Origin: Streptomyces toyocaensis | GTDB taxonomy: Bacteria; Actinomycetota; Actinomycetes; Streptomycetales; Streptomycetaceae | Reading direction: 5' to 3' | Length of the DNA stretch: 64,000 nt | Assembly (NCBI RefSeq): GCF_000725125.1 | Contig: NZ_JFCB01000005.1 | Coordinates: 62,001-126,000 of the forward strand | Shown here: positions 1-64,000 of the stretch, piece by piece | How the letters are laid out: every line of letters starts with the position of its first letter | Numbering within the stretch: the first letter of the stretch is position 1 | Notes under the pieces: generated by a model | The model's input: the letters and a program-made list of their open reading frames with translations, nothing else | Databases searched by the model: none | Told to the model about the DNA's origin: nothing | Program-made: the position numbers and the translations under genes

Positions 1-277
1 CGCCGGCCCACAGCGCTCTCCCGCGCCCGAACTGGCCGCCGCCCCGCAGGGCCAGTGCGAAGGGTTCCGTGCGGGACGCGGCCCGCGCCAGCCGCGCGGT
101 CAGCTCCGGGAGCAGTTCGTCGTCCACCTCCCCGTAGAACGCGAGCGTGAAGTGCCACCCGGCCCGTTCGGTCCACCGCAGCCCGTCGGCCCCGGGCACG
201 TTCTTCAACCGCGCCACCACGCCGGCGAACTCACGAACGACGTCCTCGGGCGGCAGCACGGCGGCGAAGAGTCTCAT
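1..277 (-). CDS. thpR: RNA 2',3'-cyclic phosphodiesterase (2'-5' RNA ligase family), 3' end outside window
   Basis: The first 92 codons of a minus-strand gene run off the left edge. The protein begins MRLFAAVLPPEDVVREFAG and carries the first HxTx motif as HFTL near residue 42. That motif is the signature of the 2H phosphoesterase family (ThpR/LigT), which opens 2',3'-cyclic phosphates on RNA ends. A full member needs a second HxTx motif near residue 125, which lies outside the window. The spacing and the sequence MRLFAA at the N terminus fit this family well. It is divergent from the Uma2 gene, with about 90 bp between the two starts. Confidence 0.8.
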   Translation of the reverse strand, partial: MRLFAAVLPPEDVVREFAGVVARLKNVPGADGLRWTERAGWHFTLAFYGEVDDELLPELTARLARAASRTEPFALALRGGGQFGRGRALWAG

Positions 278-368
278 GCGATCAGTGTCGCGCGTGTCCT
301 GGTCACCGTGCGTATCGTTGTACCGCGCGGCTGTACGCATCGAGCGTCGGCCGGGGAGGAGCGCCACT

Positions 369-956
369 ATGACCGTCCTCGAAGACAGGATCGAGATGGC
401 CGAGAGCGGCGACGAGCTCACACTCGACATGATGTTCGAGTGGCTGGAGAAGATGCCCATCCCCGAGGGTTACAAGGCCGAGATCGTCGGGGGGCACATC
501 TTCATGACGCCGCAGCGGGACACCCACTTCCAGATCATCCTCGATGTCCTGGAGCAGTTGCGCGCCAAGTACCCGCGCAAGCGTCTGGCCTCGGATGTAC
601 GGATCGACTTCCCCGGGCGGCTGAACGGCTTCGCCTGTGATGTCGCGGCGTTCGCCGACCACTCGGTGAAGGACAGCCGGGGCCATTGGCGCTACCAGGA
701 CGTCGAGTTCATCGCCGAGGTCATCTCCAGGGACACCGCCGCCAACGACTACGGCCCGAAGAAGGACACCTACGCCGCCGCCGGCGTGCCCGTGTACCTG
801 ATCGTCGACCCGTACACCGCCGAGTGGCACCTGCACACCCTGCCGAAGGACGGCACCTACCACGGCGACGTCAGCTTCGGCTTCGGCGAGGAGATCGACC
901 TGAACCGGACGGCCGTCGGCCTCGTCCTCAAGACCGACGAGTTCCCCCGCGACTGA
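369..956 (+). CDS. Uma2 family endonuclease (DUF820)
   Basis: A 195-residue protein of the Uma2/DUF820 family, a PD-(D/E)XK nuclease fold that is abundant in Streptomyces and mostly of unknown role. The visible signature is the run IAEVISRDTAANDYGPKKD (about residues 118-136) followed by YAAAGVPVYLIVDP. The acidic residues in FACDVAAFAD and the E of IAEV are the likely metal ligands. I chose the ATG at 369 because GGAGGAG lies about 8 nt upstream; the open frame extends to 147, but that part overlaps the divergent thpR and lacks protein character. It converges on the MFS gene, 33 bp away. The substrate is unknown. Confidence 0.85.
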   Translation: MTVLEDRIEMAESGDELTLDMMFEWLEKMPIPEGYKAEIVGGHIFMTPQRDTHFQIILDVLEQLRAKYPRKRLASDVRIDFPGRLNGFACDVAAFADHSVKDSRGHWRYQDVEFIAEVISRDTAANDYGPKKDTYAAAGVPVYLIVDPYTAEWHLHTLPKDGTYHGDVSFGFGEEIDLNRTAVGLVLKTDEFPRD

Positions 957-989
957 CCCCGGGCGCGGCCCGGCGGCCCTCACGCCACC

Positions 990-2348
990 TCAAGCCAGCG
1001 CCTCCTGACGCTCGCGGGGCACGAACCGCACCGTGGGGCGGCCGTGGTGCCAGCCCAGCGACAGGCGCAGGCCGCCGGCCCGGGCCAGGATCAGCCCGAT
1101 GACCGTCGCCGCGGCGATGGCGACCGCGCCGCCGGCCGCGAAGCCGACGCGGGCGCCGTAGGTGTCGGTGATCCAGCCGACGATCGGGGCGCCGACCGGG
1201 GAGCCGCCGAGGAAGACCATCATGTAGAGGGCCATGACACGGCCGCGCACCGCCGGATCGGTGGCCATCTGGAGGCTGGTGTTGGTGGTGACGTTGACCG
1301 TCATCGAGAACAGACCCAGCGGCACCATGATCAGGGCGAACATCCACAGCCGCGGCGACGCGGCGGCGAGGATCTCCAGCGCGCCGAAGGCCAGCGCGGC
1401 GACGATCAGCAGGCGCAGCCGGGCCGTGCCGCGCCGGGCGGCGAGCAGGGCGCCGGAGACGGAGCCGACCGCGATCAGGGTGTTGAACATGCTGTAGACG
1501 CCCGCACCCCCGTGGAAGACGTCGTCGGCGAACGCCGAGAGGTAGACGGGGAAGTTGAAGGCGAAGGTGCCGATGAAGCCGACGAGGACGATCGGCCAGA
1601 TCAGCTCGGGCCGTCCGGCGACGTAGCGCAGGCCCTCCCGCAGCTGCCCCTTGCCGCGCGGGGCGCGCTCGACGGAGTGCAGTTCGCGGGAGCGCATCAT
1701 CATCAGGCCGGCCAGCGGTGCGACGAAGGACAGTCCGTTGAGGAGGAACGCCCAGCCCGTGCCGACGCCGGTGATCAGCAGACCCGCGACGGCCGGGCCG
1801 ACCAGGCGGGCGGACTGGAAGTTCGCGGAGTTCAGGCTGACCGCGTTCTGCAGCTGGCCGGGGCCGACGAGTTCGGAGACGAAGGCCTGGCGGGCCGGGT
1901 TGTCGACGACGGTGGCGAGACCGAGGGCGAAGGCGGCGACGTAGATGTGCCAGACCTCGACCCGGCCGGTCAGGGTGAGGACGGCGAGCACGATCGCCGT
2001 GAGGGCCATCGCGCACTGGGTGACGAGGAGCGTGGGCCGCTTGCGCAGCCGGTCGACGAGGACACCGCCGTAGAGGCCGAACAGGAGCATCGGCAGGAAC
2101 TGCAGGGCCGTGGTGATGCCGACGGCGGCCGAGGAGCCGGTGAGCGTGAGCACCAGCCAGTCCTGGGCGATGCGCTGCATCCAGGTGCCGATGTTGGAGA
2201 CGACCTGGCCGAGGAAGAACAGACGGTAGTTGCGGACGCCCAGCGAGGAGAACATCGAGTTCCCGCGGGCGGGGGTGTCGGGGGCGGCCGGGGTGTCGTA
2301 GGGGTCAGGTGCGGGGGCGGAAGCTGCTCCGGATCCCGTACTCAACAA
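990..2348 (-). CDS. MFS transporter, EntS-like (MFS_3) exporter
   Basis: A 452-residue major facilitator protein with about 12 hydrophobic segments. The N-terminal run NYRLFFLGQVVSNIGTWMQ followed by IAQDWLVLTLTGS is typical of the enterobactin-exporter-like branch, usually drug or metabolite efflux. The start is TTG at 2348. AAGGAGG at 2356-2362 overlaps the stop codon of marR, so translation is probably coupled. A neighbouring TTG at 2345 is a close alternative. It sits 13 bp behind marR on the same strand, which suggests a MarR-controlled efflux pump. The substrate cannot be read from sequence. Confidence 0.9.
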   Translation of the reverse strand: MLSTGSGAASAPAPDPYDTPAAPDTPARGNSMFSSLGVRNYRLFFLGQVVSNIGTWMQRIAQDWLVLTLTGSSAAVGITTALQFLPMLLFGLYGGVLVDRLRKRPTLLVTQCAMALTAIVLAVLTLTGRVEVWHIYVAAFALGLATVVDNPARQAFVSELVGPGQLQNAVSLNSANFQSARLVGPAVAGLLITGVGTGWAFLLNGLSFVAPLAGLMMMRSRELHSVERAPRGKGQLREGLRYVAGRPELIWPIVLVGFIGTFAFNFPVYLSAFADDVFHGGAGVYSMFNTLIAVGSVSGALLAARRGTARLRLLIVAALAFGALEILAAASPRLWMFALIMVPLGLFSMTVNVTTNTSLQMATDPAVRGRVMALYMMVFLGGSPVGAPIVGWITDTYGARVGFAAGGAVAIAAATVIGLILARAGGLRLSLGWHHGRPTVRFVPRERQEALA

Positions 2349-2361
2349 GGGTTCGCCTCCT

Positions 2362-2799
2362 TCAGATGTGTGCGAGTTTCTCCAGCACGGGGGCGGCGGC
2401 GCGGAGTTTCGCCCACTCGTCCTCGTCGAGCTCCTCCACGAGCGATGCCAGGAACGCGTTCCGCTTGCGGCGGCTCTCCTCGAGCATGGCCTCGGCCTGC
2501 TCGGTCTGCGTGACGACCTTCTGGCGCCGGTCGTCGGGGTGCGGCTCCAGCCGGACGAGTCCCTTGGCCTCCAGCAGGGCCACGATGCGGGTCATCGACG
2601 GCGGCTGGACGTGCTCCTTGCGGGCGAGCTCACCCGGGGTGGCGCGGCCACAGCGGGCCAGGGTGCCGAGCACCGACATCTCGGTGGGGCTGAGGGACTC
2701 GTCGACGCGCTGGTGCTTGAGCCGACGGGACAGCCGCATCACGGCGGATCGGAGGGCGTTCACGGCGGCTGCGTCGTCGCCATGGCTGAGGTCCGGCAT
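2362..2799 (-). CDS. MarR family transcriptional regulator
   Basis: A 145-residue winged-helix protein. The recognition region LTPGELARKEHVQPPSMTRI-like segment (about residues 52-74) is followed by the wing motif PDDRRQKVV, both diagnostic of MarR. It is the first gene of a two-gene unit with the MFS exporter and probably represses it until a ligand binds. No ribosome-binding site is visible. TACGCT (complement of 2807-2812) ends 7 nt before the ATG, so the transcript looks leaderless. An inverted repeat covers this hexamer, which implies autorepression. Confidence 0.9.
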   Translation of the reverse strand: MPDLSHGDDAAAVNALRSAVMRLSRRLKHQRVDESLSPTEMSVLGTLARCGRATPGELARKEHVQPPSMTRIVALLEAKGLVRLEPHPDDRRQKVVTQTEQAEAMLEESRRKRNAFLASLVEELDEDEWAKLRAAAPVLEKLAHI

Positions 2800-2803
2800 G
2801 TTC

Positions 2804-2831
2804 TTTAGCGTAACTCATTACTCTCGCTAAA
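2804..2831 (-). promoter_or_regulatory. Inverted repeat over the marR -10 region (candidate MarR operator)
   Basis: TTTAGCG at 2804-2810 and CGCTAAA at 2825-2831 form a perfect 7-bp inverted repeat separated by 14 bp. The proximal arm overlaps the TACGCT -10 hexamer of marR (2807-2812, minus strand). This is where an autorepressor would block polymerase. The sequence is unusually AT-rich for this genome. Confidence 0.6.
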
Positions 2832-2857
2832 TACCACCCGGGGCGCACGTCCCGCGC

Positions 2858-3000
2858 CGTGACCCGCGCCACTACCGGGAGCAGGCCGCCGAACGCGGCA
2901 TGAGCGCCCGGGACCATGTGTCCGGACGCTCATGCGCGAGGGGGTCGACCGGCGGTTCCGCACCGCCGTCGAGGAGACGGAGAAGTTCCACGGGGTCACG
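2858..3000 (+). pseudogene. Remnant of a small antitoxin-like protein, frameshifted
   Basis: Two frames together read as the C-terminal part of a small ribbon-helix-helix-like or antitoxin protein. The first frame gives RHYREQAAERGMSARDHVSG and, one base out of phase, the second gives MREGVDRRFRTAVEETEKFH. Inserting a single C in the run at about 2928-2931 would restore SGRLMREGV. There is no start codon or N-terminal half, and the second frame runs on into the antisense of the permease gene. I read this as a decayed gene; the family assignment is a guess. Confidence 0.35.
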
Positions 3001-3019
3001 TGGGACCCCGTGCCCGGCG

Positions 3020-4471
3020 TCAGGTCAGGCCCAGCGCCGGCATCAGGTAGTAGAAGGCGAAGACCGCCGCGACCACGTACATCGCCGGCGGGACCTCCCG
3101 GCCGCGGCCGGCCGCCAGGCGCAGCACCGCGAAGGTGATGAAGCCCATGCCGATGCCGTTGGTGATCGAGTAGGTGAACGGCATCATCACCATCGTCACG
3201 AAGGCCGGGACGGCGATCGTGTAGTCGGCCCAGTCGATCTCCTTGACCGACCCGGCCAGGATCAGGAAGCCCACCGCGAGCAGCGCGGGGGTGGCCGCCT
3301 GGGACGGCACCATGGTGGCGACGGGCGTGAGGAACAGTGCCGCCGCGAAGAGCCCGCCGGTGACGACGTTGGCGAAACCGGTCCGCGCGCCCTCGCCGAC
3401 ACCGGCCGTGGACTCCACGAACGCGGTGGTGGCCGAGGAGGAGCTGGCGCCGCCCGCGGCGACCGCGACGCCGTCGATGAAGAGGACCTTGTTGATGCCG
3501 GGCATCTGGCCCTCGCCGTCGGTCAGCTTGGCCTCGTCCGAGACGCCCATGATCGTGCCCATCGCGTCGAAGAAGCACGACAGCAGCACGGTGAAGACGA
3601 ACAGGACGCCGGTGAGCACACCGACCTTGCCGAAGCCGCCGAACAGGCTGACCTCGCCGATCAGGCCGAAGTCGGGGGTGGCGACCGGGTTGCCGGGCCA
3701 GGTGGGCGTGGTCAGACCCCAGGAGGGGATGTCGGCGACGGCGTTGATGACCACGGCGACGACCGTCATGGCGACGATCGAGATGAGGATCGCGCCGGGG
3801 ACCTTGCGCACGATCAGTGCCAGCGTGAGCAGCGCGCCGAGGATGAAGACGAGGACCGGCCAGCCGGTGAGGTGACCGCCGGTGCCGAGCTGGAGCGGGA
3901 CGGTGGTCTGGGCGGCGTCCGGGATACGGGACACGAAGCCGGAGTCGACCAGTCCGATCAGCATGATGAACAGGCCGATACCGATGGCGATGGCCTTGCG
4001 CAGCCCGAACGGGACGGCGTTCATCACGCGCTCGCGCAGACCGGTGGCGACCAGCAGCATCACGACGAACCCGGCCAGCACCACCATGCCCATGGCGTCC
4101 GGCCACGACATGCGCGGCGCGAGCTGGAGCGCGACGACCGAGTTCACCCCCAGGCCGGCGGCGAGCGCGATCGGGACGTTGCCGATGACACCCATGAGCA
4201 GCGTGGTGAACGCCGCGGTCAGGGCGGTCGCGGTGACCAGCTGACCGTTGTCGAGCTGGTTGCCGTACATGTCCTTCGCGCTGCCCAGGATGATCGGGTT
4301 CAGCACGATGATGTAGGCCATCGCGAAGAAGGTGGCGAAGCCGCCGCGGATCTCGCGGGACAGGGTGCTGCCGCGCTCGGTGATCCGGAAGTAGCGGTCG
4401 AGGGCGCCGGATGCGGCACCGGACCCCGGCTGCTCGGGGGTGGGGGCCTTGGCGGGGGCCGACGTGGACAT
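3020..4471 (-). CDS. NCS2 family permease, AzgA/PbuG-like (purine uptake)
   Basis: A 483-residue membrane protein with 12 or more hydrophobic segments. The opening EIRGGFATFFAMAYIIVLNP, then AAGLGVNSV and a later SSSSATTAFVESTAGVGEG, are hallmarks of the AzgA/PbuG branch of NCS2, which imports adenine, guanine or hypoxanthine with protons. The ATG at 4471 gives MSTSAPAKAPTPEQ, a short hydrophilic leader. The gene is divergent from DUF2530, and a promoter pair lies 45-75 bp upstream. Exact purine specificity cannot be told by eye. Confidence 0.9.
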   Translation of the reverse strand: MSTSAPAKAPTPEQPGSGAASGALDRYFRITERGSTLSREIRGGFATFFAMAYIIVLNPIILGSAKDMYGNQLDNGQLVTATALTAAFTTLLMGVIGNVPIALAAGLGVNSVVALQLAPRMSWPDAMGMVVLAGFVVMLLVATGLRERVMNAVPFGLRKAIAIGIGLFIMLIGLVDSGFVSRIPDAAQTTVPLQLGTGGHLTGWPVLVFILGALLTLALIVRKVPGAILISIVAMTVVAVVINAVADIPSWGLTTPTWPGNPVATPDFGLIGEVSLFGGFGKVGVLTGVLFVFTVLLSCFFDAMGTIMGVSDEAKLTDGEGQMPGINKVLFIDGVAVAAGGASSSSATTAFVESTAGVGEGARTGFANVVTGGLFAAALFLTPVATMVPSQAATPALLAVGFLILAGSVKEIDWADYTIAVPAFVTMVMMPFTYSITNGIGMGFITFAVLRLAAGRGREVPPAMYVVAAVFAFYYLMPALGLT

Positions 4472-4517
4472 GCGTGGACCTCATCACCGGCGGACTTCCC
4501 CCAAAGCCCTTTGGTGT

Positions 4518-4546
4518 TTTCTACGAATGAAAGCGGTCAGAGACAA
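4518..4546 (-). promoter_or_regulatory. Candidate sigma-HrdB-type promoter for the purine permease
   Basis: On the minus strand TTGTCT (complement of 4541-4546) and TAGAAA (complement of 4518-4523) are separated by exactly 17 bp. They lie 47 bp upstream of the permease ATG. The match to TTGAC/TANNNT is moderate. No purine riboswitch-like structure was recognised in the short leader. Confidence 0.4.
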
Positions 4547-4682
4547 ACGGATTCAGTATGAACATATAACGTCGTGGACGCTATCTCCGCGCGTAGAGCC
4601 GTGTGGCCGGAAGCAGTGTGAGCAACCGGACAGCGCCCCTGCGGCGCACCTCACGCACCCCGCCCCTCGTAAGCTTGTCCGC

Positions 4683-4976
4683 ATGGCGAAGTGGACCCCC
4701 AAGCACGAGGCGCCGGAGCCCCTGGAGGGCCCCGTGGTCGCCACCATCACCGGCGGCACGATCGTCTGGTTCGCCCTGTTCCTGGTGCAGCTGCCGTTCT
4801 ACGGCTGGTTCGACGACCACGGCCACACCTGGTGGCTGTGGACCTGCCTCGCCGGAGGCGGGCTCGGTTTCATCGGCATCTGGTACGTCCGAAGGCGCGA
4901 CGCCGCGCTCCGGCGGGCGCGGACCGGGGGGACGGACCCGGTGCCGGACCGCTCTCCCGCCCCGCCGGCCGGCTGA
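4683..4976 (+). CDS. DUF2530 domain membrane protein
   Basis: A 97-residue protein with two hydrophobic segments (about residues 20-40 and 50-68) and a basic, proline-rich tail. It matches the DUF2530 pattern, with EPLEGPVVATITGGTIVW near the N terminus. This small actinobacterial family is found beside NCS2 permeases, as here. Its function is unknown. TAAGCT at 4670-4675 ends 7 nt before the ATG and there is no Shine-Dalgarno sequence, so a leaderless start is likely. Confidence 0.8.
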   Translation: MAKWTPKHEAPEPLEGPVVATITGGTIVWFALFLVQLPFYGWFDDHGHTWWLWTCLAGGGLGFIGIWYVRRRDAALRRARTGGTDPVPDRSPAPPAG

Positions 4977-5115
4977 GCGGGCCGGGCACCGCGCGGGCAG
5001 CCGCCGGTGTCCGCGTCACGGGCGTACGACCCCGGTGCCACGGCCGTCCTCCCCAGGTCGGATCTTCCGCCATTCGGGTGGGTGGGGCCCTCCGTCCGCA
5101 CGTACCGTCGGAGGC

Positions 5116-7515
5116 ATGACGCATCTCGATGCGGGCGCCCGGGCCGACGCCGCGCTCCCCACCACGGTCACCCCGCCCGCGACCGGGCTGACCTCGGCGG
5201 AAGTGGCTCAGCGGGTGGCCCGCGGCCAGGTGAACGACGTACCGGTGCGCAGCAGCCGGTCCCTGACCGGGATCGTCCGTGCGAACGTCTTCACCCGGTT
5301 CAACGCGATCATCGGCGTGCTCTGGGTGATCATGCTGATCGTCGCCCCCGTCCAGGACAGCCTGTTCGGCTTCGTGATCCTCGCCAACACGGGCATCGGC
5401 ATCGTCCAGGAGTGGCGGGCCAAGAAGACCCTGGACTCCCTCGCGCTGATCGGCGAGGTGCGGCCCACGGTGCGCAGGGACGGGACGGCGGCGGAGGTCG
5501 GCACCTCCGAGATCGTCCTGGACGACCTGATCGAGATCGGGCCGGGGGACAAGGTCGTCGTCGACGGGGTGTGCGTCGAGACCGACGGCCTGGAGATCGA
5601 CGAGTCCCTGCTCACCGGCGAGGCCGATCCGGTGGTGAAACGGCCCGGGGACCGCGTCATGTCCGGCAGCTTCGTCGTCGCGGGCGGTGGCGCCTTCCAG
5701 GCGACCAGGGTGGGGCGCGAGGCCTACGCGGCGCAGCTCGCCGAGGAGGCCTCCCGTTTCACCCTCGTCCACTCCGAACTGCGCTCCGGCATCTCCACGA
5801 TCCTCAAGTACGTGACGTGGATGATGGTCCCCACCGCGATCGGCCTGATCATCAGCCAGCTGGTGGTCAAGGACAACGAGCTGGGGAACTCCGTCGCGCG
5901 CACGGTCGGCGGGATCGTGCCGATGGTCCCCGAAGGGCTGGTGCTGCTCACCTCCGTCGCCTTCGCGATCGGCGTGATCCGGCTGGGGCGCAAGCAGTGC
6001 CTGGTGCAGGAGCTGCCCGCGATCGAGGGGCTTGCCCGGGTCGACACCGTCTGCCTGGACAAGACCGGCACGCTCACCGAGGGCGGCATGGACGTCACCG
6101 GGCTGCGGGTGTTCGGCGACGGCGACGGGACGTACATCCGCAAGGTGCTGGGCGAGCTCGGCTCGGCGGACCCGCGCCCGAACGCCTCCCTGCGGGCGAT
6201 CGTCGACGCGTACCCGGACACCACCGACTGGCGCCTCACCGACACCCTCCCCTTCTCCTCCGCCCGCAAGTACAGCGGCGCGACGTTCGACGAGGGCTCC
6301 GGTGACCCCGTCACCTGGCTGCTGGGGGCGCCCGACGTGCTGCTGGACCCCGGCGACCCCGCGCTGGCCGAGACGGAGCGGATGAACGAGCAGGGGATGC
6401 GGGTGCTGCTGCTCGCGCGGGCCCGTCCCGGCGTGGACGTCGACGACCCCGGGGCCGCCGAGGGCGTGCGGGCCACCGCGCTGGTGGTGCTGGAGCAGCG
6501 GCTGCGCCCCGACGCCGCCGACACCCTGCGCTACTTCGCCGAGCAGGACGTCCGCGCCAAGGTCATCTCCGGCGACAACGCCGTGTCGGTCGGCGCGGTC
6601 GCCGCCAAGCTGGGCCTGTCCGGTACGGCGGTGGACGCGCGCCGGCTGCCCGCCGATCCGGACGCCATGGCGGAGGCGCTGGACGAGGGCACGGTGTTCG
6701 GACGGGTCACCCCGCAGCAGAAGCGGACCATGGTGGGCGCGCTCCAGTCGGGCGGGCACACGGTCGCGATGACCGGGGACGGCGTGAACGACGTACTGGC
6801 GCTGAAGGACGCGGACATCGGCGTCGCGATGGGCTCCGGTTCGGAGGCCACGCGGGCGGTCGCGCAGATCGTGCTGCTGAACAACAGCTTCGCCACGCTG
6901 CCGTCGGTGGTGGCGGAGGGGCGCCGGGTGATCGGCAACATCACCCGGGTCGCGACGCTGTTCCTGGTGAAGACGGTGTACTCGGTGCTGCTCGCGGTGC
7001 TGGTGGTGGTCTCGCAGGTGGAGTACCCGTTCCTGCCGCGCCATCTGACCCTGCTGTCCACCCTCACCATCGGCGTCCCGGCGTTCTTCCTGGCCCTCGC
7101 CCCCAACAGGGAACGCGCCCGCCCGCACTTCGTGCGCCGGGTCATGCGGTACGCGCTCCCGGGCGGGGCGCTTGCCGCGCTGGCGACCTTCGCGACGTAC
7201 CTGATCGCGCGGGAGTACTACACCGGCGCCGGCGAGCTGGACGCGGAGACCAGCGCGGCGACGCTGACGCTGTTCCTGATCTCGATCTGGGTCCTGGCGA
7301 TCGTCGCCCGCCCGTACACGTGGTGGCGTATCGGTCTGGTGGCGGCGATGGCAGGGGCGTTCCTGCTGGTGCTGGCGGTGCCGTGGCTCCAGGAGTTCTT
7401 CGCGCTGCGGCTGGTCGGCATGACGATGCCGTGGGTCGCGGTCGGTGTCGCGGTGGTGGCGGCGGCCACCCTGGAACTGCTGTGGAGAGGGGTGGACCGC
7501 CGCTTCCCCGCGTAG
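5116..7515 (+). CDS. P-type cation ATPase, CtpE-like (probable Ca2+ transporter)
   Basis: A 799-residue P-type ATPase. In order: an actuator loop LTGEADPVVK (about residue 170), membrane helix 4 with VPEGLVLLTS, the phosphorylation site DKTGTLTEGG (about residue 315), and the hinge MTGDGVNDVLALKDADIG (about residue 550), then C-terminal membrane helices. The PEGL motif and lack of heavy-metal domains fit the CtpE type, which has been linked to Ca2+ in mycobacteria; that substrate is inferred here. At the ATG, GGAGG lies only 1 nt upstream, too close to work. TACCGT at 5103-5108 ends 7 nt before the ATG, pointing to leaderless transcription. Confidence 0.88.
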   Translation: MTHLDAGARADAALPTTVTPPATGLTSAEVAQRVARGQVNDVPVRSSRSLTGIVRANVFTRFNAIIGVLWVIMLIVAPVQDSLFGFVILANTGIGIVQEWRAKKTLDSLALIGEVRPTVRRDGTAAEVGTSEIVLDDLIEIGPGDKVVVDGVCVETDGLEIDESLLTGEADPVVKRPGDRVMSGSFVVAGGGAFQATRVGREAYAAQLAEEASRFTLVHSELRSGISTILKYVTWMMVPTAIGLIISQLVVKDNELGNSVARTVGGIVPMVPEGLVLLTSVAFAIGVIRLGRKQCLVQELPAIEGLARVDTVCLDKTGTLTEGGMDVTGLRVFGDGDGTYIRKVLGELGSADPRPNASLRAIVDAYPDTTDWRLTDTLPFSSARKYSGATFDEGSGDPVTWLLGAPDVLLDPGDPALAETERMNEQGMRVLLLARARPGVDVDDPGAAEGVRATALVVLEQRLRPDAADTLRYFAEQDVRAKVISGDNAVSVGAVAAKLGLSGTAVDARRLPADPDAMAEALDEGTVFGRVTPQQKRTMVGALQSGGHTVAMTGDGVNDVLALKDADIGVAMGSGSEATRAVAQIVLLNNSFATLPSVVAEGRRVIGNITRVATLFLVKTVYSVLLAVLVVVSQVEYPFLPRHLTLLSTLTIGVPAFFLALAPNRERARPHFVRRVMRYALPGGALAALATFATYLIAREYYTGAGELDAETSAATLTLFLISIWVLAIVARPYTWWRIGLVAAMAGAFLLVLAVPWLQEFFALRLVGMTMPWVAVGVAVVAAATLELLWRGVDRRFPA

Positions 7516-7529
7516 CCGGACTACGTCAC

Positions 7530-8309
7530 TTACTTCACGTCGACGAAGTCGGCGGAGGAGTTGACGGCCGGGGTGTTCGAGGTGCCCGCGAAGGAGTAGC
7601 GGAAGTACCCGTCCGCGGAGGCCTTGACGGTGGTCTTCAGGTCACCCTTGGAGTTGGTCTTGATGGTCTTGAGGGTGCCGTAGGTCTTGGCCCCCTTCTT
7701 CTTGAACTGCAGCTTCACCGACTGGCCGGTGTAGCCGGCGTACGTGCCGGTGTCCCAGTTGGCCCGGGTCAGCTTGCCCGTCACGGTGATGGTCTTGCCC
7801 TTCTTCACCGGCTCGGGGGAGGCGTTGACGGTGAGCTTGGAGGCGCGCTGCACCTTGAAGCTCTTGGCGTTGTCCTTCTGCACGTAGTCGGCGTCCTTGG
7901 CCGCGGCGACGGCCCACACCTTCCAGGTGCCGGCGACCTTGTTGACCAGGTTGTAGCCCGGCTCCAGGGTGTGGGTCGACTTGCAGGTCGACGTCGTGGC
8001 GCTGACCTTGGTGCACGAGGCCCTGCCGTCGCTGCTGTCGGCGACGGCCCCGCTGTCGGACTTCTCGATGGTCGAGCCGTGGAACAGGATGGCCTGCGCC
8101 CAGTCGACGCCGGAGTTGTCCGTGACGGTGAAGGTGACGGTGACCTTCTTGGCGGCGGTGGTGCCGGCGACGACGGCCTTGCCGCCGTTGACCGACACGT
8201 TGGAGATCTTGGTGTCGCCCGCGGAATCGTCGGCGTGCGCGGCCGGGACGGCGAGGGCGGACAGGGCCAGGGCGCCGGAGACAGCGGCGACGGTGGCACG
8301 AATACGCAT
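7530..8309 (-). CDS. Secreted beta-rich protein (DUF5707-like)
   Basis: A 259-residue exported protein. It has a clear signal peptide (MRIRATVAAVSGALALSALA, cleavage after AHA near residue 27), then two beta-sandwich-like stretches. The second resembles an Ig-like module (about residues 155-259), with SVKLQFKKKGAKTYGTLKTI and repeated lysine/threonine alternation, a pattern common in Streptomyces surface and secreted proteins. The first domain resembles DUF5707. There is no catalytic motif. It converges on the P-type ATPase with a 14-bp gap and is divergent from nhaA. Confidence 0.7.
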   Translation of the reverse strand: MRIRATVAAVSGALALSALAVPAAHADDSAGDTKISNVSVNGGKAVVAGTTAAKKVTVTFTVTDNSGVDWAQAILFHGSTIEKSDSGAVADSSDGRASCTKVSATTSTCKSTHTLEPGYNLVNKVAGTWKVWAVAAAKDADYVQKDNAKSFKVQRASKLTVNASPEPVKKGKTITVTGKLTRANWDTGTYAGYTGQSVKLQFKKKGAKTYGTLKTIKTNSKGDLKTTVKASADGYFRYSFAGTSNTPAVNSSADFVDVK

Positions 8310-8448
8310 GTGTTCCCCACGTGAGGAGGGGGGACCCGATCCCGGTGCCGTCAGCGGCTTCGTCGGTACCGGACCCCGAATGGTGGTCGTGGAGTCTGTT
8401 GACTCGCATGATCAGATCGACCACACGCGTGAAGGGTTGCTCCAGAAC

Positions 8449-8461
8449 ATGAACATTTCAT
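8449..8461. promoter_or_regulatory. Small inverted repeat upstream of nhaA
   Basis: ATGAA and TTCAT are separated by 3 bp in an AT-rich patch 31 bp before the nhaA start. It could be a regulator site or part of a promoter. Nothing else stands out in the 182-bp divergent region. Confidence 0.25.
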
Positions 8462-8491
8462 GGAAGACGTGACGCGGAGACGAAGAGTCCG

Positions 8492-10396
8492 ATGAAGCTG
8501 CGCGGGAAGAGGTCCGCGGACGCCCAGTCCCGGTCACGGCGGGGCGAGCTGGCGGCCCAGCTGACCGCCCCGGTGCGCGCCTTCATGGCGACCGAGGCGG
8601 GCAGTGCGGGCCTGCTCCTGGTCGCGGTGGCGGTGGCCCTGGTCTGGGCGAACTCGCCGTGGTCGGAGGCGTACACGTCCCTGTGGCACACCGAGGCGTC
8701 CGTCGCGGTGGGAAACGCGCGGTTGTCGATGGACCTGGGGCACTGGGTCAACGACGGGCTGATGGCCCTGTTCTTCTTCGTCATCGGCCTGGAGGTCCGC
8801 TACGAACTCTCCGTGGGCGCGCTGAACGACCGCCGCCGCATCATGATCCCGGGCCTGGCCGGGCTCGGCGGCATGGTGGTGCCCGTCCTGCTGTACCTGG
8901 CGATCTCCCCCGGGGGTGACGCCGCCGACGGCTGGGGCATCGTCATCGGCACCGACACGGCGTTCATGCTGGGCGCGCTCGCCGTGGTGGGCCCCCGGTT
9001 CGTCACACAGCTGCGGATCTTCCTGCTGGCCATCACGGTCATCGACGACATCGTGGCGGTCACCGTGATCGGCGTGGTCTACTCCGGCACCATCAACGTG
9101 CCGCAACTGATCGCCGCGCTCGTCCTCGGTGTGGTCCTGTCGGCGCTGACCCGCTTCGGCGTCTGGCAGGCCGCACCGTACGTCCTCGTCGTCCTCGTGA
9201 TGTGGTTCGCCACGCTCGACGCGGGCCTGCACGCCTCCATCGCCGGCATGCTCGGCGGTCTCCTCATCCCCGCCCGCAACCCCTCCCGCGAGAACGTGGA
9301 GCACGCCGCGCGACGCTTCCGCGCCTTCCGGCAGTCACCCCGCCCGGACGTCGGCAGGACGGCACGCAGGGGACTGCAGAAGGCCGTCTCCGTCAACGAG
9401 CGGCTCCAGACGTACCTCCACCCCTGGTCCAGCTACGTCATCGTCCCGGTGTTCGCCCTCGCCAACGCCGGTGTCGACCTGCGCGACGGCGTCCTGGCCG
9501 ACGCCCTCCGCTCCTCACTCACCTGGGCCGTGACCGTGGGTCTGGTCGCCGGGAAGCTCGTCGGCGTCTGGGGCGGGGCCGTGCTCGGCACCCGGCTCGG
9601 CCTCGGCAGGCTCCCCACCGGGGTGGGGCAGGGCCACGTCCTGGGCGGCGGCGCCCTGTCCGGCATCGGGTTCACCGTCTCCCTGCTGATCGCCGGACTG
9701 GCCTTCAAGGACGCGCCGCAGGCCCTCGCCCGGGCGACGGTCGGCGTGCTGCTCGCGGCCCTGTTCGCCGCCCTCCTCGGCTGGCTGGTGTTCCGGCTCG
9801 CCGCCGTCCTGGGCGGGCAGAGGGACGCGGACCTGCCCCGCTACCTCGACCGCCCCGTCGACCCGGAGACCGACCACATCCTCGGTCCCCCGCACGCACC
9901 CCTGACCCTGGTGGAGTACGGCGACTTCGAATGCCCCTTCTGCGCCCGCGCCACCGGCGTCACCAAGGAACTGCGGCAGCGCTTCGGCGACCGGTTCCGC
10001 TACGTGTTCCGGCACCTGCCGCTGCCCGACGTGCACCCGCACGCGGAACTCGCCGCGCGCGCCGCCGTCGCCGCCGACGCCCAGGGCCGCTTCTGGGACA
10101 TGCACGACCTGCTCTACCGGCACCAGGAGGAACTCGAGTACGAGGACACCGTCGTCTACGCCATCGACCTCGGTCTCGACATGGAGCGGTTCCTGCGGGA
10201 CCTGGACGACGACCGGACGGCCGCCCGGGTCCGCAGGGACGCCGCCAGCGCCGAGGCCAGCGGCGTCCGGGGCGCCCCGACGTTCTTCATCGGCACCCGG
10301 CGGCACATCGGCCCGTACGACGCGGAGACGCTCGCCCGCGCACTGGAGGCGAGCACCGGGGAGGGCTCCGGCGCCACCCGGGCACCGGCGCCGTGA
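8492..10396 (+). CDS. nhaA: Na+/H+ antiporter NhaA with C-terminal DsbA/thioredoxin-like domain
   Basis: A 634-residue fusion. Residues about 20-440 are a standard NhaA antiporter: the double aspartate of [17 protein letters not shown] (about residue 177) is the ion-binding pair, and [14 protein letters not shown] and [15 protein letters not shown] are other family segments. Residues about 455-620 form a DsbA/thioredoxin-like domain with the redox motif [12 protein letters not shown]. The antiporter exchanges Na+ for protons across the cytoplasmic membrane. The fused domain should lie on one defined face, and its partner is unknown. The ATG at 8492 has GGAGACGAAGAG upstream. The last codons lie inside a repeat that recurs in the downstream spacer. 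Confidence 0.92.
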
Positions 10397-10625
10397 CCAG
10401 CCGCACCGCCCGGCCCGACTCGGCGGGGCAGACCGCCCCGCGCCGCTCCACGGCACACGGGTCCCACGCACGCGAAGCAAGCACCCGAGAGAGCTCCGGC
10501 GCCACCCGGGCACCGGCCCGCCGGGCCCTGCCCGGCAACGCCCGGCGCCTGAGCGCGCCGCCGTGACCAGCCCACGGCACACCGCCTCACCCACGCACGC
10601 GAAGAGGGCTCCGGGGCCGTGGCCA
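10361..10625 (+). repeat. Degenerate direct repeats spanning the nhaA 3' end and spacer
   Basis: A 24-bp block (GCTCCGGCGCCACCCGGGCA plus CCGG) occurs at 10365-10388 inside nhaA and again, identical, at 10493-10516. A shorter, mutated copy begins at 10608. CACGCACGCGAAG recurs at 10465 and 10593, and CCGTGACCAGCC at 10391 and 10561. Together they look like two to three eroded copies of a unit of roughly 100-130 bp. The nhaA stop codon lies inside the first copy. No other gene is seen in 10397-10646. Confidence 0.7.
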
Positions 10626-10646
10626 GTCGTCTTCCGGCGGTACCGC

Positions 10647-13600
10647 TCAGTCGAACCAGCGGTCCCGGGCCAGCTCCTCCGTCCTGGTCGGGTCCTCCAG
10701 CAGCGCCGCCACCTCGAAGCGCCGGGGCCACTGCCCCGCCGCCCAGGCGAGCCCCGCGGCCACCCCTTCCAGCGTCGACGCGTGCAGCACGCCGTCGTCG
10801 GTGAGCCGCCAGTCGATCTCCACACCGTCGACGACCAGCTCGTCGTGCTCCACGTACGACGCCGGCGTCCCCGCTCCCAGCAGCACCCGCACCGGCTCCG
10901 GCACGTCGTGCTCGGTGCCCTCCGAGTCGATCCGACCGGTGACGGACTCGCTCAGCCGCCGCACCTGGAACAGCTCCGCCAGTTCGGCGGCCCGCGCCGG
11001 CCGCACCGGCAGCAGCGGGACACCCGAGGTGAACGGCAGCAGGTCGGGCGAGTCGACGACCACCGCGTCCGCGGCGTCCACCACCTCCACCCGCCCGTCC
11101 ACCACGGCCCGCAGATCGTCCGGCAGGGTCACCTGCTCGGGGTCCAGCTCGGCCAGCGCCCCGTACAGGGCGTGGAGCTGGGCGGCCGTGACGGGCCGGT
11201 CCGGGTCGGCGAGGCGGTCCAGCAGCTCGGCCGCGCCGCCGGGCTCGTCGAGGAGCGCGGCCACCGAGGTCCGCACGCCCAGCGCCCGCAGCACCTGCTC
11301 GTCCTCGAACCCGGTCGCGTCGGCCTCCTCGTACAGGCCCCGCAGCAGCGGATCACTGCCGGCCGCCCGCAGTCCTGCCGGGCGGCGCCCGCCGATCACG
11401 GGGTGCCCGCGCAGCCACCACGCGGTGTACGGCCGTACGACCTCGTGGGTGCCGTCGTGCAGCAGGATCCGCACCGGCTGGACGAGCGCGTCCCGCAGCG
11501 GGGGCCGCGACAGCAGGGCCAGGGCCTGCGGCCACCGGTCGTCGTCCACCAGGTCGAGGTCGCGCACGGCGACGATCTCGGTGGCGACCGGCGGGACCGG
11601 GCTGTCCGGGAAGCGGTCGAGGACGTCCTCGCTCCACACGTCCACGGCGTCGAGCAGACCGGCGTCGTCGGGTTCGGCGAAGTCACCCTCGCGCGGCTCG
11701 AGTTCGTCGGGGTCGAGGACCACGTCGGTGGCGCGGATCAGCGCGAAGTCCACCAGCACCCCGCACGCGGCGAGCGGCTGCTCGCCCCACCTGGCGGCCA
11801 GTTCGCCGTCCACTGCGGCCAGTTCGCCCTCCCGGATGACCTGGGCGAAGGGGCCACCGGGGTGGACGAGTTCGCAGGCCGGGGACAGCTCGCCGTCCTC
11901 GTCGGGGAGGGCGAGGGCGCCCAGCCACGGCTCGTCGCCGGGTTCGAGACCGGCGTCGCGGACCAGTCCCAGCACGATGTCGGCGAGTTCCTCCGCGTCC
12001 GGGGCGTCCTCCTCCCAGGTGACCCCGCCCTCGTCGTCCAGCGAGGCGGCGACGGCGGCCCGCACCTGCGGGGTGGTGAGGACGGCGCGCGGAGTGGCGG
12101 GGAGCGCGCCCAGCTTCTCCAGCAGCGGATGGGCGGCGTCCGGGTGGGCGACCTTGAGGCCGAGCCGGGCGAGGAGTTCGGCGTCGAGGGAGGCCGAGTC
12201 GGGGGTGGGCAGCAGCACCTGCCGGGGCCCGATCGTGGTCCGCCCGTCGGCCAGCGGCACCGGCAGCCCGGACAGCCGGTCCGGGTCGACCCCGGCGAGG
12301 CTGTCGTACAGCCGCCGCCACCAGTCGGGGGACTTCTCCAGTCCGGCCAGCCGGTCGATCGCCTCGGTGAGCGGCACGCGGGCGACGCCGAGGGTGCGCA
12401 GCTCCACGCGGCGTTCGAGACCGGCGGGCAGGAGGGTGGGAAGCACCTCGGCCAGCACGCGCACGGTGTCGGTCCCCGCGCCTTCGACGACCTCGGCCTC
12501 CCGGGGCCGCAGCGACTGCGGCAGCTCGAAGTCGCCGTCCTGCTCGCGCGGCTCGACGGCGGGCGGCAGGAAGGACGTCCGCGGCAGCCGGTCGAGGATC
12601 GCCTGGCGCAGGGCGCCGTCCAGCTCTCCCTTGCCGAGCGGGCCGGGCACCAGTCCGATGATCCCGGCGGTCACCGGCCGCCAGTCGGCGAGCAGTGCGG
12701 CGTAGGCGTCGGCCGCGCGCTGCACCAGGAAGTCGGTGAGCGGGCCGGGGGCGGCGTGCCGGCGGGTGGAGTCCAGCGGGAGGGAGGCGATGAGCAGGGC
12801 GGGCACGCCGAGTGGCTCGTCGCTCGGCGTGGGCGCGTGCACGACCGCGCTGGTGCGGGGCCGGGCGGGGGCGCCGTCGTCGTCGACCGGGACGGCCCAG
12901 GTGACCGACCAGTGCGGCCGCAGGCGCTCCTCGACGGGCCGGTCGGCGAGCAGGTCGGGGGTCAGCGGCCCGTGCGCGGCGGCGGTGCGCCACCGGGTGA
13001 CGCCCTCCCGCGAGTCCTCGACGACGGTGAGGCCGGCGTCGTCACGCCGGACCAGGGTGCGGGGTGCCGCGTCACCGATCTCGACGACGACGTCCTCCAG
13101 GCCGGGCAGGGCCAGCAGCAGGGCGTCGTCGACGGCGTGCAGCAGCCGCTCGGCGAGGTCGGCGGCGGCGGTGTCCCGCAGGGGGAGGATGACGGCCGTG
13201 TCGTAGGGGTCGGGCGCGGTGCCCTCGGCGGCGAACGGAAGCCGCAGCAGCGGCACGTGCCCGTCGCGGCGGCGGATCTCGTCGCCCAGCCCGGGGCTGT
13301 GCCGGGCCGTGTCGTGCGCGAGGTCCCGTGCCTCGGCCAGCGACCACCGCACCCCGCCGTGCCGTCCGACGACGGCGGGCTCGTCGGTCACGGCGAGCAC
13401 GGCGGCGAACCCGACGCCGAACCGTCCCACGGCCCGGTCCGGGGCGTCGCGCTTGGCGGAGGCCCGCAGCGTGGACAGCGACTCGACCCCGGCCGCGTCC
13501 AGCGGGGCGCCGGTGTTGGCGGCGACGAGGACCCCGTCCCGCAGGGTGAGCCGGAGCCGTCCCGGTACGCCGGCCCGGGCGGCGGCGTCGGCGGCGTTCT

Positions 13601-13778
13601 GCGCGAGCTCGACGACGAGACGGTCCCGGTACCCGCCGAGGACGAGGTCCTCCTCGGCGTTGGCGTCCTCACGGAAGCGGGCGGGACTGGTGGCCCAGGC
13701 GTCCAGGACCCCGCGCCGCAGACGCGCCGTACCGAACGGATCGGCACCCTCGGCGGCGGGCCGCACGAACTTGCTCAC
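10647..13778 (-). CDS. Large Hsp90/sacsin-like ATPase (N-terminal GHKL ATPase domain)
   Basis: A 1043-residue protein. The N-terminal 200 residues hold a GHKL-type ATP-binding fold: LVVELAQNAADAAARAG (the asparagine of the N box near residue 60), then RFGVGFAAVLAVTDEP, a G-box-like segment. This arrangement is seen in sacsin and Hsp90-like proteins. The remaining 800 residues are acidic, leucine-rich and lack a motif I know. The start GTG at 13778 (MSKFVRPAAEG) is preceded by AGGAGAG at a good distance; an ATG five codons upstream is possible. It is a conserved single gene in Streptomyces, possibly a chaperone or assembly factor; the function is not established. Confidence 0.75.
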   Translation of the reverse strand: MSKFVRPAAEGADPFGTARLRRGVLDAWATSPARFREDANAEEDLVLGGYRDRLVVELAQNAADAAARAGVPGRLRLTLRDGVLVAANTGAPLDAAGVESLSTLRASAKRDAPDRAVGRFGVGFAAVLAVTDEPAVVGRHGGVRWSLAEARDLAHDTARHSPGLGDEIRRRDGHVPLLRLPFAAEGTAPDPYDTAVILPLRDTAAADLAERLLHAVDDALLLALPGLEDVVVEIGDAAPRTLVRRDDAGLTVVEDSREGVTRWRTAAAHGPLTPDLLADRPVEERLRPHWSVTWAVPVDDDGAPARPRTSAVVHAPTPSDEPLGVPALLIASLPLDSTRRHAAPGPLTDFLVQRAADAYAALLADWRPVTAGIIGLVPGPLGKGELDGALRQAILDRLPRTSFLPPAVEPREQDGDFELPQSLRPREAEVVEGAGTDTVRVLAEVLPTLLPAGLERRVELRTLGVARVPLTEAIDRLAGLEKSPDWWRRLYDSLAGVDPDRLSGLPVPLADGRTTIGPRQVLLPTPDSASLDAELLARLGLKVAHPDAAHPLLEKLGALPATPRAVLTTPQVRAAVAASLDDEGGVTWEEDAPDAEELADIVLGLVRDAGLEPGDEPWLGALALPDEDGELSPACELVHPGGPFAQVIREGELAAVDGELAARWGEQPLAACGVLVDFALIRATDVVLDPDELEPREGDFAEPDDAGLLDAVDVWSEDVLDRFPDSPVPPVATEIVAVRDLDLVDDDRWPQALALLSRPPLRDALVQPVRILLHDGTHEVVRPYTAWWLRGHPVIGGRRPAGLRAAGSDPLLRGLYEEADATGFEDEQVLRALGVRTSVAALLDEPGGAAELLDRLADPDRPVTAAQLHALYGALAELDPEQVTLPDDLRAVVDGRVEVVDAADAVVVDSPDLLPFTSGVPLLPVRPARAAELAELFQVRRLSESVTGRIDSEGTEHDVPEPVRVLLGAGTPASYVEHDELVVDGVEIDWRLTDDGVLHASTLEGVAAGLAWAAGQWPRRFEVAALLEDPTRTEELARDRWFD

Positions 13779-13939
13779 GTTGACTCTCCTCATCGGCCCT
13801 GATCGGCGTGAGCTCGAAGGTACCGCCCCGCCCGGCGGAGCCGCTGCCACCGGCCGGACGGGGCCCAGGAGCCATCGATCCGAATCGGGCCCTGGACCGG
13901 GCTGACCTGTTCAGTGGCGCGACAAACGGAGGAGCGGCC

Positions 13940-14347
13940 TCAGACGTCCTTGATCTGCACGCGGCCGCCGCACAGTTTCGTCCAGTCGTCACGGTCCGAG
14001 GTCAGCACCAGCACCGGCCCCGGGACGCGAAGCGCCATCGCGGCCACCAGGGCGTCGATGGCGTACTTGTGACCGTGCAGCCCACCGGCCTCGCTCAGCA
14101 GCCGTACCGCGGTGAGACTGTCCGCGTGTGTGACGTCCTGGACCTGAAGGCGGGAGAGCACCCAGTGCAGCCGGGCGGTGTCCGTCTTTCCATGGACGGC
14201 CTCCACCACAGTCAAAGCGGACACCAGGACGGGCACGCCCACGCGCCGGGCCGCCTCGATCCGGGTGATCATCTGCCGGTCGTTGCGCAGGAGCAGCGAC
14301 AGTCCCTGGGAGTCGAGCACCAGAGATCTGGCCGCGGGTGCCTTCAT
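13940..14347 (-). CDS. vapC: PIN-domain ribonuclease toxin, VapC family
   Basis: A 135-residue PIN domain. The acidic catalytic set is visible: D in SLVLDSQGLS (about residue 12), E in LTVVEAVHG (about residue 49), D in YAIDALVAAMA (about residue 98) and D in LTSDRDDW near the C terminus. VapC toxins cleave specific RNAs and are blocked by their VapB partner. Its ATG overlaps the stop of the upstream antitoxin gene by 4 bp (ATGA), the classic layout for coupled toxin translation. Confidence 0.88.
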   Translation of the reverse strand: MKAPAARSLVLDSQGLSLLLRNDRQMITRIEAARRVGVPVLVSALTVVEAVHGKTDTARLHWVLSRLQVQDVTHADSLTAVRLLSEAGGLHGHKYAIDALVAAMALRVPGPVLVLTSDRDDWTKLCGGRVQIKDV

Positions 14348-14619
14348 GCGGCGCTGTCGTCGGACGCGTACGGCGCCGGAGCGTCACCGAACAGCTCACG
14401 CTGCGCGGCCTGGACCTCGGCCTCGCTCAACGGTTCGTGCTCGCCTTCGTAGGCGGCCACGATCTCGGCGAGGCCGTCCATCGCGAGTTGGTGCCGGACC
14501 GCCGCGGTCACATAGGCGGACACGCCCCGCTTGCCGGTGCGCGTGCGCAGAGCACCGAGGAGTTCCGAAGGCAGCGAGACGGAGATGTTCTCCGTGCCGC
14601 CGGGGCGTGGTGACTTCAC
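14344..14619 (-). CDS. vapB: VapB-type antitoxin (ribbon-helix-helix)
   Basis: A 91-residue protein with an N-terminal DNA-binding strand ENISVSLPSELLGALRTR and helix-rich RGVSAYVTAAVRHQLAM, then an acidic tail (EGEHEPLSEAEVQ) that would wrap the toxin. I start at GTG 14619 rather than the open-frame limit at 14730. TAGAAT (complement of 14627-14632) ends 7 nt before it and there is no Shine-Dalgarno sequence, so the mRNA is probably leaderless. It is followed by vapC with a 4-bp overlap. Confidence 0.82.
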   Translation of the reverse strand: MKSPRPGGTENISVSLPSELLGALRTRTGKRGVSAYVTAAVRHQLAMDGLAEIVAAYEGEHEPLSEAEVQAAQRELFGDAPAPYASDDSAA

Positions 14620-14626
14620 GGGACCG

Positions 14627-14650
14627 ATTCTAGTACATGAATTATTACAC
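14627..14650 (-). promoter_or_regulatory. vapBC promoter and near-palindromic operator
   Basis: On the minus strand the -10 hexamer TAGAAT (14627-14632) is directly preceded by an AT-rich near-palindrome GTGTAATAATTCATGTAC (14633-14650) centred on AATT. VapB-VapC complexes usually repress their own promoter at such sites. The composition contrasts strongly with the surrounding GC-rich DNA. Confidence 0.5.
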
Positions 14651-14996
14651 CGCAGGGCGACGGAGACCCACGCCACATCCACCCGACGCCCGAACCGGCC
14701 GCCCGGTGACAAGCGGCACAGGCGCGACATCCGGTACTACCCGGAATAGTCGTGAAGTGGCTGAACCGAAAACGGACAATTAGTGCGCAGCGCTGATCGA
14801 TCAGCTTGAAATGGGGGGTTTCGCGCCGTACGACCCTCTCCGTCAAGAGACGTACATCTCACGCCCGAAGTACGACCTTTCGTCGTAGGTCACACCTTTG
14901 CGGCTTTCGTGAGGGGCGGGCTACCAAGGAACGGCCACCACGGCACGGACCCGTTCCGCCGGTGGCTTCCCCCGCCCCCTCCCCCATGAGGTTTCG
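14651..14996. other. Long leader/spacer between vapB and the M23 peptidase, with hairpins
   Basis: No gene is seen here. GCTGATCGATCAGC at 14792-14805 is a perfect 14-bp palindrome. TACGAC (14871-14876) and GTCGTA (14882-14887) form a short hairpin in the peptidase leader. Cell-wall peptidase genes in Streptomyces often have structured 5' leaders (c-di-AMP riboswitches are known for some), but I could not match that consensus here. Promoter position is not clear. Confidence 0.4.
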
Positions 14997-15671
14997 ATGT
15001 TCCAGCGCGTCACGTCCCGTCTCCCCCGTACGTCCCTGACCCGCACCCGTGCGGCCGTGCTGGCCGCCGGCCTGGGCTCCACGGCCGTCCTGGGAGCCGG
15101 GGTCGCGGTCGCCGCCGCGGACACCGCGGCCGTGTCCGGCACCGCCACCGCCGTTCAGGCGCAGGCCGCCGCCCAGGCCGAGGCCGCGAAGACGCAGGCC
15201 GCCAAGGCCACCCAGGCCAAGCAGGCCAAGGCCGCGGCCGCGAAGACGCAGGCGTCCTGGGTCTCGCCGGTGAAGAGCTACAAGCTGTCCGCGAGCTTCG
15301 CCCAGAACGGCGGCATGTGGGCCTCCAAGCACTCCGGCCAGGACTACGCCGTCCCCACCGGCACCCCGGTCCTCGCCACCCACGGCGGCACCGTCGTCAA
15401 GGCCGGCGGCAACGGCGCCGGCGACGGCCCCGCCTACGGCAACGCCGTCGTGATCAAGCACGGCAACAAGACGTACTCCCAGTACGCCCACCTGTCCTCG
15501 GTCAACGTGAAGGCCGGCCAGATCGTCAAGACCGGCCAGAAGATCGCCCTGTCCGGCAACACCGGCAACTCCAGCGGACCCCACCTGCACTTCGAGATCC
15601 GCACCAGCCCGAACTACGGCACCGCCGTCGACCCGGCGCAGTTCCTCCGCGCCAACGGCGTCACCCTCTGA
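14997..15671 (+). CDS. Secreted M23 family metallopeptidase (lysostaphin-like)
   Basis: A 224-residue exported cell-wall hydrolase. A signal peptide (residues 1 to about 40, ending AVAAADTA) is followed by an alanine/glutamine/lysine-rich linker (about 50-85), then the LytM/M23 domain. Zinc ligands are visible in KHSGQDYAVPTGTPV (first H and D) and in GPHLHFEIR (HxH). The family cleaves glycyl bonds in peptidoglycan cross-links. The ATG at 14997 has GAGG 6 nt upstream. The gene is followed by a short hairpin terminator. Confidence 0.9.
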   Translation: MFQRVTSRLPRTSLTRTRAAVLAAGLGSTAVLGAGVAVAAADTAAVSGTATAVQAQAAAQAEAAKTQAAKATQAKQAKAAAAKTQASWVSPVKSYKLSASFAQNGGMWASKHSGQDYAVPTGTPVLATHGGTVVKAGGNGAGDGPAYGNAVVIKHGNKTYSQYAHLSSVNVKAGQIVKTGQKIALSGNTGNSSGPHLHFEIRTSPNYGTAVDPAQFLRANGVTL

Positions 15672-15751
15672 CGCACGCCGATACACGCACCCGACCCGGA
15701 GAACGGCCCCTCGCCCGTCCTCGGGGTCGCGTCGTCGTCCAGCGGAGAGAA

Positions 15752-15771
15752 CGCCCCGTCGGGCCGGGGCG
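15752..15771. terminator. Hairpin between convergent genes
   Basis: CGCCCCG and CGGGGCG form a 7-bp stem with a 6-nt loop. It lies between the M23 peptidase stop and the stop of the convergent antitoxin gene and could end transcription from either side. Confidence 0.45.
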
Positions 15772-15779
15772 GTGGCGGA

Positions 15780-16088
15780 TCAGGCCGCGTATCCCTCGAA
15801 GCGGAACTCGGGACTCGTGCGAGGGTCGATGCGCGCTCCGGCTTCCAGAGCTGTGGCCAGTCGCTCGATCAGCTCAAGCGTGGGGTCGACGCCGCTCTCC
15901 TCGATGGCCTCGATGTCTTCTTCGGTCAGCGCGGCACGACGCGCGAGTTCCGCGGTGGTCCAGCCGAGAGCCGAGCGCCGGTCGCAGACCGCCTGCACGA
16001 AGTCCATACGCCGACCCGCGGCACGGTACGCCGCATCCTCACGGTGGTCCGCCGGAACCTTCCAACTCGTGTGGTATCCGCTGCTCAT
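15780..16088 (-). CDS. XRE-family helix-turn-helix antitoxin (HigA-like)
   Basis: A 102-residue protein with a C-terminal helix-turn-helix (GWTTAELARRAALTEEDIEA, about residues 45-64, then a second helix ELIERLATALEAG). The ATG at 16088 is preceded by GAGGAGG at 7 nt. Directly upstream, sharing the ATGA overlap, is the truncated end of a RelE/HigB-type toxin, so this was the antitoxin of a HigBA-like pair. It is now an orphan DNA-binding protein that could still act as a repressor. Confidence 0.75.
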   Translation of the reverse strand: MSSGYHTSWKVPADHREDAAYRAAGRRMDFVQAVCDRRSALGWTTAELARRAALTEEDIEAIEESGVDPTLELIERLATALEAGARIDPRTSPEFRFEGYAA

Positions 16089-16201
16089 CGGGCCTGCCTC
16101 CTCGTCCGTGCTTCCTCGCACAGTTTCCTCGCTCGCTGCACCCCGAGGACTTCGTCCCGCATCTGCGTCCGGGCCTTTCGAAGAACCGTGACCTTCAGGC
16201 C
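16085..16201 (-). pseudogene. C-terminal remnant of a HigB/RelE-type toxin
   Basis: Thirty-eight codons read GLKVTVLRKARTQMRDEVLG and onward VQRARKLCEEART to a TGA that overlaps the ATG of the XRE gene by 4 bp. The segment VLRKAR...EVxxAxRA resembles the last strand and basic C-terminal helix of phage-derived HigB-like toxins (LTVFRKxR...E...ARRA). In frame upstream there is an immediate TGA at 16202-16204 and no recognisable N-terminal part, so the toxin appears 5'-truncated and inactive. Confidence 0.6.
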
Positions 16202-16344
16202 TCAGGCCGCCTGACGCCGATCACCGCCCGGGTCCCCACCCACCCACGCGCGGCGATCATCACTGACTGCAAAGCACACTTGCCTGTCCGTGACCGAAGC
16301 CTCGAAGATGTAAGGGAATTGCACTCACCAGGGGGATGGAGCGC

Positions 16345-17259
16345 ATGACAACGACCACGCAGCCGCGCCGGGACGTCAGTACTCGCGTGGCAGAGGCATT
16401 GTCCTCCCAGGTGCTGAACGCCTTGGTGGGTATCGCCGGTATCGCCATTCCCATAGCCGCCTGGGTGGCCGAGAAGAGCCTGCTCAAGGACGTTCTCCTG
16501 GCGGCCGAGACCGTGCTGTTACTGCTCATGGTGGCCAACCACATGTGGTTACGCCGTATCTACATCCAGCTTCGCCGGGCCAACGACCGGCACATGTCGG
16601 ACGCCCGTTACTTCGCGCTGGTCCGTGAGCAGTTGGAACGGGAACTCATGGCCGGGTTCGGTGAGATCGCCGACGGGCACCTCCAGGTGTACGCGTCCGA
16701 GGTACCCCGGCTCTCCGTACTGCTCTTCCAGGCCCTCATCGACTCAGGCACCGAACCCAAGCGAGTCCTGGCGGCCGACCTCACCACCAGCCCCGACCTG
16801 CTGACGCAGCGGCGGGAGTACCTGGCCGTCAACCGGCGGCTGATCGAGGCGGGCGGAACCGTCCAACGGCTCTTCATCTGCTGGCAGGACGATCTCGCCA
16901 GGGAGGACTTCGCACGTCCCCTCCTCGAGCTCGTCGACCATCATCGTTCGCTGGGCGTCCAGTGCGCGCTTGCCGTGCGCGACCGATTGCGGGCCGACCA
17001 GGCCGTGGACTTCGTGGTGGTCTCGAAGGCGGCGGTCCTCCTGGAGGAAGAGCAGGGGGACGCCGACTACCGCCGGGGCCGGAGCTCCGTCTACTTCAAG
17101 CACGTCGAACGCTGGGCCGGGCGGTTCGAGTCGATCTGGGGGCACGGCTCCGATTCGGCGCCGTTCGTCCTGCAGTCCTACGAGACGACCGTCCGGCCCA
17201 TGATGAACGGCGGGGCGTGGGACGAGGCAGCCGTCCGTGAGGCAACGGTCCGCCTCTGA
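16345..17259 (+). CDS. Membrane-anchored protein of unknown function with two TTA codons
   Basis: A 304-residue protein I cannot place in a named family. Residues about 20-65 form two hydrophobic segments (VLNALVGIAGIAIPIAAWVA and VLLAAETVLLLLMVANHMW), then a short basic loop. A soluble alpha/beta domain of about 210 residues follows, with alternating strands such as KRVLAADLTT, VQRLFICWQDD and VDFVVVSKAAVLLE. This layout vaguely recalls phospholipase-D-like effector or sensor domains, but no HKD motif is present. Two TTA codons (16519 and 16549) lie in the membrane segment, so translation should depend on bldA tRNA. An ATG at 16336 is an alternative start. Confidence 0.7.
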   Translation: MTTTTQPRRDVSTRVAEALSSQVLNALVGIAGIAIPIAAWVAEKSLLKDVLLAAETVLLLLMVANHMWLRRIYIQLRRANDRHMSDARYFALVREQLERELMAGFGEIADGHLQVYASEVPRLSVLLFQALIDSGTEPKRVLAADLTTSPDLLTQRREYLAVNRRLIEAGGTVQRLFICWQDDLAREDFARPLLELVDHHRSLGVQCALAVRDRLRADQAVDFVVVSKAAVLLEEEQGDADYRRGRSSVYFKHVERWAGRFESIWGHGSDSAPFVLQSYETTVRPMMNGGAWDEAAVREATVRL

Positions 17260-17394
17260 GGCAGGCGAGGTGTCCCACACCCCGCTCCACTCCATCACGC
17301 TCCGTGACACCGAACGGGTTTAGCTAGCATGGAGCGACGGCCGGTCCGGACCTGGCGGGACGGCGCGAAGTCACAGCGCGACGGAAAGTACGTG

Positions 17395-18399
17395 ATGTCC
17401 ACTCTCTCGCTCACCAAGGCCCACGGCTCGCGGAACGACATCTTCGTGGTCGACGGTGCGCCGCTCGACCACTTCGCCACGGCGGACGAGCTGACCCGCG
17501 CCGTCGGGCTGCTGTGCGACCGCAAGCGCGGACTGGGCGGTGACGGGGTGTACTTCGTGGCCGATCACGGCGACGGCACCGCGCGGGCCTGGTTCTACAA
17601 CCCGGACGGCTCCGAGGCGCTGCTGTGCGGGAACGGCATGCGGTGCGCCGGCCGGATACTGCTGGACCGGCACCGGGCCGAGTCGGTGGTCGTGGAGCAG
17701 GGGCCGTACTCGTTCACCGTGCGCGACCGGGGCCGTACGTCCCACGGGGTGCGGCAGGTGTCGGTGGAGTTGCCCGCCGTGGACTTCGCGCCTGGTCAGC
17801 CGATCGTGGCGGAGGCGGGACCGCACGGCGTGTACGTGGACCGGCTGCTTCCCGCCTTCCACCCGGCACGGCACGTGACGGCGGTCGCGGTGCCGAACTC
17901 GCACCTGATCACCGTGATCGACGCGTACGACGAGGCGGAACTGATCGAGACCGGCCGACGCGTCGCCGGTTCCCCGGACGTCTTCCCCATCGGCGCCAAC
18001 CTCTCCTTCGTGCTGCCGCTGTCCGACGACGAGGTGTTCATCCACACCTACGAGCGAGGGGCCGGACTGACGCCGTCCTGTGGTTCGGGCATCGCGGCCT
18101 CGCGGGCCACCCTCTCCCGCCTCGGCCTCGTCGACCCCGAGCGGCCGGTGACCGTACGCAACCCTGGGGGCGTGGCCCGCAGCTACCTCCAGACGGTCGG
18201 TGCCGTGTGGCAGCCGGTCCTGGAGGGCAACGCCACCCTCGTGTACGACGCGGAACTCGACCCCGCGGTGCTCCTCGGGGACGGTCCGGTGTCCTACGAG
18301 GGTGCCGCGCACATGGCGGAAATCAGCGCGTTCGCCGAGCTCAGCCGGGAAAACATGAAGGTGCTGCACGAGGCGGGCATCCACCCGACCGAGGTCTGA
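17395..18399 (+). CDS. dapF: Diaminopimelate epimerase family protein (DapF paralogue)
   Basis: A 334-residue protein with both DapF catalytic cysteines in context: LLCGNGMRCAGRIL (about residue 80) and LTPSCGSGIAASRATLS (about residue 230), plus the N-terminal KAHGSRNDIFVVDG. DapF interconverts LL- and meso-diaminopimelate; related racemases act on other amino acids. It is longer than the usual housekeeping enzyme of about 280-290 residues, which in Streptomyces lies near miaA. It is followed 78 bp later by a membrane di-iron oxygenase-like gene, an unusual partner. I start at ATG 17395 (MSTLSLTKAHG); ATG 17329 is possible but adds non-conserved sequence. Confidence 0.82.
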   Translation: MSTLSLTKAHGSRNDIFVVDGAPLDHFATADELTRAVGLLCDRKRGLGGDGVYFVADHGDGTARAWFYNPDGSEALLCGNGMRCAGRILLDRHRAESVVVEQGPYSFTVRDRGRTSHGVRQVSVELPAVDFAPGQPIVAEAGPHGVYVDRLLPAFHPARHVTAVAVPNSHLITVIDAYDEAELIETGRRVAGSPDVFPIGANLSFVLPLSDDEVFIHTYERGAGLTPSCGSGIAASRATLSRLGLVDPERPVTVRNPGGVARSYLQTVGAVWQPVLEGNATLVYDAELDPAVLLGDGPVSYEGAAHMAEISAFAELSRENMKVLHEAGIHPTEV

Positions 18400-18477
18400 G
18401 CGGAGGCACGGCGCCGCCCCTGCGGTCCGCCCCGCCCCGTGCCGCTCGCCGGTGGGGACGAGGGGGAGGGAACGGCA

Positions 18478-19551
18478 TTGGGGGCACTGTCGGCCGGACT
18501 GGTGGCCATCGTGGCCGGGATCGCACTGCGGCAGGTCGACCGGTGGTGGTTCAGCCCGGCACGGGGACGGCACACACCGGACTCGCTCCGTGCGGTGATG
18601 CGGCTCCAGCGTGAGCGGCTGAACGATGTCACACCGGTCCTCCTGCTCCTGGGCCACTGGGTGGAGTTCGCCGGATGGTGTGCGGTGGCCGTACACGGCG
18701 GACCCTGGGGCTGCGTACTCGCCGCCTTCGCGGGGGCGGCGAAATTCCGCCATCTCCAAGAGGTCAGCCACTTCGCCGTGCACGGCGTACTGGTCCGGGG
18801 CGGCCGACTGAACACGCTGCTCGCCGAGGTGGCCGTCCACCTCCCGCTCGGCTTCGTCCCCGTGCCGGTACGCCGTCGTCGGCACGTGCGTGAGCACCAT
18901 CCGAACGCGACGGTCGCCGGAGCCGATCCGAACCTGGCCGAGCTCCACGCGGCGGGCCTGCGCCCGGGTGCCACGACGGCACGGTGCCTGCGGGGCATGG
19001 TCCACCCGCTCACCCCGTCCGGCGCGTACGGCACCGTCCGCGGTCTGGCGGCCCTGGTGCGGGAGCCGGGCGCCAGGAGGCTGCGGATCGCCGGTCCTAT
19101 GGTCGTGACGGCCGCTGTCGCCACGCTCTGCAGCTGGGAGGCGGCGGTGTTCGCCTTCGTGCTGCCCCGGGTGCTGCTGTATCCGCAGCTCGCATGGATG
19201 TCGCTGCTCGTCGAGCACCGCTGGTTCGACCCGGAGCGGGTGACCGGACCGCCCGTCGCAGTCGAGGCCGGCCGCTGTCTGCGCCTGTACCCGCGCAACA
19301 CGCTCCTCGCCCTGCTGGCCCGCAGCACCTGGCTGCCGTACGGCGACCTGTACCACTTCGCCCACTCCGCGCACCCGGCGGTGCGCTGGAACTACCTCCC
19401 CGCGCTGGAGCGCACCCTGCACGGCCCCGCCTACCGGCCGACCGCCCTGCTGCTCGGCGAGTCGGCGGTGCTGCGCCACCACCGCCGGGCACTGGCAGCG
19501 GCCCCCGGTACCGGTACCGGACGCGTCGCCCCGGCACACCAGGAGGCGTGA
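18478..19551 (+). CDS. Membrane fatty-acid-desaturase-like di-iron protein
   Basis: A 357-residue membrane protein with histidine boxes like those of desaturases and hydroxylases: HLQEVSHFAVHG (HX3H, about residue 92), RHVREHHPNATVAG (HX3HH, about residue 138) and YHFAHSAHPAVRW (about residue 300), separated by hydrophobic helices. Such proteins use a di-iron centre and O2 to hydroxylate or desaturate lipids or small molecules. The TTG start at 18478 has GGGGGAGGG 7 nt upstream. The position right after a DapF paralogue suggests a joint pathway on an amino acid or amino-acid-derived substrate; this is inference. Confidence 0.72.
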   Translation: MGALSAGLVAIVAGIALRQVDRWWFSPARGRHTPDSLRAVMRLQRERLNDVTPVLLLLGHWVEFAGWCAVAVHGGPWGCVLAAFAGAAKFRHLQEVSHFAVHGVLVRGGRLNTLLAEVAVHLPLGFVPVPVRRRRHVREHHPNATVAGADPNLAELHAAGLRPGATTARCLRGMVHPLTPSGAYGTVRGLAALVREPGARRLRIAGPMVVTAAVATLCSWEAAVFAFVLPRVLLYPQLAWMSLLVEHRWFDPERVTGPPVAVEAGRCLRLYPRNTLLALLARSTWLPYGDLYHFAHSAHPAVRWNYLPALERTLHGPAYRPTALLLGESAVLRHHRRALAAAPGTGTGRVAPAHQEA

Positions 19552-19632
19552 CGCCCCCGCGGCCCCGGGCCTCCGGTGCCCGGCATGCCCGCGTTGTCGG
19601 CAGCCTGCGGCACAACGCCCGCTGTCAGGAGT

Positions 19633-19842
19633 TCAGGCCTTGGACGCGTACGGCACGAACGCCGCCCACGTGCCCGGGGTGAAGGCGATGCGGGGGCCCT
19701 CGGTGGTCTTGGAGTCGCGGACGTGGACGGTGCCGGGGGTGAGGGCGAGTTCGACACACGACTCACCGTTGTTGCCGCTGCTGTAGCTGCTCTTGAACCA
19801 CGCCAGCTCGGAGGCGTCCCCGGCAGTGGTCTTGCGCATCAT
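19633..19842 (-). CDS. DUF397 protein
   Basis: A 69-residue protein with the DUF397 signature WFKSSYSSGNNGESCVELAL and VRDSKTTEGPRIAF, ending WAAFVPYA. DUF397 proteins are small partners of XRE/DUF5753 regulators in Streptomyces, as in the whiJ and abaA loci. Its start overlaps the stop of the upstream regulator by 4 bp (ATGA), so the two are translationally coupled. Confidence 0.92.
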   Translation of the reverse strand: MMRKTTAGDASELAWFKSSYSSGNNGESCVELALTPGTVHVRDSKTTEGPRIAFTPGTWAAFVPYASKA

Positions 19843-20717
19843 GTATCTCCCAGCAGTTGCTCGATGAAGGCCAGCGACTCCCGCGGCGAGAGCGCCTGAG
19901 CTCGGATCGTCCCATACTGCAGTTCAAGAATGCGCAGCTGTTTGGGGTCCGAAGTCGGCCGTCCGTTGAACTCCCCATCGGCCCGGCCAACCGCCGTCCC
20001 GTCCGCGAACTTCAGCAGCTCGATCGTGCCGTCCGTCCCGGAGTGGGTCTCACAGTTCATCGGCATCACCTGAAGCACGACGTTGTGCAACCGCCCCACC
20101 TCCAATAGGCGTTCGAGTTGCTGACGCCACACCATTGTGCCTCCGATAGGCCGACGCATAACCCCTTCCTCCAGGACGAAGCTGAGCGCCGGGGCGGGGT
20201 CACGCTCGAAGACTGTTCGCCGGGCGACGCGTGCAGCCACCATGCGCTCCACGTCGTCCGGGGAATAGGGCGGCTGCGCTGCCCCGATCACAGCTCGCGC
20301 GTGCTCCGGCGTCTGCAGCAAGCCATTGATGCTGTTGGACTGGTACACAGCGATCTCGACCGCTTTCGCTTCCAACTTGCCCAGCGCACGAACCTTCTTC
20401 GGGTACCGGACCTTCTTCACGTCCTCCCAGGCCGCCGAGAGGAGCCCGCCGGCCTCCAGGACCTCGTCCGCCTTGTCCAGGAACTCCTGGCGAGGGATCC
20501 GCTTGCCGCCCTCGATCTTGTACACCATGTCCTCGCCGTACCCGACGACCCGGCCGAACTCGGCGGCCCGCATCCCCGCCGCCTCGCGCCGCAGCTTCAG
20601 CTGGCGTCCGACCGTCGTGATGACCGCGACGCCCCACTCGTCGTCCGGGTCCACCTCCCAACCGGGCTCGTCCGCCTCTTCCTTGAGCCGACCCGCCTCC
20701 GCCTCGACCGCCGTCAT
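19839..20717 (-). CDS. XRE family regulator with DUF5753 domain (WhiJ-like)
   Basis: A 292-residue regulator. The N-terminal helix-turn-helix lies at about residues 30-85 (GRQLKLRREAAGMRAAEFGR then EDMVYKIEGGKRIPRQ). The DUF5753 domain follows, with INGLLQTPEHARAVIGAA and SFVLEEGVMRRPIGG. In Streptomyces these regulators pair with DUF397 and an RsbW-like ATPase in loci that influence development. I chose the ATG at 20717 because GAGGGAGAGG precedes it; the open frame runs to 20828. It diverges from the ATPase gene. Confidence 0.9.
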   Translation of the reverse strand: MTAVEAEAGRLKEEADEPGWEVDPDDEWGVAVITTVGRQLKLRREAAGMRAAEFGRVVGYGEDMVYKIEGGKRIPRQEFLDKADEVLEAGGLLSAAWEDVKKVRYPKKVRALGKLEAKAVEIAVYQSNSINGLLQTPEHARAVIGAAQPPYSPDDVERMVAARVARRTVFERDPAPALSFVLEEGVMRRPIGGTMVWRQQLERLLEVGRLHNVVLQVMPMNCETHSGTDGTIELLKFADGTAVGRADGEFNGRPTSDPKQLRILELQYGTIRAQALSPRESLAFIEQLLGDT

Positions 20718-20833
20718 GCCGCACCTCTCCCTCGGAACCGTCCGTGACGCACCCGGCGCCCTACCCGTACCAACCGTCGGCACAGCCACGACAGCACCGG
20801 ACAGCCACCGGACAGTGACCGTACGCACGCGCT

Positions 20834-20847
20834 AAGTGACACTTCAC
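20834..20847. promoter_or_regulatory. Palindrome in the XRE/anti-sigma-like divergent region
   Basis: AAGTGACACTT (20834-20844) is an inverted repeat of AAGTG and CACTT around one base. It overlaps a second repeat, GTGACACTTCAC. It lies 30-43 bp before the GTG of the ATPase gene and about 120 bp before the regulator ATG. It is a candidate operator for the XRE regulator. Confidence 0.4.
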
Positions 20848-20876
20848 GGTACGCAGATCCGGCCACGCTGAGTGAT

Positions 20877-21308
20877 GTGAATCAGCGAACTGCCGAACCC
20901 ACCGCCGCCGTCAGGAACTTCAGCGTGCTGCTGTCCGCCACCCCCCGCAGTGCCCGCCTCGCCCGTCTCCTCACGGACGCCCATCTCCGCGACTGGGGAT
21001 ACGACTCGGAAGCCGCGCGCCACGTCGTGGCCGAGCTGGCCACCAACGCCGTCACCCACGGCCGCGTGCCGGGCCGGGACTTCCGTCTCGCGTTCTACGT
21101 GGTGGACGACACGCTCCGTATCGAGGTCACGGACACGCGGGGTGACCGACTCCCCCAGCGCCAACCGGCCGCCCCGGACGCCGAGTCGGGCCGCGGCCTG
21201 TGCCTAGTCGACGCGCTCGCGGACCGCTGGGGTGTGTCGGAGGACCGCTTCCCGCGCAAGACCGTCTGGGCCGAACTGCGCCTCACGCCACCGGAACCCG
21301 AGATCTGA
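20877..21308 (+). CDS. RsbW-like ATP-binding protein (HATPase_c, anti-sigma-factor type)
   Basis: A 143-residue single-domain GHKL kinase-like protein. The N box is HVVAELATNAVTHGRVPG (about residue 55), the D box IEVTDTRGDRLP (about residue 84), and the G box ESGRGLCLVDALADRWG (about residue 108). Such proteins resemble anti-sigma-factor serine kinases, though the Streptomyces family members have mostly unknown targets. The start is GTG 20877. It is divergent from the WhiJ-like regulator and followed by a strong hairpin terminator, so it is a single-gene unit. Confidence 0.9.
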   Translation: MNQRTAEPTAAVRNFSVLLSATPRSARLARLLTDAHLRDWGYDSEAARHVVAELATNAVTHGRVPGRDFRLAFYVVDDTLRIEVTDTRGDRLPQRQPAAPDAESGRGLCLVDALADRWGVSEDRFPRKTVWAELRLTPPEPEI

Positions 21309-21378
21309 AGCTCCGGTGCTGTCGGCGCCTTACCAAGCAAGAACCCGGGGAGAAAGAACCCCACCAAGCCCCACCCCT

Positions 21379-21409
21379 CCCGCCCGAGGCGCGCGATCAC
21401 TCGGGCGGG
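21379..21409 (+). terminator. Terminator hairpin after the RsbW-like gene
   Basis: CCCGCCCGAG (21379-21388) and CTCGGGCGGG (21400-21409) form a perfect 10-bp stem with an 11-nt loop, 70 bp after the stop codon. Confidence 0.7.
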
Positions 21410-21552
21410 TGAACATCACCGGCTCAGCTGGATTTTCGAACCCCAGACACCTCTACGCTCAGCGCAATCAACCCCACAAAAAACTTCGGCCCCCGCCAGG
21501 GCTGCAATCCCGGTGCGAGGGCCTGACCACCAAGGAAGTCGAGACCTTCCCG

Positions 21553-21886
21553 ATGGATACGCAAAACCCTAGCGCGCCCCCGTGCGCCCAGTCAGCCCCC
21601 GCCGCCAATTCGACCCGATCGCGTCACCACACCAGCCGCGTCATCCACGACAACACCCGCCACACCACCCGCTTCGTGGTGATCGGCAACCACCTCACCC
21701 AGCACAAGGAGCTCTCACTCCTCGCGATCGGCCTGGGCTGCCACATCCAGTCGCTCCCCACCGGCACCCCCGCGGACATCAAGAGCCTCGCCGCCCGCTT
21801 CAAGGAAGGCACCACGCGCATCGCCGCCGCCCTCCGCGAACTCGAAGCCCACGGCTACCTCCGCCGCGAACGCGGCCCAGCAGCCG
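21553..21886 (+). pseudogene. N-terminal half of a helix-turn-helix protein, broken
   Basis: From ATG 21553 (MDTQNPSAPPCAQ) the frame encodes TRFVVIGNHLTQHKELSLLA and ADIKSLAARFKEGTTRIAAA followed by LRELEAHGYLRRER. This is the start of a winged-helix protein common in Streptomyces. After about 21875 the similarity stops, and the next recognisable protein is in another frame. The frame stays open without protein character to 22404. The roughly 110-codon fragment still contains the DNA-binding part, so a truncated product is possible. Confidence 0.6.
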
Positions 21887-22474
21887 GTGAGCTGCGGACC
21901 GCCTCAGCTGCCCACCCTCACCGTGCAGCCGTTGGTCGCCGGACCGCACAACATGCCCGTGATCACCGACCCGGAAGAAGCCCGCGCCGACCTGGTCCTG
22001 GCCAGTCTGGCGGCCATCACACACGCTGCCGAACCGGACGTCGATGCGATACTGAAGGCCCTGTCCACAGCGCTCCGGGACGCACCCGAAGACATCGCGA
22101 AGCCCCTCGTCGAATTCACCGCACAGGGCCTGGCCAAGCGCCCGGCCAAGAACCTCTGGAGGAATCTGGTGGCCGTGGACCTCTCCTTCTACACGTCCTA
22201 CCTCGCCGAAGAAGTTCGCGACGAAGTACGTGCCAAAGTACGCGACGAAGTACGCGACGAAGTACGCGACGAAGTACGCGACGAAGTGCGCGCCGAAGCC
22301 CGCGCCGAGAGCCGTGCCGAGGACATCATGCTCATCCTGGAGCAGCGCGGCCTCGATATTTCCGAGGACGTCCGCAGCCGCGTCACGAACTGCACCGACC
22401 CTGAACTTCTCCGCCGCTGGCTCGCCCGCGCCGTCACCGCCCCGAAGGCCGAAGAGGTCTTCGAGGACGCGTGA
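21884..22474 (+). pseudogene. C-terminal half of a Rpn/PD-(D/E)XK-type Streptomyces protein
   Basis: From GTG 21887 the frame gives CGPPQLPTLTVQPLVAGPHN and MPVITDPEEARADLVLASLA, then a coiled-coil repeat and a C-terminal DIMLILEQRGLDISEDVRSR. I recognise this as the second half of a widespread Streptomyces protein of about 300 residues (recombination-promoting nuclease or transposase-like); the N-terminal nuclease half is missing. It is joined directly to the broken helix-turn-helix gene. The GTG may allow a 195-residue product. The DUF6247 gene follows with a 4-bp overlap. Confidence 0.6.
22211..22318 (+). repeat. Nine 12-bp tandem repeats encoding a charged coiled coil
   Basis: Units of 12 bp (consensus GAAGTACGCGAC) run in frame from 22211 to 22318. 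Four central units are near-identical and the flanking ones diverge. They encode EVRD repeated, then EVRAEARAESRA, a four-residue charged repeat expected to form a single alpha helix or coiled coil. In-frame copy-number change would alter length without breaking the reading frame. Confidence 0.85.
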
Positions 22475-22797
22475 ACGAACTCGTTCCCCGCCCTGAGCAG
22501 CCCCCGGACGCCCTACGGGCCGCCCTCGCCGTCGTCGACCCGAGGCGCCTGCCCGAGATGCAGCGGACGAAGGACGAGGCCTTCGCCAAGGCCGTGGAGT
22601 GGCAGTCCCTCAGCCCGGTACGGAGCTGGGTCCTGGCCTGGGCGCGGGACATCGAGATCGCCCGCCGTCCCGACCTCGCCGCCCGTCACGCCCGTGCCAG
22701 GAGCAACCTGGAACACGAGGACGCCGCGACCGCCCGCGAGGCGCTGCGGGAGCTGAGCGGCGTCCTGAACGAAGCCAAGGAGGCAGTACGCGTCTGA
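22471..22797 (+). CDS. DUF6247 family protein
   Basis: A 108-residue protein with PPDALRAALAVVDPRRLPEM and VEWQSLSPVRSWVLAWARDI. This is a pattern I associate with DUF6247, small Streptomyces proteins of unknown function often found beside toxin or nuclease-like genes. The GTG start overlaps the previous stop by 4 bp (GTGA). A compact hairpin follows. Confidence 0.65.
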   Translation: MNELVPRPEQPPDALRAALAVVDPRRLPEMQRTKDEAFAKAVEWQSLSPVRSWVLAWARDIEIARRPDLAARHARARSNLEHEDAATAREALRELSGVLNEAKEAVRV

Positions 22798-22802
22798 TCA
22801 GT

Positions 22803-22818
22803 GCCGCCCCCGGGCGGC
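22803..22818. terminator. Compact hairpin between convergent genes
   Basis: GCCGCCC and GGGCGGC with a 2-nt loop form a tight GC hairpin exactly between the DUF6247 stop (22797) and the DUF3027 stop (22820). Confidence 0.5.
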
Positions 22819-22819
22819 G

Positions 22820-23746
22820 CTACGAGTGCCCCAGCTCCGCCGTCGACGCGTCCTCCGTCGCCGGGACCGAGCCGGAGTCGGGGGACGGGCGGAGCGGGAA
22901 GGGGTCCACCCGGGTCTCGTCGATGACCGGCGGGGCCGGCTGCGGGGGCTTCGGCATGACCGCGGCCTCGGAGTGGCCGCCGCAGCCGTACCCCAGGGAG
23001 ACGACGTGGCCGTCGGCCGGGGAGAACTCGTTGGCGCACACGCCGAACGCCTGGCCCAGGGAGCCGCCGATCGGGGTGAGGAAGCCGCACGACATGCAGG
23101 AGGCGGGTGCCGCCTGGGCCATGGGGGTCTTCGCGCCGAACGACTCCTCCCAGCGGTCGGCGGCGGCGTGCAGGCCGTAGCGGGACAGGACCCGGGCGCG
23201 GCGCATGCCGAGTTCCTCGGCGACCGCCGCGATCGTGCCGCGGGACGGGGGCACCGCGAGGTGGGCCGGGGGGCCCGCCGTGACGTCGGCGTCCTCCGCC
23301 TCCGCCAGGTCGGCCATCTCGTGGGAGACGGCGGAGTGGGGCGGCGGCTCGTCCTCGCCGGAGTAACCCGGTTCCAGCCGCAGGTCGTCGGCCTCGGTGG
23401 GCAGCAGGTCGCCGGGCCCCATGTCGCCGGGGCGCAGCCGCTCGCTCCACGGCACCCACTCCGGTGCGAGGACCGCGTCGGGGCCGGGCAGCAGCACCGC
23501 CTCGTCCACCGTGACGATCTTGGCGCGGGAGGCGCGGGCGACGGTGACGGCCCAGCGCCAGCCGCGGTAGCCGGCCTCGCGGCAGCCGAAGAAGTGGGTG
23601 ACGACGCGGTCGCCCTCGGAGACGAGCCCTTCGTGTTCGCCCACGACCCCGGGCGCGGCGGCCTCCTCGGCTGCGGCGCGGGCGAGGTCGACGGCCTCGG
23701 CGCACAGACGGTCGGGGGTGCGGCTTCGCGTTGTCGCTGCGCTCAC
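22820..23746 (-). CDS. DUF3027 protein
   Basis: A 308-residue actinobacterial protein of the DUF3027 family. The N-terminal domain holds HFFGCREAGYRGWRWAVTVA and the loop LLPGPDAVLAPEWVPWSERL. The C-terminal part has paired cysteines in SCMSCGFLTPIGGSLG and FGVCANEFSPADG, then YGCGGHSE, suggesting a bound metal. No function is established. I start at GTG 23746 (MSAATTRSRTPDRLC) with GGAGAGAAG upstream; the longer open frame to 23896 reads as non-coding. Confidence 0.8.
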   Translation of the reverse strand: MSAATTRSRTPDRLCAEAVDLARAAAEEAAAPGVVGEHEGLVSEGDRVVTHFFGCREAGYRGWRWAVTVARASRAKIVTVDEAVLLPGPDAVLAPEWVPWSERLRPGDMGPGDLLPTEADDLRLEPGYSGEDEPPPHSAVSHEMADLAEAEDADVTAGPPAHLAVPPSRGTIAAVAEELGMRRARVLSRYGLHAAADRWEESFGAKTPMAQAAPASCMSCGFLTPIGGSLGQAFGVCANEFSPADGHVVSLGYGCGGHSEAAVMPKPPQPAPPVIDETRVDPFPLRPSPDSGSVPATEDASTAELGHS

Positions 23747-24099
23747 AGGTATCGCTTCTCTCCTACGCCGTCTCACGAGTGCGCCACTCCCAGCGCGGGG
23801 GGCGGACGGAGCGGACCGTGGGACCGCGTCGACGTCCGCGCCGCAACGTGCTCGGGCGCGCCTCCATCCATTCTGCGGGATGGCTGAGATAGGCACGCTA
23901 CCTGTTCGCGTGCGCTGGGCCTACACCGACGGTTGTTCCTTCCGTCCCGCGCGCCGGTTTCCGGGGGTGGCGGTCCCCCTCCGGCGGCGTGTCCGCGCCG
24001 GTGCCGTGGGCCCGGTGGTTGCGCCGTCCAGCCGCATCCCGGGTGCCGTCCGTGGCGGGTACGGCACTATGCACCGCCATCTCGGGGCACTATGACGTC
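23747..24099. other. Divergent spacer between DUF3027 and an MFS gene
   Basis: No gene or clear promoter pair is recognised in this 353-bp stretch. Part of it may be coding if the MFS protein starts earlier (its frame is open from 23989). No strong repeats were seen. Confidence 0.35.
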
Positions 24100-25533
24100 G
24101 TGGCTACCGCGAGGACACCCCAGGGCGCCACCGGGACCGGTGGGCCGAAAGAGGTCAAGGGGAGCGGCCGACGCCTCGGTACGGGCCGGGCGGGCGGCCG
24201 CCTTCGTGCGTGCGGGCGCGTCCTGCGCTTCCCGCTGACCAAGACGGCCCGGGGGATCCGGCGGGCGACCCACGCGCACGGCGCCGGGGAGTCAGGACTC
24301 GGCAAGCTGATCGAGCTGCACGGCGTGAACGGCGCCGGTGACGTCATGATCACCGTCGCGCTCGCGTCCACCGTGTTCTTCTCCGTGCCGACCGACGAGG
24401 CGCGCGGGCGTGTCGCCCTCTACCTCGCCATCACCATGGCCCCCTTCACCCTCCTCGCCCCGGTGGTCGGACCGCTCCTGGACCGGCTCCCGCACGGCCG
24501 CCGCGCGGCCATGGCCGGCGCGATGCTCGCCCGGGCGCTGCTCGCGCTGATCCTGTCCGGCGCGGTCGTCACCGGCGGACTCGAGCTGTATCCGGCCGCG
24601 CTGGGCGTCCTGGTCGCCTCGAAGGCGTACGGGGTGGTCAGAAGCGCGGTCGTACCGCGGCTGCTGCCCCCTGCCTTCTCCCTGGTGAAGGCGAACTCGC
24701 GGGTCACCCTCGGCGGGCTGCTGGCGACCGGGATCGCGGCGCCGATCGGGGTGGGCCTGCAGCAGATCGGGCCGCGCTGGCCGCTGTACGGGGCGTTCAC
24801 GCTCTTCGTGACGGGGATGTTCCTGTCCTTCCGGCTGCCGCCGAAGGTCGACTCCGCCAAGGGCGAGGCCGTGGCGCTGCTCGCCGCCGACGAGCAGCAT
24901 TTGCACGGCCCGCACCGCAAGGCGGAGAAGCGCCCCGGGCTGCGCACGGTCGGCCCGGCCGTCACCCACGCGCTGGCCGCCAACGCCTCCATCCGCTGCC
25001 TCACCGGATTCCTGATCTTCTTCCTCGCGTTCCTGCTGCGCGAGCACCCGATGAGCGGTCAGAGCGCCGCGGTGTCGCTCGGCATAGTGGGCGTGGCGGC
25101 CGGCACGGGCAACGCGCTCGGCACGGCGGTGGGGGCGGGACTGCGGTCCCGCGCGCCGGAGATCATCATCGTGACGGTGGTGGCGTGTGTGGTGAGCGCG
25201 GCGATCGTGGCCGCGGCGTTCTTCGGCGCGGCGCTGGTGGCGTGTCTCGCCGCGATCGCGGGATTCGCGCAGGCGCTGGCGAAGCTGTCGCTGGACGCGC
25301 TGATCCAGCGGGACGTGCCCGAGCTGGTGCGGACGTCGGCGTTCGCCCGGTCGGAGACGCTGCTGCAGATGTCGTGGGTACTGGGCGGCGCGATCGGCAT
25401 CGCGATGCCGCTGATCGGGTCCCTGGGGCTGGCGGTGGGTGCGGCGATCGTGGCGACGGGGTGGCTGACCACCGTCCGCGGACTGGTCCGTTCGGCCCGC
25501 CAGGGCCACGAGGGGCGGGCGCGAGTGGCGTAA
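24100..25533 (+). CDS. MFS transporter-like membrane protein
   Basis: A protein of about 477 residues with 10-12 hydrophobic helices. The conserved entry ATHAHGAGESGLGKLIELHG and VNGAGDVMITVALASTVFF is shared by a Streptomyces family annotated as MFS; the loop GPLLDRLPHGRRAAM matches the MFS motif between helices 2 and 3. No substrate can be proposed. The start is uncertain: no Shine-Dalgarno sequence is visible, the frame is open from 23989, and GTG 24100 is chosen as the most plausible beginning of a basic N-terminal tail. It faces DUF3027 divergently. Confidence 0.75.
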   Translation: MATARTPQGATGTGGPKEVKGSGRRLGTGRAGGRLRACGRVLRFPLTKTARGIRRATHAHGAGESGLGKLIELHGVNGAGDVMITVALASTVFFSVPTDEARGRVALYLAITMAPFTLLAPVVGPLLDRLPHGRRAAMAGAMLARALLALILSGAVVTGGLELYPAALGVLVASKAYGVVRSAVVPRLLPPAFSLVKANSRVTLGGLLATGIAAPIGVGLQQIGPRWPLYGAFTLFVTGMFLSFRLPPKVDSAKGEAVALLAADEQHLHGPHRKAEKRPGLRTVGPAVTHALAANASIRCLTGFLIFFLAFLLREHPMSGQSAAVSLGIVGVAAGTGNALGTAVGAGLRSRAPEIIIVTVVACVVSAAIVAAAFFGAALVACLAAIAGFAQALAKLSLDALIQRDVPELVRTSAFARSETLLQMSWVLGGAIGIAMPLIGSLGLAVGAAIVATGWLTTVRGLVRSARQGHEGRARVA

Positions 25534-25596
25534 CGCTCCGGCCACGCCGTACCCCCACGTGGGGGGTGGGGCACACCTGCCCGATAGCCTTCGGCC

Positions 25597-26073
25597 ATGA
25601 CCACGATGCAATCCGCTGTGCGACGCCGCCGCGCCGTCGCCGTCGCCGGCGCCGTATCCGCCGGACTGCTCGTCCTGGCCGCCTGTGAGAAGCCGACGTC
25701 GATGACCACCGTCACGGTGGGCAGCGACTCGGTGAGCTCCGAGGCCACCTGCGGTGGCGAGGGCGAGGCCCTCAAGGCCGCCGACCTGAACAAGTGCCTG
25801 AAGGACAAGGGGATCGACGAGATCTCGGTCGACCCCGCCGAGACCGTGCGCTTCGGCGTCGACCCGGAGATCGCCGACAACGGCTGGACCATCCTGATGA
25901 ACGGCCAGCCGCTGGTCGACTCCAGCAAGAAGACGTACCAGGCCATCCCGGGCAGCGTGTTCTTCAACGCCCAGTACGGCGCCCAGGGCGACTCGACCCT
26001 GGTGTCGATCAAGGAGGGCGAGAACGACACCACGGGTCTGTGGTCCTTCCGGCTGAAGAAGCAGGAAGACTGA
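25597..26073 (+). CDS. DUF2771 lipoprotein
   Basis: A 158-residue predicted lipoprotein. A basic n-region and hydrophobic stretch end in the lipobox LVLAAC (Cys about residue 30). The mature part is a single small domain typical of DUF2771, with DLNKCLKDKGIDEISVDP. It sits directly upstream of the menaquinone genes mqnB and mqnD; whether it is functionally linked is unknown. TAGCCT at 25585-25590 ends 6 nt before the ATG, suggesting a leaderless message covering the three genes. Confidence 0.82.
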   Translation: MTTMQSAVRRRRAVAVAGAVSAGLLVLAACEKPTSMTTVTVGSDSVSSEATCGGEGEALKAADLNKCLKDKGIDEISVDPAETVRFGVDPEIADNGWTILMNGQPLVDSSKKTYQAIPGSVFFNAQYGAQGDSTLVSIKEGENDTTGLWSFRLKKQED

Positions 26074-26096
26074 TCACGTCGTCCTCACGCGTACTC

Positions 26097-26795
26097 GTGG
26101 CCACCGCTGTCCCCGTCGAGCGGGACGCGGTGGCCCGGGCGTTCGGGGGGCCCGCGGAGGAGCTCGTGCTGCCGGGAGCGACGGTGCTCCGGGGCACCGG
26201 CGGGCCCGACCTGCTCGCCGCGGGTGTCGGGCCGGCGCTCGCCGCCGCGTCCACGGCCGTCGCGCTGACCGCCGCCGCCCTGGACGGCCGGCCGTACGGC
26301 CTCGTCGTCTCCGCCGGGATCGCGGGCGGTTTCCCGCCGCACGCGCCGCTCGGCTCCCTCGTCGTCGCCGACGAGATCACCGCGGCCGACCTGGGCGCGG
26401 AGACGGCCGACGGTTTCCTGCCGGTCACCGACCTCGGCTTCGGCACGGTCACCCACCGTCCGCCCGCCGCCCTGGTCCGGCGGGCCGCCGCCGCGGCCGG
26501 CGCGCTCACCGGGACGGTGCTCACCGTCTCGACGGTGACCGGCACCGCCGCCCGCGCCACCGCGCTCCGCGCCCGTCACCCGCGGGCCCTCGCCGAGGCC
26601 ATGGAGGGCTTCGGGGTCGCCGAGGCCGCCGCCGCGCAGGGGGTGCCCGTGCTGGAGGTGCGCGCGGTGTCGAACCCGGTCGGCCCGCGCGACCGGGCCG
26701 CCTGGCGCGTCGGCGACGCCCTGACCGCCCTCACCGGCGGCTTCGGGAAGCTCGCACCCGTCCTGGAGAGTTGGAACCGGCATGACCACCAGTGA
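26097..26795 (+). CDS. mqnB: Futalosine hydrolase MqnB
   Basis: A nucleoside-phosphorylase-fold enzyme that cleaves futalosine in the futalosine route to menaquinone. Visible family marks are VVSAGIAGGFPPHAPLGS, the substrate-binding AEAMEGFGVAEAA and EVRAVSNPVGPRDR. The start is awkward: the first conserved strand (RVLVATAVPVERDA) begins upstream of any ATG/GTG/TTG, and GTG 26097 would trim it. AGGAAG at 26063-26068 points to a non-standard start around 26070-26078. I give GTG 26097 as the conservative choice (232 residues). The gene overlaps mqnD by 14 bp. Confidence 0.88.
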   Translation: MATAVPVERDAVARAFGGPAEELVLPGATVLRGTGGPDLLAAGVGPALAAASTAVALTAAALDGRPYGLVVSAGIAGGFPPHAPLGSLVVADEITAADLGAETADGFLPVTDLGFGTVTHRPPAALVRRAAAAAGALTGTVLTVSTVTGTAARATALRARHPRALAEAMEGFGVAEAAAAQGVPVLEVRAVSNPVGPRDRAAWRVGDALTALTGGFGKLAPVLESWNRHDHQ

Positions 26796-27639
26796 GCAGC
26801 AGCGGCTGCGGATCGCCTACTCCCCCTGCCCGAACGACACCTTCGTCTTCGACGCCCTCGCCCACGGCCGTGTCCCCGGCGCACCGGCCGTCGACGTGAC
26901 CTTCGCCGACATCGACGTCACCAACGGCATGGCCGAGCGCGGCGAGCTGGACGTGCTGAAGGTGTCGTACGCCGTGCTGCCGTACGTCCTCGACGAGTAC
27001 GCCCTGCTGCCCTGCGGGGGCGCGCTGGGGCGGGGCTGCGGGCCGCTGGTGCTGACCCGGGAGGCCGGGACGGAGCTCACCGGCCGTACGGTCGCCGTGC
27101 CCGGCGAGCGGTCGACGGCGTACCTGCTGTTCCGGCTGTGGGCGGCGGACGTGGTGCCCGGCGGTGTGGGCGAGATCGTGGTGATGCCGTTCCACGAGAT
27201 CATGCCCGCCGTCAGGGACGGGAAGGTCGACGCGGGGCTCGTCATCCACGAGGCGCGCTTCACGTACCGGAACTACGGCCTGCACCGGCTCGCCGACATG
27301 GGTGAGCACTGGGAGCGGACCACGGGGCTGCCGATCCCGCTGGGCGCGATCATCGCGAAGCGGTCGCTGGGCGGGGAGACGCTGAGGCGGCTCGCCGCCT
27401 CGATCCGCACCTCGGTGCGGGCCGCGTGGGACGACCCCGAGGCCTCGCGCCCCTACGTCATGGAACACGCGCAGGAGATGGATCCGGCCGTCGCCGACCA
27501 GCACATCGGGCTGTACGTCAACGAGTTCACGGCCGACCTCGGCGAGAACGGCTACGCGGCCGTGCGGGGGCTGCTCACGCGCGCGGCGGCCGAGGGGCTG
27601 GTGCCGCCCCTCGGCCCGGACGCGCTGCGGTTCCCGTGA
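26782..27639 (+). CDS. mqnD: 1,4-dihydroxy-6-naphthoate synthase MqnD
   Basis: A 285-residue periplasmic-binding-fold enzyme of the futalosine pathway that converts cyclic dehypoxanthine futalosine to 1,4-dihydroxy-6-naphthoate. The N-terminal YSPCPNDTFVFDALAHGRV and FADIDVTNGMAERGELDVLK are characteristic, as is AGLVIHEARFTYRNYGL. It begins 14 bp inside mqnB, indicating one operon. Menaquinone is the sole respiratory quinone in Streptomyces, so this block is expected to be essential. Confidence 0.93.
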   Translation: MTTSEQQRLRIAYSPCPNDTFVFDALAHGRVPGAPAVDVTFADIDVTNGMAERGELDVLKVSYAVLPYVLDEYALLPCGGALGRGCGPLVLTREAGTELTGRTVAVPGERSTAYLLFRLWAADVVPGGVGEIVVMPFHEIMPAVRDGKVDAGLVIHEARFTYRNYGLHRLADMGEHWERTTGLPIPLGAIIAKRSLGGETLRRLAASIRTSVRAAWDDPEASRPYVMEHAQEMDPAVADQHIGLYVNEFTADLGENGYAAVRGLLTRAAAEGLVPPLGPDALRFP

Positions 27640-27649
27640 GCTTGGGGCC

Positions 27650-28033
27650 CTAGACGTCGAGCTGGTCGGCGACCGCGCGGAGCAGCCCGGCGATCTTCTT
27701 GCCGGCCGCGCGGTCGGGGTAGCGGCCCCGCTCCAGGGACGGCGTGATGTTCTCCAGCAGGGTCGTCAGGTCCTGGACGATGGACGCCAGCTCGTCGGGC
27801 TTCTTGCGCTGGGCGGCCGCGACCGACGGGGTCGGGTCCAGGACGGTCAGGGAGAGTGCCTGGTCGCCGCGCTGTCCGGCGACCACGCCGAACTCCACGC
27901 GCTGGCCCGGCTTGAGGGCCTCGACTCCGGCGGGGAGGACGGAGGAATGCACGAAGACGTCGCCGCCGTCGTCACGGGAGAGAAAGCCGAAGCCCTTCTC
28001 GCTGTTGAACCACTTGACCTTGCCGGTGGGCAC
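27650..28033 (-). CDS. Cold-shock-domain protein with C-terminal extension
   Basis: A 127-residue protein. Residues 1-65 are a cold-shock domain (GKVKWFNSEKGFGFLSRDDG then GDVFVHSSVLP), carrying RNP1 and RNP2 motifs for single-stranded nucleic acid binding. Residues 75-127 form an extra helical segment (DELASIVQDLTTLLENITP) seen in an actinobacterial subgroup. The start is GTG 28033 with GAGGA upstream. A leader of about 90 nt with a hairpin precedes it. It converges on mqnD with a 10-bp gap. Confidence 0.88.
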   Translation of the reverse strand: MPTGKVKWFNSEKGFGFLSRDDGGDVFVHSSVLPAGVEALKPGQRVEFGVVAGQRGDQALSLTVLDPTPSVAAAQRKKPDELASIVQDLTTLLENITPSLERGRYPDRAAGKKIAGLLRAVADQLDV

Positions 28034-28197
28034 GTCTGTCCTCGTCCTCGTACTCGTCGGGAAAACTGCTTCGGAAAACGGCTCTGGATAGCACTCGGGC
28101 GGGCCCGATGACCCGCCGGTACCAAGGCTAATGGTCTTCAGGCCGGTGACAAGACGTCACCCGGTTGTTCCTTCGCGCAGGGAACTACCCTGGTGCG

Positions 28198-28473
28198 GTG
28201 CGTGACAAAACCCAAGCGAATTCCAGCGTGGCGCCCGGTGACGGTCTGGTCCGTGCCGGTGCCCTCGTCTTCTTCGTCGGTGCCGTGGCCACTCTGGTCA
28301 CTGTGGCCCCGTTGTTCCTCGGAACGTCGCCCTTTCCGACGTACATGTTCGGATTGAGCATGCTCATGGCCGTCGGATTCCTGATGGCCGGCGCGGGTGT
28401 ACTGCGTTCGGCCGCGGCGGGGCGGCGCCGGGCGCGGGCGGCTCAGTTGTCCGAGCGACCGCCGATGCAATAG
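28198..28473 (+). CDS. Small membrane protein, two transmembrane helices
   Basis: A 91-residue protein with two hydrophobic helices (about residues 18-42 and 50-72) and an arginine-rich tail. I know no function; it is conserved beside the cold-shock gene in Streptomyces from memory. TACCCT at 28186-28191 ends 6 nt before the GTG start and no ribosome-binding site is visible, so it is probably leaderless. Its last 31 bp overlap the end of the convergent HAD gene. Confidence 0.7.
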   Translation: MRDKTQANSSVAPGDGLVRAGALVFFVGAVATLVTVAPLFLGTSPFPTYMFGLSMLMAVGFLMAGAGVLRSAAAGRRRARAAQLSERPPMQ

Positions 28474-29090
28474 TCCGAAAACCATCGCGGGAATTCCGTC
28501 AGATCGGTGAGGACGGCGTCCGCGCCGGCCCCGCGCAGCTCGGTGACGTCGCACGGGCCGCTGGCCACCGCGACGGACAGCGCGCCGGCGGTCCGTGCGC
28601 CGCGCACGTCGCCCACGTGGTCGCCGACGTAGACGGCGGCGTCGTGCTCGCGCAGCGCCAGCGCCTTCTGCTCGGCCCACAGTCCGCCGATCACGGCGTC
28701 CGGTCCGATGCCCAGGTGGGCCAGGTGCAGCTTGGCGTTGGGCTCGTACTTCGCCGTGACGACGATCGCACGCCCGCCCGCGTCCCGTACGGCCGCCATC
28801 GCCTCACGGGCGCCGGGCAGGGCGGGCGTCGGGCTGATGGCGTACACCGGGTACATCTCCCGGTACAGGTCCGCGACCTCCTCGACCCGGTCGGCCGGGA
28901 ACCAGTGGGCCAGCTCGTCCACCAGCGGGGGCCCGAGCCGGCTCACCGCGAGCTCGGCGTCGATGTACGTCCCCGTCCGCTCGGCCAGCGCCTGGTAGCA
29001 GGCGCGGACACCGGGCCGGGAGTCGATGAGCGTCATGTCGAGATCGAACCCGACGGTGGGCGCGGACGGGGCCAGAACCATGCCCACCAT
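28443..29090 (-). CDS. HAD-superfamily hydrolase (phosphoglycolate phosphatase-like)
   Basis: A 215-residue HAD phosphatase. Motif I is FDLDMTLIDSRPG, motif II is IVVTAKYEPN (about residue 117), with K downstream, and motif III is YVGDHVGDVRGARTAG (about residue 162). The small alpha-helical cap (about residues 20-85) is typical of Gph/PGP-type phosphatases. The natural substrate is unknown. I start at ATG 29090; ATG 29081 is also possible. The 3' end overlaps the end of the opposite small membrane gene. Confidence 0.85.
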   Translation of the reverse strand: MVGMVLAPSAPTVGFDLDMTLIDSRPGVRACYQALAERTGTYIDAELAVSRLGPPLVDELAHWFPADRVEEVADLYREMYPVYAISPTPALPGAREAMAAVRDAGGRAIVVTAKYEPNAKLHLAHLGIGPDAVIGGLWAEQKALALREHDAAVYVGDHVGDVRGARTAGALSVAVASGPCDVTELRGAGADAVLTDLTEFPRWFSDYCIGGRSDN

Positions 29091-29481
29091 TGTGCCCACC
29101 CCGCCCGTCAGCCCCGCCCCCACCCGCCGCAGCCGCACCGCCGCAACCGCGGTCAGCCACACCGCCGCAGCCGCCGTCAGCCGCACCGCCGCAGCCGCGG
29201 GCAGTCGTGCCTCCCCAGTGCCTTAAGGGCCTGGGAGGTACCCCCAGGGCGGCACGGGTGGGCGATGGGGGTCCCCCCGCTGGAACGCAGCCGAGAGTGG
29301 GGGAGGCACCGGCAAGCGCCGCGAGCTGAACGCCGGTACCCCAGCCGGAACGTCCGGCCGCGCCGAGCACACCTCAGCAACCGCGCTGGGACGGCACTGC
29401 GGGCACAGCAGGCACCCGCCAGGCCCCACGGGCAAAGCCCCCGGCACCCAGCCGAAGCGCGCGCCGGCGCACCCCGCCGCC
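29091..29481. repeat. Intergenic repeat/hairpin cluster
   Basis: This 391-bp spacer holds about three 24-bp tandem units (core GTCAGCCRCACCGCCGCAGC) at 29135-29206. After them comes GCGGGCAGTCGTGCC, a hairpin (CCTCCCCAGTGCC, loop TTAA, GGGCCTGGGAGG, 29212-29240) and GGCGGCACGGGTGGGCG. The flanking parts recur at 41647-41681, so this looks like a dispersed Streptomyces intergenic element with a terminator-like hairpin. No gene is seen in the rest. Confidence 0.55.
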
Positions 29482-30510
29482 TCAGCGCCGGCGCTGCGAC
29501 CGCCAGACCAGGAACAGCGCCGACGCGACCGCCGCCCCCCGGATGACCCACGGCCACGTCCCCGTGATCGCCGCGTTCATCTGCCCCTCGGCGATGGGGT
29601 CGCCCCAGCGCCCCTCCGTCCTCCCCCAGAGCCACACCACGCCGCCCGTCAGCGCGAGGCCCGGGATGATGACGACCGCCCACTTCGACTCCGCGGGGGT
29701 GAGCCGCCGGGAGGCGTAGGCGATCAGCCAGCCGAGAATCAGCGCGAACCAGCTGCCCAGCACCGCTCCCGCGACCAGCAGACCGGCGGCGACCAGGAGC
29801 AGGGGGTTGCTCCAGCGGCCGGACGGCAGGCGCGGAAGAAGGCGTCGGCGGGGCGCGGCGGTGTCCGCCTCGGCCGCGGCGGCCGGCTCCGCTCGTACCT
29901 CCGGCTCGGGCTCCTGCTTCCTCGGCGGCGACCGCAGCAGCTCCGGGATCTCCACACCGCCCACGAAGCCCGGCACGTCGTCGCCGATCCCGAACGCGCT
30001 GGTGTCGACCCGCCACCAGTCGGGCTGGTCGGCGCTGTCCCCGAGTTCGTCCGTGCCGGCCCGGTGCGGCGGGGACGGTACGTCGGCGGGGGCGGGGCGC
30101 ACCGGTTCCGCCGGGCGGGGCCGGGGGACGACCCGTCGCAGCACGCCCTTCGGGCGCTCACCGCGGTCACCCCGCTCGCCGCGGCCCTCGCGCTCCCCGC
30201 CGGCGTCGCCTCCCGGCGCCGGCTCGCGCTGCACCGGGACGGCGGCCGGCGCCTCGGGGGCGCCCGGGGTGGTGCCGGACGAGGCGTCCTCGGCCGCCGT
30301 GACGACCTCGGTCGGCGTGCCGATGCGGGAGATGATGCGGCGGACCGCGGCGGGGGAATCGACCACGGCCTTCGCCCTGCGCCGGTCGATCTCGTCGCGC
30401 AGCTCGGCGACCAGCCGCATACGGGCCGCCGACGGCAGTTGCCGCTGTTGCGCGACGTCGCCGACGCGGCTCAGATACTCGTAGACGACCTGGTCGCTCT
30501 CGATACCCAC
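29482..30510 (-). CDS. Membrane protein with N-terminal HAAS-like domain
   Basis: A 342-residue protein. Residues 1-75 (VVYEYLSRVGDVAQQRQLPS, then a helix and SRIGTPTEVV) resemble the HAAS domain found in small membrane-linked sensors and DUF1700-type proteins. Residues about 80-215 are proline-, glycine- and charge-rich and probably disordered. The C-terminal 110 residues hold four hydrophobic helices. The start GTG 30510 has GGAGGGG 6 nt upstream. It is divergent from the helicase-associated gene. No function is known; a role in membrane signalling is possible. Confidence 0.65.
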   Translation of the reverse strand: MGIESDQVVYEYLSRVGDVAQQRQLPSAARMRLVAELRDEIDRRRAKAVVDSPAAVRRIISRIGTPTEVVTAAEDASSGTTPGAPEAPAAVPVQREPAPGGDAGGEREGRGERGDRGERPKGVLRRVVPRPRPAEPVRPAPADVPSPPHRAGTDELGDSADQPDWWRVDTSAFGIGDDVPGFVGGVEIPELLRSPPRKQEPEPEVRAEPAAAAEADTAAPRRRLLPRLPSGRWSNPLLLVAAGLLVAGAVLGSWFALILGWLIAYASRRLTPAESKWAVVIIPGLALTGGVVWLWGRTEGRWGDPIAEGQMNAAITGTWPWVIRGAAVASALFLVWRSQRRR

Positions 30511-30627
30511 GAAGTCCCCTCCGGGACGGATGCGCCTGGACACCGTCGCCCGACCGTACCGTGAGAGCGGCCGGCCGGCCCAACTCCGTGCACGCCACGG
30601 ACGTGCCCACCCGCTACCGTGAGGCGG

Positions 30628-33210
30628 ATGAGCACCGAGGAGAAGCCCGCGGCGGCGGCCCCCCGATCCCTCGCTGAGGCACTCCGGGAGCGGGACGACG
30701 CGTCCCTGGCCGCGCTGTTGCGCAGCCGGCCCGATCTCATCACGCCCGTGCCCACCGACCTGACCCAGCTCGCCACCCGCGCCGGGACCCGCGCCTCGGT
30801 CGTGCGGGCGCTGGAGCGGCTGGACCGGTTCGCGCTGCAGACGGCGCAGGCGCTGGCGGTGGCCTCGGACCCGGCGTCCTACGAGGAGTTGCTCGGGCTG
30901 CTGGCCGGCGACGACGGCGACCCGGCGGTCTCCGCCGCGCTGCCGCACGCGCTCGGTGCCCTGCGCGAGCAGGCCCTGGTGTGGGGCGGCGACGACCGGC
31001 TGCGGCTGGTCCGCACCGCCCGTGAGCTGCTGGCGCCGTCGCCGCAGCACCCGTCGCCGACCGGTCTCGGCCCGACGGTGCGGGAGGCCACCGCCGGGAT
31101 GTCGCCGGGGCGGATCCAGGAGATCGTGGCGACGGCGGGGCTGCCGTCCACCCACGACGCGGTGTCCGCCGTGGCCTCGCTGACCGACCTGTTCAACGAT
31201 CCGGAGCGGATGTCCGCGCTGCTCGACGAGGCGCCGAGCGAGTCCGTGGAGGTGCTGGAGCGGCTGGTCTGGGGCCCGCCGTACGGGCAGGTCACCGCCG
31301 ATCCCGCGGCCCGGCTGCGCTGGCTCCTCGACCGGGGCCTGCTGCTGCCGACGGCGCCCGGGACGGTCGTGCTGCCGCGCGAGGTGGCGCTGCGGCTGCG
31401 GGCCGGGCGGGCGCACCGCAGACCGGAGCCGCTGCCGCCGCCCGTCGAGGCGGCCGGCACGCACCGTCCCCAGGTGGTGGACGCGACGGCGGCCGGGCAG
31501 GCGTACACGGCGCTGGCGACGGTCGAGGAGCTGCTGCGGGACTGGCACGAGGGCGGCCCGGCGGTGCTGCGGTCGGGCGGGCTGAGCGTGCGGGACCTGA
31601 AGCGGACCGCCGTGGCCCTCGACGTGACCGAGCCTGTGGCCGCGTTCTGGGTCGAACTGGCCTACGCGGCGGGGCTGCTGGCGTCCGACGGGGAGGCCGA
31701 CGAGCGGTACGCGGCGACCCCGGCGTACGACGAGTGGCGCGAGCGTCCCGCGGCGGAACGGTGGGCGCGGCTGGCCACGGCGTGGCTGGCGGCGACACGG
31801 ACGCCGGGACTGGTCGGCGGGCGGGACGCCAAGGACCACACGCTGTCGGCGCTGGGTCCGGGCCTGGACCGCTCGGCGGCCCCCGAGGTGCGGCACAGGG
31901 TGCTGGCCCTGCTGGCGGCCCTCCCGGAGGGTGCCGCGCCGTCCGCCGGATCGGTCCTGGCCCGGCTGGCCTGGGAACGGCCGCCGCGCGACGGACGGAG
32001 CGGCGGGCGGGGCGCGGCGGAGCCCGCGGGCGGCGGGGACGCCGACGATCCGCGGTCCCGGCTGGCACGGTGGGTGCTGTCCGAGGCCGAGATGCTCGGG
32101 GTCACCGGGCGCGGCGCCCTCTCCGCGCACGGGCGGGCGCTGATCGGCGCGCCCGCGCCCCGGCGCCCGGAGGCGGAGCCCGAGGGGCCCGGTGACAAAC
32201 TGCCCGTTCACCACCGGCCCGCCCCGCCGCCCGCCCCCCTCTCCCCCGGCGAACAGGCCACCGCCGCCGCTGCCGCCGCGCGGCTGCTCGCCCCGCTCCT
32301 GCCGCAGCCGCTGGACCACGTCCTTCTGCAGGCCGATCTGACGGCGGTGGCGCCGGGCCCGCTGCAGCGGCCGCTCGCCGACGTACTGGGTGTCCTCGCG
32401 GACGTGGAATCGAAGGGTGGCGCGACGGTCTACCGGTTCACGCCGGGCTCGGTGCGGCGCGCGCTCGACACCGGGCGGACGGCCGCCGACCTGCACGCCT
32501 TCCTCGCCGCGCACTCCCGTACGCCGGTGCCGCAGCCGCTGGCGTACCTGATCGACGACGTGGCCCGCCGGCACGGGCACCTGCGGGTGGGCGCCGCCTC
32601 GGCGTACGTCCGCTGCGACGACGACGCGGTGCTGGACGAGATCCTCGCCGACAGGCGGGCCGCCGGACTGGGCCTGCGCCGGCTCGCGCCGACGGTGCTG
32701 GCCGCGACGGCGGACCCGGCCGGTCTGCTGGAAGGGCTGCGCGCGATGGGCTTCGCACCGGCCGCCGAGTCCGCCGAGGGCGATGTCCTGATCACCCGAG
32801 CAGACGCCCGCCGGACCCCGCCGCGCACGCCCCCCGAGCCGGTCCCGGAGGGGCCGCCCGTCCCGGACGACACCCTGCTCACGGCCGCGGTCCGCGCCAT
32901 CCGCGCCGGTGACCTCGCCTCCACCGCCCCACGCGGCCCGGCCGCCGGCGACCGGGCCGGCGGGGGCGGGGAGCTGCCCCGGACGACCGCCGCCGAGACC
33001 CTCGCCACCCTGCAGGCGGCCGTCCTCACCGGCGAGGCGCTGTGGATCGGCCACGTCAACGCCGAGGGCGCGGCGAGCCGGCGCGTGATCGCCCCGGTCC
33101 GCGTCGAGGGCGGCTTCGTCACGGCGTACGACCACACCGCCGACGAGGTCCGTACGTATCCGCTGCACAGGATCACGGGGGTCGCGGAGCTGGCGGACGA
33201 GGACGGCTGA
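30628..33210 (+). CDS. Helicase-associated protein (XPB/Ssl2-like domain), partner of the XPB helicase
   Basis: An 860-residue actinobacterial protein annotated in relatives as helicase C-terminal/XPB-Ssl2-like. It lacks Walker A and DEAD-type motifs. Helical N-terminal repeats are followed by a middle part with proline-rich breaks, then a conserved domain from about residue 560 (DHVLLQADLTAVAPGPLQ, VYRFTPGSVRRALDTGRTA, PQPLAYLIDDVARRHGHLRV). The C-terminal strand-rich part (ALWIGHVNAEGAASRRVIAP) resembles a WYL-like fold. The XPB helicase gene follows, so the two probably act together in repair. TACCGT at 30615-30620 ends 7 nt before the ATG: a leaderless start. Confidence 0.8.
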   Translation: MSTEEKPAAAAPRSLAEALRERDDASLAALLRSRPDLITPVPTDLTQLATRAGTRASVVRALERLDRFALQTAQALAVASDPASYEELLGLLAGDDGDPAVSAALPHALGALREQALVWGGDDRLRLVRTARELLAPSPQHPSPTGLGPTVREATAGMSPGRIQEIVATAGLPSTHDAVSAVASLTDLFNDPERMSALLDEAPSESVEVLERLVWGPPYGQVTADPAARLRWLLDRGLLLPTAPGTVVLPREVALRLRAGRAHRRPEPLPPPVEAAGTHRPQVVDATAAGQAYTALATVEELLRDWHEGGPAVLRSGGLSVRDLKRTAVALDVTEPVAAFWVELAYAAGLLASDGEADERYAATPAYDEWRERPAAERWARLATAWLAATRTPGLVGGRDAKDHTLSALGPGLDRSAAPEVRHRVLALLAALPEGAAPSAGSVLARLAWERPPRDGRSGGRGAAEPAGGGDADDPRSRLARWVLSEAEMLGVTGRGALSAHGRALIGAPAPRRPEAEPEGPGDKLPVHHRPAPPPAPLSPGEQATAAAAAARLLAPLLPQPLDHVLLQADLTAVAPGPLQRPLADVLGVLADVESKGGATVYRFTPGSVRRALDTGRTAADLHAFLAAHSRTPVPQPLAYLIDDVARRHGHLRVGAASAYVRCDDDAVLDEILADRRAAGLGLRRLAPTVLAATADPAGLLEGLRAMGFAPAAESAEGDVLITRADARRTPPRTPPEPVPEGPPVPDDTLLTAAVRAIRAGDLASTAPRGPAAGDRAGGGGELPRTTAAETLATLQAAVLTGEALWIGHVNAEGAASRRVIAPVRVEGGFVTAYDHTADEVRTYPLHRITGVAELADEDG

Positions 33211-33577
33211 CCGTTCGGGGGCGAGGCGGGGTGGGTTCCCGCACGCCACGCCGGGCGTTGCCGCCGATGCGGGCGTGCCGTACGTCGAGCCGCCGCCGTC
33301 CGGCCTCCACGGCCGCGGTGCTCGCGGCGTTCACCGCCGAGGCGCGGCGGTCCGCAGCGGCCTCGCCCGGGGCCCCTGTGACGTGCCGCGCGGCCCGCCG
33401 GGGGGTCCCGCGTCCCCGAGGGCCGGTCCGTCCGGGGCGGGCGCCGGTGAACAAGCTCACGCCGGCCGCGGCGAAGCGGGGCTTCCCGTTCGGGGCACCG
33501 GACGCGTGCGATCAGGCAAACTGGACGTTTGGCCGAGCTGTGCCCGTGCCGAGCCCGTCGCAGAAAGGCAGCCGCGC
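33211..33577. other. Spacer between the helicase-associated gene and the XPB gene
   Basis: This 367-bp stretch is very GC-rich with open frames on both strands (for example a 95-codon minus frame ending at 33173), but none shows a ribosome site or recognisable protein character. It probably carries the XPB promoter; I could not identify it. Confidence 0.35.
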
Positions 33578-35221
33578 GTGAATGGTCCGCTCATCGTCCA
33601 GTCCGACAAGACTCTTCTCCTCGAGGTCGACCACGAGCAGGCCGACGACTGCCGGCGGGTCATCGCGCCCTTCGCCGAGCTGGAGCGGGCGCCCGAGCAC
33701 ATCCACACCTACCGGGTGACCCCGCTCGGCCTGTGGAACGCGCGGGCGGCGGGGCACGACGCCGAGCAGGTCGTGGACGCGCTGGTGCAGTACAGCCGCT
33801 ATCCGGTGCCGCACGCGCTGCTCGTCGACATCGCCGACACCATGGACCGCTACGGCCGGCTCAGCCTGGTCAAGCACCCGGCGCACGGCCTGGTCCTCAC
33901 CAGCACCGACCGGCCCGTGCTGGAGGAGGTGCTGCGCTCGAAGCGGATCGCGCCGCTCGTCGGCGCCCGGATCGACCCGGACACGGTGGTCGTGCACCCC
34001 TCGGAACGCGGCCAGATCAAGCAGACGCTGCTGAAGCTGGGCTGGCCCGCCGAGGACCTCGCCGGGTACGTGGACGGCGAGGCGCACCCCATCGAGCTGG
34101 TCGAGGACGGGTGGGCGCTGCGCCCGTACCAGAAGCAGGCCGTGGAGAACTTCTGGCACGGCGGTTCCGGTGTGGTCGTCCTGCCCTGCGGCGCGGGCAA
34201 GACACTGGTCGGCGCCGGTGCGATGGCCCAGGCGAAGTCGACGACGCTGATCCTGGTCACCAACACCGTCTCGGCCCGCCAGTGGAAGCACGAGCTGGTG
34301 AAGCGGACCTCGCTGACCGAGGACGAGATCGGCGAGTACAGCGGCACCAGGAAGGAGATCCGCCCCGTCACCATCGCCACCTACCAGGTGCTGACGACGA
34401 AGCGGAAGGGCATCTACCCCCACCTGGAGCTGTTCGACTCCCGGGACTGGGGCCTGATCCTCTACGACGAGGTGCACCTGCTGCCGGCCCCCGTCTTCAA
34501 GTTCACCGCCGACCTGCAGGCGCGGCGGCGGCTCGGCCTGACGGCGACCCTCGTGCGTGAGGACGGCCGCGAGTCGGACGTGTTCTCGCTGATCGGCCCG
34601 AAGCGGTTCGACGCGCCGTGGAAGGAGATCGAGGCGCAGGGCTACATCGCCCCGGCCGACTGCGTGGAGGTCCGGGTCAGTCTCACCGACGCCGAGCGGC
34701 TGGCGTACGCCACGGCGGAGCAGGACGAGAAGTACCGGTTCTGCTCGACGACGGCGACCAAGCAGAAGGTGACGGAGGCGATCGTCCGGCGGTTCGCGGG
34801 GCAGCAGATCCTCGTCATCGGGCAGTACATCGACCAGCTCGACGAGCTGGGCGAGCACCTGGACGCGCCGGTGATCAAGGGCGAGACGTCGAACGCCCAG
34901 CGGGAGAAGCTGTTCGACGCGTTCCGCGAGGGCCAGATCAGCGTCCTGGTGGTGTCCAAGGTCGCGAACTTCTCGATCGACCTGCCGGAGGCCACGGTCG
35001 CCGTCCAGGTGTCGGGCACCTTCGGCTCCCGGCAGGAGGAGGCGCAGCGGCTCGGCCGGGTGCTGCGGCCCAAGGCGGACGGGCACCAGGCGCACTTCTA
35101 CTCCGTGGTCGCCCGGGACACCATCGACCAGGACTTCGCGGCGCACCGCCAGCGGTTCCTGGCCGAGCAGGGGTACGCCTACCGGATCATGGACGCGGAC
35201 GAGCTCCTCGCGGAGAACTGA
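33578..35221 (+). CDS. XPB-type DNA repair helicase (superfamily 2)
   Basis: A 547-residue SF2 helicase of the bacterial XPB family. Motif I is VLPCGAGKTLVGAGAMAQ (about residue 205), motif II is the DEVH box in ILYDEVHLLPAPVFKF (about residue 295), motif III follows as GLTATLVREDGRESD, and motif VI is QEEAQRLGRVLRPK (about residue 485). The N-terminal 180 residues hold the damage-recognition-like domain. Mycobacterial relatives unwind DNA 3' to 5'. The GTG start at 33578 has AAAGG upstream. It follows the helicase-associated gene on the same strand. Confidence 0.92.
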   Translation: MNGPLIVQSDKTLLLEVDHEQADDCRRVIAPFAELERAPEHIHTYRVTPLGLWNARAAGHDAEQVVDALVQYSRYPVPHALLVDIADTMDRYGRLSLVKHPAHGLVLTSTDRPVLEEVLRSKRIAPLVGARIDPDTVVVHPSERGQIKQTLLKLGWPAEDLAGYVDGEAHPIELVEDGWALRPYQKQAVENFWHGGSGVVVLPCGAGKTLVGAGAMAQAKSTTLILVTNTVSARQWKHELVKRTSLTEDEIGEYSGTRKEIRPVTIATYQVLTTKRKGIYPHLELFDSRDWGLILYDEVHLLPAPVFKFTADLQARRRLGLTATLVREDGRESDVFSLIGPKRFDAPWKEIEAQGYIAPADCVEVRVSLTDAERLAYATAEQDEKYRFCSTTATKQKVTEAIVRRFAGQQILVIGQYIDQLDELGEHLDAPVIKGETSNAQREKLFDAFREGQISVLVVSKVANFSIDLPEATVAVQVSGTFGSRQEEAQRLGRVLRPKADGHQAHFYSVVARDTIDQDFAAHRQRFLAEQGYAYRIMDADELLAEN

Positions 35222-35240
35222 GCGCGTGGGCCGGCGGCGG

Positions 35241-35624
35241 TCACCCCGCGGGCAGGTTGAACACCAGCACCAGGACGACCAGCCAGGGCAGCAGCGACAG
35301 GCCGGCCAGCCAGATCCGCGGCACCGACCAGCGGCGGGTCCGGGGCAGCAGCCAGCAGGCGAGCCAGGCGCAGACCGAGAGGACGCCGCCGAAGGACAGG
35401 GTTCCGTAGATCACGCTCAGGGTGGTCGTCAGCGCGGACGAGCAGTGGTCGGGACCGCAGCTGTCGGTCGCCATGGCGGACAGCCCGCCGAACAGCACCG
35501 CCGCGGGCGCCAGCAGCGCCCCGAGCGCGGCCGCGACGGCGGGCGCCACCCGGGCGCGGGGATCCCGCTCGGCCCGGTACCGCCGGACGGGCGACACGGG
35601 GGCGGCGGCGTGGTGGTGACTCAT
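35241..35624 (-). CDS. Small four-helix membrane protein
   Basis: A 127-residue protein with a short histidine-rich N terminus (MSHHHAAAPVSPVRRY) and about three to four hydrophobic helices (about residues 28-50, 63-85, 98-122). A CGPDHCSS pair of cysteines sits in an outside loop. No family was recognised. It converges on the XPB helicase with a 19-bp gap. The ATG at 35624 was chosen over a longer upstream frame because the region before it reads as spacer. Confidence 0.65.
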   Translation of the reverse strand: MSHHHAAAPVSPVRRYRAERDPRARVAPAVAAALGALLAPAAVLFGGLSAMATDSCGPDHCSSALTTTLSVIYGTLSFGGVLSVCAWLACWLLPRTRRWSVPRIWLAGLSLLPWLVVLVLVFNLPAG

Positions 35625-35779
35625 ACCGCCAGTGAAGCGGCCCGGCGGCGGGCGGCGCACCGGCGCGGGTACTCAGCGGCGGGTGTCCGCGTACTCACAC
35701 GCCGGCGAGGCGGCGCGCCCCGACGCGGTGCCGGAGTACGCCGCCCGCGGGCGGGGCGAGGCTCGCACGGTCGCGGGCG

Positions 35780-36565
35780 CTACTTCGGGTCCCGGTCGAA
35801 CCTGGCGGCCGACCAGAAGTAGCCGAGTACCGCCAGGCCCAGGCACCAGGCCACCGCCAGCCATCCGTTGTGGCCGATCTCCGTGCCGAGCAGCAGGCCG
35901 CGCAGGGTCTCGATGGCCGGGGTGAAGGGCTGGTACTCCGCGACCGGCTGGAACCAGCCCGGCATTCCGTCGACCGGGACGAAGGCGCTGGACAGCAGCG
36001 GCAGCAGGATCAGCGGCAGCGCGTTGTTGCTGGCCGCCTCGGCGTTCGGGCTGACCAGTCCCATGCCGACGGCGATCCAGGTGAGCGCCAGGGAGAACAG
36101 CACGAGCAGCCCGAACGCGGCCAGCCACTCCAGGGCCGTGGCGTCCGTGGAGCGGAAGCCGATGGCCACGCCCACGGCACCGACCAGGACCACGCTCGCG
36201 ACCGACTGCAGCACGCTGCCGACGACGTGCCCGACGAGCACGGAGCCCCGGTGGATGGCCATCGTGCGGAAGCGGGCGATGATGCCCTCGGTCATGTCCA
36301 TGGAGACGGACACCGCGGTGCCGATCGTGGTGCTGCCGATGGTCATCAGCAGCACGCCGGGCACCAGGTAGGCGATGTACGCGGAGCGGTCGGCTCCGCC
36401 CAGGCCCGCGCTCATCACGTCGCCGAAGATGTAGACGAAGAGCAGCAGGAGCATGACCGGCGTGAGCAGCAGGTTCAGGGTGAGGGACGGGTAGCGGCGC
36501 GCGTGCAGGAGGTTGCGGCGCAGCATCGTGGACGAGTCGCGTACGGCCAGGGCGAGGGTGCTCAT
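35780..36565 (-). CDS. ABC transporter permease, DrrB/ABC-2 type
   Basis: A 261-residue membrane protein with six helices and the ABC-2 signature GMGLVSPNAEAASNNALPLI preceded by MDMTEGIIARFRTMAIHRGS. It is the membrane half of a DrrAB-like exporter that pumps drugs or lipids outward. Its ATG overlaps the stop of the ATPase gene by 4 bp (ATGA), so the two proteins are made together. The substrate is unknown. Confidence 0.9.
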   Translation of the reverse strand: MSTLALAVRDSSTMLRRNLLHARRYPSLTLNLLLTPVMLLLLFVYIFGDVMSAGLGGADRSAYIAYLVPGVLLMTIGSTTIGTAVSVSMDMTEGIIARFRTMAIHRGSVLVGHVVGSVLQSVASVVLVGAVGVAIGFRSTDATALEWLAAFGLLVLFSLALTWIAVGMGLVSPNAEAASNNALPLILLPLLSSAFVPVDGMPGWFQPVAEYQPFTPAIETLRGLLLGTEIGHNGWLAVAWCLGLAVLGYFWSAARFDRDPK

Positions 36566-37533
36566 CGGACGGTCTCCTTGGACTGGGCGGGGACGGCCGC
36601 GCCGCCGGTCAGGGCGAAGAAGACGTCGTCGAGGTCGGGGGTGTGCACGGTCAGTCCGTCCGCCTCGACGCCGGCGGAGTCGAGGCGGTCGAGGAGGGCG
36701 CGCAGCTCGCGCTGGCTGCCGTCGCTGGGGACTTGCAGGACGAGGGACTCGTCGTCCCGGGAGGCAGCGTCCAGGGCGGAGGCGGCGGACCGGTAGCCGG
36801 CCGGGTCGGTGAAGCGGAGCCGGACGTGCCCGCCGGGAACGATCTGCTTGAGTTCCTCGGCGGTGCCCTCGGCGGCGATCCCCCCGTCGTGGAGGACGGC
36901 GATGCGGTCGGCGAGTTCGTCGGCCTCCTCCAGGTACTGGGTGGTGAGGAAGACGGTGACGCCGCCCGAGACCAGTTCGCGGATGATCTGCCACATGCCG
37001 TGGCGGGAGCGCGGGTCGAGGCCGGTGGTCGGCTCGTCGAGGAAGATGATCCGGGGCTCGCCGACGAGGGTCATGGCGATGTCGAGGCGGCGCTTCATGC
37101 CGCCGGAGTAGGTGGAGGCGGGCCGCTTCGCCGCTTCGGCGAGGTCGAACCGCTCCAGCAGCTCGGCGGCCACCCTCCGCCCCTCGCGCTTGGAGAGGTG
37201 GTGCAGGTCCGCCATCAGGAGCATGTTCTCCTCGCCCGTGATCAGGCCGTCCACGGCGGAGAACTGACCGGTGACACCGATCGCGGCCCGCACGGCCTGC
37301 GGGTCGGCGGCGAGGTCGTGGCCGCCGACCCGCAGATCGCCGGCGTCCGCGGTGACGAGGGTGGAGAGGATCTTGACGACGGTGGTCTTGCCGGCACCGT
37401 TCGGCCCCAGCAGGGAGAAGATCGTCCCTTCCGGGACGGTCAGGTCGACGCCGTCGAGGACGACCTTGTCGCCGTAGGACTTGCGCAGCCCGTGCACCGC
37501 GATGGCCAAGCCGGTCATCAGGGGTTCTCCCAT
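36562..37533 (-). CDS. ABC transporter ATP-binding protein, DrrA type
   Basis: A 323-residue ATPase. Walker A is LLGPNGAGKTTVVKIL (about residue 43), the signature STYSGGMKRRLDIAM lies near residue 140, Walker B is IIFLDEPTTGLD (about residue 160), and the H-loop is FLTTQYLEEAD. The C-terminal 100 residues are the DrrA-type regulatory extension, which ends with PDLDDVFFALTG. It pairs with the downstream permease. The ATG at 37533 has GAAGGA 8 nt upstream; ATG 37518 is an alternative. The divergent GbsR/MarR-like gene is the likely regulator. Confidence 0.93.
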   Translation of the reverse strand: MGEPLMTGLAIAVHGLRKSYGDKVVLDGVDLTVPEGTIFSLLGPNGAGKTTVVKILSTLVTADAGDLRVGGHDLAADPQAVRAAIGVTGQFSAVDGLITGEENMLLMADLHHLSKREGRRVAAELLERFDLAEAAKRPASTYSGGMKRRLDIAMTLVGEPRIIFLDEPTTGLDPRSRHGMWQIIRELVSGGVTVFLTTQYLEEADELADRIAVLHDGGIAAEGTAEELKQIVPGGHVRLRFTDPAGYRSAASALDAASRDDESLVLQVPSDGSQRELRALLDRLDSAGVEADGLTVHTPDLDDVFFALTGGAAVPAQSKETVR

Positions 37534-37569
37534 CGAGCGTTCCTTCGCTTGTCTTTTCTGATACGGGAA

Positions 37570-37598
37570 AGGCTACGTTGCGTTCACATAGTCAGCAA
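37570..37598 (-). promoter_or_regulatory. Promoter of the DrrAB-type exporter
   Basis: On the minus strand TTGCTG (complement of 37593-37598) and TAGCCT (complement of 37570-37575) are separated by 17 bp, 37 bp before the ATPase start. One GTTGCG/A motif lies within the spacer and another just upstream, as expected for a repressor-controlled promoter. Confidence 0.5.
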
Positions 37599-37697
37599 CT
37601 ATTTCGTTGCACACAAGAGATATTTGCGCAGCTCACAGCGGCATTATCGTTGCAACGTATAGTGAATTAACGCAACAAGACGTAGGCGTTCGTTGCA
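37576..37697. promoter_or_regulatory. Cluster of CGTTGC(A/G) motifs in the divergent regulator/exporter region
   Basis: CGTTGCA occurs at 37605-37611, within the perfect palindrome CGTTGCAACG at 37648-37657, and at 37691-37697. CGTTGCG is at 37577-37583 and its complement AACGCAAC at 37669-37676. The palindrome abuts a TATAGT -10-like hexamer (37658-37663) pointing to the regulator gene. The block is AT-rich against its surroundings. These are candidate binding sites of the divergent regulator. Confidence 0.55.
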
Positions 37698-37717
37698 ATG
37701 ACAAGGAGGTGAACGCT

Positions 37718-37888
37718 ATGCTGGCGACCTCACGGACCACGCCCACGGAGCACGGAGGAGTACGCGGTGCCAGGAGGCAGGCTCACCCAGCAGGAACGCC
37801 AGCAGATCGCGCTGGGACTCGCCGACGGGCTCGCCTACGCGGAGATCGCCCGGCGGCTCGACCGCCCCACGTCGACGGTCACGCGTGA
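37718..37888 (+). other. Possible leader ORF in front of the regulator
   Basis: AAGGAGGTGA, a near-perfect Shine-Dalgarno sequence, lies 5 nt before ATG 37718. The frame encodes MLATSRTTPTEHGGVRGARR and stops at 37888, out of frame with and overlapping the regulator gene. Only the first 16 codons precede the regulator start. It could be a short leader peptide that couples translation, or a frameshift may separate this start from the regulator. Confidence 0.35.
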
Positions 37889-38525
37889 GGTGATGCGCAA
37901 CGGCGGTCCCGCCTCCTACCGCGCGGACCTGGCCCACCGCGCCGCCGAACGCCGCGCCCACCGACGCAGACGGGCCGCACCCCAGGGGCCGCAGGTGCCG
38001 CAGGAGGCTCACGGGCGCGACGCGGAGGCCGTGCGCGAGTACGAGGAGACGCTCACCACCGCCTTCATAGCGTCGGGCACGCCCAGGATGATGGCGCGGG
38101 TCATGGCCTGCCTCACCCTCACCGACAGCGGCAGCCTCACCGCCTCCGAACTCGCCCAGCGGCTGCAGGTCAGCCCGGCGTCCATCTCCAAGGCGATCAC
38201 GTTCCTGGAGGGACAGGACCTCGTGCGCCGGTACCGCGAAGAAGGCCGCCGTGAGCGCTACGGCTTCGACGAGGACATCTGGTACCAGTCGATGATGGCC
38301 AGCGCCGAGTCCACCGCCCGGGTCGCCGAGACCTCACGGCAGGGCGTCGCCGTCATGGGGCCCGGCACACCGGCCGCCACACGCCTGGAGAACGCCGCCC
38401 GCTTCCTCGACTTCATCGCCGAGACCATGATCCGCGCCTCCGAGCAGGCCCGCGAGATTCTCCACCCGAAACCCGGAACGGCCTCGGACGACAGCGCCGG
38501 GCAGCCTCGTCCGGACCAGGGGTGA
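37767..38525 (+). CDS. GbsR/MarR-type regulator with N-terminal IS30-like helix-turn-helix
   Basis: A 252-residue regulator with two DNA-binding parts. Residues 5-60 (LTQQERQQIALGLADGLAYA and EIARRLDRPTSTVTREVMRN) match the helix-turn-helix of IS30 transposases. Residues about 110-170 form a winged helix of the GbsR/MarR kind (LTASELAQRLQVSPASISKA then ITFLEGQDLVRRYREE). It is divergent from the DrrAB-type exporter and probably controls it. The GTG start has GGAGGAG upstream; a strong Shine-Dalgarno and ATG lie 49 bp further upstream in another frame. Such two-HTH proteins recur in actinobacteria. Confidence 0.82.
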   Translation: MPGGRLTQQERQQIALGLADGLAYAEIARRLDRPTSTVTREVMRNGGPASYRADLAHRAAERRAHRRRRAAPQGPQVPQEAHGRDAEAVREYEETLTTAFIASGTPRMMARVMACLTLTDSGSLTASELAQRLQVSPASISKAITFLEGQDLVRRYREEGRRERYGFDEDIWYQSMMASAESTARVAETSRQGVAVMGPGTPAATRLENAARFLDFIAETMIRASEQAREILHPKPGTASDDSAGQPRPDQG

Positions 38526-38566
38526 CCGGAGCCGGTCGCGACCCCGGCCGGGAAAAGGAACGGTGC

Positions 38567-38707
38567 CTACCTGCGGCGGACGCCCGCCTCCTCGGCGTAC
38601 TCGCCGAGAACGATCACGTCGAAGGCGGCGCCGAGGAACACCTTCACGGCACGCAGGGCGTCGCCCGCACGATGGCGGTGGTGACCGCTGGGCCACCGGG
38701 CGGGCAC
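38567..38707 (-). CDS. Small hypothetical protein (46 residues)
   Basis: A short minus-strand frame from GTG 38707 reads MPARWPSGHHRHRAGDALRA then VKVFLGAAFDVIVLGEYAEE and ends AGVRRR. About 90 percent of its codons end in G or C and the second half looks like a real helix-strand pattern. No clear ribosome site was seen. It sits 29 bp behind the lipoprotein gene on the same strand. It may be a genuine small gene or the end of a decayed one. Confidence 0.4.
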   Translation of the reverse strand: MPARWPSGHHRHRAGDALRAVKVFLGAAFDVIVLGEYAEEAGVRRR

Positions 38708-38736
38708 CGGCCTGCGGAAGACCTCGCTCCGCGCCG

Positions 38737-39180
38737 CTAGACGCCGTAGTAGGAGAGCGAGATCGATGTGCCGGAGCCCGTCGGGCTCACCTGCACGGTC
38801 AGGCCGTCGCCGCCCTTGCGGGCGAGCAGGTGCACGCTGGTCTCCCCCTCGTACTTCGAGGTGATGTCCCAGTCCTCGTCCTCGAGGAGATCGATGTAGA
38901 AGTCGCCCACCTTCTCCACCGGGTCGTCCGTGCGCAGCATGGTGAAGCCCTTGGCCTCGGTGACGACCTCCGCACCCGGGTACCTGCGGACCGGGCCGGT
39001 GCTCGCGTCCTCCTCCGGGCTGCCGGAGGTGGTCGAGGCGGTCGGCGTGCCGGGGGCCGTGGTGGTCGCCGTGACCGTGCGGGCGGGCTCCGCGTCCCCG
39101 TCGGAGTCACCGCAGCCGGTGACTCCCACGGCGGCGAGGACGAGGGCGGCCGACACGGCGAACGGAAGTCTGCGCTGCAC
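38737..39180 (-). CDS. Predicted lipoprotein
   Basis: A 147-residue exported protein: basic start, hydrophobic LPFAVSAALVLAAVG and lipobox VTGCGDS (Cys about residue 23). A threonine/serine-rich linker follows, then a small folded domain of about 85 residues (YPGAEVVTEAKGFTMLRTDD and KVGDFYIDLLEDEDWDITSK). The domain pattern fits surface lipoproteins of unknown role. The start GTG 39180 follows AGGAGG; the adjacent GTG at 39183 is an alternative. Confidence 0.75.
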   Translation of the reverse strand: MQRRLPFAVSAALVLAAVGVTGCGDSDGDAEPARTVTATTTAPGTPTASTTSGSPEEDASTGPVRRYPGAEVVTEAKGFTMLRTDDPVEKVGDFYIDLLEDEDWDITSKYEGETSVHLLARKGGDGLTVQVSPTGSGTSISLSYYGV

Positions 39181-39428
39181 CACTGCCTCCTGCGGGTGCG
39201 GGGACCGTTCCAGTCTGTGAACGGTCCCCGGCCCCCGCAACCGGTGCGTGCACGGAGCGTCACCGGTCCCCCGGCGGCCGGAACCGGAGAAACCGGTTGG
39301 CCTCGCGCACGGCTCCTCGCCTAGACTCCTCCGCCTTGCCCGCCTCCCTCACGGAGCGCCGCCGACCGGACGGAAACCGGCCGGTATCCCGCACCCACGC
39401 CAGCAGCAGGTCCCCCGGAGGCACCCCC

Positions 39429-41516
39429 TTGTCCGCGTCCACGCCGGTAGACGAGCCCGTAGATGGTCCCGCGACGACCAACCCCGCAGGCGACGATCCG
39501 CTCGCGCGGGAGCGCGCCCACCTGGCCGCGTCCCGCTCCGCACTGCGCGCCATGCGCGAGGACGTCGAGGCCCTGGACATCAGCGACGTCACCGCCAACT
39601 GGGTCAACGCGGCCGTCCTGCAGCGCCAGATCGAGGAGCGCGTCAAGGCGCTGGCCGACCTCAGCGACACCCCGCTGTTCTTCGGCCGGCTCGACTACCT
39701 GCACGCCCCCGGTGCCGAACGGGCCGAGGGCGCGGAAGGTGAGTGCTTCTACATCGGGCGGCGGCACGTGCACGACGCGGACGGCGACCCGATGGTGATC
39801 GACTGGCGTGCGCCGGTGTCCCAGCCGTTCTACCGGGCGTCCAAGAGGGATCCGCTGGACGTCACGCTGCGCCGCCGCTTCGGCTACACCGGCGGCGACC
39901 TCACGGCGTACGAGGACGAGCACCTGTCCGACCCGACGGAGGGGGCCACGACCAGCAAGCTGCTCCAGCAGGAGATCGAGCGCCCGCGCGTCGGCCCGAT
40001 GCGGGACATCGTCGCGACGATCCAGCCGGAGCAGGACGAGATCGTACGGTCCGGCCTGTCCGGCAGCGTGTGCGTCCAGGGAGGACCCGGGACGGGGAAG
40101 ACGGCCGTGGGTCTGCACCGGGTGGCCTACCTGCTGTACGCCCACCGCGAGCGGCTGGCCCGCACCGGCACGCTGGTCGTCGGACCGAACCGGTCCTTCC
40201 TGCACTACATCGAGCAGGTGCTGCCCGCACTGGGCGAACTGACGGTCGCGCAGGCCACGGTCGACGACCTGGTGGCGCACGTGGAGGTGCGCGGGACGGA
40301 CGACGCGGCGGCGGCTGTCGTCAAGGGCGACGCCCGCATGGCCCAGGTGCTGCGCAGGGCCCTGTACTCCCACGTCACGATGCCCGCCGAGTCGGTCGTG
40401 GTGGTCCGCGGATCACGCCGCTGGCGGATCCCCGCGTACGAACTGGAGGAGACGGTCCGCCAGTTGCTCAACCGCGACATCCGCTACGGCGCCGCCCGCG
40501 ACGCCCTCCCGCAGCGCATCGCGCACGCCGTGCTGGTGCGGATGGAGCGGGCCGGGGAGGCGCCGGACGACCGGGTGCAGGACGCGGTGGCCCGCAGCGC
40601 CGCGGTGAAGGCGGCGGTGAAGGCGGTCTGGCCGGCCGTCGACCCGGCCAAGCTGGTGCTGCGGCTGCTCGGCGACCCGGAGTTCCTGGCGGAGCACGCG
40701 GAGGGCCTGCTCGACGAGCAGGAGCAGAAGACGATCCTGTGGGCGAAGCCCGCCCGCTCGGTGAAGTCGGCGAAGTGGTCGGCGGCGGACGCGGTGCTGA
40801 TCGACGAGGCGGCCGACCTGATCCGGCGCACGCACTCCCTCGGGCACGTGGTGCTCGACGAGGCGCAGGACCTGTCCCCCATGCAGTACCGGGCGGTGGG
40901 ACGGCGCTGCACGACCGGGTCGGCGACCGTCCTGGGCGACCTGGCCCAGGGCACCACGCCGTGGGCGACCCGCAGTTGGGAGGAGGCGCTGGCCCACCTC
41001 GGCAAGCGGGACGCGGTGATCGAGGAGCTGACGGCCGGCTTCCGCGTCCCGACGGACGTCATCACGTACGCCTCCCGGCTCCTCCCGCACATCGCTCCGG
41101 GTCTCACGCCTGTGGCGTCGATCCGCGAGAACCCGGGCTTCTTCGAGGTCCGCCGGTCCGGGGGGCCGGACGACGTGGTGTCCGCGTGCCGTGAACTCCT
41201 GGACCACGAAGGTTCGGTCGGCCTGATCGCCGCGGACGCCCGCGTCCCGGAACTGGCACGGGCCCTGACGGCGGCGGGGGTCACGTACATCGCCCCCGGC
41301 GAGGAGACGACCCACGCCACCCGCCTGACCCTGGTCCCGGCCTCCCTGGCGAAGGGCCTGGAGTACGACTACGTCGTCCTGGACGAACCCGGCGCGGTGG
41401 TGGACGCCGAGCCCGACGAACGCACGGGCCTGCGCCGCCTGTACGTCACCCTGACCCGAGCGGTCTCGGGCCTGATCGTGACGCACACGGCCCCGTTGCC
41501 GGACCAGCTGACCTGA
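39429..41516 (+). CDS. helR: HelR/HelD-like RNA polymerase-associated ATPase
   Basis: A 695-residue UvrD-like protein of the HelD/HelR family. Walker A is VQGGPGTGKTAVGLHR (about residue 220), Walker B is HVVLDEAQDLSPMQYRAVG (about residue 480), and LRRLYVTLTRAVSGLIV is motif VI. The N-terminal helical arm (ARERAHLAASRSALRAMRED) would enter the polymerase secondary channel. HelR displaces rifamycins and HelD recycles stalled polymerase. TTG 39429 follows GGAGG at 7 nt and gives MSASTPVDEP; the longer frame to 39297 lacks support. I did not find a rifamycin-associated element upstream, but I do not know its consensus well. Confidence 0.85.
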   Translation: MSASTPVDEPVDGPATTNPAGDDPLARERAHLAASRSALRAMREDVEALDISDVTANWVNAAVLQRQIEERVKALADLSDTPLFFGRLDYLHAPGAERAEGAEGECFYIGRRHVHDADGDPMVIDWRAPVSQPFYRASKRDPLDVTLRRRFGYTGGDLTAYEDEHLSDPTEGATTSKLLQQEIERPRVGPMRDIVATIQPEQDEIVRSGLSGSVCVQGGPGTGKTAVGLHRVAYLLYAHRERLARTGTLVVGPNRSFLHYIEQVLPALGELTVAQATVDDLVAHVEVRGTDDAAAAVVKGDARMAQVLRRALYSHVTMPAESVVVVRGSRRWRIPAYELEETVRQLLNRDIRYGAARDALPQRIAHAVLVRMERAGEAPDDRVQDAVARSAAVKAAVKAVWPAVDPAKLVLRLLGDPEFLAEHAEGLLDEQEQKTILWAKPARSVKSAKWSAADAVLIDEAADLIRRTHSLGHVVLDEAQDLSPMQYRAVGRRCTTGSATVLGDLAQGTTPWATRSWEEALAHLGKRDAVIEELTAGFRVPTDVITYASRLLPHIAPGLTPVASIRENPGFFEVRRSGGPDDVVSACRELLDHEGSVGLIAADARVPELARALTAAGVTYIAPGEETTHATRLTLVPASLAKGLEYDYVVLDEPGAVVDAEPDERTGLRRLYVTLTRAVSGLIVTHTAPLPDQLT

Positions 41517-41646
41517 TCACGAGGCCGGGCGTACCGGCCGCACCCACCCGCTCCCGCCCACACCACGCCACCCGCGCACACCCGCACCAACCCACCCCGC
41601 GGGCAGCCGCACCACGCCACCCGCGGGCAGTCGCACCACCGCACCC

Positions 41647-41681
41647 GCGGGCAGTCGTGCCGCAGGGCGGCACGGGTGGGC
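41647..41681. terminator. Hairpin terminator in a dispersed intergenic repeat
   Basis: CGTGCCGC (41656-41663) and GCGGCACG (41667-41674) form a perfect 8-bp stem with a 3-nt loop between the convergent helR and cutC genes. The flanking GCGGGCAGT and GGTGGGCG recur at 29206-29262. Upstream, 41570-41650 holds three imperfect copies of CACCCGCGGGCAGYCGCACCA. No gene is seen in 41517-41760. Confidence 0.65.
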
Positions 41682-41760
41682 GCGACGGCACCCCGTGAGC
41701 GCCGGGTTGCGCGACCCACCCCCGCCCGGCAGCGACCCCCGCCGACAAGGGAGCGAACGC

Positions 41761-42450
41761 TCAGTCCCCCAGCACCCGCCGCCACTGAGCGACGGCCGCC
41801 GCCGAGACGGCCCCGTCCCAGCCGTCCGGCCGCGCCGCCCCACCGATGTGGAAACCGTCGATCCCGGCCTTCGCCAGCAGGGGCACGTGCTCCAGCCGCA
41901 GGCCACCGCCCACCAGCAGCCGCTGCTCGTACCCGGGCTCACCTTGCCGCCCCGCCTCGGCGAGCAGCGTCGGCAGGCCCGCGTCCACCCCGTCGGCCGC
42001 CCCGGCCGTCAGATACGTGTCCAGCCCGGCCAGATCCGCGAGCTGCTTGCGCAGCGCGTCCCGGTCGGCGGCCCGGTCGATGGCGCGGTGGAACGTCCAG
42101 CGGCACCCCTCCAGCTCGCGGGCCACCCGCTCCACCGCGCCCAGGTCCACATTCCCGTCGGCGTCGAGGAACCCGAGCACGAACTCGTCCGCCCCGGCCG
42201 CGCGCATCTCGCAGGCGGCGCCCGCCAGCCGGTCGACGTCCCCCGCCGCGAACCCGTCCGCCAGCCGCAGCATCACCCGCACCGGGATGTCCACGGCCGC
42301 CCGGATCCCCGCGACGGTCGCCGCCGACGGAGTCAGCCCGTCCGCCGCCATGTCGGTGACCAGCTCGAGGCGGTCCGCACCTCCGGCCTGGGCGGCGACC
42401 GCGTCCTCGACGTCGAGGGCGATCACCTCCAGGACTGCACGCTTGCTCAT
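41761..42450 (-). CDS. cutC: CutC family protein
   Basis: A 229-residue TIM-barrel protein of the CutC family. Diagnostic parts are LEVIALDVEDAVAAQAGGAD, RLELVTDMAADGLTPSAAT, IPVRVMLRLADGF, FVLGFLDADGNVD and WTFHRAIDRAADRD. The name comes from copper tolerance in E. coli, but a copper role is doubtful and the fold suggests an enzyme. The ATG at 42450 has GGAATGGGG upstream. A strong DasR-like operator lies 50-65 bp upstream, suggesting a link with N-acetylglucosamine metabolism rather than copper. Confidence 0.9.
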   Translation of the reverse strand: MSKRAVLEVIALDVEDAVAAQAGGADRLELVTDMAADGLTPSAATVAGIRAAVDIPVRVMLRLADGFAAGDVDRLAGAACEMRAAGADEFVLGFLDADGNVDLGAVERVARELEGCRWTFHRAIDRAADRDALRKQLADLAGLDTYLTAGAADGVDAGLPTLLAEAGRQGEPGYEQRLLVGGGLRLEHVPLLAKAGIDGFHIGGAARPDGWDGAVSAAAVAQWRRVLGD

Positions 42451-42499
42451 GGGACCCCATTCCTCGGCATCAGGTATCAGGCAGGCATCAGGCGGGCCT

Positions 42500-42515
42500 A
42501 CAGGTCTAGTCCAAT
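42500..42515 (-). promoter_or_regulatory. DasR-like operator (dre) upstream of cutC
   Basis: ACAGGTCTAGTCCAAT matches 13 of 16 positions of the DasR consensus ACTGGTCTAGACCAGT and 10 of 12 in the core. It is 50 bp before the cutC start, where a repressor would act. DasR is the GntR-family master regulator of GlcNAc and chitin use in Streptomyces. Confidence 0.6.
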
Positions 42516-42563
42516 CCAAGCCTACGCCCGGCCGGCCGCCCGGGGCTCCCCCGCCCCCACCCG

Positions 42564-43244
42564 TCAGCGTCCAAAGATGTTCAGCTCCGCCGCCTCCACT
42601 CCGGCCAGCTCGTACGAGGCACCCTCCAGCGGGCGCCCCGCGTACAGCCGTACCAGCGTCGGCCCGTCACCGATGTAGCGGGCCGGGGGGCGCTCCCCCG
42701 AGGTGTCGCCCAGGCGCAGTGGCTCGTCGGCGTCGTCGAGGTCGGCGTGCAGCGGGAGATGCCCCTTCCGGGTCGTGACCTGGCCCAGCAGGGCGAGCGC
42801 GTGCGGCAGTCCCGGCCCCGCGTACGCGTCGGGCTCACGGAGGGCGACCCGCACGTCCCCGGCGTGCACCCACTCGCCCAGCGCGAGGACGTCCAACGCC
42901 CCGCCCGCGTCGGCGATCAGCGGACCGGCCGCGGTCATTCCGCGCTCGAGCTCGTCCACGACCTGGGCGTTCGCCCACCCGGCCCGTTCCGCGATGTCAC
43001 GCTCATTGCTCTCGGGCGAGAACACGCCCTCCTCGAACCGGCTCTCCACCACCCGTGACAGCGCCGCCGAGCAGTGCGCCAGCACGTCCCGCACCGTCCA
43101 TCCCGGGCACGCCGCCACCGGCAGCGCGAAGTCGGCGTCGTCCCGCCCCCGCAACAGCGGTACCAGCGCGTCCCGTTCGACGGTCAGCAGCCGCCCGGGC
43201 AGCTCGGGGTCTCGTACGTCGTGCACATCCGCAGGAGTCGTCAT
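42564..43244 (-). CDS. Maleylpyruvate isomerase family (DinB-like, mycothiol-dependent)
   Basis: A 226-residue protein with an N-terminal DinB-like four-helix bundle (ACPGWTVRDVLAHCSAALSR carries the metal-ligand histidine) and a C-terminal small domain ending PLEGASYELAGVEAAELNIF. The family includes mycothiol-dependent maleylpyruvate isomerase and many thiol-linked transferases of unknown substrate. TAGCGT (complement of 43252-43257) ends 7 nt before the ATG at 43244 and there is no ribosome site, so the transcript is likely leaderless. Confidence 0.82.
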   Translation of the reverse strand: MTTPADVHDVRDPELPGRLLTVERDALVPLLRGRDDADFALPVAACPGWTVRDVLAHCSAALSRVVESRFEEGVFSPESNERDIAERAGWANAQVVDELERGMTAAGPLIADAGGALDVLALGEWVHAGDVRVALREPDAYAGPGLPHALALLGQVTTRKGHLPLHADLDDADEPLRLGDTSGERPPARYIGDGPTLVRLYAGRPLEGASYELAGVEAAELNIFGR

Positions 43245-43267
43245 GCCGCCCACGCTAGTGCGAAGAA

Positions 43268-43300
43268 GGGCTTGCCGGTGCCCCCGGCACCGGCAAGCCC
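43268..43300 (-). terminator. Strong terminator after the S8 protease
   Basis: GGGCTTGCCGGTGCC (43268-43282) and GGCACCGGCAAGCCC (43286-43300) form a perfect 15-bp stem with a CCC loop, 25 bp after the protease stop. Confidence 0.9.
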
Positions 43301-43325
43301 TCCTTGTCACCTCGAGCCGGACTCG

Positions 43326-45143
43326 TCAGAAGGTCAGGCTCCAGGAGTCGATGTAGCCGGTGTCGCCCGAGTAGACGTCGGTCACCCGCAGCTGCCAGGT
43401 CCCGGACGCCAGGACGGACGAGGCGTTGACCGTGTACGTCGCGAGGACGTTGTCGGCGCTGTCGTAGGCACTGGTGTCCTTCAGCGTCCAGATGCTGCCG
43501 TTGGGGGCGACGAGCTGGACCCTCAGGTCACCGCGGTAGGTGTGCTTGATGTCCACCGAGACCTTCAGGTCGGAGGGGGCGTAGCCGCTGACACCGCTCA
43601 CGTTGATGTTCGAGTAGACGTAGCGGCCGTCACCGTCCGGGATCGACCAGTTCTCGGAGTTGGTGAAGACCTGCTCGGTGGGGTCCGGCTCCGGAGTGGT
43701 GCCGCCGCCCATCGCGGCCAGGGTGCCGGCGGCGTCCGCGAGTCCGTAGCCGCAGCCGCCGCTGCAGGTGCCGGGCAGGGTGCGGGCGTTGTTCTTGATG
43801 AGGGACTCGACGCGGCTCGGCGTGATGGCCGGGTCCTTCTCGTACATCAGCGCGGCGAGGCCGGCGATGTGCGGCGTGGCCATGCTGGTGCCCTGGTAGG
43901 CCTCGTAGTTCTCGGTGCCGGGCGTGGTGGCGCTGCTGTTCAGCGTGGACAGGATGCCGTTGGCCGAGCTGACGGCCGTCTCGCCGCCGGGGGCGGTGAT
44001 GTCGATGATCGAGCCGTAGTTGGAGTAGCTCGCACGGTTGCCCTCGCGGTCGCTCGCGGCGACGTTGACCACGTTGGCGCAGTTCGCCGGGGTGAAGCCG
44101 GAGGCGTTGGTGTTGCTGTTGCCGGCGGCGACGACGACCGTCGTGCCGCGGCCCACGGCGCCGTTGATGGCGTTCTGGGTGATGGTCTGGCAGGAACCGG
44201 AGCCGCCGAGGCTGAGGTTGATGACGTCGGCCGGGGAGGGGTTGACGGGCACACCGGGGACGGAGCCGCCGGACGCCCACACGATGGCGTCGGCGATGTC
44301 CGCGGTGCTGCCGCCGCACTTGCCGAGGACGCGGACGGGCTGGACCTTCGCGTTGTACGCGACGCCGGCGACGCCCTTGCCGTTGTCGGCGACGGCGGCC
44401 ACGGTGCCCGCGACGTGCGTGCCGTGCCAGGAGGAGTCGCTCGCCCGGGAGCCGGAGTAGCACTCGTTCTCGGCGCTCCAGTCCCCCTCGTCGCGGGGGT
44501 TGCTGTCCCGGCCCCCGCCGTCGCGGGCGTTCGCGGCGTCGGAGATGAAGTCGTAGCCCGAGACGATGTTGGCGCCCAGGTCGGAGTGGGTGACGTAACC
44601 GGTGTCGATCACGGCCACGGTGACGCCCCGTCCGGTGGCGCCGCCGTCCCAGGCGTTCTGGACGTTCATGCCCGCGGTGGCCTCGAAGAAGTCCCACTGG
44701 CGGTTGTAGTACGTGTCGTTGGGCGCGGCGGTCGCGTACATGCGGGTGTCGCGGTCGACGTAGGCGACGTCGGGGTCGGCCTCGAACGTGTCGATGACGT
44801 CCTGGAGGGAGCCGCCCTTCAGCCCGTCGCCGAGGTCCACGAGCGCGGCGCCGGTGCCGAGCCGCCGTTCGAAGGAAAGGGACTCGCCGGCCTTCCTGCC
44901 CTTGGCCCTGGCGTCCTCCTTGGCCTCGGCGTCGGACTTCGCCTCGGCGGCCTTCTTCTCGTACCCGACGATGAGGCGCTCGACGGGCGCCTCGGAGGCG
45001 GCCTGCGGCCGGTCCTGGGCGGGCTGGGCGGCCGGTGCCGCGGAGGCCGCCGTGACTCCCGAGCCCAGGAGCGCGGCCGAGGTCACCGCCAGGAGGGATA
45101 TGCGGAGGCGTCTGGAACCGTTCAAGGTGGGGTTGCCTTTCAC
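43326..45143 (-). CDS. Secreted S8 (subtilisin) serine protease with C-terminal P domain
   Basis: A 605-residue exported protease. A signal peptide (SLLAVTSAALLGSGVTAASA) is followed by an I9-type propeptide (PVERLIVGYEKKAAEAKSDA). The catalytic domain has Asp in VAVIDTGYVTHSDLG, His in HGTHVAGTVAAVADNG and Ser in GTSMATPHIAGLAAL. The last 120 residues are a proprotein-convertase P domain (VSVDIKHTYRGDLRVQLVAP). It probably degrades extracellular protein. The start is uncertain: GTG 45143 is given; a TTG at 45125 with GAAAGG upstream, or ATG 45188, are alternatives. Confidence 0.9.
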   Translation of the reverse strand: MKGNPTLNGSRRLRISLLAVTSAALLGSGVTAASAAPAAQPAQDRPQAASEAPVERLIVGYEKKAAEAKSDAEAKEDARAKGRKAGESLSFERRLGTGAALVDLGDGLKGGSLQDVIDTFEADPDVAYVDRDTRMYATAAPNDTYYNRQWDFFEATAGMNVQNAWDGGATGRGVTVAVIDTGYVTHSDLGANIVSGYDFISDAANARDGGGRDSNPRDEGDWSAENECYSGSRASDSSWHGTHVAGTVAAVADNGKGVAGVAYNAKVQPVRVLGKCGGSTADIADAIVWASGGSVPGVPVNPSPADVINLSLGGSGSCQTITQNAINGAVGRGTTVVVAAGNSNTNASGFTPANCANVVNVAASDREGNRASYSNYGSIIDITAPGGETAVSSANGILSTLNSSATTPGTENYEAYQGTSMATPHIAGLAALMYEKDPAITPSRVESLIKNNARTLPGTCSGGCGYGLADAAGTLAAMGGGTTPEPDPTEQVFTNSENWSIPDGDGRYVYSNINVSGVSGYAPSDLKVSVDIKHTYRGDLRVQLVAPNGSIWTLKDTSAYDSADNVLATYTVNASSVLASGTWQLRVTDVYSGDTGYIDSWSLTF

Positions 45144-45466
45144 GAGCCGGCACCGCACGTGCGGCACCGGCAAGATGGTTCTGCTCATGACAATTCGACG
45201 TGCCACCCGTGCCCGGCGGCCCCGGTGGGGCGGATGGGGAGGGGCGGCCGGGTGGGGGGACACGGGCAGGCACGACCCGTTCGACCGCACGCGATCGCAG
45301 CGAAGTCCGTTGCGAAGGTTGAACGTTCGGTGAACCGGTGGCCTGGAACCTACGGGTGCCCTCTCCGGCCCACTATCCGGATCCGGTGACCTACGGATAC
45401 GCAATTAACTCCGCCCCGTCCCGGCGGGCGGCGCGTCCCCGCACCGCACCGGAGGACAATGGGCGC

Positions 45467-46129
45467 ATGGCCGACACCGAAGCCCTGCGTGCCCGTTTCG
45501 TCCACGCCCTGGAAGGGGCCCGCGGACCCGGCGGCGGTCCCGATCCGGTGCCGTACGCCGACGCCCTGCTCGGCCGCTGGCGGGAACCGCAGCGGCACTA
45601 CCACACGCTCACCCACCTCACGGCGGTCCTCGACCACGTCGACGAGCTGGCGGAGCACGCGGGCGACCCGGACGTCGTACGGCTCGCCGCCTGGTTCCAC
45701 GACGCCGTGTACCTGCCGGACCGCTCGGAGAACGAGGAGCGCTCCGCCCGGCTCGCCGAGCGGGCCCTGACCGAGGCCGGGGTGCCGGCGGAGAAGACCG
45801 CCGAGGTGGCCCGGCTGGTGCGGCTCACCGTCACGCACGACCCGGCCGACGACGACCGCGACGGGCAGGTGCTGTGCGACGCCGACCTCGCGATCCTCGC
45901 CGCGTCGCCGTCCGCGTACGCCGCCTACACCGCCGCCGTCCGCGAGGAGTACCACTTCGTGCCGAGCGGCGCCTTCCGCGAGGGCCGCGCCGAGGTGCTG
46001 CGGCAGCTCCTCGCCCTGCCCCGCCTGTTCCGTACGCCGTACGGGCACGAGCACTGGGAGGCCACCGCCCGCTACAACGTGCGCGGTGAACTGGAAATGC
46101 TGTCGACCACGCCCGCACCGCCCGCCTAG
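45467..46129 (+). CDS. HD-domain family protein (predicted metal-dependent phosphohydrolase)
   Basis: A 220-residue helical protein. The HD-type metal site is visible as RHYHTLTHL (about residue 43), LAAWFHDAVY (His-Asp, about residue 74) and LTVTHDP, then CDADLAIL (about residue 144). This group of proteins (N-methyl-D-aspartate-receptor-subunit-like annotation in databases) has no proven substrate. ATG 45467 follows GGAGGACAAT. The gene precedes the MDMPI-GNAT fusion gene by 10 bp, although that gene appears to have its own promoter. Confidence 0.8.
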   Translation: MADTEALRARFVHALEGARGPGGGPDPVPYADALLGRWREPQRHYHTLTHLTAVLDHVDELAEHAGDPDVVRLAAWFHDAVYLPDRSENEERSARLAERALTEAGVPAEKTAEVARLVRLTVTHDPADDDRDGQVLCDADLAILAASPSAYAAYTAAVREEYHFVPSGAFREGRAEVLRQLLALPRLFRTPYGHEHWEATARYNVRGELEMLSTTPAPPA

Positions 46130-46139
46130 CCTGCCCCGC

Positions 46140-47207
46140 ATGCATGCTGTGGGAGCGGAACACGTGGAGGAAGCCGTCGCGCACTGCGTGGCGACGCTGG
46201 GGGCGGTCACCGACCGGGACTGGGCGGGGGTGAGGGCCGGGCGGCTGGAGTGGAGCTGCCGGGAGACGGCGGAGCACATCGCGGACGACCTGATCGCCTA
46301 CGCGGGACGGCTCGCGGGACGCGTGGCCGCCGGGCGCCTGCCCTTCACGCTCTCGCTCGACGGGGACACCGACAACACCGGTGTGCTGAGGACGATCGAG
46401 GCGACCGGCGCCCTGCTCGCCGCCGCCGTCCGCACCACCCCGCGCGCGGTGCGCGCCTTCCACCCCTATCCCTTCGGGCACGCGAGCCGTGAGGGCTTCG
46501 CCGCGATGGGGGTGACCGAGGTGCTGCTGCACACGCACGACGTCGCCGAGGGGCTGGGGATCGGCCACGAACCGCCCCCGGAACTGGCCTCCTTCGCCCT
46601 CACCCGGCTCTTCCCCCAGGTCGAGCCGGGGCCCACGCCGTGGCGGACGCTGCTCTGGGCCACCGGGCGCGGCGAACTGCCGGGCCGGGAGCCCGTCACC
46701 GGGTGGCGCTGGAGCAACAACCCGGTGCTCCGGTCGGAGCGGCTGACACTGGAGGGCGTCACCCCGGCGACCGCCGCCGACCTCTCCCTGGCCGGTGACG
46801 GCGGCTACACCTGGGTCGGCGGCGCCCCCGCGGACGGCACCCGCGTGGGTGCCGGACACGCGGTGAAGCGGTACGAGGACGGCGTGTTCCACCCCGAGTG
46901 GGGCATGTACGTGCTGGTCCGGCGGGACGACGACCTCGCGGTGGGCGCGATGGGCTTCCACGGCGTCCCGGACGGGGACGGCCGCGTGGAGATCGGCTAC
47001 GACCTCGTCGCGGGTGCCCGCGGCCACGGGTACGCCACCGAGGCGCTGCGCACGCTGTCGCGCCGGGCGCTGGAGCGGGACGGGGTACGGGCCGTGGTCG
47101 CCGTCGTCGACCACGAGAACGTGCCGTCACAACGGGTCGTCACCCGGGCCGGTTTCACGCGGGTCTCCGAGGACGTGGGGCAGATCTCCTACGAACTGCG
47201 CGGCTGA
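46140..47207 (+). CDS. Fusion of a DinB/MDMPI-like domain and a GNAT acetyltransferase
   Basis: A 355-residue two-domain protein. Residues 1-190 form a mycothiol-maleylpyruvate-isomerase/DinB-like bundle (HVEEAVAHCVATLGAVTDRD, then SCRETAEHIADDLIAY and TEVLLHTHDVAEGLG with the metal histidines). Residues about 195-355 are a GNAT N-acetyltransferase, with the acetyl-CoA loop VAGARGHGYATEALRTLSRR and VVDHENVPSQRVVTRAGFTR. The substrates are unknown. TAGCCT at 46127-46132, overlapping the upstream stop codon, ends 7 nt before the ATG, suggesting a leaderless transcript. Confidence 0.82.
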   Translation: MHAVGAEHVEEAVAHCVATLGAVTDRDWAGVRAGRLEWSCRETAEHIADDLIAYAGRLAGRVAAGRLPFTLSLDGDTDNTGVLRTIEATGALLAAAVRTTPRAVRAFHPYPFGHASREGFAAMGVTEVLLHTHDVAEGLGIGHEPPPELASFALTRLFPQVEPGPTPWRTLLWATGRGELPGREPVTGWRWSNNPVLRSERLTLEGVTPATAADLSLAGDGGYTWVGGAPADGTRVGAGHAVKRYEDGVFHPEWGMYVLVRRDDDLAVGAMGFHGVPDGDGRVEIGYDLVAGARGHGYATEALRTLSRRALERDGVRAVVAVVDHENVPSQRVVTRAGFTRVSEDVGQISYELRG

Positions 47208-47467
47208 CCCGCGCCCTTGCGCCGCCGCAGCCCCGACCCGTGCAGCAGCCGCACCACCTCGCGGCTGCTGACCTCGACCGCCCCGGCGCGCACCGCGTCG
47301 GCGTACCGGTGCCGGGGGATGTCGTAGTGGTCGCGTTCGAAGGCGCGGCGGGGAACGCCCAGGCGGTCGGCGAAGGCGTGCAGTTCGGCGTAGGAGAGGT
47401 CGCTGACGAGGTGGGACCAGAGCTGTCCGTGGCCCGGCCAGGTGGGCGGGTCGATGTACACGGTCAC
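47189..47467 (-). CDS. DUF4031 protein
   Basis: A 92-residue protein starting MTVYIDPPTWPGHGQLWSHL, the DUF4031 signature, followed by AELHAFADRLGVPRRAFERD and HYDIPRHRYADAV. The family is small and uncharacterised in actinobacteria. The GTG start overlaps the stop of the upstream gene by 4 bp (GTGA). Its 3' end overlaps the convergent GNAT-fusion gene by 19 bp. Confidence 0.88.
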   Translation of the reverse strand: MTVYIDPPTWPGHGQLWSHLVSDLSYAELHAFADRLGVPRRAFERDHYDIPRHRYADAVRAGAVEVSSREVVRLLHGSGLRRRKGAGQPRSS

Positions 47468-47859
47468 GAGGGCGTCGCCCCGCCCAGACCGCCCACCGCC
47501 GCGACCTTCACGCCCGCCTTGTGGCAGACCCAGTGCGGGTCGGGGCCGAGTTCGGGCTCCACCTCCAGCGCGTGCGGCTCGCCGGTGGGGCACACCGGAC
47601 ACAGCGGCCAGCGCCCGTACCGCTCCAGCAGGGCGTCCTGGACGTCCTGGGCGACCAGGCCGGGAAGGAATCCGACGCCGTCCGGCCACTGTTCGACCCA
47701 CCAGCGCCGGTGCGCCACGGAGTCCTCGACCATGGACACCACGTCCGCCTCGGCGACCTCGCGCGCGGCCAGGTCGGCCAGCACGAGGGCACGCGCCGCG
47801 TGCAGCGCCTGTTCCAGGGGGCCGAGCGGGTGGGCGCCGGGTTCGCCGTGGGGGTCCAT
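47464..47859 (-). CDS. Hypothetical protein with paired cysteines
   Basis: A 131-residue protein that begins MDPHGEPGAHPLGPLEQALH. It has a helical N-terminal half (ARALVLADLAAREVAEADVV) and a C-terminal part with CPVCPTGEPHALE and a later HWVCHKAG, possibly a zinc site. No family recognised. It is translationally coupled to the DUF4031 gene and diverges from the RpiR regulator. Confidence 0.7.
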   Translation of the reverse strand: MDPHGEPGAHPLGPLEQALHAARALVLADLAAREVAEADVVSMVEDSVAHRRWWVEQWPDGVGFLPGLVAQDVQDALLERYGRWPLCPVCPTGEPHALEVEPELGPDPHWVCHKAGVKVAAVGGLGGATPS

Positions 47860-47896
47860 GCCCCCATTGTGCGCACTCTTGACCACGAGGCCGGGA

Positions 47897-47943
47897 CGAA
47901 AATATCTTTCATACCGTGACCCATGACCTGAAGGAAATTTTCG
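47897..47943 (+). promoter_or_regulatory. Two GAAA-TTTC motifs around the rpiR start
   Basis: GAAAATATCTTTC (47898-47910) and GAAATTTTC (47934-47942) are AT-rich inverted repeats of GAAA and TTTC. The first overlaps TATCTT (47903-47908), which ends 7 nt before the GTG start; the second is in the first codons. RpiR-family regulators often bind such sites, so autoregulation and control of murQ are likely. Confidence 0.45.
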
Positions 47944-48848
47944 CCGGTGGCGGCGCCACGCCCGCGCCGCCCGCACCCGCCGCCCTCGCGGCCAAGGTGC
48001 GCACGCTGGCTCCCTCGATGACCCGTTCCATGCAGCGGGTCGCCGAGGCCGTCGCCGACGACCCGGCCGGCTGCGCGGCCCTCACGGTCACCGGACTCGC
48101 CGAGCTCACCGGCACCAGCGAGGCCACCGTCGTCCGCACCGCCCGCCTGCTCGGCTACCCCGGCTACCGTGACCTGCGCCTGGCGCTGGCCGGCCTCGCC
48201 GCCCAGCAGCAGTCCGGGCGCGCGCCCGCCATCACCACGGACATCGCGGTGGACGACCCGATAGCCGACGTCGTGGCCAAGCTCGCCTACGACGAGCAGC
48301 AGACCCTCGCCGACACCGCGGCCGGTCTGGACACCGTGCAGCTCGCCGCCGCCGTGAGCGCCCTGGCCGGCGCCCGCCGCACCGATGTGTACGGCGTCGG
48401 CGCGTCGGGACTCGTCGCCCAGGATCTCACCCAGAAACTGCTGCGCATAGGCCTCCTGGCGCACGCCCACAGCGACCCGCACCTCGCGGTCACCAACGCG
48501 GTGCAGCTGCGCCCGGGCGACGTGGCGATCGCCGTCACCCACTCCGGGTCGACCGGGGACGTCATAGAACCGCTCCGGGTGGCCTTCGAGCATGGGGCGA
48601 CGACGGTGGCGGTCACCGGCCGCCCGGACAGCCCCGTCACGCAGTACGCCGACCACGTCCTGACCACGTCCACGGCCCGCGAGAGCGAGCTGCGGCCGGC
48701 CGCGATGTCCTCACGGACCGGGCAGCTGCTGGTGGTGGACTGTCTGTTCGTGGGGGTCGCCCAGCGGACGTACGAGGCGGCGGCGCCCGCGCTGGCCGCG
48801 TCGTACGAGGCGCTGGCGCACCGGCACCGGGCTCGCAAGGGGCCGTAG
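47916..48848 (+). CDS. MurR/RpiR family transcriptional regulator
   Basis: A 310-residue regulator. An N-terminal RpiR helix-turn-helix (about residues 25-100: LTVTGLAELTGTSEATVVRT then ARLLGYPGYRDLRLAL) is joined to a C-terminal SIS sugar-phosphate isomerase-like domain (about 125-280: DVYGVGASGLVAQDL, AVTHSGSTGDVIEPL). Its neighbour murQ indicates MurNAc-6-phosphate or a related sugar phosphate as effector. The start GTG 47916 is leaderless by pattern. Confidence 0.9.
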   Translation: MTHDLKEIFAGGGATPAPPAPAALAAKVRTLAPSMTRSMQRVAEAVADDPAGCAALTVTGLAELTGTSEATVVRTARLLGYPGYRDLRLALAGLAAQQQSGRAPAITTDIAVDDPIADVVAKLAYDEQQTLADTAAGLDTVQLAAAVSALAGARRTDVYGVGASGLVAQDLTQKLLRIGLLAHAHSDPHLAVTNAVQLRPGDVAIAVTHSGSTGDVIEPLRVAFEHGATTVAVTGRPDSPVTQYADHVLTTSTARESELRPAAMSSRTGQLLVVDCLFVGVAQRTYEAAAPALAASYEALAHRHRARKGP

Positions 48849-48857
48849 AGCCGCGCC

Positions 48858-48912
48858 GCCGTCGTCGTCTGCGGGTCGTCCGTGGCTGGTCGCGCAGTTC
48901 CCCGCGCCCCTG
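48858..48912 (+). repeat. Half of a common Streptomyces hairpin repeat
   Basis: The block GTCGTCTGCGGGTCGTCCGTGG followed by CTGGTCGCGCAGTTCCCCGC and GCCCCT matches, from memory, the left arm of a hairpin element very frequent between Streptomyces genes. The mirrored right arm is missing here, so it cannot form the usual terminator and the RpiR-murQ transcript may read through. Confidence 0.5.
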
Positions 48913-48947
48913 GGCAGGTCGCCCCGCCCCGAATCGGAAAGTCACCC

Positions 48948-49883
48948 ATGCCTTCTGCCTCGCATCACCGCGCCCTCCGCGCCGAACTGGAAACTCTGAC
49001 CACCGAGGCGTACCGGCCGGAGCTGGCCGATGTCGATCGGTTGCCCACCGTTGAGATCGCCCGGCTGATGAACCGGGAGGACGCCTCGGTGGCCGGTGCC
49101 GTGGCCGGGCAGGTGCCTCGGATCGCTGCCGCGATCGACGCCACCGCCGCGCGGATGGCGCGCGGCGGCCGGCTGGTCTACGCGGGCGCGGGCACCGCCG
49201 GACGGCTCGGCGTGCTGGACGCCTCCGAGTGCCCGCCGACCTTCAACACCGACCCCGAGCAGGTCGTCGGCCTCATCGCGGGCGGCCTCGACGCCATGGT
49301 CACCTCGATCGAGGGCGCCGAGGACTCCCGGGAGCTGGCCGAGTCCGACCTGGCCGCGCTGGAGCTGACCGCCGACGACACGGTGGTCGGCGTCTCCGCC
49401 TCCGGCCGCACCCCCTACGCCGTCGGCGCCGTCGCGTACGCCCGTGCGCGCGGCGCCCTCACCGTGGGCCTGTCCTGCAACCGGGGCAGCGCGCTGGCGG
49501 CGGCGGCCGAGCACGGCATCGAGGTCGTCGTGGGCCCGGAGTTCCTCACCGGCTCCACCCGCCTGAAGGCCGGCACGGCCCAGAAGCTCGTCCTCAACAT
49601 GCTGTCGACGATCACGATGATCCGGCTGGGCAAGACGTACGGGAACCTGATGGTCGACGTCCGCGCCTCCAACGAGAAGCTGCGCGTCCGTTCCCGCCGC
49701 ATCGTCGCCCAGGTGACGGGAGCGGACGACGACGCCGTCGAACGGGCCCTGGCCGCCACGGACGGCGAGGTCAAGAACGCGATCCTGGTGCTGCTGGCCG
49801 GGGTGGACGGCCCCACGGCCGCCCGTCTGCTCGCCGAGTCCGGCGGCCGTCTGCGGGCCGCGCTCGCGGCGGCCGCGCACTGA
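48948..49883 (+). CDS. murQ: N-acetylmuramic acid 6-phosphate etherase MurQ
   Basis: A 311-residue SIS-domain enzyme that splits MurNAc-6-phosphate into GlcNAc-6-phosphate and D-lactate during cell-wall recycling. Typical segments are VYAGAGTAGRLGVLDASECP, SIEGAEDSRELAESDL (catalytic glutamate), GVSASGRTPYAVGAVAYA and TGSTRLKAGTAQKLVLNMLS. ATG 48948 has GGAAAG upstream. It lies 99 bp after the RpiR regulator. Its product feeds the NagA/NagK enzymes encoded further along in this window. Confidence 0.95.
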   Translation: MPSASHHRALRAELETLTTEAYRPELADVDRLPTVEIARLMNREDASVAGAVAGQVPRIAAAIDATAARMARGGRLVYAGAGTAGRLGVLDASECPPTFNTDPEQVVGLIAGGLDAMVTSIEGAEDSRELAESDLAALELTADDTVVGVSASGRTPYAVGAVAYARARGALTVGLSCNRGSALAAAAEHGIEVVVGPEFLTGSTRLKAGTAQKLVLNMLSTITMIRLGKTYGNLMVDVRASNEKLRVRSRRIVAQVTGADDDAVERALAATDGEVKNAILVLLAGVDGPTAARLLAESGGRLRAALAAAAH

Positions 49884-49946
49884 CCGCGGACCGACCCGGC
49901 AGGACTGCTGGATACTGGAGGCCGTCCCCCACCCGGAGAAGCCACC

Positions 49947-50516
49947 ATGAACCACGCGCAGCGCACCGCACTGGGCCGGGCCCTGCGCGTCCTGGGTGAG
50001 CACGGCGAGGCACTGTCCGCCGACACCCCGGACGCCAGGCTGCACGAAGTGAAGGACGACCTGCGGCGGGCCCTGGACCTGCTGGAGGAGAGCGTCACCA
50101 CGGCCGCGCCCAGCACGCGCTGCGCCGAGCACCCCACGGGACCGGTCGACGAGAGCGCCCCGGACCTGTGCCTGCTGTGCGAGACCCGGCGCCGTGCCGC
50201 ACGCCGCGCCGAGTTCAACGGCCCCGCCCCGCACGCCCCGCCCGCCGATCCCGCGCCGTCCCGGTACGGGGTGCGCGGCGACCGGCCGCAGCCGCAGCAG
50301 CGCTGGCTGCCGGAGCTGTGGAACGGCCAGGTCTGGCAGCTCTGCGGGACCCCGCGCCGGGACCGGCGCGAGGCGGAGCTGTACATCGCGGCGCAGCGGC
50401 GCGGGCCCCGCCCCGCCATGGCGTACCGGATCGTCCACGAGTTCACCGACTACGAGGTGCTGCGCGTGTGGGGGACGCCGGTGCGGGTCGACATCGAGCC
50501 GATGGGGAACCTGTGA
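49947..50516 (+). CDS. Conserved hypothetical protein
   Basis: A 189-residue protein. The N-terminal helix part (ALGRALRVLGEHGEALSAD) is followed by a cysteine-bearing segment (STRCAEHPTG...DLCLLCETRR), which could bind zinc, and a strand-rich C-terminal part (RWLPELWNGQVWQLCGTPRR, AYRIVHEFTDYEVLRVWGTP). No family recognised. The ATG is preceded by GGAGAAG. It converges on the flavin oxidoreductase gene with a 25-bp gap. Confidence 0.72.
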   Translation: MNHAQRTALGRALRVLGEHGEALSADTPDARLHEVKDDLRRALDLLEESVTTAAPSTRCAEHPTGPVDESAPDLCLLCETRRRAARRAEFNGPAPHAPPADPAPSRYGVRGDRPQPQQRWLPELWNGQVWQLCGTPRRDRREAELYIAAQRRGPRPAMAYRIVHEFTDYEVLRVWGTPVRVDIEPMGNL

Positions 50517-50541
50517 CGCGCGCGTGCCCGGGCCGGCCGGC

Positions 50542-51672
50542 TCAGCTCAGCGTCCGCAGGGACGCCGCCTCGTAGGGTGCCAGTTCGTCGAAGCGCCCGG
50601 CGAGCACCTTGGCCGCCCAGTTCGGGTCCTGAAGCAGCGCGCGGCCCACGGCGACGAGGTCGAACTCGTCCCGCTCCATCCGGTCGAGCAGGTTGTCGAT
50701 GCCGCCGAGTTCGGCGCCCTGCCCCTGGAAGGCCTTGAGGAACTCGCCGTCGAGACCGACGGAGCCCACGGTGACGGCGGGCAGGCCGGTCAGCTTCTTC
50801 GTCCAGCCGGCGAGGTTGAGGTCGGAGTCCTCGAACTCCGGGAGCCAGTAGCGGCGGGTGGACGCGTGGAAGGCGTCGACACCGGCCGCGGCGAGCGGGG
50901 CGAGGATCGCCTCGAGTTCCTGGGGCGTCTCGGCGAGCCGGGCGTCGTAGGCGTCCTGCTTCCACTGCGAGTAGCGGAAGATCACCGGGAACCCGGGTGA
51001 CACGGCCGCCCGCACCGCGGCCACGATCTCGGCGGCGAACCTCGCGCGGGCCACCGGGTCGCCGCCGTAGGCGTCGGTGCGGCGGTTGGTGCCGGACCAC
51101 AGGAACTGGTCGATCAGGTAGCCGTGCGCGCCGTGCAGCTCCACGCCGTCGAAGCCGATCCGCTCGGCGTCGGCGGCCGCCCGGGCGAACGCGGCCACGA
51201 CGGCGTCGATGTCGGTCTGCGTCATCGCCTTGCCCGTGCCCTCGGTGCCGTCCGTGCGCACCCCCGACGGACCGACCGCCGGAGCCTCGGGGTACGGCTC
51301 CTGACCCTGTTCACGGACCATGCCGATGTGCCAGAGCTGCGGCACGATCGCGCCGCCCGCCTCGTGCACGGCCGTGGCGACCCGCGCCCAGCCCGTGAGC
51401 TGCTCCTCCCCGTGGAACCGCGGCACCCGGTCGCTCATCCCGGCCGACTCGTGCCCCACGTACGTCCCCTCGGTGACGATCAGCCCGACACCGGCGGCGG
51501 CACGACGCGCGTAGTACGACACCACGTCGTCGCCGGGGACACCGCCCGGCGAGAACATCCGGGTCATCGGCGCCATGACGATGCGGTTGGGGACGGTCAG
51601 GCCGTTGATCGTGGCGGGCCGCGAGAGAATCCCGGCGGCGCGGGCGGCGGTGTCCGAAGCGGTGACGGTCAC
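50542..51672 (-). CDS. NADH:flavin oxidoreductase (old yellow enzyme family)
   Basis: A 376-residue TIM-barrel FMN enzyme. Family marks are NRIVMAPMTRMFSPGGVPGD, VPQLWHIGMVREQGQEPY, GVELHGAHGYLIDQFLW and AVGRALLQDPNWAAKV. Old-yellow-enzyme relatives reduce activated C=C bonds with NAD(P)H; the physiological substrate is unknown. The GTG start has GAGGAG 9 nt upstream. A short inverted repeat (TACCG-GA-CGGTA, 51694-51705) just upstream may bind a regulator. Confidence 0.9.
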   Translation of the reverse strand: MTVTASDTAARAAGILSRPATINGLTVPNRIVMAPMTRMFSPGGVPGDDVVSYYARRAAAGVGLIVTEGTYVGHESAGMSDRVPRFHGEEQLTGWARVATAVHEAGGAIVPQLWHIGMVREQGQEPYPEAPAVGPSGVRTDGTEGTGKAMTQTDIDAVVAAFARAAADAERIGFDGVELHGAHGYLIDQFLWSGTNRRTDAYGGDPVARARFAAEIVAAVRAAVSPGFPVIFRYSQWKQDAYDARLAETPQELEAILAPLAAAGVDAFHASTRRYWLPEFEDSDLNLAGWTKKLTGLPAVTVGSVGLDGEFLKAFQGQGAELGGIDNLLDRMERDEFDLVAVGRALLQDPNWAAKVLAGRFDELAPYEAASLRTLS

Positions 51673-51693
51673 GTGGAGGGCTCCTCAAGTGGG

Positions 51694-51705
51694 TACCGGA
51701 CGGTA
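51694..51705. promoter_or_regulatory. Inverted repeat upstream of the flavin oxidoreductase
   Basis: TACCG and CGGTA are separated by 2 bp, 22-33 bp before the GTG start. The proximal location suits a repressor site; no regulator gene is adjacent. Confidence 0.3.
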
Positions 51706-51840
51706 TGTGCGCGTGCATTGAACGCGCTCCGGCGTCAACCGGGCCGCACCCGGGGGCATTCCGCCACCCCGTGACGCCCCCCTGTGATCCCCACCACACC
51801 GCCGACCGCCGAGCCGGCTCGACCCGCCCCCCGGACACGC

Positions 51841-51884
51841 CCGAGGGCGGCACCCCCTGCCGGAACAGGGGATGCCGCCCTCGG
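51841..51884 (-). terminator. groEL2 terminator
   Basis: CCGAGGGCGGCACCCCCTG and CAGGGGATGCCGCCCTCGG form a 19-bp stem with one C-A mismatch and a 6-nt loop, about 33 bp after the groEL2 stop. Confidence 0.9.
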
Positions 51885-51917
51885 TCACGCGACGGACGGA
51901 TCCGATCCTCGGAAGGA

Positions 51918-53648
<1,731 letters not shown>

Positions 53649-53667
53649 TCACCGACCCGGTCCTTCG

Positions 53668-53694
53668 TTGTCACTCTCACCTTCAGAGTGCTAA
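53668..53694 (-). promoter_or_regulatory. CIRCE element 1 (imperfect)
   Basis: TTGTCACTC, a 9-bp spacer and GAGTGCTAA. The right arm is perfect and the left arm matches 7 of 9. It is 128 bp before the groEL2 ATG. HrcA binds CIRCE to repress heat-shock genes. Confidence 0.85.
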
Positions 53695-53703
53695 CGCCAA
53701 TGA

Positions 53704-53730
53704 TTAGCACTCGACCCATGCGAGTGCAAG
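53704..53730 (-). promoter_or_regulatory. CIRCE element 2 (imperfect)
   Basis: TTAGCACTC, a 9-bp spacer and GAGTGCAAG. The left arm is perfect and the right arm matches 7 of 9. It lies 9 bp from element 1, giving a tandem HrcA operator. Confidence 0.85.
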
Positions 53731-53796
53731 CGCCTGTGGAGGGACACGGGGGCACTCAGCCGCACGCGAACACCGGCCGCACCCGTCCGGGCAGGG

Positions 53797-53832
53797 CGAA
53801 GGGCCCGCACCCCGGGAGGCACGGGCCCTTCG
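53797..53832 (-). terminator. Terminator after csp
   Basis: CGAAGGGCCCG (53797-53807) and CGGGCCCTTCG (53822-53832) form a perfect 11-bp stem with a 14-nt loop, 33 bp after the csp stop and before the groEL2 promoter. Confidence 0.85.
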
Positions 53833-53864
53833 TCGGCAGAAGTTGCTTGCGGCTGGTAGCGCGT

Positions 53865-54068
53865 TCAGGCGCTGAGACGAACCATGTCGGCCTGTGGGCC
53901 CTTCTGACCCTGCGAGATCTCGAACTCGACCCGCTGGCCTTCTTCGAGGGTGCGGTAGCCGTCCATCTGAATCGCGCTGTAGTGGACGAAAACATCCGCA
54001 CCACCGTCGACCGCGATGAAGCCGTACCCCTTCTCCGCGTTGAACCACTTGACGGTGCCCTGAGCCAT
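53865..54068 (-). CDS. Cold shock protein (CspA family)
   Basis: A 67-residue single cold-shock domain: [20 protein letters not shown], then [20 protein letters not shown] and a C terminus [10 protein letters not shown]. It carries RNP1 (KGYGFI) and RNP2 (VFVHY), which bind single-stranded RNA/DNA. ATG 54068 has GGGGAG upstream. A stable hairpin sits about 65 nt upstream in the predicted leader. Its position upstream of groEL2 is conserved in Streptomyces. Confidence 0.95.
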
Positions 54069-54423
54069 GCCTAACTCCCCTATTACTGGCCCTTGCACAG
54101 ATCCACACTTCGCGGACCCGGGTCAGACCTCACCCCCCAACGGTTGGGGGTGTGCGCCGGAACGCGTCGACCGCGGCCGAATGTATCTGTCCAACTGCCG
54201 TCTGCAACAGGTCAGTCGGACGAGAAATCTGGACGACACCGGTCCGGAATGTGGCGAGAATTAGCCCTATTCCAGGGCAAGTCGGGCCGGACAACGGTCA
54301 CATATGCCGCGAAAGGTGCCCACACTTTGGCTACATCCAGTCGGGCGTACGGCAGGAATTCAGGGAGCTCGATCAGTGGATCGGCAGCGCGTTCCCCAAC
54401 TCTACCGCGCTCAATCACATGGA
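54069..54423. other. Spacer upstream of csp with leader hairpin
   Basis: No convincing gene. A hairpin (CACCCCCCAA, loop CGG, TTGGGGGTG, 54131-54152) lies in the expected csp leader. The rest is less GC-rich than the window average, as expected for promoter or untranslated RNA. A 75-codon minus-strand frame (54212-54439) has no ribosome site and runs into a terminator hairpin, so I do not call it. A small RNA cannot be excluded. Confidence 0.4.
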
Positions 54424-54498
54424 ATTGCCCCCTCCGCATCTCTCACGGAGGGGGCAATGTCCTCAACGCTCGGTCACCGTCATTACCGAAGGTAATGA
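54424..54498 (-). terminator. Two hairpins ending the ThrC-like/MoaD-like operon
   Basis: TCATTACC-GAA-GGTAATGA (54480-54498) directly follows the sulfur-carrier stop. A perfect 13-bp stem, ATTGCCCCCTCCG/CGGAGGGGGCAAT with a 9-nt loop (54424-54458), comes next and is a strong terminator. Confidence 0.85.
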
Positions 54499-54774
54499 TC
54501 AGCCTCCGGCGACCGCCGGAATGATCGACACGCCGGCCCCGTCCGGGGTGGCCGTCTCGAGCCCCTGCTCGAACCGCACGTCGTCGTCATTGACGTAGAC
54601 GTTCACGAACCGCCGCAGCCTGCCCTGATCGTCCAGCACGCGGGCGGCGATCCCCGTGTGGTTCTTCTCCAGGTCCGAGATGACCTCGGAGAGGGTGGCG
54701 CCCTCGGCGCTCACCTCGGCCCGCCCACCGGTGTAGGTACGCAGGATGGTGGGGATACGGACATTCACGCTCAC
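54499..54774 (-). CDS. MoaD/ThiS-like sulfur-carrier protein
   Basis: A 91-residue ubiquitin-fold protein: MSVNVRIPTILRTYTGGRAE, then FVNVYVNDDDVRFEQGLET and the C terminus IIPAVAGG. The terminal GG is the site where sulfur carriers are adenylated and converted to a thiocarboxylate. CysO and MetO-type relatives donate sulfide to PLP enzymes. It is the second gene, 108 bp behind a ThrC-like PLP enzyme controlled by a SAM riboswitch, so its job is probably sulfur delivery for homocysteine synthesis. GTG 54774 has CGGAGG 7 nt upstream. Confidence 0.9.
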   Translation of the reverse strand: MSVNVRIPTILRTYTGGRAEVSAEGATLSEVISDLEKNHTGIAARVLDDQGRLRRFVNVYVNDDDVRFEQGLETATPDGAGVSIIPAVAGG

Positions 54775-54882
54775 GACAAAACCTCCGGAAGGGACAGCAC
54801 CCTGGGGGCGCGGGACTGTGCTTGATGTGCGGCTACCGCCGCGTGGGCGCGGCCAGCCACGACGGACCCGCAGACGAACGAC

Positions 54883-56178
54883 TCAGACAAGCCCGGCTTC
54901 ACGGAACGACTCAAGGCTCGGGCGGATCGTCGCGGTCAACCCCGTACCCGCCACCGCGTCCAGCGTCTTGAGACCGTCCCCGGTGTTGAGCACCACCGTG
55001 GTGAGCGAAGGGTCGAGCGCCCCGCTCTCGAGAAGCTTCTTCGTGACCCCCACGGTCACACCCCCCGCGGTCTCCGCGAAGATCCCCTCCGTGCGCGCGA
55101 GCAGCTTGATCGCGTCGACGATCTGCTCGTCGGTCACGTCCTCCACGGCCCCGCCCGTGCGGCGCGCGATGTCCAGGACGTACGGCCCGTCCGCCGGGTT
55201 CCCGATCGCCAGCGACTTGGCGATCGTGTCCGGCTTCTGCGGACGCACGACGTCGTGCCCGGCCTTGTAGGCGGTGGACACCGGCGAGCACCCCTCCGCC
55301 TGAGCGCCGAAGATCTTGTACGGCCTGTCCTCGACCAGCCCGAGCCGGATCAGCTCCTGCAGGCCCTTGTCGATCTTCGTGAGCTGGGAGCCGGAGGCGA
55401 TCGGGACCACGAGCTGGTCGGGGAGCCGCCAGCCGAGCTGCTCGCAGATCTCGTACGCGAGGGTCTTCGAGCCCTCGGCGTAGTACGGCCGCAGATTGAC
55501 GTTGACGAAGCCCCAGCCCTCGCCGGCCGGGTCGCCGATCAGCTCGGAGCAGAAGCGGTTCACGTCGTCGTAGTTGCCCTCGATGCCGACGAGCTCGCCC
55601 CCGTAGACGGCGGCCATGACGACCTTGCCCTGTTCCAGGTCGTGCGGGATGAACACGCAGGAGCGGAAGCCGGCCCGGGCGGCGGCGGCACCGACCGCCC
55701 CGGCGAGGTTGCCGGTCGAGGAGCAGGACAGGGTGGTGAAGCCGAAGGCGCGGGCGGCCTCGAGGGCCTGGGCGACGACGCGGTCCTTGAAGGAGTGCGT
55801 CGGGTTGCCCGAGTCGTCCTTGACGTACAGACCGCCGGTGACGCCGAGCTCGCGGGCCAGGTTGTCGGCCTGGACGAGCTTGGTCCAGCCGGGGTTCAGG
55901 TTCGGCTTGGCCGCCACGTCCGCCGGGACGGGAAGCAGGGGCGCGTAGCGCCAGATGTTCGCGGGTCCCGCTTCGATCCGCTTGCGCAGCTCCTCGGTGT
56001 CGTGGGCCGAGAAGTCGTAGGCGATCTCCAGCGGGCCGAAACACTCCTCGCAGGCGAAGACGGGGCCGAGGGGCACGCGGTGACCGCATTCGCGGCAGGA
56101 GAGCGCGGTGGCGGGGCCGAGATCGACGGCGTTCGCGGTGGCGGAGTCGGTGGTGCTTGCAACGGTCTGCACAGCCAT
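54883..56178 (-). CDS. thrC: Threonine-synthase family PLP enzyme, probably a sulfur-carrier-dependent homocysteine synthase (MetM-like)
   Basis: A 431-residue PLP enzyme. An N-terminal zinc ribbon (LSCRECGHRVPLG, FACEECFG) is followed by the PLP lysine motif NPTHSFKDRVVAQALEAAR (about residue 130), the phosphate-binding SSTGNLAGAVGAAAARAG and a C-terminal TGDGLKTLDA. By family it is threonine synthase acting on O-phosphohomoserine. Streptomyces has another thrC beside hom and thrB. Here a SAM-I riboswitch precedes the gene and a thiocarboxylate-type carrier follows it. That fits an enzyme that swaps phosphate for sulfide to make homocysteine, as I recall for MetM. The biochemical role is inferred. 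Confidence 0.85.
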   Translation of the reverse strand: MAVQTVASTTDSATANAVDLGPATALSCRECGHRVPLGPVFACEECFGPLEIAYDFSAHDTEELRKRIEAGPANIWRYAPLLPVPADVAAKPNLNPGWTKLVQADNLARELGVTGGLYVKDDSGNPTHSFKDRVVAQALEAARAFGFTTLSCSSTGNLAGAVGAAAARAGFRSCVFIPHDLEQGKVVMAAVYGGELVGIEGNYDDVNRFCSELIGDPAGEGWGFVNVNLRPYYAEGSKTLAYEICEQLGWRLPDQLVVPIASGSQLTKIDKGLQELIRLGLVEDRPYKIFGAQAEGCSPVSTAYKAGHDVVRPQKPDTIAKSLAIGNPADGPYVLDIARRTGGAVEDVTDEQIVDAIKLLARTEGIFAETAGGVTVGVTKKLLESGALDPSLTTVVLNTGDGLKTLDAVAGTGLTATIRPSLESFREAGLV

Positions 56179-56198
56179 GTGAGGCGAGGCCCTTTCTC

Positions 56199-56342
56199 CT
56201 CATCTTCCTCACGACGCATCTCGCCGTGAGACGGATTTGGCACCTTCCCTAGCCGGGAGCCTCGCCACGTCCGCGTGACAGGAACCGACTGGAGGGTTGC
56301 CGGGGCTTCATCGGGCCGTGTCCCTCTGCCCCTCTGGATGAG
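56199..56342 (-). ncRNA. SAM-I (S-box) riboswitch
   Basis: On the minus strand the S-box core is plain: AGAGGGGCAGAGGGAC, then GGCCCGATGAAGCCCCGGCA and ACC, and later GGTGCCAAATCC. The outer stem P1 pairs GATGAG (56337-56342, as CTCATC in RNA sense) with CTCATC (56199-56204, as GATGAG). The 3' strand of P1 runs straight into AGGAG, the likely ribosome site of the downstream gene, so ligand-bound RNA would hide it. Such RNAs turn off methionine and sulfur genes when SAM is plentiful. Confidence 0.92.
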
Positions 56343-56482
56343 CGGTGTTCAGTTGTCCGCGCGACGACCCCGGCATGCGAGGGTCATCGGCGTTGTTCAA
56401 GACTGTAACCGAAGGCCCGGATGGTCGAGACAGTCCGTCCGAACCGCGAGATGGATCACTGGGCAGTGAGGAGCCGGGGACC

Positions 56483-57454
56483 GTGCTGGAAGAAGTCGAG
56501 CGCTGGCTGGCCGACCGCTCCTGGTCCGTGGCCGACCGCCCGCTCCACGGGATCCTGGCGGCGAAGCGGGCCACGGGGCAGACGGTGAGCGTGGTGCTGC
56601 CCGCGCTGAACGAGGAGGCGACGGTCGGCGAGATCGTCTCGGCCGTCCGGCGCGACCTGGTGCTGCGGGTCCCGCTGGTCGACGAGGTCGTGGTGGTCGA
56701 CTCGGGCTCGACGGACCGCACGGCCGAGGAGGCCGCGGCGGCGGGCGCCAGGGTGGTGCACCGGGACGCGATCCTGCCCCGCATACCGGCGGTGCCCGGC
56801 AAGGGCGAGGTGCTGTGGCGGTCGCTGCTGGTCACCCGGGGCGACATCGTGTGCTTCGTCGACGCGGACCTCAGGGAGTTCTCCTCCGACTTCGTCTCCG
56901 GCATCGTCGGCCCGCTGCTCACCGAGCCCGACGTGCACCTGGTCAAGGCCATGTACGACCGGCCCCTGACGGTGTCCGACGGCCCCGCCCCCGGCTCACC
57001 GGCGGCCGGTCAGGGCGGCCGGGTCACGGAGCTGATGGCCCGCCCGCTGCTGAACATGCACTGGCCCCGGCTGGCCGGCTTCGTCCAGCCGCTGGGCGGC
57101 GAGTACGCGGCCCGCCGGAGCCTGCTCGAACAGCTCCCGTTCCCGGTCGGCTACGGCGTCGAGCTGGGCATGCTGGTCGACGCCCTGCACCTGGTGGGCC
57201 TGGACGCGCTGGCCCAGGTCGACGTCGGTGTGCGCAAGCACCGGCACCAGGACGGCCAGGCCCTCGGGCGGATGGCCGCCGCGATCTACCGCACCGCCCA
57301 GCTCCGCCTGGCCCGCGGCCACCTGATCCGGCCGGCCCTGACCCAGTTCGAGCGCACGGGCGACGCCTTCGCACCCCGTACGTACTCCGTCGACACGGAG
57401 GAACGGCCGCCGATGACGGAGATCGCGGAGTACCGGGCGCGCAGGGTGGCCTGA
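56483..57454 (+). CDS. gpgS: Glucosyl-3-phosphoglycerate synthase (GT81)
   Basis: A 323-residue glycosyltransferase. The GT-A part shows TVSVVLPALNEEATVGEIVS, VDSGSTDRTAEEAAAAGARV and the DxD metal motif FVDADLREFSSDFV. MHWPRLAGFVQPLGGEYAAR and RKHRHQDGQALGRMAAAIYR fit GpgS, which transfers glucose to 3-phosphoglycerate and starts glucosylglycerate or methylglucose lipopolysaccharide synthesis. I start at GTG 56483 (MLEEVERWLADRSW) with GAGGAG upstream; the frame is open to GTG 56345, but that stretch overlaps the riboswitch promoter region and is not protein-like. otsA follows. Confidence 0.88.
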   Translation: MLEEVERWLADRSWSVADRPLHGILAAKRATGQTVSVVLPALNEEATVGEIVSAVRRDLVLRVPLVDEVVVVDSGSTDRTAEEAAAAGARVVHRDAILPRIPAVPGKGEVLWRSLLVTRGDIVCFVDADLREFSSDFVSGIVGPLLTEPDVHLVKAMYDRPLTVSDGPAPGSPAAGQGGRVTELMARPLLNMHWPRLAGFVQPLGGEYAARRSLLEQLPFPVGYGVELGMLVDALHLVGLDALAQVDVGVRKHRHQDGQALGRMAAAIYRTAQLRLARGHLIRPALTQFERTGDAFAPRTYSVDTEERPPMTEIAEYRARRVA

Positions 57455-57561
57455 ACCGGCGCGCGGGGGCGTCCGTTCCGCGCGAGGCGTGTGACCGAAT
57501 CGCCACAGAGGTGACGCGGGGGCACGTTTGAGGTTCCGGGGGCCGGGCTAGGTTGAGGCGT

Positions 57562-58965
57562 ATGGCTTCAAGCTTCGGTGCTGCTCAGGTGCTGGTCGCC
57601 TCCAACCGGGGGCCGGTCTCGTACGAGGTGGGAGAGGACGGCTCGCTGCGGGCCAGGCGCGGCGGTGGCGGGCTGGTGTCCGGGCTGTCGGCCATCGGCC
57701 CCGAGGCGGGGGCGCTGTGGGTGTGCTCGGCCCTGTCCGACGGCGACCGCGAGGCCGTGCGGCGCGGGGCCGGCGAGGACGGCGTGCGGATGCTCGACAT
57801 CCCGGCCGACGTGCACGCGGACGCGTACAACGGGATCGCCAACTCGGTCCTGTGGTTCGTCCACCACATGCTCTACCAGACGCCCCTCGAGCCGGTCTTC
57901 GACGCGGAGTTCCGCCGCCGGTGGGCGTCGTACGAGACCTACAACCGCGCGTTCGCCGAGGCGCTGGCCGAGGAGGCCGCGCAGGGTGCGGCGGTGCTCG
58001 TCCAGGACTACCACCTGACGCTCGTCCCCGGGATGCTCCGCGAGCTCCGCCCCGACCTGCGCATCGGGCACTTCTCGCACACCCCGTGGGCGCCGCCGGA
58101 GTACTTCGCGATGCTGCCCGGCGACATCGCCGCCCAGGTGCTGCGCGGCATGCTCGGCGCCGACCGGCTCGGCTTCCTCACCCACCGCTGGGCGGACGCC
58201 TTCACCGCGTGCTGCGAGCGCTTCACCGGCGGACTCGGCGGCACGGCGGTGGGCGTGCACGGCCTGGGGGCCGACGCGGACTTCCTGCGCGCCCGGTCCC
58301 ACGAGGCGGACGTCGAGGAGCGGATCACCGTGCTGCGCGAGGAGATCGGTGAGGGCCGCCGGACGATCGTCCGGGTCGACCGCACCGAGCTGTCCAAGAA
58401 CATCGTGCGCGGCCTGCTGGCGTACCGGCAGCTCCTGGACGACCACCCCGAGTGGCGCGAGCGCGTCGTGCACGTCGCGTTCGCCTACCCCTCCCGGCAG
58501 GACCTCGCCGTGTACCGCGACTACACCGCCGAGGTCCAGCGGCTCGCGGAGGAGATCAACGAGCGGTACGGGACGCCGGGCTGGCGGCCGGTCGTCCTCC
58601 ACGTCAAGGACGACTTCGCGCGCTCGCTCGCCGCGTACCGGCTGGCGGACGTGGCGCTGGTCAACCCCATCCGCGACGGCATGAACCTGGTCGCCAAGGA
58701 GGTCCCGGTCGTCTCCGACGGCGGCTGCGCGCTGGTGCTGTCCCGGGAGGCCGGCGCCCACGAGGAGCTGGGCGAGGACGCGATCACGGTCAACCCGTAC
58801 GACGTCGTCGAGACCTCCCGCGCCCTGCACGAGGCCCTGACCATGAGCGGGGACGAGCGGGCCGACCGCACCAAGCGCCTGGCGGCGGCCGCCACCGCAC
58901 TCCCCCCGGCACGCTGGTTCCTCGACCAGCTGGACGCGCTGCGGGGCACCACGGCGTCCGGCTGA
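57562..58965 (+). CDS. otsA: Trehalose-6-phosphate synthase OtsA
   Basis: A 467-residue GT20 enzyme that joins nucleotide-glucose to glucose-6-phosphate. Typical segments are VLVASNRGPVSYEV, RGGGGLVSGLSAIG, VLVQDYHLTLVPGMLREL, HFSHTPWAPPEYFAMLPGD and GMNLVAKEVPVVSDGGCALV. TAGGTT at 57549-57554 ends 7 nt before ATG 57562, so the transcript is probably leaderless. It works with otsB, 73 bp downstream, to make trehalose, a stress and spore solute. Confidence 0.95.
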   Translation: MASSFGAAQVLVASNRGPVSYEVGEDGSLRARRGGGGLVSGLSAIGPEAGALWVCSALSDGDREAVRRGAGEDGVRMLDIPADVHADAYNGIANSVLWFVHHMLYQTPLEPVFDAEFRRRWASYETYNRAFAEALAEEAAQGAAVLVQDYHLTLVPGMLRELRPDLRIGHFSHTPWAPPEYFAMLPGDIAAQVLRGMLGADRLGFLTHRWADAFTACCERFTGGLGGTAVGVHGLGADADFLRARSHEADVEERITVLREEIGEGRRTIVRVDRTELSKNIVRGLLAYRQLLDDHPEWRERVVHVAFAYPSRQDLAVYRDYTAEVQRLAEEINERYGTPGWRPVVLHVKDDFARSLAAYRLADVALVNPIRDGMNLVAKEVPVVSDGGCALVLSREAGAHEELGEDAITVNPYDVVETSRALHEALTMSGDERADRTKRLAAAATALPPARWFLDQLDALRGTTASG

Positions 58966-59038
58966 CCGGTACGGCCGGCCGGTCATACGGCCGGTCGGGC
59001 AGGCGTGCGACGGGGCGAGCGTGGATAGGTTGGGCGTT

Positions 59039-59899
59039 ATGGGCAGCCACACGGATTCCACGGACCCGAATGCCATGCCGACACCCGCCACGCAGGCCGG
59101 ACGGGAAGGGCTTCAGGCGCTTCTCTCCCGTCCGGGGAAGGCACTGATCGCACTCGACTTCGACGGGACGCTCGCCCCGATCGTGGCCGACCCCGAGCAG
59201 GCCCGCGCGCACCCCGACGCGGTGCCCGCCCTCGCCGCGCTCGCCCCGAAGGTGGCCGCGGTCGCGGTCGTCACGGGCCGGCCGGCGGGTGTCGCGGTCC
59301 GGCACGGGGGCTTCGCGGGCGTTCCCGGCCTGGAGCACCTCGTCGTCCTCGGCCACTACGGCGCCGAGCGCTGGGACGCCGTCACCGGTACGGTCACCGC
59401 GCCCGCACCGCACCCCGGCGTCGCCGCCGCCCGCGCGGAACTGCCCGGGCTGCTCGACCGGGTCGGCGCGTGGCAGGGCACCTGGATCGAGGAGAAGGGA
59501 CGGGCGGTGGCCGTCCACACCCGCCGTGCCTCCGATCCCCAGGCCGCGTTCGAGACCCTGCGCGAGCCGCTCGCCGACCTCGCCACCCGGCACGGCCTGG
59601 TGGTCGAGCCCGGCCGCATGGTCCTGGAGCTGCGCCCGCCCGGCATGGACAAGGGCGTCGCGCTGGTGGAGTACGCCCGTGAGATCGGCGCGGAGTGCGT
59701 CCTGTACGCCGGGGACGACCTGGGCGACCTCGCCGCCTACACGGCCGTCGACAAGCTCCGCTCGGCCGGCGTCCCCGGGCTGCTGGTCTGCAGCGGCAGC
59801 GAAGAGGTCACGGAGCTGCGGGAACGCGCCGACGTGGTGACGGAGGGCCCGGCCGGCGTCGTACGGCTGCTGCGAGGGCTGGCGGAGCGGATGCCCTGA
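59039..59899 (+). CDS. otsB: Trehalose-6-phosphate phosphatase OtsB
   Basis: A 286-residue HAD phosphatase. Motif I is LIALDFDGTLAPIVADPEQA, motif II AVVTGRPAG, a lysine comes from GMDKGVALVEYA and motif III from LYAGDDLGDLAAYTAVDKL. It removes phosphate from the OtsA product. TAGGTT at 59026-59031 ends 7 nt before ATG 59039, identical in sequence and spacing to the otsA start. A strong hairpin follows. Confidence 0.94.
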   Translation: MGSHTDSTDPNAMPTPATQAGREGLQALLSRPGKALIALDFDGTLAPIVADPEQARAHPDAVPALAALAPKVAAVAVVTGRPAGVAVRHGGFAGVPGLEHLVVLGHYGAERWDAVTGTVTAPAPHPGVAAARAELPGLLDRVGAWQGTWIEEKGRAVAVHTRRASDPQAAFETLREPLADLATRHGLVVEPGRMVLELRPPGMDKGVALVEYAREIGAECVLYAGDDLGDLAAYTAVDKLRSAGVPGLLVCSGSEEVTELRERADVVTEGPAGVVRLLRGLAERMP

Positions 59900-59912
59900 G
59901 ACCGGTTTCCTC

Positions 59913-60011
59913 GCCGGAGGGGCTGGTGTGTCAGCCCCTCCGGCGTTCGAGGAGCGGGGTCTGGGGCGGAGCCCCAGGTCGGGACGGGAAAGGGCGGCGG
60001 GGGCGGAACAA
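59913..60011. repeat. Terminator hairpins within a common Streptomyces intergenic repeat
   Basis: GCCGGAGGGGCTG/CAGCCCCTCCGGC (59913-59944) is a perfect 13-bp stem after otsB. A second hairpin CTGGGGC-GGA-GCCCCAG lies at 59961-59977. The string GTTCGAGGAGCGGGG and onward to GGGCGGCGGGGGCGGAACAA resembles a repeat I know from many Streptomyces spacers. It separates convergent otsB and DUF3263. Confidence 0.75.
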
Positions 60012-60052
60012 CCCTCCGGAATCCGAGGCGACCGGTGCCGACCCGACGCGCC

Positions 60053-60310
60053 TCAGCGTTCCGTGCGGCGGGTCTCCCGAAGGCGGCGCAGACGGTTGAC
60101 CGTCACCGGGTCGTGGGCCAGGGCACGGGGGTCGTCCAGGAGGGCGTTGAGGAGCTGGTAGTAGCGGACGGGGGCCAGACCCAGTTCCTCGCGGATCGCC
60201 CGTTCCTTCACGCCGGGCCCCGTGAAGGAACGGCGTTCCAGCGCGAGGATGTCCCGCTCGCGTCGCCCCGGCCCGCCGCCGCCCTCGTGTTCCTCGTCCC
60301 CCTGGTCCAT
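60053..60310 (-). CDS. DUF3263 protein
   Basis: An 85-residue helical protein: GRRERDILALERRSFTGPGV, then KERAIREELGLAPVRYYQLL and NALLDDPRALAHDPVTVNRL. The middle forms a helix-turn-helix-like unit, and DUF3263 is a small actinobacterial family of possible DNA-binding proteins. TAGCCT (complement of 60318-60323) ends 7 nt before the ATG, overlapping the stop of the upstream lipoprotein gene, so it can be transcribed separately as a leaderless message. Confidence 0.88.
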   Translation of the reverse strand: MDQGDEEHEGGGGPGRRERDILALERRSFTGPGVKERAIREELGLAPVRYYQLLNALLDDPRALAHDPVTVNRLRRLRETRRTER

Positions 60311-60320
60311 GCCCCGCAGG

Positions 60321-61589
60321 CTACTCCGCGCTCTCGGCGCGCGTGGCCGTCGCCTGGAGCGTGCCGAGAACGCCCGCGGGGCTGCCGCCCGGGGCGACCG
60401 CCTTGCCGATCTGCTTCTTGACCGCCGCGTTGACCGCCGCCCAGGACGTGTTGCCGACCGGGTAGAGCTCCGAGGTCGGGAGCTGGTCGAGGAACGGCTT
60501 GAGATCCTTGTCCCGCTCGGACGCGGCCATCGTGCGGGACGCGGAGCCGGTGACCGGCAGCAGGTCGTACTCGCGGGAGAAGTCGAGCACGTTCTCCTCG
60601 CTGTAGACGAAGTCGAGGAAGTCGCCGACCTGGTCGCGGTGGCCGTTCTCCTTGAAGGCCATCATCCAGTCGGCGACCCCGAGCGTGGCGGGGCTCGCGC
60701 CGTCGGCCCCGGGCGTCGGCACCATGCCGAACTCCACGCCCTTCTTCTCGGCCATCTCCATCAGCGAGGGATGCCCGTTGAGCATGCCGACGTCACCGGC
60801 GGCGAACGCCTCGAAGGCCTTGGCCCGGTCGAGCTTGCCGGGGGCGACGGGACCGGTGAGGCCCTTGCCGACCAGTTCGTCCCGCAGCCAGCTGAACGTC
60901 TCGACGTTCTCCGTGGAGTCGATGCCGTACGTGCCCGCCAGGTCGGTGTAGCCACCGTCGCCGCTGAGCAGCCACTGCATGGTCTCGGCCTGCGCCTCCT
61001 CCGGGCCGAGCGGCAGCGCGTACGGGTACGTCACCCCGCGGGCCGCGAGCGCCTCGGCGTTCGCGGCGAGTTCGTCCCAGGTCTTCGGCGGGGTGAGGCC
61101 GGCCTCGGCGAACAGGTCCTTGTTGTAGAACAGCACGCGCGTGGACGCGGCGAACGGCATGCCGTACTGCACGCTGTTGACCTCCCCCGCGGCGGAGAGC
61201 TGCGAGAGGAAGTCCGCCTGGACGGGGATGGAGAGCAGGTCCCCGGCCCGGTAGAGCCGGCCCTCGGCCGCGTAGTCGGCGTACGCGCCGATCTGCGCCA
61301 TGTCCGGCGGGTCGCCGGCGTCGACCATCTCCTTGACCTTGCGGTCGACGTCGTTCCAGGAGTACACGCTGACGTCGATCCGCACGCCGGGGTGGTCGGT
61401 CTCGTAGCGCTCGACCAGGTCCGCCCAGTACTTCTCGGAGCTGTCGGCCTCGCCGGTGCCGTAGTCGGCGGCGACGAGGGTGAGGGTCACGTCCGACGAG
61501 TCGCCGCCGGCTCCGCATCCGCCGAGGACCCCCGTCAGTCCCAGCGCGGACAACGCCGCGATCGTCCTTGTCCTGACCCGCCGCTGCAC
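60321..61589 (-). CDS. ABC-type sugar-binding lipoprotein (family 1 solute-binding protein)
   Basis: A 422-residue exported binding protein. A signal with lipobox VLGGCG (Cys about residue 25) precedes a family-1 fold: YETDHPGVRIDVSVYSWNDV, AQIGAYADYAAEGRLYRAGD, FYNKDLFAEAGLTPPKTWDE and SPATLGVADWMMAFKENG. No permease or ATPase gene is near. In Streptomyces MsiK can energise several importers, but permeases would still be needed elsewhere. It is divergent from nagK across two DasR-like sites, so an amino sugar ligand is likely. GTG 61589 follows AAGGGG; ATG 61622 is an alternative. Confidence 0.85.
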   Translation of the reverse strand: MQRRVRTRTIAALSALGLTGVLGGCGAGGDSSDVTLTLVAADYGTGEADSSEKYWADLVERYETDHPGVRIDVSVYSWNDVDRKVKEMVDAGDPPDMAQIGAYADYAAEGRLYRAGDLLSIPVQADFLSQLSAAGEVNSVQYGMPFAASTRVLFYNKDLFAEAGLTPPKTWDELAANAEALAARGVTYPYALPLGPEEAQAETMQWLLSGDGGYTDLAGTYGIDSTENVETFSWLRDELVGKGLTGPVAPGKLDRAKAFEAFAAGDVGMLNGHPSLMEMAEKKGVEFGMVPTPGADGASPATLGVADWMMAFKENGHRDQVGDFLDFVYSEENVLDFSREYDLLPVTGSASRTMAASERDKDLKPFLDQLPTSELYPVGNTSWAAVNAAVKKQIGKAVAPGGSPAGVLGTLQATATRAESAE

Positions 61590-61647
61590 TGCCTTGCCCC
61601 TTGCCCCGGCGCCCCGCGCCATCCGAAACTTTTCGATAGTCGGAATA

Positions 61648-61677
61648 AGGTCTACACCACGTGAGTGGACTAGACCT
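61648..61677. promoter_or_regulatory. Two DasR-like operators between the binding-protein gene and nagK
   Basis: AGGTCTACACCA (61648-61659) and TGGACTAGACCT (61666-61677) each match the dre core TGGTCTAGACCA at 10 of 12 positions; they start 18 bp apart. DasR control of nagKA in S. coelicolor is established. The pair sits in the shared divergent promoter region and could regulate both genes. Confidence 0.75.
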
Positions 61678-61706
61678 CTTGAGGGTACCGGGTCCACACT
61701 GTCTCC

Positions 61707-62651
61707 GTGAGACATGTCATCGCCCTCGACGTGGGCGGCACCGGGATGAAGGCCGCCCTGGTCGGGGCGGACGGCGCGCTGTTGCACCAGGCCCGCCGGC
61801 CCACCGGCCGCGAGCGCGGCCCGGACGCGGTCGTCGCCGGCATCCTCGGCTTCGCGGACGAGCTGCGCGCCCACGGCATCCGCCGGCTGGGCGAGCCGGC
61901 GTCGGCCGCCGGGGTCGCCGTCCCCGGCATCGTCGACGAGTCGGAGGGCACCGCCGTCTACGCCGCCAACCTCGGCTGGCGCGACGTCCCGCTGCGCGCG
62001 CTGCTCACCGAGCGCCTCGGCGGCGTCCCCGTCGCCCTCGGCCACGACGTGCGCACCGGCGGGCTCGCCGAGGGCCGCATCGGGGCGGGCCGGGGCGCGG
62101 ACCGTTTCCTGTTCGTGCCGCTGGGCACCGGCATCGCGGGCGCCATCGGCATCGACGGCCGGGTCGAGGCGGGCGCGCACGGCTTCGCCGGGGAGATCGG
62201 GCACATCGTCGTACGGCCCGGGGGCGCCCCCTGTCCGTGCGGGCAGCGCGGCTGTCTCGAACGGTACGCGTCCGCCGCGGCGGTGAGCGAGGCGTGGGCG
62301 GCCGCCTGCGGCGACGCGGGCGCGGACGCCGCGGACTGCGCGACCGCCGTGGAGTCCGGGGACACCCGGGCCCGTCAGGTGTGGCAGGAGGCGGTGGACG
62401 CGCTCGCCGACGGGCTGGTCACCGCGCTCACCCTGCTGGACCCCCGCACGCTGATCATCGGTGGCGGGCTCGCCGAGGCGGGGGAAACGTTGTTCACACC
62501 GCTGCGGGAGGCCGTCCGGCGGCGGGTCACCTTCCAGAAGCTGCCGTCCCTGGTCCCCGCCGCTCTCGGGGACACCGCCGGATGCCTGGGCGCGGGGCTC
62601 CTCGCCTGGGATCTGATCGACACCACTGACCCCGCGGAGGTAACCGCCTGA
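61707..62651 (+). CDS. nagK: ROK family sugar kinase, N-acetylglucosamine kinase
   Basis: A 314-residue ROK kinase. ATP-binding HVIALDVGGTGMKAALVG is at the N terminus, LGHDVRTGGLAEGRIGAG carries the catalytic aspartate, and the zinc site is GHIVVRPGGAPCPCGQRGC (His plus three Cys). It likely phosphorylates GlcNAc to GlcNAc-6-phosphate in the cytoplasm. The GTG start is preceded by weak signals only. nagA follows with a 1-bp overlap, and DasR-like sites lie upstream. Specificity for GlcNAc rests on this context. Confidence 0.9.
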   Translation: MRHVIALDVGGTGMKAALVGADGALLHQARRPTGRERGPDAVVAGILGFADELRAHGIRRLGEPASAAGVAVPGIVDESEGTAVYAANLGWRDVPLRALLTERLGGVPVALGHDVRTGGLAEGRIGAGRGADRFLFVPLGTGIAGAIGIDGRVEAGAHGFAGEIGHIVVRPGGAPCPCGQRGCLERYASAAAVSEAWAAACGDAGADAADCATAVESGDTRARQVWQEAVDALADGLVTALTLLDPRTLIIGGGLAEAGETLFTPLREAVRRRVTFQKLPSLVPAALGDTAGCLGAGLLAWDLIDTTDPAEVTA

Positions 62652-63796
62652 TGGCCCACACCAAGGTTCTCACCGGTGCCCGGGTGGTACTGCCCACCGG
62701 GACCGTGGACGACGGCCGCCTGATCGTCGAGGGCACGCGGATCGCGGACACCGCTCCCGGCGGCGCCGAGACGGTCGACCTGTCCGGCCACTGGCTGGTC
62801 CCCGGCTTCGTCGACATCCACAACCACGGAGGCGGAGGCGCGTCCTTCGCCGGCGGCACCGCCGAGGACGTCCTGCGGGGCGTGCGCACCCACCGCGTGC
62901 ACGGCACCACCACCGTGGTCGCCTCCGCCGTCACCGGTGACCTGGACTTCCTCGCCCGGCACGCCGGGATGCTGGCCGAACTGGCCCAGCAGGGCGACAT
63001 CGCCGGCATCCACTTCGAGGGACCGTTCATCTCCCCGTGCCGCAAGGGCGCGCACGACGAGCAACTGCTGCGCGATCCCGACCCGGCCGAGGTCCGCAAG
63101 CTGCTCGACGCGGCGCACGGCCAGGCCCGGATGATGACGCTGGCCACGGAACTGCCGGGCGGACTGGACTCCGTACGGCTGCTCGCCGAGCACGGGGTGA
63201 TCGCGGCCGTGGGGCACACCGACGCGACGTACGAGCAGACGCTGGGGGCGATCGACGCGGGCGCGACCGTCGCCACCCACCTGTTCAACGCGATGCCCCC
63301 GCTCGGCCACCGCGCCCCGGGCCCGATCACCGCGCTGCTCGAGGACGAACGGGTCACCGTCGAGCTGATCAACGACGGTACGCACCTGCATCCGGCCGCG
63401 CTCCGGCTGGCCTTCCACCACGCCGGCCGGGAACGGGTCGCCTTCATCACCGACGCGATGGACGCGGCCGGTTTCGGCGACGGCCGCTACATGCTGGGCC
63501 CGATGGAGGTCGAGGTCGCGGACGGTGTGGCCCGGCTGGTGGAGGGCGGCTCGATCGCCGGTTCCACGCTCACCCTGGACCGCGCCTTCAAGCGGGCGGT
63601 GACGGTGGACGGGCTGCCCGTCGAGGACGTCGTCGCGGCGATCTCCGCCAACCCGGCGCGGCTCCTCGGCCTGTCCGACCGGATCGGCTCCCTGGAGCCC
63701 GGGAAGGACGCCGACCTGGTGGTGCTGGACGACGCGTTCGACCTGGTGGGCGTGATGCGCCGGGGAGAATGGGTGGTCGATCCCCAACTGGGCTGA
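62651..63796 (+). CDS. nagA: N-acetylglucosamine-6-phosphate deacetylase NagA
   Basis: A 381-residue amidohydrolase. Metal and substrate residues are visible in FVDIHNHGGGGASFAGG, GIHFEGPFISPCRKGAHDE (catalytic Glu), AVGHTDATYEQTLGAI, THLFNAMPPLGHRAPG and FITDAMDAAGFGDG (catalytic Asp). It removes acetate from GlcNAc-6-phosphate, giving glucosamine-6-phosphate. The ATG shares one base with the nagK stop (TGATG), so they are coupled. MurQ in this window supplies the same substrate from the cell wall. Confidence 0.95.
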   Translation: MAHTKVLTGARVVLPTGTVDDGRLIVEGTRIADTAPGGAETVDLSGHWLVPGFVDIHNHGGGGASFAGGTAEDVLRGVRTHRVHGTTTVVASAVTGDLDFLARHAGMLAELAQQGDIAGIHFEGPFISPCRKGAHDEQLLRDPDPAEVRKLLDAAHGQARMMTLATELPGGLDSVRLLAEHGVIAAVGHTDATYEQTLGAIDAGATVATHLFNAMPPLGHRAPGPITALLEDERVTVELINDGTHLHPAALRLAFHHAGRERVAFITDAMDAAGFGDGRYMLGPMEVEVADGVARLVEGGSIAGSTLTLDRAFKRAVTVDGLPVEDVVAAISANPARLLGLSDRIGSLEPGKDADLVVLDDAFDLVGVMRRGEWVVDPQLG

Positions 63797-63865
63797 TCCG
63801 TCCCGCCGTCCGTGCACGGCGGCCGGTCCGGGGGGTGGGCCGACCGCCGTCCGTTTGGCATGATC

Positions 63866-63880
63866 GTGTCCCCGGGACAC
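63866..63880. promoter_or_regulatory. Inverted repeat upstream of the PfkB-family gene
   Basis: GTGTCCC and GGGACAC around a single base form a perfect 7-bp inverted repeat, 33 bp before the next gene. It is a possible operator. Confidence 0.3.
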
Positions 63881-63913
63881 GGACATGAGCAGGCAAGAGG
63901 GGAGGCCGGCCCG

Positions 63914-64000
63914 GTGATCCTCACGGTCACGCTGAACACCGCGCTCGACATCACCTACCGCGTGCCGTCCCTGCGGCCGGGGGGCTCCCACCGGGTCTCC
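63914..64000 (+). CDS. PfkB family sugar kinase, 5' part only
   Basis: Twenty-nine codons before the right edge: MILTVTLNTALDITYRVPSL then RPGGSHRVS. This is the typical start of 1-phosphofructokinase or tagatose-6-phosphate kinase-like PfkB proteins (ILTVTLNPALD...). GGGGAGG lies upstream of the GTG. Its place behind nagK-nagA suggests sugar-phosphate metabolism. Nothing more can be said from the fragment. Confidence 0.85.
   Translation, partial: MILTVTLNTALDITYRVPSLRPGGSHRVS

Follow-up and report, generated by a model that had tools for sequence, protein, structure and literature searches.

A Putative metM-metO Operon for Homocysteine Synthesis under a SAM-I Riboswitch in Streptomyces toyocaensis

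The window, a stretch of 64,000 nucleotides of S. toyocaensis DNA, carries on its minus strand an operon that reads from 56344 to 54424 in the order SAM-I aptamer, PLP enzyme gene, ThiS-family gene, and inverted repeat. This is very probably a metM-metO operon, predicted from its sequence to form homocysteine from O-phosphohomoserine via the thiocarboxylate of the carrier protein MetO, under SAM-I feedback. The system is already known: its discovery is that of Hasebe et al. (2024; Appl Environ Microbiol 90:e01247-24), who, as summarized in a 2025 paper (PMC12172450), assigned homocysteine synthase activity to MetM of Streptomyces and described the metO gene. The Streptomyces MetM/MetO pair that a sequence-only reading of this DNA had invoked is, by the same summary, a real one. 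Our analysis suggests two new details, namely SAM-I-metM loci without metO in three relatives and a stretch of the riboswitch P3 arm that is complementary to the Shine-Dalgarno region.

Features of the Operon

The following features were identified (window coordinates).

56255..56266, minus strand: P3-arm stretch GGCGAGGCTCCC, complementary to GGGCCTCGCC (Shine-Dalgarno end and spacer; 56183-56192, minus strand); putative role
56197..56344, minus strand: aptamer of a SAM-I (S-box) riboswitch in the leader of metM (RF00162, 78 bits, full-length match 1-108)
56190..56197, minus strand: Shine-Dalgarno-like AGAAAGGG, read from the sequence, 11 bases 5' of the ATG
54883..56178, minus strand: metM, putative PLP-dependent homocysteine synthase, threonine-synthase-like, with an N-terminal Cys4 ribbon (PF00291, TIGR00260; MetM-specific residues)
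54499..54774, minus strand: metO, sulfur-carrier protein of 91 amino acids ending AVAGG (PF02597, E 2e-16)
54424..54458, minus strand: GC-rich 13-bp hairpin, a likely transcription terminator without a T-run (perfect inverted repeat ATTGCCCCCTCCG...CGGAGGGGGCAAT)

The sequence-only reading had placed an S-box core at 56199-56342, a ThrC-family PLP gene, and a ThiS/MoaD-like gene ending in GG on this strand, all of which are confirmed by the profile matches, with coordinates accurate to within a few bases; the Rfam search that it proposed returned a full-length match above the RF00162 gathering score (44.4 bits). Its terminator 3' of the carrier gene corresponds to the perfect 13-bp hairpin, a likely terminator at which the consensus terminator scan makes no call because the hairpin lacks a T-run.

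The MetM Enzyme

By standard models the 431-amino-acid MetM is a ThrC: it matches PF00291 (E 5e-67) and scores 268 bits against TIGR00260, for which the thrC equivalog cut-off is 167 bits, and its relatives in the PDB are threonine synthases. A canonical thrC is nevertheless found elsewhere in the genome, between hom and thrB, so that metM is not the only candidate for a threonine synthase gene. The product of this canonical gene is 36-38% identical to MetM, belongs to the same fold family, and shares the SFKDR motif that contains the PLP lysine (K131 in MetM). It is of a type other than PF14821 (Thr_synth_N), to which no match was found in the genome.

The two proteins can be told apart by their residues. 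When 99 MetM-type proteins, ranging down to about 58-60% identity, were compared with three ThrC sequences, approximately 50 positions were conserved in at least 97% of the MetM-type proteins and differed from, or were absent in, ThrC; at approximately 30 aligned positions the MetM-conserved residue is consistently unlike that of ThrC. These MetM-specific positions include C28, C31, C43, and C46 of the Cys4 ribbon. Relative to the three ThrC sequences, the canonical threonine synthase active-site motifs are replaced, GNAGN (which binds the PLP phosphate in ThrC) by ASGSQ from residue 261, EPAS by ETAG, and GLKD by GLKT. The ThrC of hom-thrC-thrB, in contrast, retains GNAGN, EPAS, and GLKD and lacks both the N-terminal Cys4 ribbon and an S-box. 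The second thrC, the MetM-specific residues, and the SAM-I leader together support the earlier suspicion that the threonine synthase label is likely wrong.

The MetO Carrier

The metO gene starts at a GTG codon with GGAGG a few bases upstream, and its product ends in PAVAGG. The best match of MetO in the PDB is 3dwg chain C (E 8e-30), which is M. tuberculosis CysO. S. toyocaensis also encodes a CysO of its own, within a complete mec-cysO-cysM cluster (mec encoding a JAMM protease) on contig C7; this CysO is 56% identical to MetO, ends in GGMA, and is accompanied by cysM and mec, a linkage that is absent at metO. MetO is therefore a separate paralogue.

Among 80 carriers encoded downstream of metM, 72 end in GG, seven in GGC, and one in GGA. 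The carriers with GGC or GGA ends (loci L042, L076, L080, L094, L095, L097, L098, and L100) would therefore need to be trimmed by one residue before thiocarboxylation.

The Leader and Its Riboswitch

No second RF00162 match besides that at metM was found in the 7.3-Mb genome. The window also holds a strong match (232.7 bits) to the Streptomyces sRNA family scr4677 (RF02673) at 21309-21552 on the plus strand.

The first base of the Shine-Dalgarno-like AGAAAGGG is the final base of the aptamer match, directly 3' of the 3' strand of P1, and GAGAAAGGGCCTC is retained in nearly all Streptomyces metM leaders. No U-rich terminator was found between the aptamer and metM, and a promoter scan found no promoter. 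Given a Shine-Dalgarno sequence at the very end of the aptamer and no U-rich terminator, translational control appears the likelier mode for the metM S-box in Streptomyces. The minimum-energy fold of the leader mixes aptamer and coding bases and has a modest z of -1.25, and for these reasons was not used in modelling the switch. In a distant relative (L131, about 2760-2802, minus strand), a hairpin and T residues, together a likely transcription terminator, come after the SAM-I aptamer; the expression platform of the metM S-box therefore seems to differ between lineages.

The P3 arm offers a possible link between aptamer and translation. Of 82 distinct P3 segments from Streptomyces, 78 retain GAGGC or GAGGU (GAGG[CT]), complementary to GGGCCUC at the Shine-Dalgarno end, versus 12% in shuffles, and the arm flanking this stretch varies widely among Streptomyces metM leaders. 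The energy of the P3/Shine-Dalgarno duplex is unexceptional (median z -1.36, with 29 of 82 leaders better than 95% of shuffles), and in predicted folds the 5' side of P3 is another partner for GAGG. Because of these energies and the competing pairing inside P3, we treat the interaction as a lead only. It is conceivable, if rather doubtful, that P3 GAGGC/U captures the Shine-Dalgarno end and the spacer to the start codon, such that the aptamer would act as its own anti-Shine-Dalgarno carrier and control translation.

Metabolic Setting

Neither MetX (best TIGR01392 match, 21.8 bits) nor a MetA-type homoserine acyltransferase was found in the genome. Acyl-homoserine routes would therefore be without their first enzyme, leaving O-phosphohomoserine as the likely activated precursor in S. 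toyocaensis. The presence of cystathionine gamma-synthase/lyase-like genes counts against the homocysteine reading, though the canonical route needs an acyl-homoserine donor; with that donor absent, these genes may serve reverse transsulfuration. A MoeZ-type activating enzyme is also encoded (750 bits).

Conservation across Actinomycetota

Each of 20 sampled Streptomyces genomes has exactly one MetM-type gene (>700 bits), and six of the 20 have MetX as well. The carrier gene lies downstream of metM in all 80 loci tested, the genomes concerned being named and, with one exception, titled Streptomyces, and metO follows metM in most of the distant loci tested. A SAM-I aptamer was found upstream of metM in 18 of 19 loci tested, including those of distant actinobacteria outside the genus with approximately 60% MetM identity. 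Across 396 Actinomycetota, 43 have both MetM and MetX, 104 MetM only, 118 MetX only, and 131 neither, a modest negative association (odds ratio 0.46, Fisher p 0.0005, uncorrected for relatedness).

Three relatives have SAM-I and metM with no adjacent carrier gene (L124, L127, and L128, in genomes G375, G327, and G192, respectively). The only carrier found in each of these genomes with MetO as the query adjoins cysM and a JAMM gene, which suggests that one carrier is shared: should MetM function in these relatives, CysO would probably supply the synthesis of cysteine and homocysteine alike.

Comparison with Known Systems

A parallel in chemistry is the CysO-CysM-Mec+ system of M. tuberculosis, whose carrier is homologous to MetO and in which a protein thiocarboxylate is the sulfur donor for a fold-type II PLP enzyme, as proposed for MetM/MetO. 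The S. toyocaensis operon differs in that its enzyme is ThrC-like, its expected substrate is O-phosphohomoserine, and it includes no JAMM protease gene, the CysO cluster of the genome being separate. The route of Wolinella succinogenes uses O-acetylhomoserine and a MetY-type enzyme, unlike MetM/MetO. What it has in common with MetO is a carrier-protein thiocarboxylate directed toward methionine, in that case HcyS (Krishnamoorthy and Begley 2011, cited as reference 34 of PMC5764234).

By description, the operon corresponds to that of S. albulus, with the same ThrC-like enzyme, metO, and metM preceded by a SAM riboswitch, and no difference was found from what PMC12172450 relates of the work; according to the same source, it is MetM that keeps S. 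albulus from being a methionine auxotroph (Hasebe et al. 2024). The presence of a single MetM-type gene in each of the 20 Streptomyces genomes lends indirect support to a probable orthology with S. albulus MetM. A Microcystis homologue of MetM, on the other hand, has threonine synthase and deaminase activity and no riboswitch, and its role in methionine synthesis has been doubted (PMC12172450). Function is therefore not transferable to every MetM homologue, and some members of the family may be bifunctional.

Alternative Explanations

Could MetM be merely a second threonine synthase with an incidental carrier gene beside it? Its TIGR00260 score and the threonine formed in vitro by the cyanobacterial homologue (PMC12172450) speak for this, yet the genome already has a canonical thrC in hom-thrC-thrB, the SAM-I leader and the carrier linkage are conserved throughout the genus and further, and the aligned positions conserved in MetM are consistently unlike ThrC; we consider such a role very unlikely. 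That the operon makes cysteine in the manner of CysO-CysM is harder still to credit: the closest solved relative of MetO is a CysO-type carrier, but the full mec-cysO-cysM cluster is located elsewhere, MetM resembles ThrC and not CysM, and the leader is of a SAM-sensing type.

A further alternative has MetM use free sulfide in vivo, with MetO working in another pathway. PLP sulfhydrylases often accept sulfide, and the three relatives that have SAM-I-metM and no adjoining carrier gene would suit this explanation. Against it are the position of metO after metM in all 80 loci and in most distant ones, and the CysO-type carriers that the relatives without metO nonetheless encode, and we judge it improbable. 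Thiocarboxylate-dependent synthesis of homocysteine, the route proposed by the sequence-only reading, thus remains the favored assignment, and every prediction of that reading that could be computed was borne out.

Proposed Mechanism and Implications

In the mechanism that we propose, the C-terminal Gly-Gly of MetO would undergo adenylation and thiocarboxylation, for which the MoeZ-type enzyme is the most likely catalyst. By homology with the published MetM/MetO, MetM would bind the O-phosphohomoserine made by ThrB and eliminate its phosphate on PLP, as in threonine synthase, but would then take sulfur from the MetO thiocarboxylate, and not water, to yield homocysteine. Hasebe et al. (2024) reportedly found that MetO thiocarboxylate gives sulfur to O-phosphohomoserine. 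Homocysteine would be converted to methionine and on to SAM, and SAM bound to the S-box leader would close P1 beside the Shine-Dalgarno sequence and so lower translation of MetM; both the direction and the level of this control are predictions.

Since standard models call MetM a threonine synthase, it still carries that name, and in automatic annotation methionine synthesis seems incomplete in many actinobacteria. The right name closes this gap, and it marks the point at which the threonine and methionine branches separate under control by SAM.
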